Shown here one piece after another: positions 1 to 50,345 of a DNA stretch of 50,345 nt; position 1 is the stretch's first letter; each line of letters begins with the position of its first letter. Below the pieces are notes generated by a model. It did not search any database. It saw only the letters and a list, made by a program, of their open reading frames with translations, and was not told the origin of the DNA. The stretch spans positions 1 to 50,345 of the forward strand of contig JAKQIZ010000076.1 of the NCBI GenBank assembly GCA_029561465.1. The letters are read 5' to 3'. The DNA is from Deltaproteobacteria bacterium (lineage in GTDB: Bacteria > Desulfobacterota > Syntrophia > Syntrophales > UBA8958). Both the position numbers and the translations under genes were made by a program.

Positions 1-1842
1 TTTCGGCGTCATCGTCCGGCCCGCGCCGAAGAGCAGCTCGAAATTTTCCTGGGTCAGGTGAATGTGGTGTGCCGAGATGCCGAGCGGTACCGGAGTGGTC
101 TTGAAAACCTGCAGATCCTCTTTGGAACGGACCAGACCGATGGCATGGAGGGTGTTGCGGGCGATCATCCGTTCCTCGTCGGCGGGAATAACGAGAACCC
201 TTACCCGGGCGTTGGGCTCGGCAATATCTGCCACTTGGCCTCTTTCCGGCCTGGTTTCGCGGTTTACCTTGTGGTCGATAGTCATCCCGAAGGCCTCTAA
301 ACCCTGAAAGATCCGGACCCGGATCTCCGGGGAGTTTTCTCCGATGCCGCCGGTGAAGACTACCGCATCGAGGCCGCCCAGGGCGACGGCGTAGGCGCCG
401 ATGTACTTCTTGATACGGTAGCAGAAGACGCTGATGGCGTCCCGGGCCGCGGCGTCGCCGCTCTCCGCCGCGACAAGGAGTTCCCGCATATCGTTGGTCA
501 GGCCGCTGATTCCCTTCAGGCCGCTCTCCTTGTTGAAGATGTTTTCCAACTCGGCGGCGTTCTTCCCTTTGCGGAGGAGATGAAAGATGACCCCCGGATC
601 GACATCCCCGGAACGGGTTCCCATGACAAGCCCCTCCATCGGGGTCATTCCCATGCTGGTGTCGATGCTCCGGCCGTGGTCGATGGCGCATATCGAGGCC
701 CCGCTGCCCAGGTGGCAGGTGATCATCTTGAGTTCGCTCAAGGGTTTCTTGAGAAAACTGGCGGCGTTGAGGGCGACGTATTCGTGGTTGGTGCCGTGGA
801 ATCCGTAACGGCGGATTCTTTCCTCGCGGCAGAGCTCGTGGGGCAGGGCGTAGGTGGCCGCCGCCGCGGGGATGGTCTGATGAAAGGTATTGTCGAACAC
901 GGCGACCTGCTTCGCCCCGGGGAGCAGCTTCCGGAACAGCTCGATGCCCTCGATGTTGTAGGGATTATGGAGGGGCGCCAGATCGGACACGGATTTGATC
1001 TGTTCCAGCACCTGGTCGTCGATGACCACCGGTCCGTTGAACATCCCGCCGCCGTGGGTGACCCGGTGCCCGACGGCCTTGAATTCCCTGACGTCCCGGA
1101 CCGCCCCGACCTCCGGATCGGCCACGGCCGTCACCATGTGCTCAAAGGCCTTTTCCATGTCGGGGACATTGCCCAGGGAAAGGGTTTTCTTGAATTTGGG
1201 GGTGGCGATCTTATGGCGGGCGTCGGCGGAGCCGATCCGCTCGATGGTGCCTTCAATTACGGGATCGCGCTGCGTGGTGTCGAAGATGGTGTATTTCAGG
1301 GAGGAACTGCCGCAGTTGATGACGGAGATCTTCATCGGTTCCGCGGCGGAGGTGAAGTAGAGATCGTAGGGGTCGGGGCTGGCCAGCAGAGCGGCCTTGC
1401 GAACCTCCTGCTCCTTTTGATAGATGCCCAACTGAAAGACGACTTCCGTGAGATTTTTTGTGAACTTCATCATCGCTTCCGGATTTTTCTTTACCCCCCC
1501 CATAAAAACGGGCCGGGGGATCCGGATGAGGGTGCTGGGCCGTGTCGCCCGGTAATTGAAAGCCGCCAGATTTCCGGTAAAGACGGACAGGTCTCCGAAG
1601 ATCCTCCCCTTTTCCAGCTTCGCCAGCACTTCTTCCGTTTCACCCGCGTTGGGAAGGGACACCGCAACTTCCCCCTCCAGGACAATCCAGGTGTCGTTGT
1701 GGGTTTGCCCTGTTTTTTCGATCTCGGCGCCGGCGGGGAAAGCCACCAGTTCCGCTGCCTGGACGCATTCATCCAGATCTTCGTCGGAAAAAAGAGCCAT
1801 GAAGGGGATGCCTTTGAAAAAATCTTTCAGAGCCTTGGCCAT
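1..1842 (-). CDS. ackA: Fusion protein: cNMP-binding-like domain + acetate kinase + PduL-type phosphotransacylase (3' end outside window)
   Basis: My translation from ATG at 1842 stays open to base 1 (614 codons) and runs off the window. Residues 1-165 have the beta-roll pattern of a cyclic-nucleotide-binding domain (GQTHNDTWIVLEGEV, then IFGDLSVF near 81-88). The usual FGE Glu is Asp and the phosphate-binding Arg is not seen, so nucleotide binding is doubtful. Residues 170-572 are a full acetate kinase: MKISVINCGSSS, VGHRVTHGG, RRYGFHGTNHEYV, TGGIGENSPEIR. From about 584 the chain reads VPLGISAHHIHLTQENFELL, the opening of the PduL phosphate acyltransferase family with its paired His metal ligands. 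By family knowledge the parts would join acyl-CoA to acyl-phosphate to ATP in one polypeptide. The start is supported by GGAGGAAA just upstream. The three-domain order is seen directly; regulation by a ligand is inference. Confidence 0.93.
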   Translation of the reverse strand, partial: MAKALKDFFKGIPFMALFSDEDLDECVQAAELVAFPAGAEIEKTGQTHNDTWIVLEGEVAVSLPNAGETEEVLAKLEKGRIFGDLSVFTGNLAAFNYRATRPSTLIRIPRPVFMGGVKKNPEAMMKFTKNLTEVVFQLGIYQKEQEVRKAALLASPDPYDLYFTSAAEPMKISVINCGSSSLKYTIFDTTQRDPVIEGTIERIGSADARHKIATPKFKKTLSLGNVPDMEKAFEHMVTAVADPEVGAVRDVREFKAVGHRVTHGGGMFNGPVVIDDQVLEQIKSVSDLAPLHNPYNIEGIELFRKLLPGAKQVAVFDNTFHQTIPAAAATYALPHELCREERIRRYGFHGTNHEYVALNAASFLKKPLSELKMITCHLGSGASICAIDHGRSIDTSMGMTPMEGLVMGTRSGDVDPGVIFHLLRKGKNAAELENIFNKESGLKGISGLTNDMRELLVAAESGDAAARDAISVFCYRIKKYIGAYAVALGGLDAVVFTGGIGENSPEIRVRIFQGLEAFGMTIDHKVNRETRPERGQVADIAEPNARVRVLVIPADEERMIARNTLHAIGLVRSKEDLQVFKTTPVPLGISAHHIHLTQENFELLFGAGRTMTPK

Positions 1843-1938
1843 ACATTTTCCTCCAGTTCAGAGCCATCAGGTGTTTTCATTTGAAAATGTCCACAACTTG
1901 GCAAATATGTTCATTTTTAGTTATGCCCGGCCCGAAAG

Positions 1939-1960
1939 AGGCGGTTCTTTGCAACCGCCT
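1939..1960. terminator. Hairpin downstream of the efflux operon
   Basis: AGGCGGTT and AACCGCCT form an 8-bp stem around CTTTGC. It lies between the end of the efflux operon (2097) and the start of the acetate kinase gene (1842). On the minus strand the stem is followed by only a short T-poor run, so it is a weak intrinsic terminator at best. Confidence 0.35.
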
Positions 1961-2096
1961 TTAAGCCTTCCCCGCCGACATACCGCGCAAGGCGCTATCC
2001 CGCGTTTGTCGAATAATGCCGGGCTGACGATTCAGCCTATGACGGCGGAAACGGCCATTATCCCTTGGTTTCTGCTGTTGCCAGGAGATAAATCCT

Positions 2097-3593
2097 TTAC
2101 GGGGAGGGAGCGGGCTTTTTTTCGGTGTAACCGCTGGCCATTTTATCCGCCTCGGTGATCCAGCCACCCCCCATGGTCTTATAGACATTCACGAGGGACT
2201 GGAACAGGTTTCCCTTGGTCTGAACTTGGGAAAGCTGGCCGTTGAACAGGCTGCGCTCGGCGTCCAGAACCTCCAGATAACTGCTGTATCCGTTGTCGTA
2301 TCGCAGGCCGGCCAGCCTTCGGGTATTCCTGAGGGCCGTCACCTGCTCACCCTGGACGGCCAGCCTTTCCCGGTATTTCCGCTGGTCCACCAGTGAGTCG
2401 TCCACTTCTTTGAACGCTGCCTGCACCGTCTGCAGATATTTAACCAGGGCCTGCTCCTGGAGGGCCTCCGCCTGTTTGACCTGCCCTTTTATCTTTCCGG
2501 CGGTGAAGATGGGCGCCGTCAGTGAGGCGGCGTAGTTCCAGGTCTTGGCGGGTCCCGTCAGAAGATCGTTCAACTCGGCGCTGGCGAAACCGAAGGCGCC
2601 CGTGAGGGATATGGATGGAAAGTAAAGAGCCTTGGCCACGGCGATCCGGGCGTTGGCGGCGACCAGGTTCTGTTCCGCCTGGCGGACGTCGGGACGGCGA
2701 TCCAGGAGATCGGAAGGAATGCCGGCCGGCACCGCCGGCAAAACCAGTTCATCCAGGGTCCTGCCCCGGGGAATGGGACCGGGATTGCGGCCGAGGAGGA
2801 GATTGAGGGCGTTTTCCTGCTGGGCGATATTCTTTTCCAGTTGAGGAATGACCGCCCGGGCGTCTTCGTATTCCGACCGGGACTGGTTCAGCTCCAGCTC
2901 GGAAATCACGCCGCCCGCATAGCGCTTCTGGAATATCTCCAGGGAGTCCTTGCGGCTTTTCAGGGTTTCCCTGGCGATGACCAACTGCTGGTCGTAATTG
3001 AGGAGATTGATGTAGCCGTTGGCCACCGAGGCCACCAGGGTCATGATCACGGCCCGGCGGGCCTCGTCGGTGCTGAGGAGATCGGCCCGGGCCGCTTCCG
3101 TGGCCCGCCGGATCTTGCCCCAGAGGTCGAGTTCCCAGTTGGCGTTGAGGTTGCCCTGGAAGGTGTAGGAAGTAGGTTGCGTCGTCGGGTTCCATCCCGT
3201 CGGACCCACTTCCGTCAGGCGCTGCCGGCCGGCACCGGCTCCCAGACCGACCTGGGGGAAGAGATCAGCCCGGGTGACGCCAAGTTTTCCCATGTATTCT
3301 TCCACCCGCGCCGTAGCGATGCGGACATCCTTGTTTTCTTGCAGGGACGTCCGAATCAGGTCGTTGAGGACCGGGTCCTGAAATTGCTTCCACCAGGATG
3401 TGTTGGCCAGGGCCAGGGCATCTTTTTCCTCGAAACGCCAGTTTCCGGGCGTGTCCACCTGCGGGCGGCTGTAATCCTTGCCCAGCATGCAGCCGCTGAG
3501 GATGATTATTGAGGTCATGACGATCAACAGACTTTTTGAGCCGGCGGTGCGCCACGCAGAATAACCGGGGATGATTTTGGTAAGGATGATCAT
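2097..3593 (-). CDS. RND efflux outer-membrane channel lipoprotein (OprM/NodT family)
   Basis: This is the TolC-like outer-membrane channel of a tripartite RND pump. I chose the ATG at 3593, which follows the pump gene stop (3598) by four bases and has GGAGG about 12 bases upstream; an upstream in-frame ATG at 3629 would overlap the pump gene. The N-terminus is a lipoprotein signal with lipobox LSGC (Cys about 35). The mature part starts with the family pattern MLGKDYSRPQVDTPGNWR, and two outer-membrane-efflux repeats follow (for example LLGRNPGPIPRG and the second-repeat motif LDRRPDVRQAEQNLVAANARI). The length of about 498 residues is typical. It is the last gene of the adaptor-pump-channel operon on the minus strand, so the three subunits are probably made together. 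Confidence 0.93.
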   Translation of the reverse strand: MIILTKIIPGYSAWRTAGSKSLLIVMTSIIILSGCMLGKDYSRPQVDTPGNWRFEEKDALALANTSWWKQFQDPVLNDLIRTSLQENKDVRIATARVEEYMGKLGVTRADLFPQVGLGAGAGRQRLTEVGPTGWNPTTQPTSYTFQGNLNANWELDLWGKIRRATEAARADLLSTDEARRAVIMTLVASVANGYINLLNYDQQLVIARETLKSRKDSLEIFQKRYAGGVISELELNQSRSEYEDARAVIPQLEKNIAQQENALNLLLGRNPGPIPRGRTLDELVLPAVPAGIPSDLLDRRPDVRQAEQNLVAANARIAVAKALYFPSISLTGAFGFASAELNDLLTGPAKTWNYAASLTAPIFTAGKIKGQVKQAEALQEQALVKYLQTVQAAFKEVDDSLVDQRKYRERLAVQGEQVTALRNTRRLAGLRYDNGYSSYLEVLDAERSLFNGQLSQVQTKGNLFQSLVNVYKTMGGGWITEADKMASGYTEKKPAPSP

Positions 3594-3597
3594 GGCC

Positions 3598-6500
3598 TTA
3601 TTTTTCCTCCTTTCCCGGTTCCGTTTCACTTTCCGATGGCGTTCCCGGCGCCGTTGCCTCCTTTTTCTTGTCCACGCGGGAGCTCAGGGTTTCAAACAAT
3701 TGAAAGAACATGGGAATAAAGAATATGGCGATGAGGGTCGCCCCCAGCATGCCGCCGATGACGCCGGTGCCGATGGAGTGCCGGCTGTTCGCCGAGGCCC
3801 CCGAGGCAATGGCCAGGGGAACGCACCCCAGGATGAAGGCGATGGATGTCATGACGATGGGGCGGAGGCGGAGCCGTGCCGCTTCCAGTGCCGCATCGTA
3901 AATTGAAAGCCCCTCTGCCCGCTTCATGACGGCGAATTCGGTGATGAGAATGCCGTTCTTGGCGGCCAGGGCGATGAGGGTCAACAGGCCGATCTGGAAA
4001 TAGATGTCGTTCTCGATGCCCCGCAGGAGGATGGACAACACCGCTCCGAAGAGGGCGAACGGCACGGCCATGAGGACGCCGAAGGGCAGGGACCATTTCT
4101 CATACTGGGCGGCGAGGATCAGGAAGACCATGATCAGACCGAAGACGAACACCAGTCCGGAAGTGCCTCCCGCCTGTTTTGCATAGAAGGCCTCACCGCT
4201 CCAGGCATAACTGAAATCATCGGGTAGGACATCTTTGGCTGCCCGTTCCATGGCGGCGATGGCCTGTCCGGAGCTGTAGCCGGGCGCGGCGCCGCCGATG
4301 ACGTTTGCAGCCGGGAAGTTGTTGAAACGGTTGACGATATCCGGACCGGCTTCATACTTCATCGTCACGACCGCCTGGAGGGGCACCATGCTGCCGTCGG
4401 TGGACCGGACATACACCTGGGTCAGATCCTGGGGTCGGGAGCGGTACTGGGGCTCCGCCTGGACAATGACCTGCCAGAGACGGCTGAACTTGTTGAACTG
4501 GCTCACATATGCCGAACCGAAGAGGATCTGGAGGGTCTCATAGACGTTCTGGACCGGCACTCCGAGGGTTTCGGCCTTTTCCCGGTCCACGTCCACCCGC
4601 AACTGTTGGGAGTAGGCGTTCATGGTCGAGTTTACACCCTGCAATTCCGGCTGCTTATGACAATGTTCGATAAACTTGCTGGTCACTTCCTGGAGCTTTG
4701 CGGCATCACCCTCGCCCCGGTTCAATATCCAGAACTGGAACCCCCCCATGTTGCCCAGACCCGGAATGGAGGGCGGATTGGAGGGCATGACCACCCCCTC
4801 CTTGATTTGGGAAAAGCTCCGAAAGGCTGCATGGATGATCGCCGGGGCCTTGAGTTCTTCCTTCTTCCTTTCCTCGAAATCCTTTAGAGAGACGAAAATG
4901 ACGCCGGCATTCGCCTTCAGGGCGCCATCGACGAGGCTGTAGCCGACGAACTCGCTGACGTCCTGGACGGCCGGGTGTTTCATGAAAAACTTTGCCGCCT
5001 TTCCCCCTACCTCTTCCGTCCGGTCGAGGCTTGCCGTATCGGGAAGAAAGGTGACCCCGAAGAGGTAGCCCTGATCCTCGGCGGGGACAAAGCTCGTGGG
5101 GGTGATATAAAACATGAAGCCGGTGAGACTTGCCATGATGACAAAGACGATCATGGCCGTCTTGGTCTTGCCGAGGACCTTGGCAACGCCGCCGGTATAG
5201 CCGCTGGTTATCTTGAGGAAGAAGGCCTCGAACCATTTGAAGAAACCCTTCTTTTCACCAGTCTTGTGTTGGAGGAGCAGGGCTGCCAGAGCCGGAGACA
5301 AGGTCAGGGCGACGATTCCGGAAAAGACGACGGAGATGGCGATGGTGATGGCAAACTGCTTGTAGAGCTGCCCCGTCATGCCGCCGAGGAAGGCGACGGG
5401 AACGAACACGGCGCAGAGAACCAGCATGATGGCGATAACGGGCCCCGTCACTTCATCCATGGCCTTTTTCGCCGCCTCCTTGGGGGGCAGGTGGAACTCC
5501 TCCATATTCCGCTCCACGTTTTCGATGACGACGATGGCGTCATCGACCACAATGCCGATGGCGAGGACCATCCCGAACAAAGTCAGCATGTTGATGGAGA
5601 AACCGAAGAGGATCATGCCCATGGCGGTGCCGATAATGGAGATGGGGACGGCGAGAATGGGGATGATCGTGGCCCGGGCGCTCTGGAGAAAGATATAGAC
5701 GACGAGGATGACGAGGAGGCAGGCCTCGAAGAAGGTAATGATGACGTCCTTGATCGATGCCCGGACGAACTCGGTGGAGTCCATGGCGATCTTGTAGTCG
5801 ATCCCGTCGGGGAAGTTCTTTTTCATCTTTTCCAGGGTTTGTTTCACCTGGTCCGAGACATGGACGGCGTTGGCGCCGGGCTGCTGATAAACCGCCAGGA
5901 GCGTCGCCGTCTTGCCGTTCATCTTCGTGCGCACGGAGTAATCCTTGGATCCCAACTGCGCCCGCCCTACGTCTTTAAGACGTACGATGGCCGAGCCGTC
6001 CTTGCTGGCCCGGAGGATAATGTTCTCGAATTCCTGGGGGGTGGTCAGGCGGCCCTTGGTGGTTACGGAAAAGGTCTGCTCCACCGGGCCGTCGGTAGGG
6101 GACTGGCCGATCTTGCCGACGGCGAACTGCTGGTTCTGCTGGGAAATGGCATTGGACACGTCAGAGGCCGTAATGCCTAACTGGGCCATCCGGTCCGGTT
6201 TCAGCCAGATCCGCATGGCATAGTCCGGCGAACCCAGGATCGCCGTCTGATTGGCCCCGTCGATCCGCTTCAGGGCATCGAGGACGTAGAGGTTGGCGTA
6301 ATTGGCCACATAGGCCTGGTCGTAGCGGTCGTCAGGTGAATAGACGCCGATGACCATGAGAAAGGAACTCGATTTCTTCTGGACCGTCACCCCCTGCTGC
6401 TGGACCGACTGGGGGAGTTGGGGCATGGCGATATTTACCCGGTTCTGGACATCCACCTGGGCCATGTCGGGGTTGGTGCCGATGTCGAAAAAGACCGTCA

Positions 6501-6771
6501 GGGTCATCGTCCCCATTCCCGTGGAGACGGAGTTCATGTAGATCATGTTGTCGGCGCCGTTGACCTGCAATTCGATGGGAGAGGCGACATTCTGGGCGAT
6601 GACGTCGGCGCTGGCCCCGGGATAGTTGGCCGATACCTGGACCTGGGGAGGGGAGATCTCCGGGTACTGGGCGATGGGGAGGTTGAACATGGCCACGCCG
6701 CCGGCGATGACGATGACGATGGAGATGACGGCGGCGAAGATGGGCCGGTCGATGAAGAATCTCGAGATCAT
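3598..6771 (-). CDS. RND multidrug efflux transporter, HAE1 family (AcrB/MexB-like)
   Basis: Inner-membrane proton-driven pump of 1057 residues, the usual size for AcrB-type transporters. The N-terminus MISRFFIDRPIFAAVISIVI is the family signature of TM1. The proton-relay region of TM4 has the paired acids (AIGIVVDDAIVVIENVERN), and the TM10 lysine appears in LAAKNGILITEF. The large periplasmic loops include PGASADVIAQNVASPIE and the QxQFAVG-type stretch of the HAE1 subfamily, so drugs or other amphiphiles are likelier substrates than metals. The C-terminus is a short charged tail. It lies nine bases after the adaptor gene and four bases before the channel gene, so the order is adaptor-pump-channel. 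No regulator gene adjoins the operon. The specific substrate cannot be read from the sequence. Confidence 0.96.
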   Translation of the reverse strand: MISRFFIDRPIFAAVISIVIVIAGGVAMFNLPIAQYPEISPPQVQVSANYPGASADVIAQNVASPIELQVNGADNMIYMNSVSTGMGTMTLTVFFDIGTNPDMAQVDVQNRVNIAMPQLPQSVQQQGVTVQKKSSSFLMVIGVYSPDDRYDQAYVANYANLYVLDALKRIDGANQTAILGSPDYAMRIWLKPDRMAQLGITASDVSNAISQQNQQFAVGKIGQSPTDGPVEQTFSVTTKGRLTTPQEFENIILRASKDGSAIVRLKDVGRAQLGSKDYSVRTKMNGKTATLLAVYQQPGANAVHVSDQVKQTLEKMKKNFPDGIDYKIAMDSTEFVRASIKDVIITFFEACLLVILVVYIFLQSARATIIPILAVPISIIGTAMGMILFGFSINMLTLFGMVLAIGIVVDDAIVVIENVERNMEEFHLPPKEAAKKAMDEVTGPVIAIMLVLCAVFVPVAFLGGMTGQLYKQFAITIAISVVFSGIVALTLSPALAALLLQHKTGEKKGFFKWFEAFFLKITSGYTGGVAKVLGKTKTAMIVFVIMASLTGFMFYITPTSFVPAEDQGYLFGVTFLPDTASLDRTEEVGGKAAKFFMKHPAVQDVSEFVGYSLVDGALKANAGVIFVSLKDFEERKKEELKAPAIIHAAFRSFSQIKEGVVMPSNPPSIPGLGNMGGFQFWILNRGEGDAAKLQEVTSKFIEHCHKQPELQGVNSTMNAYSQQLRVDVDREKAETLGVPVQNVYETLQILFGSAYVSQFNKFSRLWQVIVQAEPQYRSRPQDLTQVYVRSTDGSMVPLQAVVTMKYEAGPDIVNRFNNFPAANVIGGAAPGYSSGQAIAAMERAAKDVLPDDFSYAWSGEAFYAKQAGGTSGLVFVFGLIMVFLILAAQYEKWSLPFGVLMAVPFALFGAVLSILLRGIENDIYFQIGLLTLIALAAKNGILITEFAVMKRAEGLSIYDAALEAARLRLRPIVMTSIAFILGCVPLAIASGASANSRHSIGTGVIGGMLGATLIAIFFIPMFFQLFETLSSRVDKKKEATAPGTPSESETEPGKEEK

Positions 6772-6780
6772 GGCGTCCCC

Positions 6781-8109
6781 CTACTTCTTTGCCGGAGGGG
6801 CGGTCTTACCTGCTGCTGGCGCCATGGCTGCGTCCTTTGCCGCCTTTTCGGGAGGCGCCGCCGCGGCCGGTTTTCCGCCGGAGCCAGTGGCGGCGGCAAC
6901 ATTTCCGGCGGTTGTGTCTGTCTGTCCGCTTGCTGCCGGCGTCTTTTTCTCGACGATCTTTACGGGCGTTCCCTCGGCGAGCATCATGACGCCATCGACA
7001 ATCACCCGGTCGCCGGGGATCAGGCCGCTGGTGATGAAGATGTCTTCATCATGCCATTCGCCTACGGTTACATGACGAACTTCGGCCCGGCCGTTTTTGT
7101 CCACGCACCAGACGAACTGGCCCTTGGCCCCTTCGAAGACCGCCCGCCGGGGGGCGACGATGGCCTTGGGGCGGACGGCTCCCCGGAGACGGACCCGAAC
7201 GAACTGTCCTGGCTTGAGAATGCCTTTGGCGTTATCCATGGTGGCCTTGATGAGAAATGTCCCCGTCTCCTTGCTGAATGAGGGATCGGCAAAGATGAGA
7301 TGGCCCTTTTGGGGGTAGATGGACCCGTCGGCCAGGACCAGCTCCACGATGAATTTGTCCCCCGGCGGAAAGCGAAGGGTGCCTTTTTTGATTTCTTCCA
7401 GGGAGTTGAGATACTGATTCTCCGACAGGCTGAAGGTAACCCACATGGGATTCATTTTAGCCACATAGGTCAGGAGGCTGTCCGAAGCGGATATATACGT
7501 TCCATCCTGTTTTTTTGCCTGACTGGAGAGGCCGGTCACCGGGGAGGTGATGACGGTATAGCTGAGATTGATCTCCGCTTCCCGGACCTTGCCCTGGGCG
7601 GCCAGGACTGAGGCGGCGGTGGCCTGCTCCTGGCCCGTGGCGTCATCAAGATCCTTCTTGCTCACGGCGTTTTGTTCTGCCAGGGGCTTGATCCGGGCCA
7701 GGTTGGCCTTGGCGGTGGCCCAGCGGGCCTCCTGCTGGGCCAGCTCTCCTTTGGCCTGCTGGAGGGTGGCCTGAAAATTCCGGGGATCGATCCGGAACAG
7801 GACCTGCCCGGCTTTCACCAGAGAACCTTCCTCATATACCCGCTTGTCCAGGAATCCTTCCACGCGGGAGCGGATTTCCACCAGATGGGAACTCTCGGTC
7901 TGTCCCACGACCTCCCACACTACGGGCGTGTCCTTCGGGGAGATCGTAACCACTGTCACCTCGGCCGGCGGTCGCTGGATGCCCCCTTTCTGATCCTTTC
8001 CACATCCCCACGGGATTCCGGAACACAGCAGCAAACAAAATAAAAGAAACGCGATTTTCCCTGGAAAATCACGCTCTGGGATTAAATTGCGACGGCTTGC
8101 CGAGCTCAT
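6781..8109 (-). CDS. RND efflux periplasmic adaptor (AcrA/MexA family)
   Basis: Membrane fusion protein linking the pump to the outer-membrane channel; first gene of the operon. The N-terminus has a hydrophobic segment (about 19-34) ending in Cys (GIPWGC), an imperfect lipobox, so it may be a lipoprotein. The order of domains is standard: barrel/lipoyl half (VEGFLDKRVYEEGSLVKAGQ), alpha-hairpin (ATLQQAKGELAQQEARWATA and the following heptads), second lipoyl half (LSYTVITSPVTGLSS), then beta-barrel and membrane-proximal domains (GILKPGQFVRVRLRG). The last 50 or so residues are an Ala/Pro/Lys-rich low-complexity tail, longer than in AcrA. A plausible sigma70 promoter lies 30-60 bases upstream. 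Confidence 0.94.
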   Translation of the reverse strand: MSSASRRNLIPERDFPGKIAFLLFCLLLCSGIPWGCGKDQKGGIQRPPAEVTVVTISPKDTPVVWEVVGQTESSHLVEIRSRVEGFLDKRVYEEGSLVKAGQVLFRIDPRNFQATLQQAKGELAQQEARWATAKANLARIKPLAEQNAVSKKDLDDATGQEQATAASVLAAQGKVREAEINLSYTVITSPVTGLSSQAKKQDGTYISASDSLLTYVAKMNPMWVTFSLSENQYLNSLEEIKKGTLRFPPGDKFIVELVLADGSIYPQKGHLIFADPSFSKETGTFLIKATMDNAKGILKPGQFVRVRLRGAVRPKAIVAPRRAVFEGAKGQFVWCVDKNGRAEVRHVTVGEWHDEDIFITSGLIPGDRVIVDGVMMLAEGTPVKIVEKKTPAASGQTDTTAGNVAAATGSGGKPAAAAPPEKAAKDAAMAPAAGKTAPPAKK

Positions 8110-8138
8110 AAGATATACCCCCCGATGAAAATGATGGA

Positions 8139-8167
8139 AGCTTAACTCATTTTCTATGTCCTGTCAA
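8139..8167 (-). promoter_or_regulatory. Putative sigma70 promoter of the efflux operon
   Basis: On the minus strand TTGACA (8167-8162) and TAAGCT (8144-8139) are separated by 17 bases and lie upstream of the adaptor start at 8109. The -35 is perfect, the -10 is weak. Confidence 0.45.
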
Positions 8168-8286
8168 AAAAAACAGCCCATAGATTTTCCGAAAAGGTCC
8201 GTGAAGGCGAGGTTTTGCGGATAGAATGATCATCGTTCCGCCTCGATTGACGGTAATGGAATATCCCTGAACCATTTATGAACAGT

Positions 8287-8330
8287 AATCACCTCCGGTG
8301 ATTTGTGAACAAGAATCACCTCCGGTGATT
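8287..8330. repeat. Two tandem copies of a 17-bp palindrome
   Basis: AATCACCTCCGGTGATT occurs at 8287-8303 and again at 8314-8330, separated by ten bases. Each copy is a 7-bp inverted repeat around TCC, and the core CACCTCCGGTG contains a Shine-Dalgarno-like GGAGGTG on the minus strand. The site is between the adaptor gene and the end of the permease gene. It could be a paired operator or tandem RNA hairpins. Confidence 0.7.
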
Positions 8331-8362
8331 TCACCGATTGTGGCGTCGGATATTGTTATGAT

Positions 8363-9436
8363 TCATTCATCCGGGGGTTGCGGGATCCTGTCCGCTTCCA
8401 CCCAGGATTTCAGCAGGGTGAAGGCTACGGCCAGCACTACGGGACCGATGAATATGCCGACGATGCCGAAGGCGATGAGGCCGCCGATGACGCCGGCAAA
8501 GACGAGGAGCAGGGGGAGATCCGCACCTCTTTTGATGAGCATGGGGCGGAGGATATTGTCGAGGCTGACGATCCCTGCCGTCCAGACAAGGAGCAGCGAA
8601 CCAGCGATGGTATGGCCGCTCCAGAACAGCCATACGACGGCGGGAAGCAAGACCAACCCCGGTCCAAGCTGAGCCAGACAAAGTAAGAACATTACCGCCG
8701 TGAGCGCCACGGCCGCCGGGACACCGGCCGCCGCCAGGCCGATGCCGCCCAGGAGGGACTGGGCCAGGGCTGTAACTACCACGCCCATGGCGACGCCCCG
8801 AATCGATTTTTCCGCCAGAAAAACGATCTCTTCGCCCCGCCGTCCCCCCAGGCGTCCGGCGAAAAGACGGATGCCCGCCGCCGCGACCTCCCCCCTTGTG
8901 TACAGGATCGCCGAAATGATCACGGTCAATAGAAACTGGGCGAGGATCTTCCCCAGGTTGCCGGCTTGGTCGATGAACCATTTGGCCGCCTGTCCCGAAT
9001 ACGGTTTGATCCGCGTGATGATCCCTTCCGGGCCGGCGGTCGCCAGGTCCTGCCAGGTAGCCGCAAGGTTGGAGCCAATCAACGGCACATTCTGAATCCA
9101 GGACGGAGGCGGGGGGATGGCCGCCGTACGGAAAGACGCCGCCACTTCGTCGATCCGGCGATAGTTGTCGGCAATGGTAGCCAAAGCCGCCCATAACGGT
9201 GCCACGAAGACCAGCAGCAGGCCCAGGGTCATCACCAGGGCGGCGAGACCCCGTTTCCCCCCCAGTATTTCCTGGGTGCGCAACATCAGCGGCCAGGTGG
9301 TGATCACGATCGTAGTCGCCCAGATGAACGGCGGCAGGAAGGGGTGAAGGATTACGTAAACAGCGATGATCAGGACGGCGATCAACAGCACCGTGAGGGT
9401 TATATGGGTTACGTCTTTGCGCTTCGATTCTTCCAT
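8363..9436 (-). CDS. AI-2E transporter family permease (YdiK-like)
   Basis: Multi-pass inner-membrane protein of about 357 residues resembling E. coli YdiK. The alignment of the N-terminus (MEESKRKDVTHITLTVLLIA) with YdiK supports the ATG at 9436, which has AGGA five bases upstream; an in-frame ATG at 9475 would add 13 residues. Hydrophobic segments occupy roughly 9-75, 150-170 and most of 200-345. The C-terminal block VSLDNILRPMLIKRGADLPL and GLIAFGIVGIFIGPVVLAV is the family signature. Members have been linked to autoinducer-2 export or to Na+/H+ exchange, so the substrate here is unknown. It is transcribed alone, upstream of and in the same direction as the efflux operon. Confidence 0.85.
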   Translation of the reverse strand: MEESKRKDVTHITLTVLLIAVLIIAVYVILHPFLPPFIWATTIVITTWPLMLRTQEILGGKRGLAALVMTLGLLLVFVAPLWAALATIADNYRRIDEVAASFRTAAIPPPPSWIQNVPLIGSNLAATWQDLATAGPEGIITRIKPYSGQAAKWFIDQAGNLGKILAQFLLTVIISAILYTRGEVAAAGIRLFAGRLGGRRGEEIVFLAEKSIRGVAMGVVVTALAQSLLGGIGLAAAGVPAAVALTAVMFLLCLAQLGPGLVLLPAVVWLFWSGHTIAGSLLLVWTAGIVSLDNILRPMLIKRGADLPLLLVFAGVIGGLIAFGIVGIFIGPVVLAVAFTLLKSWVEADRIPQPPDE

Positions 9437-9645
9437 GTTGTCCTGGACCAATAGAATGGATTGTCTCTCCCACATATCTTTTCTCTTTTGTCAACAGGAA
9501 AATCTTGTCAATTTCCTATTTTCATTGTAGATTACCATCCATAGGATTAAAAAAGAGCAATATATGAGGTTAGAGTAGGTATCGGATAAAATACCGACGT
9601 AAGCGACCTCCGCTTTTGAAAATAATGCTGGTAAAGGTTTGCTGG

Positions 9646-10314
9646 ATGCCCCTTAACCCCGTTGCCTGTCCGGATTGCGATCTGCTCCAGAACATTCCCC
9701 GGCTGCCGCCGCGGGCCAAGGCTCGGTGCCGGCGGTGCGGCAAGGTTCTGGCGGCCAACAAACCGGGGGCCAATGAACGCACCCTGGCCCTGGCGATTGG
9801 AGCGGCGATAGTTTTTATCCTCGCCAATGCCTTTCCCCTCATGGGTTTGTCGGCGGCGGGCCGGGAGGTCGATACGACCATCATCGGCGGCGCCTGGGTG
9901 ATGTGGCAGGAGGGCCAGCAGATGACGGCGGCGCTCGTCGCCATCTGCGCCGTAATTGCCCCGGCGGTATATATCGGGTTTACGATCGTCGTCCTGGTTG
10001 CCTCCCGATGGTATCGTCCCGCGCCGGCATGGGTGGGAGAACTGCTGCTGTGGGCGGAACTGGCCCATGAATGGGCCATGGCCGAGGTGATGATGCTCGG
10101 AATCCTGGTCGCCCTCGTCAAGATCGCCGATCTGGCCACCGTCATCGTGGGGGTGGGAATGTTCGCCACCGGGGCGCTCATTGTTCTCATTACCATGATT
10201 GCCGTCAATTTAGATCCGGAAGAGATTTGGGAACAGGTGCAATGGGTGGGCTCCGTTGAGCCGGCGCCGGTCGGCGGCCCGCAGGCAGGCGGCGATCGGG
10301 AGGCCAAGAAATGA
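9646..10314 (+). CDS. pqiA: PqiA-like membrane protein, N-terminal-half homologue
   Basis: First gene of a pqi operon. It corresponds to the first half of E. coli PqiA: a zinc-ribbon-like pair of CxxC motifs (CPDC and CRRCG, residues 8-34), then four membrane segments with the LANAFPLM and GMAEVMML-type (WAMAEVMMLGILVALVK) motifs of the family. I chose ATG 9646 because AAAGG stands eight bases upstream and because the zinc ribbon then begins at once; a TTG at 9616 would extend it. PqiA helps the MCE protein PqiB span the envelope for lipid movement; this role is known from E. coli, not shown here. The stop codon overlaps the next ATG (ATGA). Confidence 0.88.
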   Translation: MPLNPVACPDCDLLQNIPRLPPRAKARCRRCGKVLAANKPGANERTLALAIGAAIVFILANAFPLMGLSAAGREVDTTIIGGAWVMWQEGQQMTAALVAICAVIAPAVYIGFTIVVLVASRWYRPAPAWVGELLLWAELAHEWAMAEVMMLGILVALVKIADLATVIVGVGMFATGALIVLITMIAVNLDPEEIWEQVQWVGSVEPAPVGGPQAGGDREAKK

Positions 10315-10952
10315 GGGCCGGAGAAACATCGGCCATGAAAGCGGGTCTGGCGCTGTGCAGGCACTGCCGTTTGTTGTCCAGGATCGGGACGTCCGGGGCA
10401 GCGAATTACTGCCCCCGTTGCGGTCACGAACTCGCGTACCGGCGTCATGACGCAATCCAGCGCACCTGGGCCCTCATAATCGCCGCCGCCATCTGCTATC
10501 TTCCCGCCAACCTGATCCCCGTCATGAAATCAACAACCCTGGTCGGAGCTTCCGAGGACACGATCATCGGCGGGGTCATACTACTGTATCTGACGGGATC
10601 ATGGCACCTGGCCCTCATCGTCCTGATCGCCAGCGTGATGATTCCCCTGGCCAAGCTCATGGCCCTTGCCTATCTGCTTGTTACGGTGCAGCGCCGTTCG
10701 GCGAAGAGCAACCGGGAACGGGTCCGACTTTATCGGCTTGTCGAATTCATTGGCCGCTGGTCCATGCTCGATGTCTTCGTCATTGCCTTCGTCGTCGCCC
10801 TGGTACAGCTCAAGCCCCTCATGGCGGCGCAGCCCCGGGCCGGCATATTATTCTTTGCCGCCGTGGTGATATTGACCATATTTGCGGCCCAAACCTTTGA
10901 TCCCCGGCTCATCTGGGATTCCGCCGGGAGCATGGAGAAGCGAAATGAGTGA
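10311..10952 (+). CDS. pqiA: PqiA-like membrane protein, C-terminal-half homologue
   Basis: About 213 residues matching the second half of E. coli PqiA. It has its own zinc ribbon (CRHC near 16-19 and CPRCGHE), followed by four membrane segments with YLPANLIPVMKSTTLVG, EDTIIGGVILL and the strongly conserved EFIGRWSMLDVFVIAFVVAL and AQTFDPRLIWD. ATG 10311 overlaps the preceding stop and has GGGAGG seven bases upstream, so translation is probably coupled. In E. coli the two halves are one protein; here they are separate genes, so the membrane unit would be a heterodimer. It overlaps the following MCE gene by eight bases. Confidence 0.9.
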   Translation: MRAGETSAMKAGLALCRHCRLLSRIGTSGAANYCPRCGHELAYRRHDAIQRTWALIIAAAICYLPANLIPVMKSTTLVGASEDTIIGGVILLYLTGSWHLALIVLIASVMIPLAKLMALAYLLVTVQRRSAKSNRERVRLYRLVEFIGRWSMLDVFVIAFVVALVQLKPLMAAQPRAGILFFAAVVILTIFAAQTFDPRLIWDSAGSMEKRNE

Positions 10953-12618
10953 AACCAGCCAAACAGCCGACATTCCGGAGGCGACGACCGCACCGCGCAA
11001 ACGTGCGCGTTTCTCCGTCGTCTGGATCATTCCCGTCATCGCCGCCCTGGTGGGCATCGGCATCGCCGTGGAGCGATTCCTGAACGAAGGTCCGACCATC
11101 AAGATCTCCTTCAAGGTGGCAGAGGGTGTCGAGGCCGGCAAGACGTTCGTCAAATACAAGGACGTCAATATCGGTCAGGTCACGGCGGTCAGTCTTTCCG
11201 AAGACTATTCCCACGTCGTGGTGACGGCCAAGATCGCCAAGAATGCCAAGAACCTCCTCGTCAAGGATACGAAATTCTGGATCATGCATCCCCGGATTAC
11301 CATGAGCGGCGTTTCCGGCATGGGAACCCTGCTTTCCGGAAATTACATCGGCATTGAAGCGGGAAAATCCAAAGAGAAGGAAAAGGTATTCGTCGGTCTC
11401 GATACCCCGCCGATCATCACCGGCGCTGATCCCGGGCGGCAGTTCATCCTGAAGGCCGAAGATCTTGGCTCCCTGGGCTACGGCTCCCCCGTTTATTACC
11501 GCCGTCTGAATGTGGGCCAGGTCATCGCCTACGATCTGGCAAAAGACGGTAAAACCATGGAGATCAAAATCTTCGTGAATTCACCCTACGACAAATACGT
11601 CACAACCGCCACGCGATTCTGGGAGGCCAGCGGCATCGACGTCTCCATGGGAGTCAAGGGGCTGCTCGTCCGCACCCAGTCATTGGCATCGGTTCTTGCG
11701 GGAGGCATCGCTTTTGAACCCCCTCCCTACTCCCAGGCCGGTGCCCCGGCGGCGGAAAATACCGTCTTTGCCCTCTTCGATAACCAGGAGGCGGCGACGA
11801 CGAAGCATGAAATGAAAGACGAGCCATTCATCCTCGTTTTCGATGAATCCATCCGGGGCCTGTCCATCGGCGCCCCGCTCACCTACATGGGGCTCGAGAT
11901 CGGGGAAGTGAAGAAAATCGGCCTTCATTACGATCCGGATTCCTACACCTTCAAACCCTATGCCCTGGTGTCCTATTATGAGGAGCGCTTCTTTTCGCAA
12001 CTTGACGATAGAGATAAAAAGGTCGCCATCCGCGATCATCCCGCCCAGGTCTGGCAAGACGACAAAAGCACCCAGAAGCTCATCGACAAGGGACTGCGGG
12101 CGCAACTGCGCCTGGGGAACATCGTTACGGGACAGCTTTACATCGCCCTGGATTACTTCCCCCGTGCCCCCAAGGTCCAGGTGGACTGGACGAAAAGTCC
12201 CCCGCGCCTGCCGGTTATGCCCAGTGGGATGGCGGAATTTCAGATGAAGGTCACGGGTATCCTGGACAAGATCGACAAGATCCCCTTTGATGAGATCGGC
12301 AAGGAAACCAAGGCGGCCCTGACCGGGCTTGATCAAACGCTCAAGGACGCCCGCAAGTTGCTGGGGCGCATCGATGCGGAGGTGGTGCCGGAGGCAAAGG
12401 CGGCGATGGAAAATTTGAAGCGGGCCGTGGCGTCGGCCGAACGGGTGCTGGCCAATACGGACAAAACCCTGGTGGGTCCCGATGCGCCGGCGACGCAGGA
12501 ACTGCGGGAGGCACTGCAGGAGGTGTCACGGGCCGCCCGGGCCGTGCGGGTGTTTGTGGAGTATATGGACAAGCATCCGGAGGCCCTGATCAGCGGTAAA
12601 GCCAAGGAGAAGCCATAA
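10945..12618 (+). CDS. pqiB: PqiB-like MCE-domain lipid transport protein
   Basis: About 557 residues, near E. coli PqiB (546). A short cytoplasmic tail is followed by one membrane helix (SVVWIIPVIAALVGIGIAV, about 27-46) and then MCE repeats in the periplasm: the first at GPTIKISFKVAEGVEAGKTF, the second at ADPGRQFILKAEDLGSLGYG, the third at DEPFILVFDESIRGLSIGAP. The C-terminal 130 residues form long helices (EIGKETKAALTGLDQTLKDA onward) like the needle of PqiB. The start at ATG 10945 follows GGAGAAG; a longer reading from 10882 lies wholly inside the previous gene. PqiB hexamers stack to form a channel for phospholipids between membranes; that is knowledge from E. coli. Confidence 0.93.
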   Translation: MSETSQTADIPEATTAPRKRARFSVVWIIPVIAALVGIGIAVERFLNEGPTIKISFKVAEGVEAGKTFVKYKDVNIGQVTAVSLSEDYSHVVVTAKIAKNAKNLLVKDTKFWIMHPRITMSGVSGMGTLLSGNYIGIEAGKSKEKEKVFVGLDTPPIITGADPGRQFILKAEDLGSLGYGSPVYYRRLNVGQVIAYDLAKDGKTMEIKIFVNSPYDKYVTTATRFWEASGIDVSMGVKGLLVRTQSLASVLAGGIAFEPPPYSQAGAPAAENTVFALFDNQEAATTKHEMKDEPFILVFDESIRGLSIGAPLTYMGLEIGEVKKIGLHYDPDSYTFKPYALVSYYEERFFSQLDDRDKKVAIRDHPAQVWQDDKSTQKLIDKGLRAQLRLGNIVTGQLYIALDYFPRAPKVQVDWTKSPPRLPVMPSGMAEFQMKVTGILDKIDKIPFDEIGKETKAALTGLDQTLKDARKLLGRIDAEVVPEAKAAMENLKRAVASAERVLANTDKTLVGPDAPATQELREALQEVSRAARAVRVFVEYMDKHPEALISGKAKEKP

Positions 12619-13229
12619 TGAAAAAACTCGGAATGTCCATAATCGCTTGCGTTTTCGTGGCGTTGATCTGCGGATGTGCATCCGTAGCCCCCCAGTTGTA
12701 CACCTTGAGTCCCACCGCGGTGCCGTCAGGGGATGCATCGGATCTTGCCGTGACCGTCGGCCCCGTTTCCGTGCCGGAAGCCGTGGATCGCCCCCAGATC
12801 GTGTCTAACTTTACGCCCAATCAGTTGCGGGTCGATGAATTCAACCGCTGGGCCTCCCCGCTGAAGAACGACATCGCCCGTATGGTGGCCGAAAATCTCG
12901 CGGTGATCCTGGGCTCGCCGTATGTGTCCGTATTTCCCCAGTCGGTATCGGTTGCCCCCTCCTACCGGGTGGCCATCGACGTCGTGCGTTTCGAATTTGT
13001 TCCGGGATCGGAGGCCAGACTCGGCGCGCTCTGGTCGGTCCGATCCACCGCCGACGGAAAAATCCGTACCGGCGCCACGACCCTGGCGGAATCGATCCAG
13101 GAGGCGGCTCCGGCGGCCATGGTCGCGGCCCACAGCCGGATGCTGGGAGGATTGAGCGTTGAGATCGCCGCCGCCATCCGGACGCTGGCGGCGGGAACCC
13201 CGAAGGAGGCGGCGGGACCGGCCAAATAA
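12618..13229 (+). CDS. pqiC: PqiC-like outer-membrane lipoprotein (ABC-type transport auxiliary family)
   Basis: Last gene of the pqi operon; its ATG overlaps the TAA of pqiB (TAATG) and AAGGAG is seven bases upstream. It is about 203 residues. The signal peptide ends in lipobox LICGC (Cys about 20). The family pattern follows: YTLSPTAVP, VTVGPVSVPEAVDRPQIVS, then RVDEFNRWASPLKNDIARMV, matching the DUF330/PqiC fold. E. coli PqiC is anchored in the outer membrane and contacts the PqiB tip. With the two PqiA halves and PqiB this makes a complete inner-to-outer-membrane system. Confidence 0.9.
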   Translation: MKKLGMSIIACVFVALICGCASVAPQLYTLSPTAVPSGDASDLAVTVGPVSVPEAVDRPQIVSNFTPNQLRVDEFNRWASPLKNDIARMVAENLAVILGSPYVSVFPQSVSVAPSYRVAIDVVRFEFVPGSEARLGALWSVRSTADGKIRTGATTLAESIQEAAPAAMVAAHSRMLGGLSVEIAAAIRTLAAGTPKEAAGPAK

Positions 13230-13321
13230 CCAAAAACGGCCTTCGCCGCCAGCGGGAAGTGGAAGTGGCTTGCCCCAAATCGGCCTCGGACGTTTCGAGA
13301 ATGCCGTCCCCGAGGATATGT

Positions 13322-14209
13322 TCACTGGTCGTAGCCGAATTCCTTTATCAGCCGTTCGCTGTGGGTCCAGTCCTTCTGTACCCGGACGAACAGCGCCAGA
13401 AAGATCCGGGCGGCAAAAAACCGTTCCATTTCGAGCCGGGCGGCGGTGCCGATCATTTTCAACATGGCGCCCCGGCGGCCGATGATGATCTTCTTCTGCG
13501 AGTCTCGCTCCACATTTATGGTCGCCTCGATGCGGATCAGTTCCTTTCCTTCCTCTTCCTTGAAGGCATCCACGACGACGGCCGTGGCGTAAGGGATCTC
13601 TTTGTGGGTATAGGTGAGGATCTTCTCCCTGATGATTTCAGCGGCGATAAATCTCTCCGAACGGTCGGTGAGCATGTCTTCCGGAAAATAGGGAGGGCCG
13701 GCGGGGAGGAGTTCCCGGATTTCCTGAAGGAGGACCGGGACGCCGTCGCCGGTGCGGGCGCACAGGGGAATGAAGGCGCGGCAGGGGAAGATAGTCCGGG
13801 CCGCGTCGATGAGGGGCAGAAGGGCGGCTTTTTTTACCAGATCCGTCTTGTTGATGGCCAGGATTGCCCGTTGCTCGTATGCTTTAAGCGTTGCCAGCAG
13901 CGCCCGGTCCTCGGGGTGGATGTCCTCTCTCGCCTCGATGAGCACCAGCAGAACATCTACGTCTCCCGCCACGTTGCGCGCCGTTTTCACCATGGCGGCG
14001 TTCAAAGGCTTATGAGGATCGTGAATCCCCGGGGTGTCCAAGAAGATCATCTGGCCATCGGCCTGATGTTTTATCCCCATGATCCGGTTGCGGGTCGTCT
14101 GGGGTTTGGGGCTGGTAATGGCGATGCTCTCCCCCAGGATACTGTTAAGGAGGGTTGATTTGCCCACATTGGGCCGTCCCACGATGCCGATGAATCCCGA
14201 TTTGAACAT
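13322..14209 (-). CDS. era: GTPase Era, ribosome assembly factor
   Basis: 295 residues, full length for Era. The GTPase part shows G1 GRPNVGKS (11-18), the switch-I region ITSPKPQTTRNRIMG typical of Era, G3 DTPG (58-61) and G4 NKTD (120-123). The C-terminal third is a KH domain (EKILTYTHKEIPYATAVVV, then IERDSQKKIIIGRRGAMLK-like VERDSQKKIIIGRRG). Era binds the 3' end of 16S rRNA during 30S maturation. It is the last gene in the minus-strand set mtaB-rnc-radical SAM-era; rnc and era together are common in bacteria and link rRNA processing with assembly. Confidence 0.97.
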   Translation of the reverse strand: MFKSGFIGIVGRPNVGKSTLLNSILGESIAITSPKPQTTRNRIMGIKHQADGQMIFLDTPGIHDPHKPLNAAMVKTARNVAGDVDVLLVLIEAREDIHPEDRALLATLKAYEQRAILAINKTDLVKKAALLPLIDAARTIFPCRAFIPLCARTGDGVPVLLQEIRELLPAGPPYFPEDMLTDRSERFIAAEIIREKILTYTHKEIPYATAVVVDAFKEEEGKELIRIEATINVERDSQKKIIIGRRGAMLKMIGTAARLEMERFFAARIFLALFVRVQKDWTHSERLIKEFGYDQ

Positions 14210-14223
14210 CTAAACCTCCTCTT

Positions 14224-15231
14224 TCAACCACAGAGATAATGGAAGTCCTGAACCGCCGTTTTGATTTCCAGAGTGGCGAGGCGGCAGTGGTTCCGTAAGA
14301 ACTTGATGTTGCAATTTCCATGTCCGCGAAAGGAGCTTTCTTCCCCGGGGGGGACAAAAAATACCGCCTTCCGGCCCTCGAGATCGGCGCCCCCAATAAG
14401 GGCCAGGGTCCGTTCCCGCCAGCGCGCCGAGGCGACCAGTGCCCCGAAGGCGGGATGATAGGGGCCGCCCAGCACGGCGCCGGGTCCGCTGAGGATATCC
14501 GTTGCCTGAAGCCCCATGCGGATGATGGCGATCCGAGCTTTTTCCAGGATGTCCCAGGCCTGCCGGCAGAGATCGACGGCTTCGGGGAGAGTTAAAGGCA
14601 CGTACCGCCCCTGAAGAAAATCCTCCGCCAGGGGGCTGCCGGCGAGGACCAGGGTGGGATGGATGCGTACGCCCCGGAGACCCAGCGCCGTCGTCCGGGA
14701 AACGGTATCCAGGAAGGCGCTGCCATCGTCGCCGGGCAGGCCAGCCATGAGATGGAGGATGACATCCAGCCCCCGGTGCTTCAGCATCGCCACGGCGGCG
14801 ACTGCATCCCGGGCGGTATGCCCCCGGCCGGAGGCGGCCAGAACGCCGTCCTCCAGGGATTGGGCGCCGATTTCCACGGTCCGGACCCCGAATACCGCCA
14901 GTCTTTCCACGTCCTCGTCGCGCAGGCAATCCGGACGGGTAGAGACGCGGACCCCAATGACCGTGCCGTTTTCCATATGCCGCCGGGCCATGCGGAGGAG
15001 ATCTTCCTGCTCTCTTATGGTCAGGCCGGTGAAATTGCCCCCGTAAAAGGCGATCTCCACCGGTTGCTTGGATTTTTTTCCGCGCGCCGCCGAGGCGAGA
15101 AACGCCCGTACCTTTTCGTGGAAATAGTCCGCCCCCAGCTCCCGGGGGTCAGTGCCGCCGGAGATCTCCTGATTGCAGAAGCGACAGCGGTGGGGACAGC
15201 CGCGGTTACGGAGAAAAAAGGGGATTATCAT
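14224..15231 (-). CDS. Radical SAM protein (Elp3/YhcC-like)
   Basis: 335 residues. The cluster-binding CxxxCxxC is at residues 12-19 (CPHRCRFC), very close to the N-terminus, followed by the glycine-rich SAM strand AFYGGNFTGL and the Elp3-type VSTRPDCL and VEIGAQSLEDGVL motifs. The last third (GPYHPAFGALVASARWRERTL) is not part of the core barrel. It is a close relative of the oxygen-independent coproporphyrinogen oxidase-like/Elp3 family of radical SAM proteins, whose substrates are mostly unknown; no acetyltransferase domain is attached. Its ATG overlaps the rnc stop by four bases, and era follows after 14 bases, so it is cotranscribed with RNA-processing genes. Confidence 0.85.
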   Translation of the reverse strand: MIIPFFLRNRGCPHRCRFCNQEISGGTDPRELGADYFHEKVRAFLASAARGKKSKQPVEIAFYGGNFTGLTIREQEDLLRMARRHMENGTVIGVRVSTRPDCLRDEDVERLAVFGVRTVEIGAQSLEDGVLAASGRGHTARDAVAAVAMLKHRGLDVILHLMAGLPGDDGSAFLDTVSRTTALGLRGVRIHPTLVLAGSPLAEDFLQGRYVPLTLPEAVDLCRQAWDILEKARIAIIRMGLQATDILSGPGAVLGGPYHPAFGALVASARWRERTLALIGGADLEGRKAVFFVPPGEESSFRGHGNCNIKFLRNHCRLATLEIKTAVQDFHYLCG

Positions 15232-15947
15232 GGCTCGGCGGCGGCGTTGAAGAAATCCCAGGCCTTTTTAGCCGCTTGCTGCTCCGCCTCCTTTCTGCTC
15301 TTGCCGGCGCCGGTGGTCTCCATCATCCCGGCGATCCGGATTTCCACCGCAAAGGTCTTGTCATGGTCCGGTCCGGATTCGGACTGCAAGAGGTATCGCG
15401 GCGTCTCGTGAAACCGGTTCTGGCAATATTCCTGGAGGGCCGATTTGTAGTCCTGGAAATGGGGACCGGCGCCGCTGCCTTCGGTGATCAGTTGGGCAAA
15501 CAGGCCCCTGATCAGCTCAGACGCCCGCTCATAGCCGCCGTCAAGAAAGACCGCGGCCATCAACGCTTCGAAGGCGTCGGCGAGGAGAGAGGATTTCTCC
15601 CGGCCGCCGGAGGACTCCTCGCCTTTTCCCAGGAGCAGGCACTCGCCCAGGCCGAACTTTTTTGCCAGGTTCGCCAGGCAGTGCTCGTTGACGACGGCGG
15701 CCCTCATCTTGGAGAGACGACCTTCCGTATAGGTGGGAAACCTGTTCATGAGCTCCTCGCTGATGCAGAGCTGCAGGACGGCGTCCCCGAGAAATTCGAG
15801 CCGCTCGTTGTCGGGGCAGGGCGCCGTGGGATTTTCATTTGTAAAGGAGCGATGGGTGCAGGCGTTCATCAGGAGACGGTGATCTTTGAAAACGTATCCG
15901 AGGGCCGTGGGCAGGTCCTGCCAGCGCGAGCGGTCTTCCCTATCCAA
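15228..15947 (-). CDS. rnc: Ribonuclease III
   Basis: 239 residues. The catalytic domain has the signature ERLEFLGDAVL (48-58), with the Glu/Asp metal ligands repeated near 120-130 (LLADAFEALMAAVFLDGG). The C-terminal double-stranded-RNA-binding domain covers about 165-232 (DYKSALQEYCQ, then GKSRKEAEQQAAKKAW). It cuts double-stranded RNA, including rRNA precursors. It overlaps the mtaB 3' end by eight bases and the radical SAM start by four, which argues for coupled translation in this operon. Confidence 0.97.
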   Translation of the reverse strand: MDREDRSRWQDLPTALGYVFKDHRLLMNACTHRSFTNENPTAPCPDNERLEFLGDAVLQLCISEELMNRFPTYTEGRLSKMRAAVVNEHCLANLAKKFGLGECLLLGKGEESSGGREKSSLLADAFEALMAAVFLDGGYERASELIRGLFAQLITEGSGAGPHFQDYKSALQEYCQNRFHETPRYLLQSESGPDHDKTFAVEIRIAGMMETTGAGKSRKEAEQQAAKKAWDFFNAAAEP

Positions 15948-17403
15948 GGGCAGGAACCCCCCAAAGTGAGTTATCGTTGGCCAGGGCGGTAATTTTCGCC
16001 GGCAGGACGGTATTGGTCGTTACGGCGCTCCCTTTCTTGAAGACCACGGAAAGATAGTTGTGGGACAAGCCCCGAAGGCGGCCGCCGACCCGTTTTTCCC
16101 GCTCTTCTACCAGGATCGGCAGGACGGCGCCGACGAACCTTTCCATATGCTGCCGGCGTTTGTTTGCGCCCAGGTCCCGGAGAATACGGCAGCGCCTCTT
16201 TTTCTCTTCCTCCCGCACTTGATTGCCCATCCGGGCCGCTGCCGTTCCCGGCCGCCGGGAATAAGGGAAGACATGGAGGTAGGCAAACGGGGCGGAAGCA
16301 ACCAAATTCATCGTATTATCAAAGGCTTTTTCATCCTCGCCCGGAAAGCCCGCCATTACGTCCATCCCGACGGTCATGTCCGAGCGCAGGGAGGCGGCCT
16401 TTTCCAGCAAAGCCTGGAAAAAGGTCCGGTCGTAGTTGCGGCCCATCCTGGTCAGGATGCCGTCATCCCCGCTCTGGAGGGGAATATGGAGATGAGGACA
16501 TACGATCCGGGCGGTGCTCATTATCCCCAGGATCTCATCGCTGATTTCCCGGGGCTCCAGCGAGCTCAACCGCAAACGTTCGACAAGTTGATAGTCTTCC
16601 ACGTGCCTCAATACCTTAGCCAGGGTGGAACCGTCCCGGCGGTCCTCGCCATAGACCCCGAGATGGATGCCCGTCAGCACCACCTCCCGATAACCGCGCC
16701 GGGCCAGGTTTTCAATGCGATTGATTACCTCCGACGCTCCGATGCTGCGGCTTCGCCCCCGGGCATAGGGGACGATGCAATAACTGCAGAAGGCATTGCA
16801 GCCGTCCTGAATCTTCAGGAAGGCCCGGGTGTGACCGGGAAAACGGATGACGGGGGGGATGTCCGCCTCCTGATAGCCGTCGATCGGTGCAACCTGTACC
16901 TCCGGTGCCGGGGACGCCCCCATCCCCTCCGGAAACTTTTCTCGTACGGCGGCGATTATTTCCCCCATCCGGTTTTTCTCCCCCATCCCGGCAACCACGG
17001 CGACCCCCGGCATTCCGGCAAAAACATGGGGTGCGGTCTGGGCATAACAGCCGGTGACAATGATGGCCGCCCGGGGGTTGAGCCTTTGCGCCCGCCGGAT
17101 GATCTGCCGTGACTGATAATCCGCGCCGTTCGTGACCGTACAGGTGTTGATGATATAACAGTCCGCGGCGGCGTGGTAATCCACGAGGCGATAGCCTGCT
17201 CCGGTCAGACATTCCGCCATGGCCGCCGATTCGTATTGATTTACCTTGCATCCCAGAGTGGCGATGGCCACCTTGAGGAATGCCCCGACGGCCGCGGCGG
17301 GGACTTGAGATGTCTGATCGTTTGCATCATCGGTTTCCGCCGGGGCGGCATGAAAAACACCGCCCGATTCCGGGACGGACATGCAGGTCGTTTCCTTTAG
17401 CAT
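15940..17403 (-). CDS. mtaB: tRNA t6A37 methylthiotransferase MtaB
   Basis: 487 residues. The methylthiotransferase domain begins at ATLGCKVNQYES, the MtaB form of the motif, with cluster cysteines at about 52, 88 (NTCTVTN) and 119 (VTGCYAQ). The radical SAM cysteines are in CNAFCSYCIVPYARGRSRS (202, 206, 209). A TRAM-like region closes the protein. It would convert t6A to ms2t6A at position 37 of tRNAs reading ANN codons. The first 40 residues are a Pro/Ala-rich extension without family similarity; a start at ATG 17382 (MSVPES) would remove seven of them. First gene of the mtaB-rnc-radical SAM-era group. Confidence 0.94.
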   Translation of the reverse strand: MLKETTCMSVPESGGVFHAAPAETDDANDQTSQVPAAAVGAFLKVAIATLGCKVNQYESAAMAECLTGAGYRLVDYHAAADCYIINTCTVTNGADYQSRQIIRRAQRLNPRAAIIVTGCYAQTAPHVFAGMPGVAVVAGMGEKNRMGEIIAAVREKFPEGMGASPAPEVQVAPIDGYQEADIPPVIRFPGHTRAFLKIQDGCNAFCSYCIVPYARGRSRSIGASEVINRIENLARRGYREVVLTGIHLGVYGEDRRDGSTLAKVLRHVEDYQLVERLRLSSLEPREISDEILGIMSTARIVCPHLHIPLQSGDDGILTRMGRNYDRTFFQALLEKAASLRSDMTVGMDVMAGFPGEDEKAFDNTMNLVASAPFAYLHVFPYSRRPGTAAARMGNQVREEEKKRRCRILRDLGANKRRQHMERFVGAVLPILVEEREKRVGGRLRGLSHNYLSVVFKKGSAVTTNTVLPAKITALANDNSLWGVPALG

Positions 17404-17681
17404 AACATATTCTTTTCTATGATCTTTCCCATCGTTACCTGAAAGCTTAACCGCTCCACGATTCTTTTGTCAAGACGAAACGCCCATGACGGTATCCCTT
17501 AGTGAAGGGGGACGAAAGGGAAGCTTAATGTTCATAAAATGCCGGACCCCATCCCCACCTTAATCCCGCCCTTGAAGTGGATGAAAGGATGCTGGATTTT
17601 TTTTCCGAATTCCGTTAATAGGTACCGACAGAGAGGGTTTTGATCAGCGGTCCCTTTGTCCCAAACGGAAGGCGTTCATCC

Positions 17682-18023
17682 ATGGAAGTAATATGGTCTT
17701 CAATCAATACCCATCAGTTTGCCGTAGTGGCGATCGTCGCCGTCGCCCTGATCGTAATCTACTTTCTTTTCAAGAACCTCATCAAGCTTGCTTTGCTTTT
17801 CCTCCTTGTCATGATCCTGGCCGGGGGTTATTTCTACCTTGCCGCTCCGAAGAAGTCTCCCGAGGACCTCAACCGGGCCATCGAGAAAACCCAGGAACAG
17901 ACCGCCGAGATTATCGACAAGGGGAAGGTCGCTTATGAGAAGGGGAAGGAGGTTGTACAACGGGGCAAAGAACTTACCAACCGGTTCGGCAAGGTGATTG
18001 GCGGCAGCCCCGGCCGGGAGTGA
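17682..18023 (+). CDS. Small membrane protein of unknown function
   Basis: About 113 residues from ATG 17682, which has GGAAGG nine bases upstream; a longer reading from 17640 has no such site. Two adjacent hydrophobic segments (VVAIVAVALIVIYFLF and LIKLALLFLLVMILAGGYFY) are followed by a charged, helical C-terminus (DLNRAIEKTQEQTAEIIDKG and on to residue 105), likely an amphipathic coiled coil in the cytoplasm or periplasm. I do not recognise the family. It stands alone between mtaB (divergent) and the ferredoxin gene (convergent). Confidence 0.7.
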   Translation: MEVIWSSINTHQFAVVAIVAVALIVIYFLFKNLIKLALLFLLVMILAGGYFYLAAPKKSPEDLNRAIEKTQEQTAEIIDKGKVAYEKGKEVVQRGKELTNRFGKVIGGSPGRE

Positions 18024-18099
18024 TTCCCGCGGCGCGAATATACCGGCCATACCGCGGATGTTTTGGTCTTGGGCGGCTACTCCGGTTTGGACGGAAGAA

Positions 18100-18594
18100 C
18101 TAAAAGATGTTGACCTCCATGGCCCGCACCGGGCAGGCGGAGACACAGAGTTCGCACCCGTTGCACTTTTCGGGATCGAATACCACCTTCCGGGTGTCCG
18201 ATTCGAAAGAAAGGGCATCGGTGGGACAGAAGGCCGTGCAGGCTCCGCAATGAACGCACTTGTCGGAATTCTGGTTGACGCTCTTGGATAAGGGCTCTAC
18301 CTTGAGACCTTTATCCTTGAGAAAACGGATTCCGTCGTCGAAATTCCGCTGGTTGCCGCTCAACTCCAGGACGATTATGCCTTCCCGCTTGGGGAAGATC
18401 CGGGCCTTGAGGATGTTGAATACCAGGTCATGGGTTTTGACGAGCTGGCAGATAATCGGCTGGTCAACGTTGTCGGCCGTGTAGTGAATGACTATTTTTC
18501 TCGAGACGATTTGTTCCTCCGCCATGATCTCGCTCCCATCGGAATTGGTCGTGGCGATGTTAGGGGAACGCTCTTTTTTTGTCAAGGCTTTCAT
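18100..18594 (-). CDS. NIL-domain protein with two [4Fe-4S] ferredoxin motifs
   Basis: An N-terminal NIL domain (KIVIHYTADNVDQPIICQLV onward) precedes a two-cluster ferredoxin: CVHCGACTAFCP and CNGCELCVSACP. NIL-ferredoxins of this size are known in anaerobes, where one (MA1822 type) works with a DUF39 protein in sulfur insertion to make homocysteine; no DUF39 gene is visible here. ATG 18594 follows the phaR stop by 14 bases and has AAAGGA upstream. ATG 18525 (GGGAG seven bases upstream) begins closer to the conserved domain and is an equal candidate. The linkage to phaR may reflect only cotranscription, or may supply reductant for the local pathway; nothing in the sequence decides this. Confidence 0.88.
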   Translation of the reverse strand: MKALTKKERSPNIATTNSDGSEIMAEEQIVSRKIVIHYTADNVDQPIICQLVKTHDLVFNILKARIFPKREGIIVLELSGNQRNFDDGIRFLKDKGLKVEPLSKSVNQNSDKCVHCGACTAFCPTDALSFESDTRKVVFDPEKCNGCELCVSACPVRAMEVNIF

Positions 18595-18608
18595 GAAGAT
18601 CCTTTCAT

Positions 18609-19076
18609 TTATCGGTTGTCCTTGCCGTTTTTGTCCTCTTCCCCGGCGCCGGCCGCCGGGGGAAAGATATCGAAGAACGGCTTGAAGGGATTTATAGGGT
18701 TGATCGAGGAATAATCGATGCCCAAATCCAGCCACTTTTTGAACTGATTGTCCGTCACGGAACGGTAGGACAGGTAGTTTTTGAGGATCTGTTCCAGGTA
18801 TTGCTGAAAAAAGTCGTTGAGGATGTTTTCGCCGAACCGGATGAGGAGGTGCAGGAGGGGTACGGGGAGCAGAAAATTCTTTTTTCTCGATTCCTCAAGA
18901 ATCACCTGGGTGAGGATAAAGGCGGTAACGTCCTCCCCGGTTTTGGCGTCCAGGACCTGAACCTGATGGTCCGCGCGGATGGCCCGGGTTATGTCTTCGA
19001 GGTTGACATAACTGCTCTTGGCCGTATCGTAGAGGCGTCGGTTGCCGTATTTTTTATAGAGGAGCTTTTCTGCCAT
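18609..19076 (-). CDS. phaR: Polyhydroxyalkanoate synthesis regulator PhaR
   Basis: About 155 residues. The N-terminal 65 residues (LLYKKYGNRRLYDTAKSSYV onward) are the PHA accumulation regulator DNA-binding domain; LEDITRAIRADHQVQVLDAK and TGEDVTAFILTQVILEE continue it. The C-terminal part (LLHLLIRFGENILNDFFQQY) fits the PHA-binding segment. I chose ATG 19076, eight bases after AAGGA; the GTG six bases earlier is less likely. In other bacteria PhaR represses phasin and sometimes its own gene, and leaves DNA when polymer forms. Here it is divergent from the phasin unit, with palindromes in between that could be its sites. Confidence 0.95.
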   Translation of the reverse strand: MAEKLLYKKYGNRRLYDTAKSSYVNLEDITRAIRADHQVQVLDAKTGEDVTAFILTQVILEESRKKNFLLPVPLLHLLIRFGENILNDFFQQYLEQILKNYLSYRSVTDNQFKKWLDLGIDYSSINPINPFKPFFDIFPPAAGAGEEDKNGKDNR

Positions 19077-19246
19077 AAGCACTTTCCTTACATACAGGAT
19101 GTATTTAAGCCTTAGCAGGTGTCATGTTATAACGCAACAAAAAAAACTGTTTATGGGTGGAAAAGTGGTTAAGCGAAGGCCCTTGATTTGATAACAGCTC
19201 GATAGATAAAGTATAATTTTAGGACCGGCGGTGAATGCCCTGTTTG

Positions 19247-19276
19247 TTGCGGGCAAAAAATTATTTTGCAATGCAA
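19247..19276. promoter_or_regulatory. Candidate PhaR operator: two TTGC/GCAA palindromes
   Basis: TTGCGGGCAA (19247-19256) and TTGCAATGCAA (19266-19276) are each inverted repeats of TTGC and GCAA, with 2- and 3-base centres, and the second ends nine bases before the -35 box of the phasin promoter. Paracoccus PhaR binds CTGC-N(3-4)-GCAG, a similar layout. Position and symmetry are seen; the binding is inferred. Confidence 0.5.
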
Positions 19277-19285
19277 CATTTTTCC

Positions 19286-19313
19286 TTGACAAACAAAAAA
19301 GGAAGGCTATAAT
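19286..19313 (+). promoter_or_regulatory. Sigma70 promoter of the phasin/PHA synthase unit
   Basis: TTGACA (19286-19291) and TATAAT (19308-19313) both match the consensus perfectly with a 16-base spacer, 31 bases before the first phasin ATG. Such a promoter should be strong unless repressed, which fits phasins being abundant proteins and the adjacent palindromes. Confidence 0.85.
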
Positions 19314-19343
19314 AGCCCAAAAACAAACAGGAGGTATCAAAAA

Positions 19344-19643
19344 ATGGAACAGGGAAAGATAGCCAAGCAGATGATCGATTTTCACAAGGCCACCTTCGAC
19401 AACACCTTCAATGCCATGTCGATTTTACAGGAACAGACGGAGCGGATGGTGAACATGTTCATCGAACAGTCTCCCTGGGTGCCCGAAGAGGGAAAAAACG
19501 CCATTCAGGACTGGGTGAAGGCCTACAAGAAGGGACGTATGGATTTCAAGACATCCGCAGACGACAGCTTCAAGAAGGTGGAAGATTTCTTCGCCGGGTT
19601 CAACAAGCAGGCCAAGGAAACAAAGGTAAAAGCGGGCAAGTAG
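19344..19643 (+). CDS. Phasin-like granule protein 1
   Basis: 99 residues, helical and charged, no signal peptide. GGAGG lies nine bases before the ATG. It is a clear paralogue of the next gene: KIAKQMIDFHKATFDNTF against QISKQMFDFNKMAFERSF, and PEEGKNAIQDWVKAYKKGR against PEEGKKAMSEWVKTYKKGR. This pattern of short amphipathic helices beside PhaR and PHA synthase indicates a phasin, which coats granules; the function is inferred from context and amphipathicity. It is the first gene of the plus-strand PHA unit. Confidence 0.82.
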   Translation: MEQGKIAKQMIDFHKATFDNTFNAMSILQEQTERMVNMFIEQSPWVPEEGKNAIQDWVKAYKKGRMDFKTSADDSFKKVEDFFAGFNKQAKETKVKAGK

Positions 19644-19671
19644 CCTGAAATAATTAAAAGGAGGAATGAAT

Positions 19672-19938
19672 ATGGATCCGAAACAGATTTCCAAACAGAT
19701 GTTCGATTTCAATAAGATGGCCTTTGAGCGGTCCTTTGCGGCCATGGTGGTCATGCAGGATCAGGCGGAGAAGATGTTCAATATGTGGCTCGATCAGAAC
19801 AAGTGGTTCCCCGAGGAAGGGAAGAAGGCCATGTCGGAGTGGGTGAAGACCTACAAGAAGGGCCGGGAAGACTTCAAGTCCAAGGTTGAAGAGGGATACG
19901 ACAAGATCGAGCAATATCTGGCGCCGACGGAAAAATAG
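19672..19938 (+). CDS. Phasin-like granule protein 2
   Basis: About 88 residues, paralogous to the gene just upstream along its whole length, so the pair arose by tandem duplication. I chose ATG 19672, seven bases after GGAGG; ATG 19666 would be almost touching the ribosome binding site. No Cys, many Lys/Glu, long amphipathic helices. Likely a second phasin; small sequence differences (GSWVPEEG-type against KWFPEEG) may tune surface binding. It is cotranscribed with the synthase-like gene 40 bases downstream. Confidence 0.82.
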   Translation: MDPKQISKQMFDFNKMAFERSFAAMVVMQDQAEKMFNMWLDQNKWFPEEGKKAMSEWVKTYKKGREDFKSKVEEGYDKIEQYLAPTEK

Positions 19939-19977
19939 GGCGTGTAGATAAAATTGATTTGGTTGCAAGGAACAATT

Positions 19978-21543
19978 ATGATCTCCAAGTATCAACAACA
20001 GGTTTTGAAACGTGCCGCGTCTCTATATACGGACAGGTTAACCGAGACCCCCGAAAAAATGCTGGGCGTAGCCACGGATGTCCTCAAGGCCGGCCAGCTT
20101 TACGGACTGGGTGTCATGGCGTATTTCGCCGATTTCATGATTCCCTTCTGGACGGCGTGGCAGAGCTTCAACCGCCTGGAAAAGGAAAAGCTCCGCCGGA
20201 CTTTCTTTCTTCAGAGCGTGGCCGACTATTACGAATTGATGCAATTCAACCTTCAAATCGCCGAGCAGGGCATGCAGGGCACCGTAAACGGTTTGCGAGA
20301 TTTCTACCGGAAGGAAACCGCCCAGGCCCTCATGTCCCTGCTCAACAGCCTCTACGGTGAGAAAGAAGACGATGTAGGCAAATACGCCTCCCGACTGGTT
20401 CAACTCACCGACGGCGTCATCAACCGTTACCCCGAAGCAATCAAGAATATCGGCGGCGAATTCGGCTTCCACTTCGACGACGGCGGTTACATAAAGACGG
20501 CGGAGACGGACCGGTTCGTCCTGTATCAGGTCCTTCCCCGGGATAAAAGCATCACCCCCCGTAAGGATGGGAAACCGGTCATCATCATTCATCCCTATGT
20601 ACTGGGGCCGAATATCCTGGCCTTTCTTCCGGACGAGAAGAAGAGCTATGTCCATGCCTTTGCCGATCAGGGCATCCCCACCTACATCCGGATCCTGAAG
20701 GATATCCAGACAACGGAGGCGGTACAGATCATGACGGGGGAAGACGACGCCCTGGATACCAGCCGATTCTGTGAACTGCTGAAGGCAACCCACGGCCGTC
20801 CCGTGACTTTGAACGGTTTTTGTCAGGGCGGTTTTATGGCCCTTCTGGACATACTCTCCGGCGAACTCGATGGCCTCGTCGATGCCTTGATCACCTGTGT
20901 CGCTCCCATGGACGGCACCCGCAGCAGATCCCTGGTGGAATACATGCAGCACTTGCCGGATCGGTTCCGGGACTTGAATTATGCCATCAAGAAGCTGCCG
21001 AACGGCAACGGCATCGTGGACGGCAAGGTCATGAGCTGGGTCTATAAATTGAAGAGTATGGAGAAGGAGGCCCCCTTCGTCACTTTTTACCGGGACCTGA
21101 GCAACGTTGGCGGGGAAGGGATCAGCAAGACGGCGGCGGCGATGAACCACTGGCTGATCTATGACCGGATCGATCTGCCGGAGGGCATTACCAAACTGAG
21201 TTTCGATTCCTATACGATTCCGGTGACCGAAGACGGCACCCTGCCGGTAAAGCTCTTCGGCAGGACCCTAAATTTCAAGGGGATACAGGAAAAGGGCATT
21301 CCCTGGCTGCTCTGCTACGCGGAACGGGATGATCTTGTGGACAAGGACGCTGCCCTGGCGCCTGTGGATTTCATCGACGTGGAAGTAACACCTTTTCCCA
21401 AGGGGCACGGGGCGATCGCGACCTCCTGGTCCGATCCGCGTTCCGCCTGCGCCCTCCACACCCGGTTCGGCAATGGTTGCCGGGGACCCGTGCGATTCCA
21501 GCTCGATCTGGAGGAAGGGAAGACAACGAACAATGGATCGTAA
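19978..21543 (+). CDS. Atypical PhaC-like polyhydroxyalkanoate synthase
   Basis: About 521 residues from ATG 19978 (AAGGA six bases upstream). The alpha/beta-hydrolase core carries the synthase form of the nucleophile elbow, with Cys in place of Ser: NGFCQGG (Cys about 282). A catalytic Asp candidate is in CYAERDDLVD (451/452) and the His in FPKGHGAIATSW (477). The first 180 residues are a helical extension not found in class III PhaC. The central HPYVLGPNILAFLPDEKKSY resembles PhaC-type cap regions. It is unlike the class III synthase at 23807 in length and motifs, so the island encodes two synthase types. Polymerase activity is inferred; a depolymerase or acyltransferase role is possible. 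Confidence 0.8.
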   Translation: MISKYQQQVLKRAASLYTDRLTETPEKMLGVATDVLKAGQLYGLGVMAYFADFMIPFWTAWQSFNRLEKEKLRRTFFLQSVADYYELMQFNLQIAEQGMQGTVNGLRDFYRKETAQALMSLLNSLYGEKEDDVGKYASRLVQLTDGVINRYPEAIKNIGGEFGFHFDDGGYIKTAETDRFVLYQVLPRDKSITPRKDGKPVIIIHPYVLGPNILAFLPDEKKSYVHAFADQGIPTYIRILKDIQTTEAVQIMTGEDDALDTSRFCELLKATHGRPVTLNGFCQGGFMALLDILSGELDGLVDALITCVAPMDGTRSRSLVEYMQHLPDRFRDLNYAIKKLPNGNGIVDGKVMSWVYKLKSMEKEAPFVTFYRDLSNVGGEGISKTAAAMNHWLIYDRIDLPEGITKLSFDSYTIPVTEDGTLPVKLFGRTLNFKGIQEKGIPWLLCYAERDDLVDKDAALAPVDFIDVEVTPFPKGHGAIATSWSDPRSACALHTRFGNGCRGPVRFQLDLEEGKTTNNGS

Positions 21544-22045
21544 TTTCTACGAGTTTTGGGGACAGATGTTTCTGAATTTGGCCAAGGGGCAGAAGCAGAT
21601 CGAGGATTTTCGTAAATGGTTCGGCCAGGGGCTGATGGGTTATGAGTCCATGAATGCGATGTTCCGCAAGGCATACGGACTGGACCGGATCGAAGAAGAA
21701 TCGCCGGATTATGCGGAAATCTGGAAGAAGTCGGTGGAGACCTTTCAGAAATCCTTTCGGGAGGGCCTATCCCTGATGGAGGTGGTTCCCAAAGGAGAAT
21801 ATGAAAAACTCGCGCAAAAGTGCGCCGCTCTGGAAAAAACCGTGGCGGAGCAGGAGGAGACGATTCGTACCCTGAAGCGTCTCCTCACCGAAGAGGCGAG
21901 CGGCGCTCCCGCCGCCGCCCTCGAGGATCTCCAGGGGCTGCTCAGAGATCAACAGACCCAGTTTCAGGAACTGGTGAAAAACATGACGCTCCTGTTCGAA
22001 AAGGAGCCGGTGGTCACCCGGGGGACCAAGAAGAAGGGGCACTGA
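21533..22045 (+). CDS. Coiled-coil partner of the atypical synthase (PhaE/phasin-like)
   Basis: About 170 residues from ATG 21533, which overlaps the synthase stop. The first half (FYEFWGQMFLNLAKGQKQIE, then DFRKWFGQGL) is helical with a phasin-like flavour and the second half has clear heptads (EYEKLAQKCAALEKTVAEQE, then LEDLQGLLRDQQTQFQELVK). The C-terminus is basic (TRGTKKKGH). The overlap with PhaC argues for an obligate partner, by analogy with PhaE of class III synthases, but there is no sequence similarity that I can see to the PhaE at 25130. The function is inferred from position. Confidence 0.7.
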   Translation: MDRNFYEFWGQMFLNLAKGQKQIEDFRKWFGQGLMGYESMNAMFRKAYGLDRIEEESPDYAEIWKKSVETFQKSFREGLSLMEVVPKGEYEKLAQKCAALEKTVAEQEETIRTLKRLLTEEASGAPAAALEDLQGLLRDQQTQFQELVKNMTLLFEKEPVVTRGTKKKGH

Positions 22046-22231
22046 CTCCCCGCCGTTTTCCCCGTCACGTTCGGTCCATACTGTTTCCTAACTCGGAACG
22101 AATCAATCATCCGGCTGCATTCCCTGTTGCCGGATCGATATTATCTTCGCGATGCGAGTTTTGCTACCTGATAAGGCGCCCTATGGGGCGTGGATCGCTC
22201 TTCAATTCCGGTGGTTCATCATGTGGCGGTT

Positions 22232-22651
22232 TCAGGCCTTGGGAGGGCTTACGAGCGCCTCGCCGTCCAGGACGACGGTTCCCTCCTGATTCCGGCAGGT
22301 GGTTTGGAGTCGGAGCCTGTTTTTCTCCGTGATTACCTCCACGACCTCTACCCGCGCGGTGATCGTGTCCCCCATGCGGACCGGGGCGAGAAATTTCAAG
22401 GACTGGCTCATATAGATCGTTCCCGGACCGGGGAGTTGCATACCCAGGATGGCCGAGATGAAGCCCGCCGTCAATATCCCGTGGACGATGCGACCCTTGA
22501 AAAACGTCCCGGCGGCATAGGTCTCGTTGATATGGGCCGGATTCAAATCCCCCGTGATCCCGGCGTAGAGATAGACGTCCGTTTCCGTGACGGTCTTGGT
22601 AAACTCCGCCGCGTCCCCCACCTTTATCGTATCAATGGTTCGTCCCTTCAT
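22232..22651 (-). CDS. phaJ: (R)-specific enoyl-CoA hydratase, MaoC family (PhaJ)
   Basis: About 139 residues from ATG 22651, preceded by GGAGGAAAGG; the frame is open 23 codons further but without family similarity. It has the hotdog-fold hydratase motif with catalytic Asp and His (YAGITGDLNPAHINETYA, D35 and H40) and the FKGRIVHGILTAGFISAILG helix. PhaJ hydrates trans-2-enoyl-CoA to (R)-3-hydroxyacyl-CoA, feeding beta-oxidation intermediates into PHA. It is the last gene of the phaE-phaC-GAF-phaJ set, and is convergent with the plus-strand unit. Confidence 0.9.
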   Translation of the reverse strand: MKGRTIDTIKVGDAAEFTKTVTETDVYLYAGITGDLNPAHINETYAAGTFFKGRIVHGILTAGFISAILGMQLPGPGTIYMSQSLKFLAPVRMGDTITARVEVVEVITEKNRLRLQTTCRNQEGTVVLDGEALVSPPKA

Positions 22652-22741
22652 CTTCCTTTCCTCCCGTCTCGATTGTTTACCCGGCGGCGGACTTTCGCCC
22701 CCGCCGTTCCGCATGAACATCGGGCACTTTCCTCCCGGCGG

Positions 22742-23791
22742 TTAAAACCAGCATTTGTGGGTCCAGGTCGCCTCTTTCATGTCCCTCAGATCGTTCTGCA
22801 ACATGAGATACATGCTGGCATTATGGATGGCCAGCCCCCCCTGATAGGCCAGAGCGGTAACGAGTCCGATCTCGTCCTCCGTGAATTCCCGCTTCTTGTC
22901 GCAGTAAAGACGCAGAACCCCGATGACCTCGTTCTTGGCCTTGATCGGTACGCAGAGGATGGAGACGATCCCCTCCTCTTTCTTTTCCTTCTTGTATTGC
23001 ACCCCCTTGTCCGTATAGGCATCGGTAATGGCCACCGGTTTGCCGTTGAGGGCTTCAGCGATGCTCTTCTCGGCAGAAATAGGACCTTTTTTCAAATACT
23101 TGTCGCTCAAACCATAGCTCGCCACCAGTTGCAGCACCGTTCTTTCGTCGTTGAGGAGACGGATCGAGGCCGCTTTTACCCGCAGGGCCTTGGCCACTTC
23201 CTCGGTGAGGGTTTGCAGAATCGTCTTGATATCCAGACTGGCGGCGATATCGGCGGCGAGGTTCAGGAAGAGTTTCGTGTTGTCCCGCAGTTGATCGACA
23301 AGTTTCTTGATCTGGATGGCCCAGCCGCCCTGGCCGGCCAGGAGTTGCAGGAATTCAATCTCGTCTCTGGTGAATTCCCTGATTTTTGATGTGTAAAGAG
23401 TCAGGATGGCAATGAGTTCACCTTTGACCATGGCAGGAACGACGATAATGGAACCGATGCCTTCCGCTTTCTTGCCCTCCCGGTTTTCCAGGCGGATGTC
23501 CGTCGTGGCATCCTTGTAGTAGATGAAGCCATCCTGCTTCAGAATGGGGATGATCTTTTCGGCGTGTCCGTAACCGGCATGGAGATAGTCGGCGGACAGG
23601 CCACGCTGGGCGACGGCCTTGAAGATTTCCCGTCCCTCATCCGCCAAAAAGAGGCTGGCCGCCTTTGCCTTCATGGACCCAATGGCGCTGTCCACGATCA
23701 ACTGCAACAGGGCGTCCATATCGGTGCTGGTGCCAAAGGCGTCACTGACTTTGATGAACGTCTTTAAATAACTGGTCTGCTTTTCCGGCAT
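22742..23791 (-). CDS. Double GAF-domain sensor protein
   Basis: 349 residues with two tandem GAF domains: about 20-165 (MDALLQLIVDSAIGSMKAKA, then SIIVVPAMVKGELIAILTLY) and about 185-335 (IKTILQTLTEEVAKALRVKA, then SILCVPIKAKNEVIGVLRLY). The halves align with each other, including KREFTEDEIGLVTALAYQGG against REFTRDEIEFLQLLAGQGG. No kinase, cyclase, HD or DNA-binding domain follows. No membrane segment. It lies 15 bases after phaC and before phaJ, so it may sense a small molecule or redox state for PHA metabolism. The ligand is not predictable from sequence. Confidence 0.85.
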   Translation of the reverse strand: MPEKQTSYLKTFIKVSDAFGTSTDMDALLQLIVDSAIGSMKAKAASLFLADEGREIFKAVAQRGLSADYLHAGYGHAEKIIPILKQDGFIYYKDATTDIRLENREGKKAEGIGSIIVVPAMVKGELIAILTLYTSKIREFTRDEIEFLQLLAGQGGWAIQIKKLVDQLRDNTKLFLNLAADIAASLDIKTILQTLTEEVAKALRVKAASIRLLNDERTVLQLVASYGLSDKYLKKGPISAEKSIAEALNGKPVAITDAYTDKGVQYKKEKKEEGIVSILCVPIKAKNEVIGVLRLYCDKKREFTEDEIGLVTALAYQGGLAIHNASMYLMLQNDLRDMKEATWTHKCWF

Positions 23792-23806
23792 TTTCCTTTC
23801 CCCCCT

Positions 23807-25105
23807 TTAAATCGTATCCTGGATGATTTGTGTTAGCGATGGTTTGACGGTCTGCCTTTTCGCCGCTGATTGTTTTCTCCCCGACGCGCGGGCGACCCTC
23901 TTCGCCCTTGGCCTCGGACCGGCTTTGTCTTTCTCATCGGCCTTTCCTGCCGCGACGGCAAGGGCGTCCATGACCGGTTGCGCCGTTGCGGCCGTATCCA
24001 CAGTGTAGGCCGCCGGGAATTTTGCTTCCCCGTCCCGTTCCCGAAGCCACCGGACGATCTTGGGGGCAAATTCCCGCTGGCACTTGGAGCTTACGTAGAT
24101 GCCGATATGTCCCGTGTCCAGGGTAATATCCTCCGTATCGGTGCTGCCGACACATTTGGTAAGCATGCCGCATGCCTCCGGGGGAACGAGATGGTCGTAC
24201 ATTCCATAAAAGTTGAGGAGCGGCATGGTGATGTTCTTCAAATCGACGTGCCGGCCGCCGATTTCGAGCTTATTCTGGATCAGGAGGTTCTTCTTGTAGA
24301 AGTCGGAGGCAAACTGGCGGAAGGTCTCGCCGGGAACATCGGGGCTATCGAAGATCCATTTTTCCATCCGGACGAAGTTTTCCACAAAGGACTTGCTTCC
24401 CATGTTTTCGAAGAAGCCCACATATTTATCGATCATCAACCGGGCCGGATTCAGGAGTAGGAAACCGATGTTCATCACGTCTCCGGGCAGATTGCCGAAG
24501 GCGTTGATCATTTTGTCCGTGTCGATGGCCCGCATCCAGATGTGCAGCAGCCCCTTGTCCGTATCGAAGTTCGTCGGCGTAACGGTGGTGATGAGATTTT
24601 TGATCTTCTCCGGATGGAGGGCGGAGTAAATGACGCAAAACGTGCCGCCCATGCAGATGCCCATGAGATTGATCTTGGGAGCGCCCGTTTCCTCCCGGAT
24701 GAACTCGACGATATTGTCCATGTAGCCGTTGACATGGTCGTCGATGGTGAGAAAACGGTCCTTCCTGGTCGGGTAACCCCAGTCGATCATGTAGAGGTCG
24801 ACGCCGCTGTTGAGGAAGGTCTGGACAACGCTCCGATCCGGCTGGAGATCCAGCATCGTCTCCCGGTTGATGAGGGCGTACGTTACCAGCAGGGGCGTCT
24901 TCATGGTAATCTCCCCGGGGGTGCGGTAGTGCTTCAGCTTGACCCGGTCCTCTTCGTAAACCACATCGTAGGGAGTCATGGCCAAGTTGGATTCCAGTGG
25001 GCCCAGGAGGACCTCCGACGCTTTGGTGACTGTTTCCTGCGCCTTTTCCGCCTCCGAGGCGATATTGGCTAAAATGAGATCCAGGGATATCTTGGGTTGT
25101 TCCAT
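23807..25105 (-). CDS. phaC: Class III PHA synthase catalytic subunit PhaC
   Basis: About 432 residues from ATG 25105, which has an ideal AAGGAGGTGA eight bases upstream. The nucleophile elbow is GICMGG (Cys 151); the other triad members are Asp 304 (YGMYDHLVPPE) and His 333 (DTGHIGIYVS). Other class III marks are ALINRETMLDLQPDRSVVQ and DLYMIDWGYPTRKDRFLTID. It polymerises (R)-3-hydroxyacyl-CoA with the PhaE subunit encoded just upstream. The last 55 residues are a Lys/Arg/Ala-rich tail (KADEKDKAGPRPRAKRVARA and beyond) not usual for class III enzymes, maybe contacting the granule, DNA or PhaE. Confidence 0.96.
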   Translation of the reverse strand: MEQPKISLDLILANIASEAEKAQETVTKASEVLLGPLESNLAMTPYDVVYEEDRVKLKHYRTPGEITMKTPLLVTYALINRETMLDLQPDRSVVQTFLNSGVDLYMIDWGYPTRKDRFLTIDDHVNGYMDNIVEFIREETGAPKINLMGICMGGTFCVIYSALHPEKIKNLITTVTPTNFDTDKGLLHIWMRAIDTDKMINAFGNLPGDVMNIGFLLLNPARLMIDKYVGFFENMGSKSFVENFVRMEKWIFDSPDVPGETFRQFASDFYKKNLLIQNKLEIGGRHVDLKNITMPLLNFYGMYDHLVPPEACGMLTKCVGSTDTEDITLDTGHIGIYVSSKCQREFAPKIVRWLRERDGEAKFPAAYTVDTAATAQPVMDALAVAAGKADEKDKAGPRPRAKRVARASGRKQSAAKRQTVKPSLTQIIQDTI

Positions 25106-25129
25106 TGTCGTCACCTCCTTCAATAGGGG

Positions 25130-26038
25130 TTATTTCTTTTCTTTACTTTTTGCGCCCAGTTCCTTTTCGAGAACCCGCACGCGTTTCTTCAGCAGGTAGA
25201 GATCCTTGTAGATGTTGTCCATATCCCGGTTGGTGGGCACGGGTAGGGACTGGAGGAGATCCTGCAAGACCTCGTTTTTGGCGTTCGCGAAGTTTTCCAC
25301 CTGGTCGAGCATCTCCCGGAAAGCCGCCAGGTATTCCGGGGATTTGAAGAGGTTCATGTAATGCCCTTCGAGGATCTTTACCCAAAGATTGTAATACTCT
25401 TTGGCCTTTTCCGGCACCTTTCCCTCCTTGGATAGCTCTTCCACCTGGTCCTGGAGGACCTGCATGGATTTTTCCATCGGCAGATAGAGGAGGTAGAAGA
25501 ACTCCGACAGGGCGGCCTGGAGGATGTTCGCCTGATCCGCCAGGCGATTCATCCGTTCCTGATAATACCGGGTCAATCCCAATTGCGGGATCTGGAAATA
25601 TTGGCGAAATTCCTCCTCGTATATTTCCCTCCAGAGCTTGAAGACGTCCTGATCCAGGTTCTCGAACTGGTAGGCCTCGGTTTTCTGGCCGATCTTGCCG
25701 GCCTTTTCCATGGCCTGCTTCTGGATCTTCGCCGACGCCTCCCACGACGCCCGGACAATCTTCAGGATGAATTCCGGCATGGTGTTGAGCCCTTTGAGTA
25801 CGGCATCGGCAACTTGCGGATCGTTGAACGTCGTCGAGACGGACTGCATCCTTTTCAGGGCCGCTTCCATTGATTCGGCGTAACGGTTCTTGATTCCCTC
25901 CCCGACTTCGGATACCTTGAAGGCGGGTGCGGCGGTGGGGACGGCCTTGAGCATGGACGTCCAGAAGTCCGTGGAGGCCTTCATCCAGTCCTGCATCACG
26001 GCGTCGAGATTGATCTGGTCCGACTTTTTCTCTTCCAT
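25130..26038 (-). CDS. phaE: Class III PHA synthase subunit PhaE
   Basis: About 302 residues from ATG 26038 (GAGG eight bases upstream; a GTG at 26047 is the alternative). The protein is almost all helical and shows PhaE marks: FWTSMLKAVPTAAPAFKVSE, WREIYEEEFRQYFQIPQLGL, then EFFYLLYLPMEKSMQVLQDQ, and a C-terminal coiled coil (MDNIYKDLYLLKKRVRVLEK). PhaE has no catalytic residues; it forms the active complex with PhaC, encoded 24 bases downstream. First gene of phaE-phaC-GAF-phaJ. A sigma70-type promoter stands about 85 bases upstream. Confidence 0.93.
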   Translation of the reverse strand: MEEKKSDQINLDAVMQDWMKASTDFWTSMLKAVPTAAPAFKVSEVGEGIKNRYAESMEAALKRMQSVSTTFNDPQVADAVLKGLNTMPEFILKIVRASWEASAKIQKQAMEKAGKIGQKTEAYQFENLDQDVFKLWREIYEEEFRQYFQIPQLGLTRYYQERMNRLADQANILQAALSEFFYLLYLPMEKSMQVLQDQVEELSKEGKVPEKAKEYYNLWVKILEGHYMNLFKSPEYLAAFREMLDQVENFANAKNEVLQDLLQSLPVPTNRDMDNIYKDLYLLKKRVRVLEKELGAKSKEKK

Positions 26039-26120
26039 ATTGGACACCTCAAAAAATAAAGAAAGCTGATAAGGCTGTCGCCTGTTAATAATCGGGGGGT
26101 ATGATTGAAAGCTGTACCCT

Positions 26121-26150
26121 ATAATATGATAAAAAAGCCTCCAGTGTCAA
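26121..26150 (-). promoter_or_regulatory. Sigma70-type promoter of phaE-phaC operon
   Basis: On the minus strand TTGACA (26150-26145) and TATTAT (26126-26121) are 18 bases apart, about 80 bases upstream of the phaE start. There is no TTGC/GCAA palindrome beside it, unlike the phasin promoter. Confidence 0.6.
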
Positions 26151-26258
26151 TAGTGGTTAATTCTAATGAACGGCGGTTTTCCTACTTTTTTAAGCTGGCA
26201 TCCTGTTTTGTATTGTATCGGTCAAGGATGCGAAGATACCGGCGTCCCTGACGCCGTT

Positions 26259-26738
26259 TCAATCCTGAAGCAGCTCCGCCCAGGGCAGCGCGGGAAAGGT
26301 GTTATGGAGGGAGTGGTCGTCTTCCACGAGGTGGTAGCGGAGATCGGAAAAGACGGCTTCCGCCACTGGCCACACTTCGTTCGTGGGGACCACGTCGTCC
26401 TGATCTCCGTGATAGAGATGGACGGGAATGGTTAAGGCGTGACTCGTATAGGGGGTAAATTCCTCTAGATTGATGGCCGGGGCCAGGAGGATCAAGCGGC
26501 GAACCCGCTCCGGATGGCGGCAGGCGTAAATAGCCGCCATAAGCCCCCCGTAACTGGAGCCCACAAGAATCAGGTCCTCCTTCACTGCCAATACCGCTTC
26601 CAGCTTCGTCATTCGCTCTTCGAGCGAACCGGTGTAATCCTCGATGATCATCCCGGGGTACGATTCCCGGAAATAGACCCCTTTTGTACCCTGACTGGTG
26701 CTTTCCAGCCCGTGAATGAAAACCCTCGTTGCCGCCAT
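26259..26738 (-). CDS. Small alpha/beta hydrolase (esterase-like)
   Basis: About 159 residues from ATG 26738, which has GGAGG six bases upstream; the frame is open another 75 codons upstream but without similarity. It begins at once with the oxyanion strand RVFIHGLESTSQG. The nucleophile is Ser in LVGSSYGGLMA, with Asp in YHGDQDDVVP and His in VEDDHSLHN near the C-terminus. It resembles the small YqiA/UPF0227-like or dienelactone-hydrolase-like esterases. The substrate is unknown. It is a single gene, divergent from the DUF1015 gene and next to the PHA operon, but a polymer-degrading role is only a guess. Confidence 0.85.
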   Translation of the reverse strand: MAATRVFIHGLESTSQGTKGVYFRESYPGMIIEDYTGSLEERMTKLEAVLAVKEDLILVGSSYGGLMAAIYACRHPERVRRLILLAPAINLEEFTPYTSHALTIPVHLYHGDQDDVVPTNEVWPVAEAVFSDLRYHLVEDDHSLHNTFPALPWAELLQD

Positions 26739-27026
26739 GACCTGCCTCCCTGTTTTCAGCCCGACGCCTGTCCGCTCCGGGCCACGGATTCTTTGCCGTT
26801 CCCATATCATCTTTGCCGTCAAACGGGAATAGCTACTTGTGGCGATTCCGGACCGATTCCGGACCTGACGCGGGATTGGAGCCGGCGCCAATAGCGACGT
26901 ATGTAATCGAGGACATTGTGCCGCCGGGACAAAGATTTCCGGGTTCGGTATCCCTTCCCTCACGTTGCTTTCGGATAACGAGTGTGGTAGAAATCCCGGA
27001 GCGAAAACATTGGAAAGGTTTCATTC

Positions 27027-28262
27027 ATGGCGCGTATTGTCCCCTTTCGGGCCCTCCGTCCGGATCGTCATTATGCCGCCCGAATCGCGGCTCTCCCCTA
27101 CGACGTCATCGACGTGGAGGAGGCCCGGGAGATAGCCGGCGGCAATCCCTGGAGTTTTCTCCACGTGGAAAAATCGGAGATCGATCTTCCGGACTACCCT
27201 CATGTCGAGGAGGGGTCGGTCTTTCAGACAGCCGCCCGGAATCTGGAGAAGATGCGGGAGAAAAATATCCTCTGCCAGGATCCGGAGCCCTGTCTGTACG
27301 TTTATGCCCAGGAAATGGCCGGCCGTCGCCAGTACGGCATCGTCGCCGCCGTCAGCGTTCGGGAATACGAGGCGGGGCTGATCAAGAAACACGAACATAC
27401 CCGGGCGGACAAGGAGCAGGAGCGGATCGGACACGTGGATGCCGTCAGCGCCCAGACGGGCCCGGTTTTTATTGCCTACCGGAAGCGAGGGGACATCGAC
27501 GCCATCGTAAGTCGGATCGCCCAATCCCCGCCGGAATACGATTTCGTCGCCTCCGACGGCATTGCCCACCGGGTCTGGGTCGTTGCGGATCCGGCGGCGG
27601 GGAGATTGACGGCCGCTTTCGCTCAGGTGCCGGCGCTTTACATTGCCGACGGACATCACCGGGCGGCGGCTGCCGCCGCTGTAGCCCGGAGACGCCGGGA
27701 GCGGGATCCGGTCCCTTCCCCTGATCGACCTTATGAATCATTCCTGGCGGTCCTTTTCCCCCACGACCAGCTCCGGATCATGGATTACAACCGTGCCGTA
27801 AGGGATCTCCACGGGCTTTCCGGCAGCGATTTTTTGGCGCGAATTTCCGAGAATTTCAAGGTCTTCGCCGATTTCTCGGACCGTTCCCCCCGCCGCCGCC
27901 GCGAATTCGGCATGTATCTGGATGGCACATGGCGGCGCCTCGTCTTCCGTAAGGAATTGCCGGTTTCCCCGGACCCGGTGCGTGCCCTGGACGTTTCTAT
28001 CCTCCAGGACTACCTTCTGGGCCCGATTCTCGGCATCGGCGATCCCCGGACGGACCGGCGCATCGATTTCATCGGCGGGATTCGGGGGATGGAGGAACTG
28101 GAAAGGCTTGTAGATTCCCGGCGCTTTGCCGTGGCCTTTTCCATGTACCCCACGACCATGGGGGAGCTTATGGGGGTTGCCGACACCGGTCTGGTCATGC
28201 CCCCCAAATCGACCTGGTTCGAACCGAAGCTCCGCAGCGGTCTGTTCGTTCACCTCATCTGA
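27027..28262 (+). CDS. DUF1015 family protein
   Basis: 411 residues with the marks of the DUF1015 family: ARIVPFRALRPDRHYAARIA and ALPYDVID at the N-terminus, NPWSFLHVEKSEIDL, IKKHEHTRADKEQERIGHVD, ALYIADGHHRAAAAAAV and FSMYPTTMGELMGVADTG near the end. The conserved His-rich strings suggest an enzyme with a metal or phosphate site, but the family has no established activity that I can assign. The ATG has GGAAAGG eight bases upstream. It is widespread in anaerobes, often close to serine or D-hydroxyacid metabolism genes; here the next gene is a methyltransferase. Confidence 0.88.
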   Translation: MARIVPFRALRPDRHYAARIAALPYDVIDVEEAREIAGGNPWSFLHVEKSEIDLPDYPHVEEGSVFQTAARNLEKMREKNILCQDPEPCLYVYAQEMAGRRQYGIVAAVSVREYEAGLIKKHEHTRADKEQERIGHVDAVSAQTGPVFIAYRKRGDIDAIVSRIAQSPPEYDFVASDGIAHRVWVVADPAAGRLTAAFAQVPALYIADGHHRAAAAAAVARRRRERDPVPSPDRPYESFLAVLFPHDQLRIMDYNRAVRDLHGLSGSDFLARISENFKVFADFSDRSPRRRREFGMYLDGTWRRLVFRKELPVSPDPVRALDVSILQDYLLGPILGIGDPRTDRRIDFIGGIRGMEELERLVDSRRFAVAFSMYPTTMGELMGVADTGLVMPPKSTWFEPKLRSGLFVHLI

Positions 28263-28434
28263 AGGGTTCCGACGGAGGCGACGATGGGATGGGGCGGCGC
28301 TTTCCGGGAGCCGGTTTCGTTGTTGCGCGTCCGGATCGGCGGACCTTTGCCGCCGGTGCCCGGATCACCACCGGAGGGGATGGATGAAAGACAGCCGGCC
28401 GCGTTGAGCCGGGAAATCAATGGGAAGGCTGGGG

Positions 28435-29229
28435 ATGGCGAAAACGGGCCGTACGTATCCGACCGATAACCGGCTTAGGGAGGGGGAAACGGTGGATGAA
28501 CTCCTGGGAGGGCGTCTGTGGGTCATCCAGGAGCGCTGGGGCTATCGCTTTTCCCTGGACGCCCTACTGTTGGCCAATTTCGTCCGGATGAAAAATGGCG
28601 CCTCCCTACTGGATCTGGGGACGGGAAGCGCCGTGATCCCCATGCTCCTGTGCCGCCGTTGGGCCTGTACCCGGGCCGTGGGGGTGGAGATCCAGGGCGA
28701 ACTGGCCGACATGGCCCGGCGAAGTCTGGAGCTCAACGATCTCACGGGGGCGATTACCATCATTGAGGGCGATGTCCGGGACGTGGCGAAGTTGGTCCCG
28801 TTCCGATCCTTCGATGCCGTGACCTGCAACCCCCCCTACCGGAAGTTGCGCTCAGGGCGGATCAACCCCTTGGCGCAGAAGGCCCGGGCCCGCCATGAAC
28901 TCTTCGGCGACCTGGGCGATTTCCTCCGAGCGGCCACCCACGCCGTCCGTCCGAGCGGCCGCGTCTTTGCCATCTATCCCGCCCGCCGGCTGGTGGAACT
29001 GATCTTCCAGATGCGCCGTCACCACCTGGAGCCGAAGCGGCTCAGGATGGTCCATTCCCGGCGTGAAACGGCGGGGGAATTCGTCCTGGTGGAGGGGCGT
29101 CCCGGGGCGGGGGAGGAACTGACGGTGCTACCGCCCCTGTTTATCTACGCGGCGGAACAGGAATATACCGCGGCTATGGAGGAGATCTTCAGCGATCTTT
29201 GCGTTTTTCCAGAAAGCGCCGGCGGCTGA
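28435..29229 (+). CDS. TrmN6-like tRNA1(Val) adenine-N6 methyltransferase
   Basis: About 264 residues from ATG 28435 (GGGAAGG six bases upstream; ATG 28420 is the alternative). SAM-binding strand: LLDLGTGSAVIPMLL, acidic loop VGVEIQGELADMARR, and catalytic NPPY in FDAVTCNPPYRKLRSGR. It resembles YfiC/TrmN6, which methylates A37 of tRNA1(Val). The N-terminus includes the family stretch LWVIQERWGYRFSLDALLLA. The substrate is assigned from the family only. The gene overlaps the convergent dciA gene by 41 bases at the 3' end. Confidence 0.9.
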   Translation: MAKTGRTYPTDNRLREGETVDELLGGRLWVIQERWGYRFSLDALLLANFVRMKNGASLLDLGTGSAVIPMLLCRRWACTRAVGVEIQGELADMARRSLELNDLTGAITIIEGDVRDVAKLVPFRSFDAVTCNPPYRKLRSGRINPLAQKARARHELFGDLGDFLRAATHAVRPSGRVFAIYPARRLVELIFQMRRHHLEPKRLRMVHSRRETAGEFVLVEGRPGAGEELTVLPPLFIYAAEQEYTAAMEEIFSDLCVFPESAGG

Positions 29230-29692
29230 TGGCCCTCGTCATCACCCGCCGGAGTATCTCCTGCAGTTCCGGGTCGGAGACGGTGGCCAGGCTCTCTTTC
29301 ATGAGCCGTTTGTCCCGGGCGTTCAGGCCGGTGATCTTATCGGTGGGGGCAACGGTCTCACCCTGACGGACCGGCGCCGCTATGACGCCTATGGATAGAT
29401 GCAGCTCTCGCACCGTTCCTTTCCCGTAGAGCTCGTTGAAGCGCTGAAGGATCTCCTTTTTCAGGAACTGGAGATGGTGAATCCAGACCGAAGAAGACAC
29501 TTTGACGAAGAGCGTGCCTCTTTTGATGTTTTCCGGGGCCGTTTGGGCGGCGATCCCGTCTCCCACCGCCTCGTTCCAGACCCGGCGCAGATAGGGGTCG
29601 CCGGTGGTCAGGGGAATCCCCTGTTTTTTCATGACCTTCTGGAGGATATCGGCGAGGGGAAAGGGTTTGAATTGAGAACGCCGGCGCGCCAT
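29189..29692 (-). CDS. dciA: DciA/DUF721 family replicative helicase loader
   Basis: 167 residues. The N-terminal part matches the DUF721 fold: PLADILQKVMKKQGI, RRVWNEAVGDGIAAQTAPEN, GTLFVKVSSSVWIHHLQFLK and KEILQRFNELYGKGTVRELH. DciA proteins interact with DnaA/DnaB and serve for helicase loading in bacteria without DnaC. The C-terminal 50 residues are basic. It is convergent with the TrmN6-like gene, sharing 41 bases, and no replication gene lies nearby. Confidence 0.85.
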   Translation of the reverse strand: MARRRSQFKPFPLADILQKVMKKQGIPLTTGDPYLRRVWNEAVGDGIAAQTAPENIKRGTLFVKVSSSVWIHHLQFLKKEILQRFNELYGKGTVRELHLSIGVIAAPVRQGETVAPTDKITGLNARDKRLMKESLATVSDPELQEILRRVMTRAISRRRFLEKRKDR

Positions 29693-29728
29693 ACATCAGC
29701 TCCTCATTTAACACAAAACGGGCATTAA

Positions 29729-30169
<441 letters not shown>

Positions 30170-30368
30170 AAAGGGCATATCTCTGTTCAGCGGCCGCAAT
30201 GCCGCCGCAGCCCGTTGCGCTTCCGCGCCGGTGCGCCGCCGGATTGTCGCGGCTCATCCCCGGCAGGCGATCCCTGCCGCCACCGCTTGTTTTCCGCCGC
30301 TCCCGGCAGCAGCCGCCAAAACCAGGTGGGCAATGTAGCCTTCGTCCGATGATGATGACCGCCGCGGT

Positions 30369-30899
30369 CTACAGGATTTTTCTCAGTTCCTCCACGAAGA
30401 CCTCGTAAGTTCCCCGGTCAAAGAGAACGAAACGGATCAGCTCGATATCCTCGTGGCTCCGCAGGTATTCCACGGCCGTTTTCAGGGCGATGTGGGCCGC
30501 CTCGCCCAGGGGATAACTGTAAACCCCCGTGCTGATCGCCGGGAAGGCGACGCTTTTCAACTTCCGGGTTGACGCCAGCTTCAGGCTTTCGGCGTAAGCG
30601 CTCCGGAGCAGGTTTGCCTCTCCCCGGCCGCCGCCCCGATAGACCGGCCCCACTGTGTGGATGACATACCTGGCCTTCAATTTGCCGGCCGTGGTAATTA
30701 CGGCCTGACCGGTGGGACAGCCGCCGATCTGCCGGCATTCGTCCATGATGGACGGCCCGCCGGCCCGGTGGATGGCCCCGTCCACGCCGGCGCCCCCGGC
30801 CAGGCGGGAGTTGGCGGCATTGACGATGGCCTCCGTTTCTTCCCGGGTGATGTCCCCCTGGACCAGGGACAGGGTGCCCTTGTTGACCTTCACTTCCAT
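30369..30899 (-). CDS. Macro-domain hydrolase (O-acetyl-ADP-ribose deacetylase-like)
   Basis: About 176 residues from ATG 30899, eight bases after GGGAGG. ADP-ribose binding marks: VQGDITREETEAIVNAANSR, LAGGAGVDGAIHRAGGPSI, then YVIHTVGPVYRGGG and FPAISTGVYSYPLGEAA. These make it a MacroD/YmdB-type protein, which hydrolyses O-acetyl-ADP-ribose or mono-ADP-ribosyl links. The upstream part of the open frame has no family similarity. The first 34 codons together with the ribosome binding site occur again at 38252-38371. Confidence 0.94.
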   Translation of the reverse strand: MEVKVNKGTLSLVQGDITREETEAIVNAANSRLAGGAGVDGAIHRAGGPSIMDECRQIGGCPTGQAVITTAGKLKARYVIHTVGPVYRGGGRGEANLLRSAYAESLKLASTRKLKSVAFPAISTGVYSYPLGEAAHIALKTAVEYLRSHEDIELIRFVLFDRGTYEVFVEELRKIL

Positions 30900-30917
30900 A
30901 ACGATTACCTCCCGGCC
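30798..30917. repeat. Parent copy of the 120-bp duplication
   Basis: The 5' end of the macro-domain gene plus its ribosome binding site matches 38252-38371 in 118 of 120 positions, in the same orientation, at an offset of 7454 bases. The two differences I see are at 30802 and 30906. Confidence 0.95.
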
Positions 30918-31083
30918 ATAGAGATCTTTACCGCCAATGGAAAACCTGTCCGCTGGCGGAAAAATAATTTTTCCAGATATCCCTTTATTGTATGAGGGAT
31001 TGATAAGAAATCTAACCCGCTGTGCCGCCGGATGCAAGAAAAAAACGCCGGAAAAACAATATAACCCTTAGGTGCTGCCGGTA

Positions 31084-32676
31084 TTAGGGCGGGCAGGAAA
31101 AATCGTGGATGGTTACCCCTATCCGTCCGATAACGATGCTCAACTGGATAAGAGCCGACCAGTCCTGTCCGTCGGCCAGCTTGATATGGGTGGCGTCTAC
31201 CCCCACCTGATTGAAGGTGGGATCGACGGCAATCCATCCGTCCAGATAGCTTTCCGCCCAGGCATGATAGAGAAATCCCATCCCCTCCATGTAGACGATG
31301 CCGCCGACAACCCGGCTCGGTATTCCGGCGGCCCTGGCCATGGCTGTGTAAAGCATCGTGTGGGCTTTGCATTCGCCCCGGCGGTTGTGGAGGACTTCAA
31401 GCGCCGAATAACTGTCAACCGCCTCGTCCCGCACTTCCGCAGCCACCCAGCCGGCCAGGCGCACGACTTTTTCCCGGGGGGTGCGGGTCCCCGAGACAAC
31501 GGCCGCCGCTGCTTTTCTGATTTCCGGGCTGTCGCTCTCGATGTGGCCGGAGGGCGCAAGGTAGCGGCTGCGGTCCCGGAGCGGCAGGGCGCTTTTCCGC
31601 AGGTCTGCCGGCATGGGCGCCGTTTTCCGAATCCGGTATATTCTCACCGTTTTCCCCTCGTGCAGTGTTTCCACAACTTCCTGATAAGACTCCCGGAGCG
31701 GGGGCAGCAATCCGGAAATCCCTGCGACGGCGGCTTCCAAAGTGGTGGCTGTTCTGGGACAGGTTATCGGTTTGTCGGTCTTGATCACGCTGAAGTCGTA
31801 AATCAGATCTTTCTTGCTCAGACTTGCTTCGGCCAGGAATGACTTCGCATTTTCTTCACTTTCCTTGAAGGTGATCAGGACCCCGCTCATGCCGAGCTCG
31901 AAGATTGTTTCCCCCCGGCAGTTGATCCAACTGGAGACGGTATGGCCCAGCATGCCGGTTTCCACCTTGAAAGCGGGTTCGAGATCCAGTTCCCGGCTCT
32001 CTTCGAAAGATACAATCGACTGGGATACTCCCGCGATGGACTGAGTCTGCGGATCGTAAACCGAATATTTATAACCGGTTCCCAATTTCATACCCTGAAG
32101 GACCGGATAAAGGTTGATGACACTGCTGGGATATAAAGGGGAGTCAAGAATTGTCTCAATCTTTTTAGTCACCCCGCCCGATCGCTGCTCTACAGACAGG
32201 CTGCCGGCAGCGACGGCGCCGGTGAGGATGAGTTTCTTTTCTCCCACGTCTTGTTCATAAAGAAATGATACCAGGGTGAGATCGGGATTGACGATATCCA
32301 CGCTCTTCATGATAATTTTCTTATTCAGGCCGAGAAAGCGGATACGCAGGTTTGCCTCCGCGGTGACCCGGTAGGTTATGGCTCCCGCGACCGGTTCGAT
32401 CTTCATATGCAGGAATCCCACCTTTTCGCCATTGAAGACAAAGCCATGCCAGGATTCACGTTCGGGAAGATTTCCCAGTTCCTTGATTTGGCATGGATCC
32501 GTCGGGGGCGAAGCAGGTCGGAAGTAGCGGGCCGTGCACCCGTTGATCAGCATCGTGGCCATGACGATGACCAGGATGAGATGCAGATAGCCGGCAGGCT
32601 GCCCGGAGCACTTTGCGGCGGGCGGGATTTTCGTGATGGTAAGCAAGCGCTTCCCTTGCTGTGGATAATTGATCAT
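31084..32676 (-). CDS. Transglutaminase-like lipoprotein
   Basis: About 530 residues from ATG 32676; a frame open to 32763 gives 559. The N-terminal hydrophobic segment ends in a Cys (MATMLINGCTARY), a lipobox-like site. The middle 300 residues are beta-rich without recognised motifs. The last 100 residues hold the transglutaminase core: Cys in RRGECKAHTMLYTAMARA, His in FLYHAWAESYLDGW and Asp in AVDPTFNQVGVDA. Such proteins in the envelope are thought to be peptidases or amidases. Start evidence is weak because no clear ribosome binding site precedes either ATG. It follows the mutase genes in the same direction but about 190 bases away. Confidence 0.85.
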   Translation of the reverse strand: MINYPQQGKRLLTITKIPPAAKCSGQPAGYLHLILVIVMATMLINGCTARYFRPASPPTDPCQIKELGNLPERESWHGFVFNGEKVGFLHMKIEPVAGAITYRVTAEANLRIRFLGLNKKIIMKSVDIVNPDLTLVSFLYEQDVGEKKLILTGAVAAGSLSVEQRSGGVTKKIETILDSPLYPSSVINLYPVLQGMKLGTGYKYSVYDPQTQSIAGVSQSIVSFEESRELDLEPAFKVETGMLGHTVSSWINCRGETIFELGMSGVLITFKESEENAKSFLAEASLSKKDLIYDFSVIKTDKPITCPRTATTLEAAVAGISGLLPPLRESYQEVVETLHEGKTVRIYRIRKTAPMPADLRKSALPLRDRSRYLAPSGHIESDSPEIRKAAAAVVSGTRTPREKVVRLAGWVAAEVRDEAVDSYSALEVLHNRRGECKAHTMLYTAMARAAGIPSRVVGGIVYMEGMGFLYHAWAESYLDGWIAVDPTFNQVGVDATHIKLADGQDWSALIQLSIVIGRIGVTIHDFSCPP

Positions 32677-32862
32677 GCCTGACGGAAATCTCAAAACAAA
32701 AGTACCCTCCGGCAAACCCGTTCGCAACCGTGAGGATCTTAAAAAGAAAACACGTTCATTCATGAGAACCCTGCTGAAAAGACCCGCTCATGTCAAAAGC
32801 TACTTCAAACATCCCAAGGTGCTCTATGCCGCATAATGAAATTCATATGTTCAATTGCCGGA

Positions 32863-33261
32863 TTAATAATTTCTCTTCAAGGCCTCAACGCTGGCGATTA
32901 TTTTCTGCAAAGACGATCCCGGACCGAACACCGCGGCGATCCCCGCTTTTTTCAAAATCGGCACATCGTCCGGCGGCACGGTGCCGCCGAATATCACCTT
33001 GATGTCCTGCGCCTTTTCTTTTTTCAGCAGTTTCACGACTTCCGGCGCCAACATCAGGTGGTTGCCGGAAAGGGAACTCAGCCCGATGATGTCCACGTCT
33101 TCCTGCAGCGCCATTTTGACGATGTTGGCGGGCATTTGATTGCCCCCGTAAATCACTTCCATCCCCGCATCGCGCAAGGCCCTGGCCACAACGATACTTC
33201 CCCGCCAGTGGGCATCCATCCCCAGACGGACCATCAATATGCGAATCCTTTGTTTTTTCAT
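32863..33261 (-). CDS. B12-binding small subunit of an acyl-CoA mutase
   Basis: About 132 residues from ATG 33261 (GGGAG seven bases upstream). The cobalamin-binding motif is present: MDAHWRG gives the DxHxxG with the lower-ligand His 18, followed by LSSLSGNH and FGGTVPPDD. It is the free-standing C-terminal domain of methylmalonyl-CoA mutase, as in HcmB or archaeal mutases. The 561-residue catalytic subunit ends 38 bases upstream. The two would form the active enzyme with adenosylcobalamin. Confidence 0.94.
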   Translation of the reverse strand: MKKQRIRILMVRLGMDAHWRGSIVVARALRDAGMEVIYGGNQMPANIVKMALQEDVDIIGLSSLSGNHLMLAPEVVKLLKKEKAQDIKVIFGGTVPPDDVPILKKAGIAAVFGPGSSLQKIIASVEALKRNY

Positions 33262-33299
33262 TATCTCGCTCCCTGATATCATTTTTTTTAAAAAAGTCG

Positions 33300-34985
33300 T
33301 TAAAAAAGAGGCGGCTCCCAGACCCCGTAAACACGTTTCAGCGTCCTGGAAATTTCACCTTCCGTAAGGAAATTTTTGACTTCACCTACCATCAGTTTCA
33401 TCAGATTCTTGTTTCTTTCGCAACAGCCGGCGATGGCATCCAGAGATTTGGCCACGGCCCCGGCATTTCTCGTTTTTTTGATTTTCTTCAGTTTTCTTGT
33501 CTGCACCTTTACGGTTTCCGGTGAAGAGAAAAGCTCGATCGGCAGCACTTCGTCCTCGATCTGGTAGCAGTTCACGCCGACGATCGGCATCGCGCCCGAT
33601 TCCACATCCAACTGATATTTATAGGCGGCGGCCGCGATCTCTCCGTGTATCCAGCCCTTTTCCACGGCCTTCACCAAACCCCCGATCCGATCGATATCGT
33701 CCAGGATCCTGAGCACTTCCGCTTCCATGCTGTTGGTAAGGGATTCCAGATAATATGAACCGCCCAAGGGGTCGATGGTGTTGGTAACTCCCGTTTCGTT
33801 CCGGAGTATTTGCTGGGTGCGCAATGCTGTTACCGATGAGAGTTCCGTGGGCGTGCATAAGGCTTCATCGTAGGCGTCCACATGGACAGACTGGGCGCCG
33901 CCCAGCACGGCGGCAAGGGCATGGTAGGCGGAGCGGGCGATGTTGTTCAGCGGCTGTTGGGCGGTGAGGGCCACGCCGGCAGTCTGCACGTGAAACCGGA
34001 ACATGAGCGAGCGCGGATCCTGGGGGTGATATCTTTTCTTCATGACATGGTAGTAGACCCTGCGGGCGGCCCGGTATTTGGCGATTTCTTCAAAGAAGTC
34101 GTTGTGGGCGGAGAGGAAAAAGCTGAGTCGTTTCGAAAAGTTGTCTATCTTCAGACCCCGGGCGAGCATATCCTCGGCACAGGCCAGCGCGTGAGCGATC
34201 ACGAAAGCGATTTCCTGCGGCGCTGTGCAACCTGCTTCGCGATAATTATATCCGGCAAAACTGATGGGATTCCATTGCGGAGCGTATTTTGTACAGAACT
34301 CGATGGCGTCGCAACTGATTTTGAAAGAAGCTCTGGGGGGCAGCACCCCCGGGGCGATGGTGGTTGCCGTTTCCATCAAAAAATCATTTTGGCTTGTTCC
34401 GGCCAAGTTCGCGAGCGGAATGCCGCGGTCGAGAGCGTTGGCAAAATACATGGATTGCACGGAAATATTGCAGATCGGCTGGCAGGTTACCAGCGAGACG
34501 CTTACCTTGTCGATGGGAATATCATCGAAAAGGGTGCGCATGTCGCCGATCGTATCAATCGCCACCCCGCCCCGGCCGACGTCGGCGTAAACATCGGGAT
34601 CGTCGCTGCTGTAGCCCCGCAGCGTGGGATAATCGAAAACCCCGTTTATCCCGGTGGCGCCCTGCTGGAGCAGGAACTTGTAGCGCTTGTTGGTTTCCTC
34701 GGGCGGACCGAATCCCGCCAGTTGCCGGTGCGTCCAGGTCCGGCCGCGATACATCGTGGGATGAACTCCCCGGATGAACGGCCCCTTCCCCGGATACCCC
34801 AGGTCGCGGAGATAATCCAGGCCGGCCACGTCATCCGGCGTGTAAAGAGGCTTTACCTTGAATCCGGATAATGTTTCATACTTGTCTTTCAGCCGTTGCT
34901 GGCATGAATACGAGTTCTCCTCCCAATCCGCGGTTTCCCTGGCGACCTCTTTAATCCTGTTTTGATTAAAAATGCCCGTTTTCAC
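33300..34985 (-). CDS. Acyl-CoA mutase large subunit (MCM superfamily, unknown specificity)
   Basis: 561 residues starting with GTG 34985, seven bases after GGAGG. It matches the catalytic subunit of the methylmalonyl-CoA mutase superfamily over its length (TMYRGRTWTHRQLAGFG, GVAIDTIGDMRTLFDDIPID, RLSFFLSAHNDFFEEIAKYR, NTIDPLGGSYYLE), and its size and separate B12 subunit match 2-hydroxyisobutyryl-CoA mutase HcmA. Aligned with Propionibacterium MCM, Tyr89 is Leu89, Arg207 is Thr209 and His244 is Asn247. The HcmA Ile90/Asp117 pair is Leu89/Val116. So a carboxylated substrate is unlikely and HCM activity is not supported; I leave the substrate open. No MeaB chaperone gene is near. A sigma54-type promoter lies just upstream. 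Confidence 0.95.
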   Translation of the reverse strand: MKTGIFNQNRIKEVARETADWEENSYSCQQRLKDKYETLSGFKVKPLYTPDDVAGLDYLRDLGYPGKGPFIRGVHPTMYRGRTWTHRQLAGFGPPEETNKRYKFLLQQGATGINGVFDYPTLRGYSSDDPDVYADVGRGGVAIDTIGDMRTLFDDIPIDKVSVSLVTCQPICNISVQSMYFANALDRGIPLANLAGTSQNDFLMETATTIAPGVLPPRASFKISCDAIEFCTKYAPQWNPISFAGYNYREAGCTAPQEIAFVIAHALACAEDMLARGLKIDNFSKRLSFFLSAHNDFFEEIAKYRAARRVYYHVMKKRYHPQDPRSLMFRFHVQTAGVALTAQQPLNNIARSAYHALAAVLGGAQSVHVDAYDEALCTPTELSSVTALRTQQILRNETGVTNTIDPLGGSYYLESLTNSMEAEVLRILDDIDRIGGLVKAVEKGWIHGEIAAAAYKYQLDVESGAMPIVGVNCYQIEDEVLPIELFSSPETVKVQTRKLKKIKKTRNAGAVAKSLDAIAGCCERNKNLMKLMVGEVKNFLTEGEISRTLKRVYGVWEPPLF

Positions 34986-35021
34986 GATAGACCCTCCTTT
35001 GCATAATTTGAGCGTCTTTTT

Positions 35022-35037
35022 TGCACATAATATGCCA
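35022..35037 (-). promoter_or_regulatory. Sigma54 (-24/-12) promoter candidate of the mutase genes
   Basis: The minus strand reads TGGCATATTATGTGCA, with GG and GC ten bases apart, as required for sigma54 (consensus TGGCACG-N4-TTGCA). The mutase GTG is about 36 bases downstream and a sigma54 activator gene is the upstream neighbour. Mismatches are C to T at the sixth position, G to A at the seventh and T to G in TTGC. Confidence 0.6.
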
Positions 35038-35177
35038 GGGATTTTTCAGGACAGTGTTTCCCGCGGGGAAGGTCAGAACTTTATTCCGGATCAGTATTTT
35101 ATGCTGTCTTCAGCTATGCTCACGCACTTGAAGGTATCCTTAGGGTAGGGCTTTTGTGAAATATTTTTACATCGGCG

Positions 35178-35192
35178 GTGAAATTATTTCAC
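35178..35192. promoter_or_regulatory. Palindrome at the 3' end of the regulator gene
   Basis: GTGAAATTATTTCAC is a perfect 7-bp inverted repeat around one T, overlapping the stop of the NtrC-type gene and about 140 bases upstream of the -24/-12 site. It may be an upstream activator site or a weak hairpin. Confidence 0.45.
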
Positions 35193-36574
35193 TTGTCCGG
35201 CAGCCGGTGCTTATTCATTAGATACCGCAGTGAAAAACGATCCAAACGCAGCAGTTTTGCCGCTTCCGTCTTGTTCCCTCCGGTCTTGAGCAGCGCCTGC
35301 TTGATCAGTTTGCTCTGTAATGCCGACGTGAGTTCCTTGATGTCCAATCCGGAATCCGGCAGGTTAATTTCCGCTGCTCCGGTTACGGGGTCTGCATAGC
35401 TCTCATCGGTGATTTCCCGCGGCAAGTGCTTGAGCAAAATAATCTCGGGATTGTCGATGATCATGATCCGCTCCATCGTGTTCCTTAGCTCCCGGACGTT
35501 TCCGGGCCAGGAATAATTCAACATGGCGGTGATTGCGTCTTCGCTTATGCCCTTCACATTCTTTCTGTAGTCGTTATTGAGGAGATCAAGGAAATATCTC
35601 GCGGTCGGAACGATATCCTCCTTTCGCTCCCGTAGCGGCGGGATAAAAATTGTCAGGACGTTTAAGCGGTAATACAGGTCCTCGCGGAATTTATTCTGGC
35701 GGATTCGCTCCTTGAGATTGTGGTTGGTCGCGGCAATTATTCGGGTGTTTACCTGAATCGTCCGCTGCCCACCCAGGCGGCGAAACCTCTTTTCCTGCAG
35801 AACGCTTAACAGTTTCGACTGTATGATCAGGTCCATATCGCCGATTTCATCGAGAAACAGTGTTCCTCCGGAGGATTGTTCAAAAAGGCCTTTCCTGGCA
35901 CGCTTGGCATCGGTAAACGCCCCCTGCTCATAACCGAACAACTCACTTTCCAGGAGGGAATACGGGATAGCCGAGCAGTTGATCTCGATGTATGGCCCGT
36001 TCAGCCTGGGGCTGCCGTAATGAATCGCTTTTGCCACCAGTTCTTTGCCGGTTCCGCTTTCACCATGGATCAGTACTGTTGACGATCCTATTTGCGAGAC
36101 CTTCGCGATCGTCTCCTGGATGTCCTGCATGGCCCGGCTCTGACCGATGATCCTATCCGGTTTGAACAGCGATCTGTTCCTGTCTCTGAGTTCGTTAACT
36201 TCCGTCTGCAGCTTTTGGGTTTCCAGTGCCAGCTTTATTATGGTGGAGATGTGCCTGGATTTGAACGGCTTGTTTATGTAATCAAAAGCACCGAGCTTCA
36301 TTGCGGCCACGGCGTTTTCGATGGACCCGTAGCCGGTCATCATTATTACGGTGCATTCTGGGTTTAAGGCCTTGATCTGCTTCAGAACGTCTATGCCGTT
36401 GCTGTCCGGCAGTTTGAGATCCAGCAGGACAAGATCGACACTTCTTTTTTTCAGGACGGCAATGCCCTGTTTGCCGTTTTCGGCGGACAGGACATCATAA
36501 CCTTCGTCGCTCAATGTCAGTTTCAGGGAATCTCTAATGAGCTTCTGGTCGTCTATGATCAGGATGGTATTCAT
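35189..36574 (-). CDS. NtrC-family sigma54 response regulator
   Basis: 461 residues in three parts. Receiver 1-120 with phospho-acceptor Asp52 (LVLLDLKLPDSNG) and Lys102. AAA+ domain about 140-370 with Walker A GESGTGKE (171-178), Walker B GGTLFLDEIGD (236-246), and the sigma54 contact loop GAFTDA (218-223), a Gly-to-Asp variant of GAFTGA. C-terminal Fis-type HTH in LIKQALLKTGGNKTEAAKLL. It lies 12 bases after the kinase gene and is transcribed toward the mutase. The likely target is the -24/-12 site at 35022. Confidence 0.95.
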   Translation of the reverse strand: MNTILIIDDQKLIRDSLKLTLSDEGYDVLSAENGKQGIAVLKKRSVDLVLLDLKLPDSNGIDVLKQIKALNPECTVIMMTGYGSIENAVAAMKLGAFDYINKPFKSRHISTIIKLALETQKLQTEVNELRDRNRSLFKPDRIIGQSRAMQDIQETIAKVSQIGSSTVLIHGESGTGKELVAKAIHYGSPRLNGPYIEINCSAIPYSLLESELFGYEQGAFTDAKRARKGLFEQSSGGTLFLDEIGDMDLIIQSKLLSVLQEKRFRRLGGQRTIQVNTRIIAATNHNLKERIRQNKFREDLYYRLNVLTIFIPPLRERKEDIVPTARYFLDLLNNDYRKNVKGISEDAITAMLNYSWPGNVRELRNTMERIMIIDNPEIILLKHLPREITDESYADPVTGAAEINLPDSGLDIKELTSALQSKLIKQALLKTGGNKTEAAKLLRLDRFSLRYLMNKHRLPDK

Positions 36575-36586
36575 ATTCCGCCCCGC

Positions 36587-38206
36587 TTATGCATCCAGGT
36601 ATTCAACAGCTTTTCTGCAGTCACAGGGCAGGATTATCGTAAATTCCGTCCCTTTGCCAAGTTCTGAATCGACCTTCACAATCCCGCTATGCTCCTTGAT
36701 TATGCTGTGCGTTATGGACAGCCCCAGCCCCGTTCCTTCATTGTTTGTCGTGAAGAATGGATCGAAGATACGGCCGATATTTTCCGTTGCGATACCCACG
36801 CCGGTGTCGCCGATGGTTATCTCGATGCGTCTCTCCGGGTCGCCGGAGCCGGAATCGCCGGTTAGTTCGGCGGCCTTTATGGTGAGATTTCCACCTGACG
36901 GCATGGCCTTTATCGCATTGATGACAATATTCAGTAATCCTTGTCTGATCCGCTCCTGATCCACGTACAGGCCGTCTATGTCATCGTCAATTCTGATGAA
37001 CATTTTTATGCCGCGGTGATTGCACTGCTCGTTTATGAGCAGATAGATACTGTTGATAATATTCCTGATGTCGGCAAGTTCGAAGTTGAACTTTTTAGGA
37101 CGGGCGAAGGTGAGCAGATCGGAAATCAGTTTTTCCAGCCGCTCTATTTCCCCATTTGCCTCATTGATAAGTTCAAGGTCCCTCCGGGGCAGTTTCTTGC
37201 GGCTCAAGAAATCCAGCACCACGCCGATCCCGGTCAAGGGGTTGCGAATCTCATGCGCTATGCCGGCGGCAAGCTCGCCTAATGATATGAGGCGGTTTAC
37301 CCGCTGCAGGTACTCGTCGCGTTTCCTTTCCCCGGTGATGTCCTGGATGAGAAACATGAAGCCGATAAGGCTTTCCCCTTCGTTCATGATATGGGAAGTG
37401 GTGACATTTAAAATCTTGTCATCCGGATTCAGGGTGAATTCCATCCCTTTCATGTTGTGCAGATGAAAGACAGCTTTCCTTGTGCATTCAATCCATTCCG
37501 GCAGGGGGAAAATCTCCCAGATAAATCTGTTGATTAAAGTATCCTTCATCATGCCGAACATTTTTTCCACAGCGGGGTTCAGGGAGGTTATCCTTCCCGT
37601 AATATCTACCGTCAGAATGCCGTTGATCGAGCTGTTTAAAACATTTTCCGAGAATTTTTTCTCGTTCATCAAATCCTGCAACAGTTTCGAATTTTCGATG
37701 ATGATGCTCGCATAATTGGCTAAAATGGATAGTGACTCGAATTCTTTCTCGTTTATTTCCGGCTCCCCGTGTTTCTTATCGACGCCCAGAATGCCGATGA
37801 TGTCCCCTTTGATCTTGAGAGGCACATACAATGTGCATCCGCGACCCATCCGGGTGGTGACCCTGCGGTCGAGATCCGTCAAATTGTCTGATGAACTGAA
37901 ATTCTTCACTAATACCGGTTCGCCGGTGACGGCTACTCTTGTTTCTATGCAATCGTGCTTCTTAATGTCGAAAGGTCTTTCCTTTACGTAGTTCTCGGTT
38001 TCCGGGGAAAAGCCGGTAATGTACTTGCATTCAAGCTTGTGGTTCGTCTTGTTTAAAAGATAGACTGAACATCTGTTGAAGTTGAGGTCCTGTGTCACCG
38101 TCTGCACTATCGCTTCGACGACCCTATCCATTGTCGCCGGCTCGGTCAGCAGCGAACTTATTCTGTATACATGGGATAAGATCTGGTCGGTGAATTCGTA
38201 ACTCAT
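36587..38206 (-). CDS. Soluble GAF-PAS sensor histidine kinase
   Basis: 539 residues without a membrane segment. An N-terminal GAF domain (about 20-172: ATMDRVVEAIVQTVTQDLNF, CTLYVPLKIKGDIIGILGVD), a PAS domain (about 183-295: VLNSSINGILTVDITGRITS), HisKA with His318 (GELAAGIAHEIRNPLTGIGV) and HATPase (NIVINAIKAMPSGG, GDTGVGI, GTGLGLSITHSII). As partner of the NtrC-type regulator 12 bases downstream it would sense a cytoplasmic signal, possibly an acyl-CoA or redox cue for the mutase. The start at 38206 has no strong ribosome binding site. Confidence 0.94.
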   Translation of the reverse strand: MSYEFTDQILSHVYRISSLLTEPATMDRVVEAIVQTVTQDLNFNRCSVYLLNKTNHKLECKYITGFSPETENYVKERPFDIKKHDCIETRVAVTGEPVLVKNFSSSDNLTDLDRRVTTRMGRGCTLYVPLKIKGDIIGILGVDKKHGEPEINEKEFESLSILANYASIIIENSKLLQDLMNEKKFSENVLNSSINGILTVDITGRITSLNPAVEKMFGMMKDTLINRFIWEIFPLPEWIECTRKAVFHLHNMKGMEFTLNPDDKILNVTTSHIMNEGESLIGFMFLIQDITGERKRDEYLQRVNRLISLGELAAGIAHEIRNPLTGIGVVLDFLSRKKLPRRDLELINEANGEIERLEKLISDLLTFARPKKFNFELADIRNIINSIYLLINEQCNHRGIKMFIRIDDDIDGLYVDQERIRQGLLNIVINAIKAMPSGGNLTIKAAELTGDSGSGDPERRIEITIGDTGVGIATENIGRIFDPFFTTNNEGTGLGLSITHSIIKEHSGIVKVDSELGKGTEFTIILPCDCRKAVEYLDA

Positions 38207-38242
38207 AACATATAAAAATGACTGGTGACGTTATCAATTAAC

Positions 38243-38353
38243 TTAATTCGTGGCCGGGCGGGAGTTGGCGGCATTGACGATGGCCTCCGTTTCTTCCCGG
38301 GTGATGTCCCCCTGGACCAGGGACAGGGTGCCCTTGTTGACCTTCACTTCCAT
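38243..38353 (-). pseudogene. Truncated copy of the macro-domain gene start
   Basis: This copy keeps the ATG (38353), the GGGAGG upstream and codons 1-33 of the macro-domain gene, then diverges after NAANSR and meets TAA at 38243, giving a 36-codon frame (MEVKVNKGTLSLVQGDITRE at its start). It stops 37 bases before the histidine kinase start on the same strand. The rest of the macro gene is absent. A 36-residue peptide without the binding site cannot be an active macro domain. Confidence 0.85.
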
Positions 38354-38371
38354 AACGATCACCTCCCGGCC
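38252..38371. repeat. Second copy of the 120-bp duplication
   Basis: Direct repeat of 30798-30917 with about two substitutions in 120 bases. The near identity means either a recent event or continued gene conversion. No terminal repeats or target-site duplications are visible around it. The rest of the 329-base gap (38207-38535) shows nothing I can assign. Confidence 0.95.
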
Positions 38372-38535
38372 GCTTATTTTATCGTTCTGCTCTTTTGGGA
38401 TTTTCCCGCCCTATTTAACACAAGCGGTGATTCGATTTCAATCCTGCGCCTGTCAATGCGGCCAGGGCTTAACCTTTACATCTTTCACCGCTTCCGCCCA
38501 CCCGCATGGCGGAGAACGCGAAGACAGCTTATAAA

Positions 38536-39432
38536 TCAGACCGCGGGTTGCTGATAGACGGCAAATTGTAAAAAGGCGCCGGTAATCTTGCTCAAATACT
38601 TGTCCTTACGGTAGGCAAAATAGAAGGTTCTTTTAAGATCGACGCCGGAAACACGCAACGACTTTATGACGCCCAGGTATTCCTCCCTAAGGACGGAGGC
38701 CTTCGAGAGAATGGAAACCCCGAGACCCGCTTCCACCGCCTTCTTGACCGCCTCCGTATTGCCGATCTCCAGCGTGTTTCTCAAAATAATGCCGGTGGCG
38801 GCAAGCTTTTTTTCAATGATATCTCTCGTCCCCGATCCCTTACGTGGGTACAGGAACGTCACCCCCAGCAGGTCGTGTGCGTCCACGGCGTCCCACAATG
38901 ACCATTCGTGCGTGGCGGGAACGATAAGAACCAGCTCATCCTGCCTGAACGGCTCCATTTTTAACCTTTCATCATTGACCGGTGCCCCCAGAAACCCGAC
39001 ATCTGTGGAATTGGCGATCAGGTTTCCCACCACCTGTTTGTTCATAGCAATATCCAGATTGATATTAACCCGGGGATACCGGGAACGAAACCGTCCCAGA
39101 ATTGCCGGGAGGATATAAATGCCCAGGGTGTTGCTGGCGCCCACATTGAGCACGCCCCGGTCCATGCCCTGCAGTTCATCGATCTCAATCTTCATCTGCT
39201 CGATTATGCCGAAGATGATCTCTGTTCGTGCGTAGAGGATCTCGCCGGCCTGGGTAAGCACAACCTTTTTCCCCAGGCGGTCAAAGAGGCGTGTCCCGTA
39301 GTACTCCTCCAGGTCTTTAATATGCTTGCTGATCCCCGGCTGGGTAAGGAACAGGGCTTCCGCCGCCCGGGTGAAGCTCTGGACTTTAGCCGCCACATGA
39401 AAAACCTTCAATTGATTGAGGCTTGCTTCCAT
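38536..39432 (-). CDS. LysR-family transcriptional regulator
   Basis: 298 residues. Helix-turn-helix at the N-terminus (LNQLKVFHVAAKVQSFTRAA, then FLTQPGISKHIKDLEEYYG) and a substrate-binding domain from about 90 (GVLNVGASNTLGIYILPAIL, then LGFLGAPVNDERLKMEPF). It resembles the CysB/CbbR branch, but no effector can be read from it. It is divergent from the CMD-like genes at 39529, and the AT-rich gap 39433-39528 should contain its sites, so it probably controls them and itself. Confidence 0.93.
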   Translation of the reverse strand: MEASLNQLKVFHVAAKVQSFTRAAEALFLTQPGISKHIKDLEEYYGTRLFDRLGKKVVLTQAGEILYARTEIIFGIIEQMKIEIDELQGMDRGVLNVGASNTLGIYILPAILGRFRSRYPRVNINLDIAMNKQVVGNLIANSTDVGFLGAPVNDERLKMEPFRQDELVLIVPATHEWSLWDAVDAHDLLGVTFLYPRKGSGTRDIIEKKLAATGIILRNTLEIGNTEAVKKAVEAGLGVSILSKASVLREEYLGVIKSLRVSGVDLKRTFYFAYRKDKYLSKITGAFLQFAVYQQPAV

Positions 39433-39528
39433 AATTATACATTATGCTACAAATAATTATTATTCAGTTGAATTATATGCAGGATGACCTTATTTAGCAA
39501 ACAAAAAGATTGTTGAGGATCCTAAGCC

Positions 39529-39714
39529 ATGGACAATGCCGACAGGGAAAAGATCGAAAAGATCATCAGCGACAGAAAAGCGGCCCACGCATTCTACGAG
39601 GACAACTCGCAGACTTATGTTACCTTTGCCAGGATGGCAAATGAGGCGTTTGCGGCAGGCGAACTGGGCAGGAAAACACCTGAAGGTCATCAATTACTAT
39701 CAAGAAAAGAATAA
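39529..39714 (+). CDS. Truncated CMD/AhpD-like paralogue
   Basis: 61 residues. The sequence DREKIEKIISDRKAAHAFYE parallels the N-terminus of the next gene (DTDKIEKVLGDLKYVHKSFT), and FARMANEAFAAGELGRKT ends exactly where CMD proteins continue with KELIA. Here it turns into PEGHQLLSRKE and stops. The CxxC active site is absent, so it is a remnant or a regulatory fragment. GAGG is about ten bases before the ATG, and the downstream gap has a small hairpin (CCGCC/GGCGG). Confidence 0.6.
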   Translation: MDNADREKIEKIISDRKAAHAFYEDNSQTYVTFARMANEAFAAGELGRKTPEGHQLLSRKE

Positions 39715-39762
39715 CCGCCGCTAACGAAGGCGGCACAACAAAATTATGGAGGAGGTTGCGTC

Positions 39763-40131
39763 ATGCTGGATAAAACAGATACCGACAAGATTGAAAAGGT
39801 TCTCGGTGATTTAAAATACGTCCACAAGTCTTTCACCTTCAGGGATTCCAAGTGCTATGGGCACTATATGCAGCTTCTGAATCATGCCATGGTGGACAGA
39901 AGTCTGACGAGAATGACCAAGGAACTGATCGCCGTCGGCATCTCCGCTTATGCCAACTGCGAGCCCTGCATGACCGTTCATGTCCGGGAGGCGCTGCGCG
40001 CCGGGGCGACCGATGAGCAAGTGGAGGAGGCCGTCGATGTGGCCATGGAAATGGGCGGCGGACCCGTAGTGGCGAGGGGTGGCGCCTACATATTCAAACT
40101 GCTCGAATACTTCCGAGGTAAAGGCAGGTAA
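39763..40131 (+). CDS. Carboxymuconolactone decarboxylase/AhpD-like protein
   Basis: 122 residues with the AhpD-type redox motif CEPCMTVHVREAL (CxxC-x3-H pattern) after MTKELIAVGISAYANCEPC. The fold is a helical CMD domain. AhpD proteins act as alkylhydroperoxidases or thiol oxidoreductases; other CMD members are decarboxylases. GGAGGAGG lies seven bases before the ATG. The pair with a truncated paralogue and the divergent LysR gene suggests a small regulated oxidative-stress or metabolic unit. The stretch from 40132 to 40306 holds nothing recognisable. Confidence 0.9.
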   Translation: MLDKTDTDKIEKVLGDLKYVHKSFTFRDSKCYGHYMQLLNHAMVDRSLTRMTKELIAVGISAYANCEPCMTVHVREALRAGATDEQVEEAVDVAMEMGGGPVVARGGAYIFKLLEYFRGKGR

Positions 40132-40306
40132 TAACGTCGGCATTGGCGGTGATGACCGTGAGGGGGAGCCGTGAAGCGTCTCAGTCCGGGGGGCAGCCTC
40201 CCTGCGTGCGCCATGGACAGGGGGAGTCATGATTGCCGGCGGCAATCGCCCCCGGCGCATCCGCAGTCGGGAGCGCCGGGGATATGCGTATCTCCGGTAA
40301 TCCCGG

Positions 40307-41104
40307 TTATGGTCCGGTTGCCGCCTTGAGCTCCCGGACGTAGGCGGCGGCCTGGGGAAGCAGGTCCGGGTCCTCACTGTGCGTGGCGAGCCATTTGACC
40401 AGGGCGCTGCCGATGACCACCCCGTCGGCCTGAGCGGCGAAGCCCCTCACCTGGGCCGGCGTGGAGATGCCGAAACCCACCGCTACGGGAAGATCGGTCC
40501 GGCGCCTGATCCGCTGGAGGTCGGGAAGCACCGCCGCGGCCTCCGGGGTCTTCGTCCCCGTGACCCCGGTTACGGAGATGTAATAGATGAATCCCGCGGC
40601 GTCCTTGACAATCCCGGCCAGCCGCCGGTCGCCGGTGGTCGGGGCGACCAGGGTGATGAAGTCCAGGCCCCGGGGATCGGTGAATTGCCGCAACTCCGCC
40701 GCCTCCTCGGGGGGCAGGTCTACGACAAGGAGTCCATCCACCCCCGCCGCCGCGGCCTGCCGGGCGAACCGCTCGTTGCCGTAAGCGAAGACGGGATTGT
40801 AATAGGTGAAAAGGACGATGGGAATATCCGACCCCCGGCGGAGACGGGCGATCATGTCCATGATGGCGGCGAGATTGGTCCCCGCCCGGAGGGAGCGTTG
40901 GGCCGCCTCCTGGATGACCGGACCGTCCGCTGTAGGATCGGAGAAGGGAACGCCGATCTCCAGGATGTCCGCCCCGGCCTCATCCAGAATGGGGATCAGC
41001 GCCTCCGTCCTTTGCAGGTCCGGATCGCCGGCGGTGAGATAGAGGATCAGGGCCTTTTCCCCCCGGCTCCGCAAGGCTTGGAATCTTTTTTCGATGCGGT
41101 TCAT
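40307..41104 (-). CDS. trpA: Tryptophan synthase alpha subunit
   Basis: About 265 residues from ATG 41104, which overlaps the trpB stop (ATGA). TrpA marks: [40 protein letters not shown] (catalytic Glu near 49-50, Asp near 60), [27 protein letters not shown], and [20 protein letters not shown]. It cleaves indole-3-glycerol phosphate to indole, passed by tunnel to TrpB. Last gene of the trp operon. Confidence 0.97.
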
Positions 41105-42300
41105 GGCAGTTCCACCTCCTTTTGTGCGGCAACGATGCCCATGTCCTTGTCCCCCCGGCCGGAGAGGCAAACGACAATGATCTTGTCCCGGCCGAGCGCC
41201 GGGGCCAGCTTCAGAGTGTAGGCGAGGGCATGAGCGCTTTCCATGGCGGGCATGATCCCCTCACAGGTCGTCAGGAGCCGGAAGGCTGCCAGGGCCTCCG
41301 CGTCGGTGACGGATAGGTACCGAGCCCGTCCCGCGGCATGGAAGAAACTGTGCTCCGGTCCGACGCCGGGATAGTCGAGGCCGGCGGAGATGGAGTGGGC
41401 GTCCCGCACCTGCCCGTGCTCGTCCTGGAGGAGGTAGGTCTTGTTGCCGTGGAGAACCCCGACTGCGCCGGCGGAGATGCTGGCGGCATGGAGACCCGTA
41501 GGGATGCCCTTGCCCCCGGCTTCCACGCCGATCATGGCCGTGCCCCCGTCCTGGCGGAAGGGATAAAACAGCCCCATGGCGTTGCTGCCGCCGCCGACGC
41601 AGGCCACGAGAAAATCAGGGAGGCGTCCCTCCTTTTTGAGGATCTGCCGGCGGGCCTCCCGGCCGATGACGCTTTGGAAGTCCCGGACCATACGCGGATA
41701 GGGGTGGGGGCCGGCGGTGGTGCCGATGACGTAGAAGGTGTCCCGGACCCGGGCTACCCAGTGGCGCATGGCCTCGTTCATGGCGTCCTTCAGGGTGGCC
41801 GTTCCGGAGGCAACCGGGGTCACCCGCGCCCCCAGCATTTCCATCCGGAAGACGTTGGGGGCTTGGCGCCGGATGTCCTCCTCCCCCATGAAGACCTCGC
41901 ACTCCATGCCGAAGAGGGCGGCGACGGTGGCAGTGGCCACGCCGTGCTGGCCGGCGCCGGTTTCAGCGATGACCCGTTTCTTTCCCATCCGCCGGGCCAG
42001 GAGAGCCTGCCCCAGGGTGTTGTTGATCTTGTGGGCCCCGGTATGGTTGAGATCCTCCCGTTTGAGATAGATCTTGGCCCCTCCGGCCTTTGCCGTGAAA
42101 TTTTCCGCAAAATAGAGGGGTGTCTCCCGGCCGGCGTAATCATGGAGGTAGTGGCGGAATTCCCTCCGAAACTCCGGGTCCTGGGCCGCCCGGCGGTAGG
42201 CCTCCTCAAGTTCGATCAAGGCGGGCATGAGGGTCTCGGCGACATAGCGGCCCCCGAAGATCCCGAAGTGCCCCTGTTTGTCCGGCAGGTTCTTTTTCAT
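41101..42300 (-). CDS. trpB: Tryptophan synthase beta subunit
   Basis: 399 residues. The PLP lysine is in [19 protein letters not shown], with the glycine-rich phosphate loop [17 protein letters not shown] and the substrate-binding EDLNHTGAH. The N-terminus [20 protein letters not shown] is typical of the TrpB1 type that pairs with TrpA. It condenses indole with serine. It follows trpF after about 160 bases that carry a palindrome and GC-rich repeats, a longer gap than usual in this operon. Confidence 0.97.
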
Positions 42301-42326
42301 ATGCTCCTCTTGCAGTTAAATGTTTG

Positions 42327-42340
42327 TAATTACGTAATTA
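42327..42340. repeat. Perfect 14-bp palindrome between trpF and trpB
   Basis: TAATTACGTAATTA is a perfect inverted repeat, 26 bases upstream of the trpB ATG. It could be a binding site for an internal regulator. The rest of 42301-42458 has short GC-rich inverted repeats (CTCCCCC/GGGGGAG at 42400-42417) like intergenic repeats. Confidence 0.55.
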
Positions 42341-42458
42341 TGTGAAATATATCTCCGGTGGACCGGATATTACAATTGTTGAGTCATCCCCCTCCTCGCC
42401 TCCCCCTGCCGGGGGAGAAACGAAATTGCCCTTCACGGGGGAGGGGAAATCATTTTTT

Positions 42459-43160
42459 TTACGAGCTTGTCGCTCTCGGGGAGGAAAACGGTCCGTTCCG
42501 GCAAAGGAAGATGGCGTCCCGGCTTTCCCCGTTTTTCAGTTCGTCTTCTTCCCGAATGAGGCGGATGATCTCCGCCACCTTGGCCGGATCCTTCACCCCC
42601 GGCGCCGTCTCCACACCGCTGTTGATATCCACGGCTCGGGGCCGGACCGTCCGCAGGGCGGCATGGATGTTTTCGCCGTTGAGCCCTCCGGCCAGGATCA
42701 ACCGCCCGGTTTTCCCGAGCCGGGCAGCCAGCTCCCAGGAGGCTGATTTCCCCGTTCCCCCGTAACGGTCGTCGTCCCGGGCATCTACGAGGATCGCCGT
42801 CACCGGGTAAAGGGCCGCCCGGTGGAGATCCGCCGCCGTTGTCAGGGGGAGGGCCTTGATCAGGAGGTTGCGGTCGGCGATGCCGCGGCAGTAGGCCGGA
42901 CTTTCATCGCCGTGAAGCTGGAGCATATCCAGACCGCAGGTCGCCGCCGTCTCCCTGATCACCGCTGCCTCCTCGTTGACGAAGACCCCGACCTTGCAGA
43001 CCCGGGCGGGGAGGCGGGCGATGATTGCCGCCGCGGCCGCTGGGGAGATGCCGCGGGGACTTTTCCGGTAAAAGATGAATCCCAGGGCGTCGGCCCCGCA
43101 GGCGGCGGCGTGTGCGGCGTCTTCCGGGCGGGTGATGCCGCAGATTTTGATTTCGGTCAT
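42459..43160 (-). CDS. trpF: Phosphoribosylanthranilate isomerase
   Basis: 233 residues. TrpF marks: EIKICGITRPEDA with catalytic Cys7, ADALGFIFYRKSPRGISP, LQLHGDES and the phosphate-loop ILAGGLNGENIHAAL, with catalytic Asp in the AVDINSGVETAPGVKDPAKV stretch. It isomerises phosphoribosylanthranilate. The last 30 residues (ELKNGESRDAIFLCRNGPFS) go beyond the usual end and run into a repetitive GC-rich region. It overlaps trpC by four bases. Confidence 0.96.
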   Translation of the reverse strand: MTEIKICGITRPEDAAHAAACGADALGFIFYRKSPRGISPAAAAAIIARLPARVCKVGVFVNEEAAVIRETAATCGLDMLQLHGDESPAYCRGIADRNLLIKALPLTTAADLHRAALYPVTAILVDARDDDRYGGTGKSASWELAARLGKTGRLILAGGLNGENIHAALRTVRPRAVDINSGVETAPGVKDPAKVAEIIRLIREEDELKNGESRDAIFLCRNGPFSSPRATSS

Positions 43161-43951
43161 GGCCGGTCTTCCTCTCCCCGCAGCTCCCGCAGTTTTCTTC
43201 CCATGTCTTCCGACCGCATCAGGGTCTCGCCGACCAGCAAGGCGTCATAACCGGCCTGCCGCAGCCGCTCCACATCCCGGTGGCCGGTGATGCCGCTTTC
43301 GCTCACCTTGACGACCCCCGCCGGGATCAGCGGGGCCAGGCGCAGGGAGGTTCCGAGGTCGGTGACGAAGGTGGCGAGATTGCGGTTGTTGACCCCGATC
43401 GCCGGCGCCCCGGCGGCCAGGCTCCGTGCCAGTTCCTCTTCGTCGTGCACCTCCACCAGCGGTGTCATGCCCAGCTCCCGGGTCAAGGCGATGAGCTCCG
43501 CCAGGATGGCGCCGGGCAGGGCCCGGGCGATCAGGAGGAGGGCGTCGCCGCCGAGGCAGCGCGTTTCGTAAATCTGGTATGGATCGACAAGGAAGTCCTT
43601 TCTCAGCAGCGGGATGCGCACCGTCTTCCTGATTTCCGCAAGGTAGCGGCCATCGCCCTGAAAGAAGGACCGTTCCGTGAGGACCGAGATCGCCGCCGCG
43701 CCATGGGCCTCGTATATCCCGGCGATGGCGTGGGGATCGAAATCCTCCCGGATGACCCCCCGGGACGGCGAGGCCTTTTTAATCTCCGCGATGATCGCAC
43801 ATTCCCTGCCCGTCAGGGCTTCCTGAAAATTTCGGGGCGGCGGAACTTCGCAAAGGATGGCCTGCATCTCCCGCAGCGGTGCCAGCCTTTTCGTTTCCGC
43901 AAGCTCCGCTTCTTTTGCCGCCACAATCTTTTCCAAAAAATTATTTTCCAT
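43157..43951 (-). CDS. trpC: Indole-3-glycerol phosphate synthase
   Basis: About 264 residues from ATG 43951 (AGGA five bases upstream). TrpC marks: IIAEIKKASPSRGVI with catalytic Lys, ISVLTERSFFQGDGRYLAEI, PLLRKDFLVDPYQIYETRCL, and VGVNNRNLATF-type IGVNNRNLATFVTDLGTSLR. The open frame continues upstream into the repeat at 44001-44125 but without family similarity. The ORF is separate from trpF, which follows with a four-base overlap. Confidence 0.97.
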   Translation of the reverse strand: MENNFLEKIVAAKEAELAETKRLAPLREMQAILCEVPPPRNFQEALTGRECAIIAEIKKASPSRGVIREDFDPHAIAGIYEAHGAAAISVLTERSFFQGDGRYLAEIRKTVRIPLLRKDFLVDPYQIYETRCLGGDALLLIARALPGAILAELIALTRELGMTPLVEVHDEEELARSLAAGAPAIGVNNRNLATFVTDLGTSLRLAPLIPAGVVKVSESGITGHRDVERLRQAGYDALLVGETLMRSEDMGRKLRELRGEEDRP

Positions 43952-44000
43952 TGCCGTCCTGTTTGATGAACCAGTAAAGAGTAAAATATTGGCTATAATT

Positions 44001-44125
44001 GACGGCAGCGTAAAAAGATCCGCAGGCAAGGCGCGCAAGTCCTGAGGACTGAGGCGTACTTGGCGTACGCCGCAGGGACGAAGGATGCAGCGCAACGCCG
44101 CATCCGGACTTTTTCCGCTGCCGTC
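44001..44125. repeat. Long imperfect hairpin repeat between trpD and trpC
   Basis: The left arm GACGGCAGCGTAAAAAG (44001-44017) and the right arm CTTTTTCCGCTGCCGTC (44109-44125) pair almost fully; the inner part holds a further partial palindrome (GCGTACTTGGCGTACGC). Its left two-thirds match the element that begins at 50269 at the right edge. It lies five bases before the trpD stop codon and about 50 bases upstream of the trpC start, so it would form a stem in the trp mRNA. Confidence 0.85.
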
Positions 44126-44129
44126 CTGC

Positions 44130-45143
44130 TCAACTGTTGGACATTTCGATCAGCCCCTGGAGCTTCCGGCGGGCCCCTCCCTCGTCGATGCATGCCTCCG
44201 CCACCTCGATGCCCTCCCGGAGGCTTTCCGCCCTCCCTCCGGCGACGATGGCCAGGGCGGCATTCAGGACGACAATCCGGCGGCGGATTCCTCTGTCCAT
44301 TCCGGTCAATATATCGGTGGTTATCCGGGCGTTGGCGGCAGCATCGCCGCCCCGGAGATCGGCGTCCGGGACGACATCCCCAAACAGGTCCGTCGGATCC
44401 AGATTGTAGGCGATGACCTCCCCCTCCCGGAGTTCCGCCACCCGGGTCTCGCCGGTGATCGTCGCCTCGTCGAGACCGTCGGCGCCGTGGACGATGAAGG
44501 CCCGCTTGGTCCCCAGATTTTTCAGGACGGTGGCGAACATCTCCGTAAGCTTTGCGTCATAGACACCGATGAGTTGGCAGGTGGCCCCGGCGGGATTGGT
44601 CAGGGGACCCAGCATATTGAAAATGGTCCGGATACCGATCTCCCGGCGGGGGCCGATGGCGTACTTCATGGCGCCATGGAGCTTCGGGGCGAAGAGGAAA
44701 CCGATGCCCAACTGCTGGACGCATTCCTCTACGATCTCCGGCTGGGCGTCGATATTTACCCCCAGGGCCTCCAGGACGTCGGCGCTGCCGCAGCCGCTGG
44801 ATACGGCCCGGTTGCCGTGTTTGGCCACGGTCAGACCTGCCGCCGCCACGACGAAGGCGGCAGTGGTGGAGATGTTGAAGGTGTTCCGGCCGTCCCCGCC
44901 GGTGCCGCAGGTATCGATGATGGTAGAGGACCGGGCGTCGATGCGGGTGGCCTTCTGCCGCATCACCCGGGCGGCGCCGGTGACCTCCTCGCTGGTTTCT
45001 CCCTTCAGGCGCAGGGCCGTCATGAAGGCCCCGATCTGGGCCGGCGTGGCCTGGCCTTCCATGATCTCCGTCATTGTGGCGACCATTTCACCCTCCCGCA
45101 GGTCGGCACCCCCTACTACCTTGCCTATCGCTTCCTTGATCAT
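44130..45143 (-). CDS. trpD: Anthranilate phosphoribosyltransferase
   Basis: About 337 residues from ATG 45143 (AGGAG six bases upstream). TrpD marks: [77 protein letters not shown]. It joins anthranilate with PRPP. It is not fused to TrpG, which is a separate gene 120 bases upstream. Confidence 0.97.
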
Positions 45144-45264
45144 TATGTTCTCCTTCTCAAGCAAATGCTTGGCTGTATTTACTTAGTTTCAATATTAACA
45201 ACATCGCAAAAAATCACTTTTCCGCCCCCCCTTCAATAAGGGATGGGAATAGGGCAGCAATAAA

Positions 45265-45861
45265 TCACGCTGCCTGGGCGCGGTTTTTCCTTCCTTCCGT
45301 CAGATTCAGGAAATTGCGGATAATCCGCTTGCCCTGGGGGGTGAGGATCGATTCGGGATGGAACTGTATCCCCTCCACGGGGAACTCACGATGGCGGAGC
45401 CCCATGATCTCCCCCTCCTCTGTCTCCGCGCTGATTTCCAGACAGGCCGGCAGATTGTCCCGCCGGACGATCAGAGAGTGGTAACGCCCGGCGGTGAAGG
45501 GATTGGGCAGCCCTCGGAAGATCGTTCGCCCGTCGCTGAAGATGGAAGAGGTCTTGCCGTGCATGACCTTTGCCGCCCGGACCACCTCGCCGCCGAAGGC
45601 ATAGCCGATGGCTTGGTGCCCGAGGCAGACGCCCATGATGGGGATGTCCTGATGAAAGTGGCGGATGACATCCACCGTGACGCCGGCTTCCCGGGGAGAG
45701 CAGGGACCCGGGGAAAGAAAGATGGCCTCGATGTCCCGGCCGGCCATATCCGCCGCCGTAAATTCGTCATTGCGGTAAACGTCCACCTCCCGTCCCATCT
45801 GCTTCAGATATTGGACGAGGTTGTAGGTAAAGGAATCGTAGTTGTCGATCATAAGTATCAT
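45265..45861 (-). CDS. trpG: Anthranilate synthase component II, glutamine amidotransferase
   Basis: 198 residues. Class I amidotransferase: MILMIDNYDSFTYNLVQYLK, FLSPGPCSPREAG, Cys in MGVCLGHQAIGYAFGGEVV, His-Glu at FPVEGIQFHPESILTPQGKR. AGGAG is eight bases before the ATG. It supplies ammonia to TrpE encoded 12 bases upstream; it may also serve PabB, because such subunits are often shared. Confidence 0.96.
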   Translation of the reverse strand: MILMIDNYDSFTYNLVQYLKQMGREVDVYRNDEFTAADMAGRDIEAIFLSPGPCSPREAGVTVDVIRHFHQDIPIMGVCLGHQAIGYAFGGEVVRAAKVMHGKTSSIFSDGRTIFRGLPNPFTAGRYHSLIVRRDNLPACLEISAETEEGEIMGLRHREFPVEGIQFHPESILTPQGKRIIRNFLNLTEGRKNRAQAA

Positions 45862-45873
45862 GGTTAGATCTCC

Positions 45874-47379
45874 TTATAAATCCATCAGTTCGAAGTTTGA
45901 CGCCGCCAGGCGGATCGCCCGAAGCATCCCGGCCGCCTTGCTCTGCGTCTCCCGGTATTCCGTCTCCGGGTCGGAGTCGGCGACGATGCCCGCCCCGGCC
46001 TGGATGTATATCCGGTTGTTTTTCAACAGCATGGTGCGGATGGTGATCCCGAAATCCATGTTGCCCGTATAGCTGAAATAACCCACGGCGCCGCCGTAGG
46101 GGCCGCGCTGGTGGGGTTCGAGCTCTTCGATGATCTCCATCGCCCGGATTTTGGGGGCCCCGCTGAGCGTGCCGGCGGGGAAAGCGGCCCGGATCACGTC
46201 GAACGCGTCCTTCCCGGCTTCCAGTTGGGCCTGGATATGGGAGACCAGATGCATGACGTGGGAGTAGCGCTCCACCGCCATGAGCTGATTCACCTGGACG
46301 CTGCCCGTCCGGGCGATGCGTCCCAGATCGTTCCTCCCCAGATCGACCAGCATGACGTGTTCGGCCTTTTCCTTCGGGTCCTGGAGGAGTTCGTCGGCCA
46401 TTTTCCGGTCTTCCTGTTCCGTTCCTCCCCGGCGGCGGGTGCCGGCAATGGGACGCAGCTCCGCGACCCCCTCTTCCAGGCGGACCAGCACTTCCGGCGA
46501 AGAGCCGATGAGAATCGTCTCCCCGGCCTTGAAAAAGAAAAGGTACGGCGATGGGTTGATGAAACGGAGGGCCCGGTAGAGGTGGAGAGGGGCGAAGCTG
46601 TTTTCCACCGCGAAGCGCTGGGAAAGGACCGCCTGGATGATATCCCCGTTGAGGATGTAGTCTTTGGCCTTGCGGACCATTTCCCGGAAGGCTTCCGCCG
46701 TCATATTGGGGCTGATGGCAATTTCCCCGTCTGCCGGCGCCGGTCCGGCGGGAGGCAGGGATGGCGCTCTTTCCTGCAGATCTTCCATGATCCGGTCGAT
46801 CTTGGCCGTCGCCTCCCGGTAGCTTGCCTCCGGGGTAACGCCGTCTTTTTCATCCACAAAGGCGCAGGCCACGATCTTGATGGTGTGGCGGACGTTGTCG
46901 AAGACGAGAATGGTGTCCGTCAGCAGAAACACGGCCTCGTCGGTGCCGAGATCGTCTGCGGCCCGGACGGGCAGTTTCTCGAAATAGCGGACCATGCCAT
47001 AGCCCAGATAGCCAACGGCGCCGCCGTAAAACCGCGGCAGTCCCGTCACCGCTATCGGGCGGTATTTTTGCAGCAGCGCCTGCAGGTGCCGCAGGGGGTC
47101 GCCGCCGTGACGAAAGCGCCGGATGCTGCCGTTGTTGCTGATAATGACCTCTGCACCGGAGACGCGGAAGATGAGTTGCGGGTCGGCGCCCAAAAAAGAG
47201 AACCGTCCCCATTTTTCGTTGCCTTCCACGCTCTCCAGAAGAAAAACGTGGGACTTCGCGGCCAGCTTGCTCAAGGCGGTAACCGGCGTCTCTACGTCGG
47301 CGAGGATTTCCCGGTAAACGGGGATCAGGTTTCCCTCCCGGGTGAGCTTTTTGAATGTCTCCAAATCCGGATAGTACAT
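45874..47379 (-). CDS. trpE: Anthranilate synthase component I
   Basis: 501 residues. The Trp feedback site LLES is in SHVFLLESVEGNEKWGRFSF, and the catalytic part has QAVLSQRF, NPSPYLFFFKAGETILIGSS, PIAGTRRRGGTEQEDRKMAD, and FPAGTLSGAPKIRAMEIIEE. It makes anthranilate from chorismate with TrpG. The ATG is close behind AGGAGG, just after the second attenuator hairpin. It is the first structural gene. Confidence 0.97.
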   Translation of the reverse strand: MYYPDLETFKKLTREGNLIPVYREILADVETPVTALSKLAAKSHVFLLESVEGNEKWGRFSFLGADPQLIFRVSGAEVIISNNGSIRRFRHGGDPLRHLQALLQKYRPIAVTGLPRFYGGAVGYLGYGMVRYFEKLPVRAADDLGTDEAVFLLTDTILVFDNVRHTIKIVACAFVDEKDGVTPEASYREATAKIDRIMEDLQERAPSLPPAGPAPADGEIAISPNMTAEAFREMVRKAKDYILNGDIIQAVLSQRFAVENSFAPLHLYRALRFINPSPYLFFFKAGETILIGSSPEVLVRLEEGVAELRPIAGTRRRGGTEQEDRKMADELLQDPKEKAEHVMLVDLGRNDLGRIARTGSVQVNQLMAVERYSHVMHLVSHIQAQLEAGKDAFDVIRAAFPAGTLSGAPKIRAMEIIEELEPHQRGPYGGAVGYFSYTGNMDFGITIRTMLLKNNRIYIQAGAGIVADSDPETEYRETQSKAAGMLRAIRLAASNFELMDL

Positions 47380-47391
47380 ATGCCTCCTGAC

Positions 47392-47423
47392 AAAAAGAGG
47401 CCGTGATCGCTCACGGCCTCTTT
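47392..47423 (-). terminator. Second trp attenuator terminator hairpin
   Basis: On the minus strand AAAGAGGCCGTGA and TCACGGCCTCTTT (47423-47394) make a 13-bp stem with a 4-base loop, then T5, directly before the trpE ribosome binding site. Its GGCCGTG can also pair with the CACGGCC of the hairpin just upstream, so the two are alternative partners. Confidence 0.8.
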
Positions 47424-47433
47424 CGTTGCGGAT

Positions 47434-47474
47434 AAAAAAAAAGGCCGTGGAGTCCTGGGAAGATCTCCACGGCC
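47434..47474 (-). terminator. First trp attenuator terminator hairpin
   Basis: GGCCGTGGAG and CTCCACGGCC (47474-47443) form a 10-bp stem around a 12-base loop, followed on the minus strand by nine T. This is a strong intrinsic terminator placed 22 bases after the leader peptide stop. Part of its 3' arm could pair with GGGGTCT in the leader coding region, a possible antiterminator; the pairing is inferred. Confidence 0.85.
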
Positions 47475-47496
47475 CTATTGGTTTATGTCAAGTGTT

Positions 47497-47580
47497 TCAA
47501 CCGGCGGCGCGCAGACCCCTCCCCATGTTCTGCCACCACCACCAGCCATTGTTGTTCAGGAAAGATTCGTTGCGTTTCAT
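47497..47580 (-). CDS. trpL: trp operon leader peptide with four consecutive Trp codons
   Basis: Too short for an ordinary gene call. ATG 47580 to TGA 47497 encodes 27 residues beginning MKRNESFLNNNG, then WWWW (codons at 47544-47533), then QNMGRGLRAAG. It lies between a promoter (47610-47638) and two terminator hairpins ahead of trpE, the arrangement of a ribosome-mediated attenuator: with low charged tRNA-Trp the ribosome would stall on the four codons and change folding. GAGG is about 15 bases before the ATG, a weak site. No TrpR operator palindrome was seen nearby. Confidence 0.92.
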   Translation of the reverse strand: MKRNESFLNNNGWWWWQNMGRGLRAAG

Positions 47581-47609
47581 TTCAAACTCGCTTTTCCTCG
47601 TTTGGGCGT

Positions 47610-47638
47610 TGCTTATCAGCTTTTTTTCCCCTTGTCAA
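47610..47638 (-). promoter_or_regulatory. Sigma70 promoter of the trp operon
   Basis: TTGACA (47638-47633) and TAAGCA (47615-47610) on the minus strand, 17 bases apart, place transcription start about 25 bases before the leader peptide. The -35 is perfect. Confidence 0.65.
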
Positions 47639-47707
47639 AAACTTTTTTGCCGGTTGTCTTGTCAACGATCATGCCGGGGAGAGCGGAGAGTTCTGACATC
47701 CGATTTT

Positions 47708-48625
47708 TTATTCATGCCCCCCACTGCCATACCTTTGTTCTATATAGCTTTTTCCTCCCACCAATCCCTCTTTTCGGGCCTGCCCGGTCTTGAGGAATTT
47801 ACCGACCATCAGCAGATGGGCTTCCAGGGGCAATTCCCGGTAATTAACCTCATCCAAAAAGCGGCCCACGGTGCTCATGATCACCTTTTGCCGTGTCCGG
47901 TCCCCGGCGTGGTTGACCACGGCAACCGGGGTGTTATCAGGGTAATGGCGGTTGAGTTGCGCAAAGAGCTCCGGGTAGTTCAAATGCATAGTGTAAAAAA
48001 CCATGGAGGTTTGGGTTGCCATCAACTTCTCGTTTGTATCGGCGTGGCCCGTCCAGTCGTTCATGGTCAGGATGACGGAACTGGTGTCCCATCCATAGGG
48101 AGGACTCATCTTAACCGCCGCGCTGGCCGCTTGAAAGGCCCCGACTCCGGGAACGATTTCTACGGGAACGCTTTTTGGCAACATCTCCAACGGATAGGTT
48201 ATGCCGTAGATCATGGGATCCCCCCCCTGCAGGAAGGCGATTTTTTTCCCTTTCCGCACCGCCGCCGCTATTCTATCGATCATTTCCCGCCGCTGTTTAT
48301 CGAGCCGGAAGGCCTTTTCTCTGGCTGCCTGGTCTTTCAACGTCTCGGGATCCACACCGTAAAACACCTGGGTGTTATGTCCCAAAAACCAGACTTCCTT
48401 GCGGGCAATCAGCTCTTTCCAGGCCGTTTTATCCCCCGCCTCCGCGAGGATGACGATATCCGCCTCTTTAACGCATTCCACCGCCCGGATGGTCATCAGA
48501 TCCGGCGTGGTTCCCATGCCGACGATCGTGAATTTGCCGGTCGCCCCCATGGAAACACCCGACAAGAAGAAAAGGAAGATCATGACGCACTGGATAATTA
48601 TTCGCATTTTATTTTTCTTCGACAT
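47708..48625 (-). CDS. Tetrapyrrole-methylase-like SAM methyltransferase with apparent signal peptide
   Basis: 305 residues from ATG 48625 (GGAG seven bases upstream). The first 28 residues form a classical signal peptide: basic start MSKKNKMR, hydrophobic IIIQCVMIFLFFLSGVS and a small-residue site SMGA. Then follows the precorrin/uroporphyrinogen methyltransferase fold: FTIVGMGTTPDLMTIRAVEC and GGDPMIYG. The SAM loop is altered (GMGTTPD instead of GxGPGD). CbiF-type enzymes work in the cytoplasm, so export is unexpected. It follows exbB-exbD-tonB in the same direction, so it may take part in corrinoid or haem handling at the envelope; that is inference. Confidence 0.85.
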   Translation of the reverse strand: MSKKNKMRIIIQCVMIFLFFLSGVSMGATGKFTIVGMGTTPDLMTIRAVECVKEADIVILAEAGDKTAWKELIARKEVWFLGHNTQVFYGVDPETLKDQAAREKAFRLDKQRREMIDRIAAAVRKGKKIAFLQGGDPMIYGITYPLEMLPKSVPVEIVPGVGAFQAASAAVKMSPPYGWDTSSVILTMNDWTGHADTNEKLMATQTSMVFYTMHLNYPELFAQLNRHYPDNTPVAVVNHAGDRTRQKVIMSTVGRFLDEVNYRELPLEAHLLMVGKFLKTGQARKEGLVGGKSYIEQRYGSGGHE

Positions 48626-48684
48626 GCTGTTGCTCCTTTATTTGATGAAATTGCATAAATCCCGGAAAATTTTGCCCTCCCCGA

Positions 48685-49401
48685 TCAATCCAGACGATAT
48701 GTAATGGGAATGACCAGTTGGGCTTCCCCGGGCGGCCTGGGAAATGGCGCGGTTTCCTTTACGGTTTCCATGGCGCTTTTATCCAGCAGAGGAAAACCGG
48801 AACTTTGCAGGATCTGAAATCTTCCCACAAAACCGTCCTCCTTGATGACAAAGGAAAACACGACCTTTCCTTGCCATCCCATCCGCCTGGCCGCGTCGGG
48901 GTAGCGGACATTGCGGAGAATTTTATCTCGAATATAGGCGAAGTGATCGTTTAAATATTTAATCTTGGATGCCTTTTTCGAGCCGTCGGTCCTGACTGTG
49001 TTCGGATCGGTCCCCCGGGCAATGCCGACGTAATTACCTTTTTCCTCCTTTTCCAGTCCTGATACTCCCAATTCCAACGGTTGGTTTTCCCGCCTTTCGG
49101 CTTCCGAAAGCTCCGGGGTCGCCAGTGTTTCCGGATTCGTTGATGACTTGGGAGCTGCTTGCATCCGGGGTGTCCCCGTTGGTCGTGCGTGTTCCCGTAA
49201 AGCTGGTGGGACGGGTTTAGCTTCACTCAGACGTGCGGGTAGCTCGGGCTTGGTAATTTCCTGAGTCGGCTCCCGCAGCTCGAAATCCAACACGATCGTT
49301 TTTTTCCCCTGTTCCAGGAGCGAACCGGCTATGACGACAGTGGCAACGAGGATAATGTGCAGCAAACCAGATATCCCCAACGCCCTCAGCTGGTAATTCA
49401 C
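48685..49401 (-). CDS. tonB: TonB-family energy transducer
   Basis: 238 residues. One N-terminal membrane helix (ALGISGLLHIILVATVVIAG), a charged Pro/Glu-containing linker, and a TonB C-terminal domain (YIRDKILRNVRYPDAARRMG, VVFSFVIKEDGFVGRFQILQ, then TAPFPRPPGEAQLVIPITYR). It couples ExbB-ExbD to an outer-membrane receptor; no receptor gene is in the window. Its start overlaps the exbD stop (ATGA). Confidence 0.93.
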   Translation of the reverse strand: MNYQLRALGISGLLHIILVATVVIAGSLLEQGKKTIVLDFELREPTQEITKPELPARLSEAKPVPPALREHARPTGTPRMQAAPKSSTNPETLATPELSEAERRENQPLELGVSGLEKEEKGNYVGIARGTDPNTVRTDGSKKASKIKYLNDHFAYIRDKILRNVRYPDAARRMGWQGKVVFSFVIKEDGFVGRFQILQSSGFPLLDKSAMETVKETAPFPRPPGEAQLVIPITYRLD

Positions 49402-49778
49402 GTGCCCTCCTGGGTCTGTAGAGTGACACGGGAAAAGTCCAACCCCTTGACGACATCCAATACGCTGACGAAATTCTGTAGATTGATGCGGCGATCGGCC
49501 CTGATCAGAACGGGCGCTTTTCTGTTCCTCCCGGCGAGTTCGGCTTTCAATTCCGCGAGAGACACCGGCCGGGAGTTTAAAAAAATTCGCCCGTCCCCGA
49601 TGATTTCAATCGTTTGCGTTTTAAGAATTTCACCGGCACTCCGCTGTGCTTTGGGCAGATCCAGGGGAATCATACCGCTGGCGATAAAGGAGGAGGTGGT
49701 GAGTACGATCGTGAGCAGCACGAGCATTACGTCAACCAGGGGGATGACATTGATGTAATCAAACTCTTTTTCTTCCAT
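49398..49778 (-). CDS. exbD: ExbD/TolR-family biopolymer transport protein
   Basis: About 126 residues from ATG 49778 (GGGAG seven bases upstream). The N-terminal helix carries the family Asp ([20 protein letters not shown]), and a periplasmic domain follows ([20 protein letters not shown]). It forms the proton channel with ExbB. It overlaps exbB by 20 bases. Confidence 0.94.
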
Positions 49779-50193
49779 GTTCCCTCTCCCATCTGTTGAG
49801 CAGGACCTTAATGTCGCGCAGGAGAAAATTGTATAGAGCAACGGACGGAATGGCGACCAGAAGGCCGATGGCCGTGGCTTTCAAGGCCAGTGCCAGACCG
49901 ACCATAATCTTGCCCGTATCCATAAAACCATCCCGTCCGATGGTGTAAAAGGTGGCCATGATGCCCAGAACCGTACCCAAAAGGCCAATGTACGGCGCGT
50001 TGCTGCCGATGGTGGCGACGAGGTGGATTTTTCTCGTCAGCTCGATTTCCAGGCTCTTTCGATCCGTGAAAGTGCCGAGTTTTACATGTCGAAAGAAATA
50101 AAACCGTTCGATGGCGATGCCGATGGCGATCACGCTCAAGAGGATCAAAAAGCCGATGATCCCGTAATCAACGAAAACTCCCATCCATTCCAT
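49759..50193 (-). CDS. exbB: ExbB/TolQ/MotA-family proton channel protein
   Basis: 144 residues, shorter than E. coli ExbB (244), typical of small ExbB. Three membrane helices: [20 protein letters not shown], then [20 protein letters not shown], then [20 protein letters not shown] with the conserved ATAIGL proton-path motif. GGGAGAAG precedes the ATG. First gene of exbB-exbD-tonB-methylase. Confidence 0.94.
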
Positions 50194-50230
50194 ATCTTCT
50201 CCCGAGATGTCCGCCGGTCATTTTTGATGA

Positions 50231-50280
50231 CATCGTAAAAAGCGCAAAAAATGTCCCATTTGGGATGGCATCGTAAAAAG
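50231..50280. repeat. Direct repeat CATCGTAAAAAG
   Basis: CATCGTAAAAAG occurs at 50231-50242 and 50269-50280. The second copy opens the larger repeat element at the right edge; the first may be the end of a neighbouring degenerate element. Confidence 0.75.
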
Positions 50281-50345
50281 ATCCGCAGGCGAGGCGCGCG
50301 CATCCTGAGGAATGAGGCGTACTTGGACGTACGTCGCAGTGACGA
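50269..50345. repeat. Second copy of the hairpin repeat, cut by the window edge
   Basis: From CGTAAAAAGATCCGCAGGC the sequence follows the element at 44009 onward with about ten differences (for example GCGTACTTGGACGTACGTC against GCGTACTTGGCGTACGCC) up to the edge of the window. It is upstream of exbB. Its right arm is not visible. Confidence 0.85.

Follow-up and report, generated by a model that had tools for sequence, protein, structure and literature searches.

In the methylmalonyl-CoA mutase superfamily, the enzyme generates a 5′-deoxyadenosyl radical, to which a methyl group of the CoA thioester loses a hydrogen; the CO-SCoA group then moves to that carbon. In methylmalonyl-CoA mutase (MCM) proper, roles are attributed to Tyr89, Arg207 and His244, the last being regarded as important for radical protection, and to Gln197, Tyr243, His328, Gln330 and Glu370. 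Isobutyryl-CoA mutases carry Phe, Gln and His at positions 89, 207 and 244. HcmAB of Aquincola tertiaricarbonis (4r3u) has split subunits, with Ile90 and Asp117 as its characteristic pair. The RcmAB type (Kyrpidia tusciae, Bacillus massiliosenegalensis and the RcmAB-like enzyme of Desulfococcus biacutus) is likewise split and possesses Leu or Ile at position 89 and no Arg207; the abstract of Weichler 2015 reportedly identifies the exchange of Asp117 for Val as what chiefly sets the Kyrpidia RcmA enzyme apart.

As described in the accessible parts of the source, the published gene set consists of GntR, meaH, rcmAB or hcmAB, and hcl; the product of RcmAB is preferentially (R)-3-hydroxybutyryl-CoA, and the acetone mutase of D. 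biacutus is RcmAB-like (PMC7176365).

Mutase gene pair and its surroundings

The window, a stretch of 50,345 nucleotides from a Syntrophales genome (contig C116 of assembly G000; 2.62 Mb, 194 contigs, 92% complete), encodes a split mutase on its reverse strand. The large, substrate-binding subunit of this AdoCbl-dependent acyl-CoA mutase (33300–34985, reverse strand) is an intact open reading frame of 561 aa with a GTG start, preceded by the ribosome-site-like AAAGGAGGG. The small B12-binding subunit (32863–33282, reverse strand; 139 aa, PF02310) lies 17 nt behind it and contains DAHWRG, which we take to be the DxHxxG motif. The pair belongs to the PF01642 superfamily: the large subunit scores 586 bits over profile positions 2–512 of 512 and is accompanied by the B12-binding partner.

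Apart from this complete gene, a PF01642 search of the G000 assembly yielded just two N-terminal fragments, each truncated by the end of its contig (C155:23166-23417 and C121:4-255; L002 and L003) and 95% identical to the other over 82 aa. They are perhaps near-identical copies that broke the assembly. An M24 gene (C121:365-1537) adjoins one of them. The plasmid collection contained no match at 60% identity or above.

Upstream of the mutase, and on the same strand, lie genes for an AtoC-like sigma-54-dependent response regulator (35189–36574), also found beside the mutase in genomes G003 (L114) and G049 (L116), and for its partner, an AtoS-like GAF-PAS sensor histidine kinase (36587–38206). 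Between regulator and mutase, 36 nt before the start codon, we located a site resembling the −24/−12 consensus of sigma-54 promoters, TGGCATATTATGTGCA (35022–35037, reverse strand). The pattern TGGCAT-N5-GTGCA, drawn from the window, L114 and L116 sites, lies between regulator and mutase at all three loci and has its sole exact match in the window here, with 0.02 expected; the element fits a putative sigma-54 promoter. A near-perfect palindrome noticed by eye, GTGAAATAATTTCAC (35178–35192, reverse strand), has a similar counterpart in L114, GTGAAATATTTCCAC, and may serve the response regulator as an upstream activator site.

Two further features of the window were recorded. A 120-nt direct repeat with 98% identity occurs at 30798–30917, inside the 5′ part of a macro-domain gene (30369–31037, reverse strand), and at 38252–38371, as a truncated second copy between the histidine kinase and a LysR gene. 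About 7 kb from the mutase, PhaC-like and PhaE genes, the former scoring 34 bits with PhaC_N and the latter of the class III PHA synthase kind, lie at 23807–25123 and 25130–26047, both on the reverse strand. PHA synthases use (R)-3-hydroxyacyl-CoA, which an RcmAB-type mutase is expected to produce, and the PhaC-like/PhaE pair is a possible sink for it.

Pocket residues

The large subunit was aligned to 1req, 2xij and 4r3u with HMMER, and with MAFFT as a second aligner. Both place Leu89 (codon 34719–34721, reverse strand) at MCM Tyr89 and HcmA Ile90 (RQYAGF/RQLAGF), Asn247 (34245–34247) at His244 (GYHMQEAG/GYNYREAG), and Val116 (34638–34640) at HcmA Asp117, which is Ala116 in MCM. For the position of Arg207, HMMER gives Thr209 and MAFFT gives Ile210 (codons 34356–34361); Arg stands there in neither alignment, and the two disagree because the window has one extra residue at this place. 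The original prediction, made from the DNA alone, that all three MCM signature residues are replaced and that the HcmA pair Ile90/Asp117 reads Leu/Val is thus borne out. Its supporting argument, that the residue counts fit an MCM spacing of 118 between positions 89 and 207, fails: Leu89 to Thr209 spans 120 residues and Leu89 to Asn247 spans 158, compared with 118 and 155 in MCM. The longer spacings result from a two-residue insertion in the loop VTCQPICN, which comes in addition to the single inserted residue beside position 207.

Compared with MCM (1req, human MMUT), whose B12 domain is fused, the window enzyme retains the fold, the AdoCbl chemistry and Gln197, Tyr243, His328, Gln330 and Glu370, while Gln110 is replaced by Ala and Asn366 by Asp. 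Isobutyryl-CoA mutase of the Phe/Gln/His type (IcmF) has a similar fold and an expected monocarboxylic substrate; however, the window shows Leu instead of Phe89 and Thr or Ile instead of Gln207, and also lacks the His at 244. HcmAB is the closest solved structure by both sequence and fold and is split in the same manner, but its identity to the window is 41.5%, and its Ile90, Asp117 and His244 equivalents are Leu, Val and Asn in the window. Val at HcmA position 117 is presumably an RcmA trait, and the window shares it as Val116. Although the HcmA pair is absent, a hydroxyisobutyryl-CoA mutase therefore remains a possible assignment, with the RcmA kind indicated.

An AlphaFold model built from 37 sequences (mean pLDDT 83, pTM 0.86) matched HCM 4r3u best in the PDB (TM 0.87), followed by the human and Propionibacterium MCMs. 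Loops 81–88, 339–342 and 373–379 have pLDDT below 50, and the placement of Arg207 is based on the sequence alignment, not on model coordinates.

A clade of mutases with Asn244

Relatives were collected from 60 genomes near G000, 50 of which contain some mutase; from a genome-collection scan with 591 confirmed places, represented by their best 80; and with a signature pattern drawn from Asn244 (N244) sequences, which matched 13 of 395 genomes of the phylum, compared with one genome for the reversed-pattern control, and 7 of 398 genomes from the phylum to which the Clostridiales genome G448 belongs. Dereplication left 136 large subunits, aligned with MAFFT. Position 244 is His in 87, Asn in 44, Gln in two and Asp in two, with one gap. 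Arg207 is absent from all 44 N244 rows (Ile 15, Ser 14, Thr 10, Val 4, His 1); position 89 is Leu in 40 and Ile in three (one gap), and the HcmA 117 position is Val in 34 and Asp in none. The co-occurrence of these letters implies that the set is inherited together. Arg123 of the window is conserved in the MCM references and in each of the 43 N244 rows that are not gapped at this position, and is rare in the remaining rows; a role in binding an anion is conceivable.

A tree was calculated from 86 rows, comprising the 43 N244 sequences longer than 400 aa and 43 others, with the Phe/Gln/His type thinned to every third row. A branch with SH-aLRT support of 99 separates the N244 rows from all others, the Tyr/Arg/His rows included. 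Within the clade, 14 rows with Leu behind the Asn (YNL) form a group with support 100, and 28 rows with Tyr there (YNY), including the window, are split off by a branch with support of only 69; one Archaeoglobales row (YNI) stands beside the latter. The tree places the window within the N244 clade and the reference HcmA and MCM rows outside it. What the original prediction overlooked is that the replacements are a family trait of a known kind. A small subunit occurs within 8 kb at 42 of the 43 N244 loci examined.

The RcmA group probably lies in the same clade as the window, but in its other half. The likeness to the RcmAB type in Asn244 is seen through the YNL half, taken to be of the RcmAB kind, as the named proteins themselves are not among the compared rows. 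The window differs from this type by its place in the sister YNY half, by the pocket loop VTCQPI (VTHLPS in YNL), by Tyr rather than Leu behind the Asn and by only 49% identity to the YNL enzyme of locus L049. Open-access papers on His244, Arg207 and Tyr89 contained nothing on the N244 clade, and no biochemistry of any YNY member was found in the open-access literature, outside of which the main Rcm papers lie.

Other departures from the MCM pocket were noted. Loci L037 (2670-16018) and L136 (3047-9956) contain four and three clustered mutase large subunits, respectively, mostly with their own small subunit, plus MeaB; one mutase type in these clusters has Asp244, Val89 and Gly207. Two actinomycetotal loci (L067 and L095) encode mutases with Gln244, Phe89 and Ala207. 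In the same order as the window, two genomes of about 2 Mb (G020 and G036) gave 13 and 15 mutase matches, a large variety of acyl-CoA mutases.

Gene neighborhoods of the two halves

The YNL half is tied to 2-hydroxyisobutyryl-CoA by its ligase operons, by a ThDP enzyme in 4 of 13 genomes and by four fitting published residues. The L049 locus of Bacillus aerolatus has the RcmA-type gene set in the order GntR, MeaB, large subunit (mutL), small subunit (mutS) and ligase. The best solved relative of this ligase is 2-hydroxyisobutyryl-CoA synthetase 6hdw (E = 1.6e-149), followed by PaaK (4e-70), and the ligase of L144 matches 6hdw with E = 3e-183.

In G337 (L140), 6.4 kb separate the YNL mutase from the gene of a 684-aa ThDP enzyme. 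In size and type this enzyme agrees with the one described for acetone degradation, a likeness drawn from description, not from sequence; among solved structures it is closest to 2-hydroxyacyl-CoA lyases and oxalyl-CoA decarboxylases (E 2e-29). Among 41 genomes searched, matches above 35% identity were limited to G337, G456 (70%, 11 kb from the YNL mutase), G012 (63%) and G297 (52%), the last two on other contigs than the mutase. The G456 locus (L172) also contains MaoC-like, HMG-CoA-lyase-like, pyruvate:ferredoxin-oxidoreductase-like, activase-like and 2-hydroxyglutaryl-CoA-dehydratase-like genes, a content resembling the acetone-induced clusters of two Desulfotomaculum species, as far as the accessible text describes them (PMC8084838).

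An assayed, engineered 2-hydroxyisobutyryl-CoA mutase of B. massiliosenegalensis has the wild-type residues V92, E102, E137 and P163, according to the accessible parts of the source (PMC11599936). All four fit at one offset in 8 of 136 sequences (8 of 8,840 sequence-offset trials), each of them a YNL row; the remaining 6 of the 14 YNL rows, the window and the HcmA reference each fail to match at least one of the four. Judging by these published letters, the assayed enzyme is very likely a member of the N244 clade.

Loci of the YNY half have other partner genes. In G003, which is of the same genus as the window, L114 comprises a histidine kinase, a sigma-54 regulator, mutL, a GPR1/FUN34/YaaH-family permease, mutS, a CoA-transferase pair and an M24 hydrolase, and the kinase–regulator–mutL arrangement is common to the window and G049 (L116). 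The second G003 copy (L034) lies behind a butyryl-CoA:acetate CoA-transferase-like gene (305 bits, under the model cut-off of 675), an enoyl-CoA hydratase and an M24 gene. G337 also has a 38% relative of the ThDP enzyme at a distance of 15 kb from its YNY mutase, so that a ketone route is conceivable for the YNY half.

In the window itself, tblastn with 23 queries taken from mutase loci matched nothing but the two mutase genes and the kinase–regulator pair, with no CoA-transferase, ligase, MeaB, M24, SDR or ThDP enzyme; the RcmA-type set is therefore incomplete here, with no hcl-type ligase or MeaB (meaH) detected, GntR being outside the queries. The published acetone pathway, whose D. biacutus form includes a ThDP enzyme of roughly 685 aa, is not supported for G000: with the G337 enzyme as stand-in query, the best match in this 92% complete genome was a contig-edge fragment of 49 bits. 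Nine of the 13 YNL genomes likewise lack the enzyme.

To compare neighborhoods, 43 N244 loci were set against 61 loci of other mutases. CoA-transferase (8/43 versus 0/61; p = 0.0006, uncorrected for nine tests, as are all p values here), M24 (7 versus 0), ligase (6 versus 0), TRAP permease (5 versus 0), HgdB-like (3 versus 0) and SDR genes (8 versus 2) were found mainly at N244 loci, although the queries were taken from N244 loci after inspection, each counting its own match. Counts were 13 versus 7 for the sigma-54 regulator, 12 versus 13 for MeaB, 3 versus 1 for AbfD-like genes (p = 0.3) and 5 versus 12 for acyl-CoA dehydrogenase. The loci are not independent, with two per genome for G003, G337, G037, G448 and G568; several contigs are short, gene calls are longest-ORF guesses, and score limits were chosen by us. 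These partner genes suggest uptake and CoA activation of a small free acid.

M24 creatinase/prolidase-like genes stand beside N244 mutases at L034, L114, L136, L137, L143, L171 and L173. Their status as a clade-specific partner is weakened by inspection by eye of the window's order, where M24 relatives share contigs with other mutase types. The acetone cluster of D. arcticum includes an acetone-induced Xaa-Pro aminopeptidase, according to the accessible part of the source (PMC8084838).

Substrate and alternative explanations

A pocket without an Arg/Tyr pair for a free carboxylate implies a monocarboxylic substrate, and we infer for the window enzyme a small hydroxylated or branched monocarboxylic acyl-CoA. 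This agrees with the original proposal of an acyl-CoA lacking a second carboxylate, which is supported, as far as sequence reaches, by the relatives of the 2-hydroxyisobutyryl-CoA type. With moderate confidence, we favor the interpretation that the pair is a heterodimeric AdoCbl acyl-CoA mutase from a sister branch of RcmAB, with 2-hydroxyisobutyryl-CoA or a close 2-hydroxy-2-methyl homologue as the likeliest substrate. After its uptake, the acid would probably receive CoA from a CoA-transferase and be rearranged to the (R)-3-hydroxyacyl-CoA, which would enter β-oxidation, probably under control of the AtoSC-like sigma-54 two-component system; Asn247 would then form the hydrogen bond to the thioester carbonyl for which His244 is responsible in MCM. 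Against this interpretation stand the position of the window in the YNY half, with its branch support of 69 and its different pocket loop, and the acyl-CoA dehydrogenases at some YNY loci (L036, L037, L041, L042 and L171), which would be needless for a 3-hydroxyacyl product.

It is possible, if somewhat doubtful, that the YNY half is a separate mutase subfamily of Desulfobacterota and Bacillota, often beside M24 genes, in which Asn does the work of His244 on a natural substrate new for B12 mutases; this could be, for example, the 3-hydroxyisobutyryl-CoA/4-hydroxybutyryl-CoA couple or another short hydroxy or branched acid. We consider it unlikely that the YNY enzymes rearrange a non-hydroxylated branched acyl-CoA (isobutyryl-, 2-methylbutyryl- or pivalyl-CoA) to feed butyryl-type β-oxidation in syntrophic and sulfate-reducing bacteria. 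L171 would suit such a role, with its short-chain fatty acid transporter (PF02667), thiolase, enoyl-CoA hydratase, acyl-CoA dehydrogenase and 3-hydroxyacyl-CoA dehydrogenase, as would the transferase-like and hydratase genes of L034 and the acyl-CoA dehydrogenases at 5 of 43 N244 loci. However, these dehydrogenases are equally common in the controls, Phe/Gln/His, as in isobutyryl-CoA mutases, is the common mutase type (73 of 136 rows, and 19 of 21 other mutase loci fetched from the window's order, L013–L033), and Asn244, mostly with Val116 too, is common to the 2-hydroxyisobutyryl half.

Conversion of valine- or thymine-derived 3-hydroxyisobutyrate, as its CoA ester, to 4-hydroxybutyryl-CoA and onward through 4-hydroxybutyryl-CoA dehydratase to crotonyl-CoA appears distinctly improbable. 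A close relative of this dehydratase (1u8v, E = 7e-154) is encoded 2.2 kb from the YNY mutase of L041 (1497-3209, reverse strand), where an acyl-CoA dehydrogenase and an SDR are also neighbors, and more distant family members lie directly behind the ligase in L144 and L145. That ligase, however, is a hydroxyisobutyrate ligase, and the AbfD-like counts above show no enrichment. Lactyl-CoA to 3-hydroxypropionyl-CoA as the natural activity is very improbable: the YNL mutase of L052 has an L-lactate permease gene nearby, but an SDR and a thiolase directly behind the L169 mutase fit a C4 product. In the accessible parts of the report, the B. massiliosenegalensis enzyme has a lactyl-CoA side activity, which is slow (kcat about 0.03 per s) and termed new-to-nature (PMC11599936). 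That the window encodes an ordinary MCM with a rebuilt pocket, the default annotation, is scarcely credible. The Pfam/NCBIfam label for the pair is methylmalonyl-CoA mutase domains, and TIGR00641 and PF01642 match well over their cut-offs; in contrast, the MCM equivalog model NF006944 gives 513.7 of 876 bits, a score also depressed by the split gene, all three residues are gone and the clade lies apart. For the last two reasons we rejected MCM; methylmalonyl-CoA is very unlikely as a substrate, and the annotation, as originally argued, is very probably wrong.

Implications

The combination of Asn in GYNxRE, no Arg207 and QNDFx[ML]ET separates one whole clade from other mutases and points to short hydroxy or branched acids and ketones as what the clade uses, mostly in anaerobes. 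The label "methylmalonyl-CoA mutase" in these genomes conceals enzymes with other substrates. The N244 clade is also a natural experiment on His244, being a clade without this residue in which at least one probable member has been assayed as active. For the bacterium carrying the window, our favored interpretation means that the enzyme probably allows an anaerobe to use a small branched hydroxy acid, not methylmalonyl-CoA.
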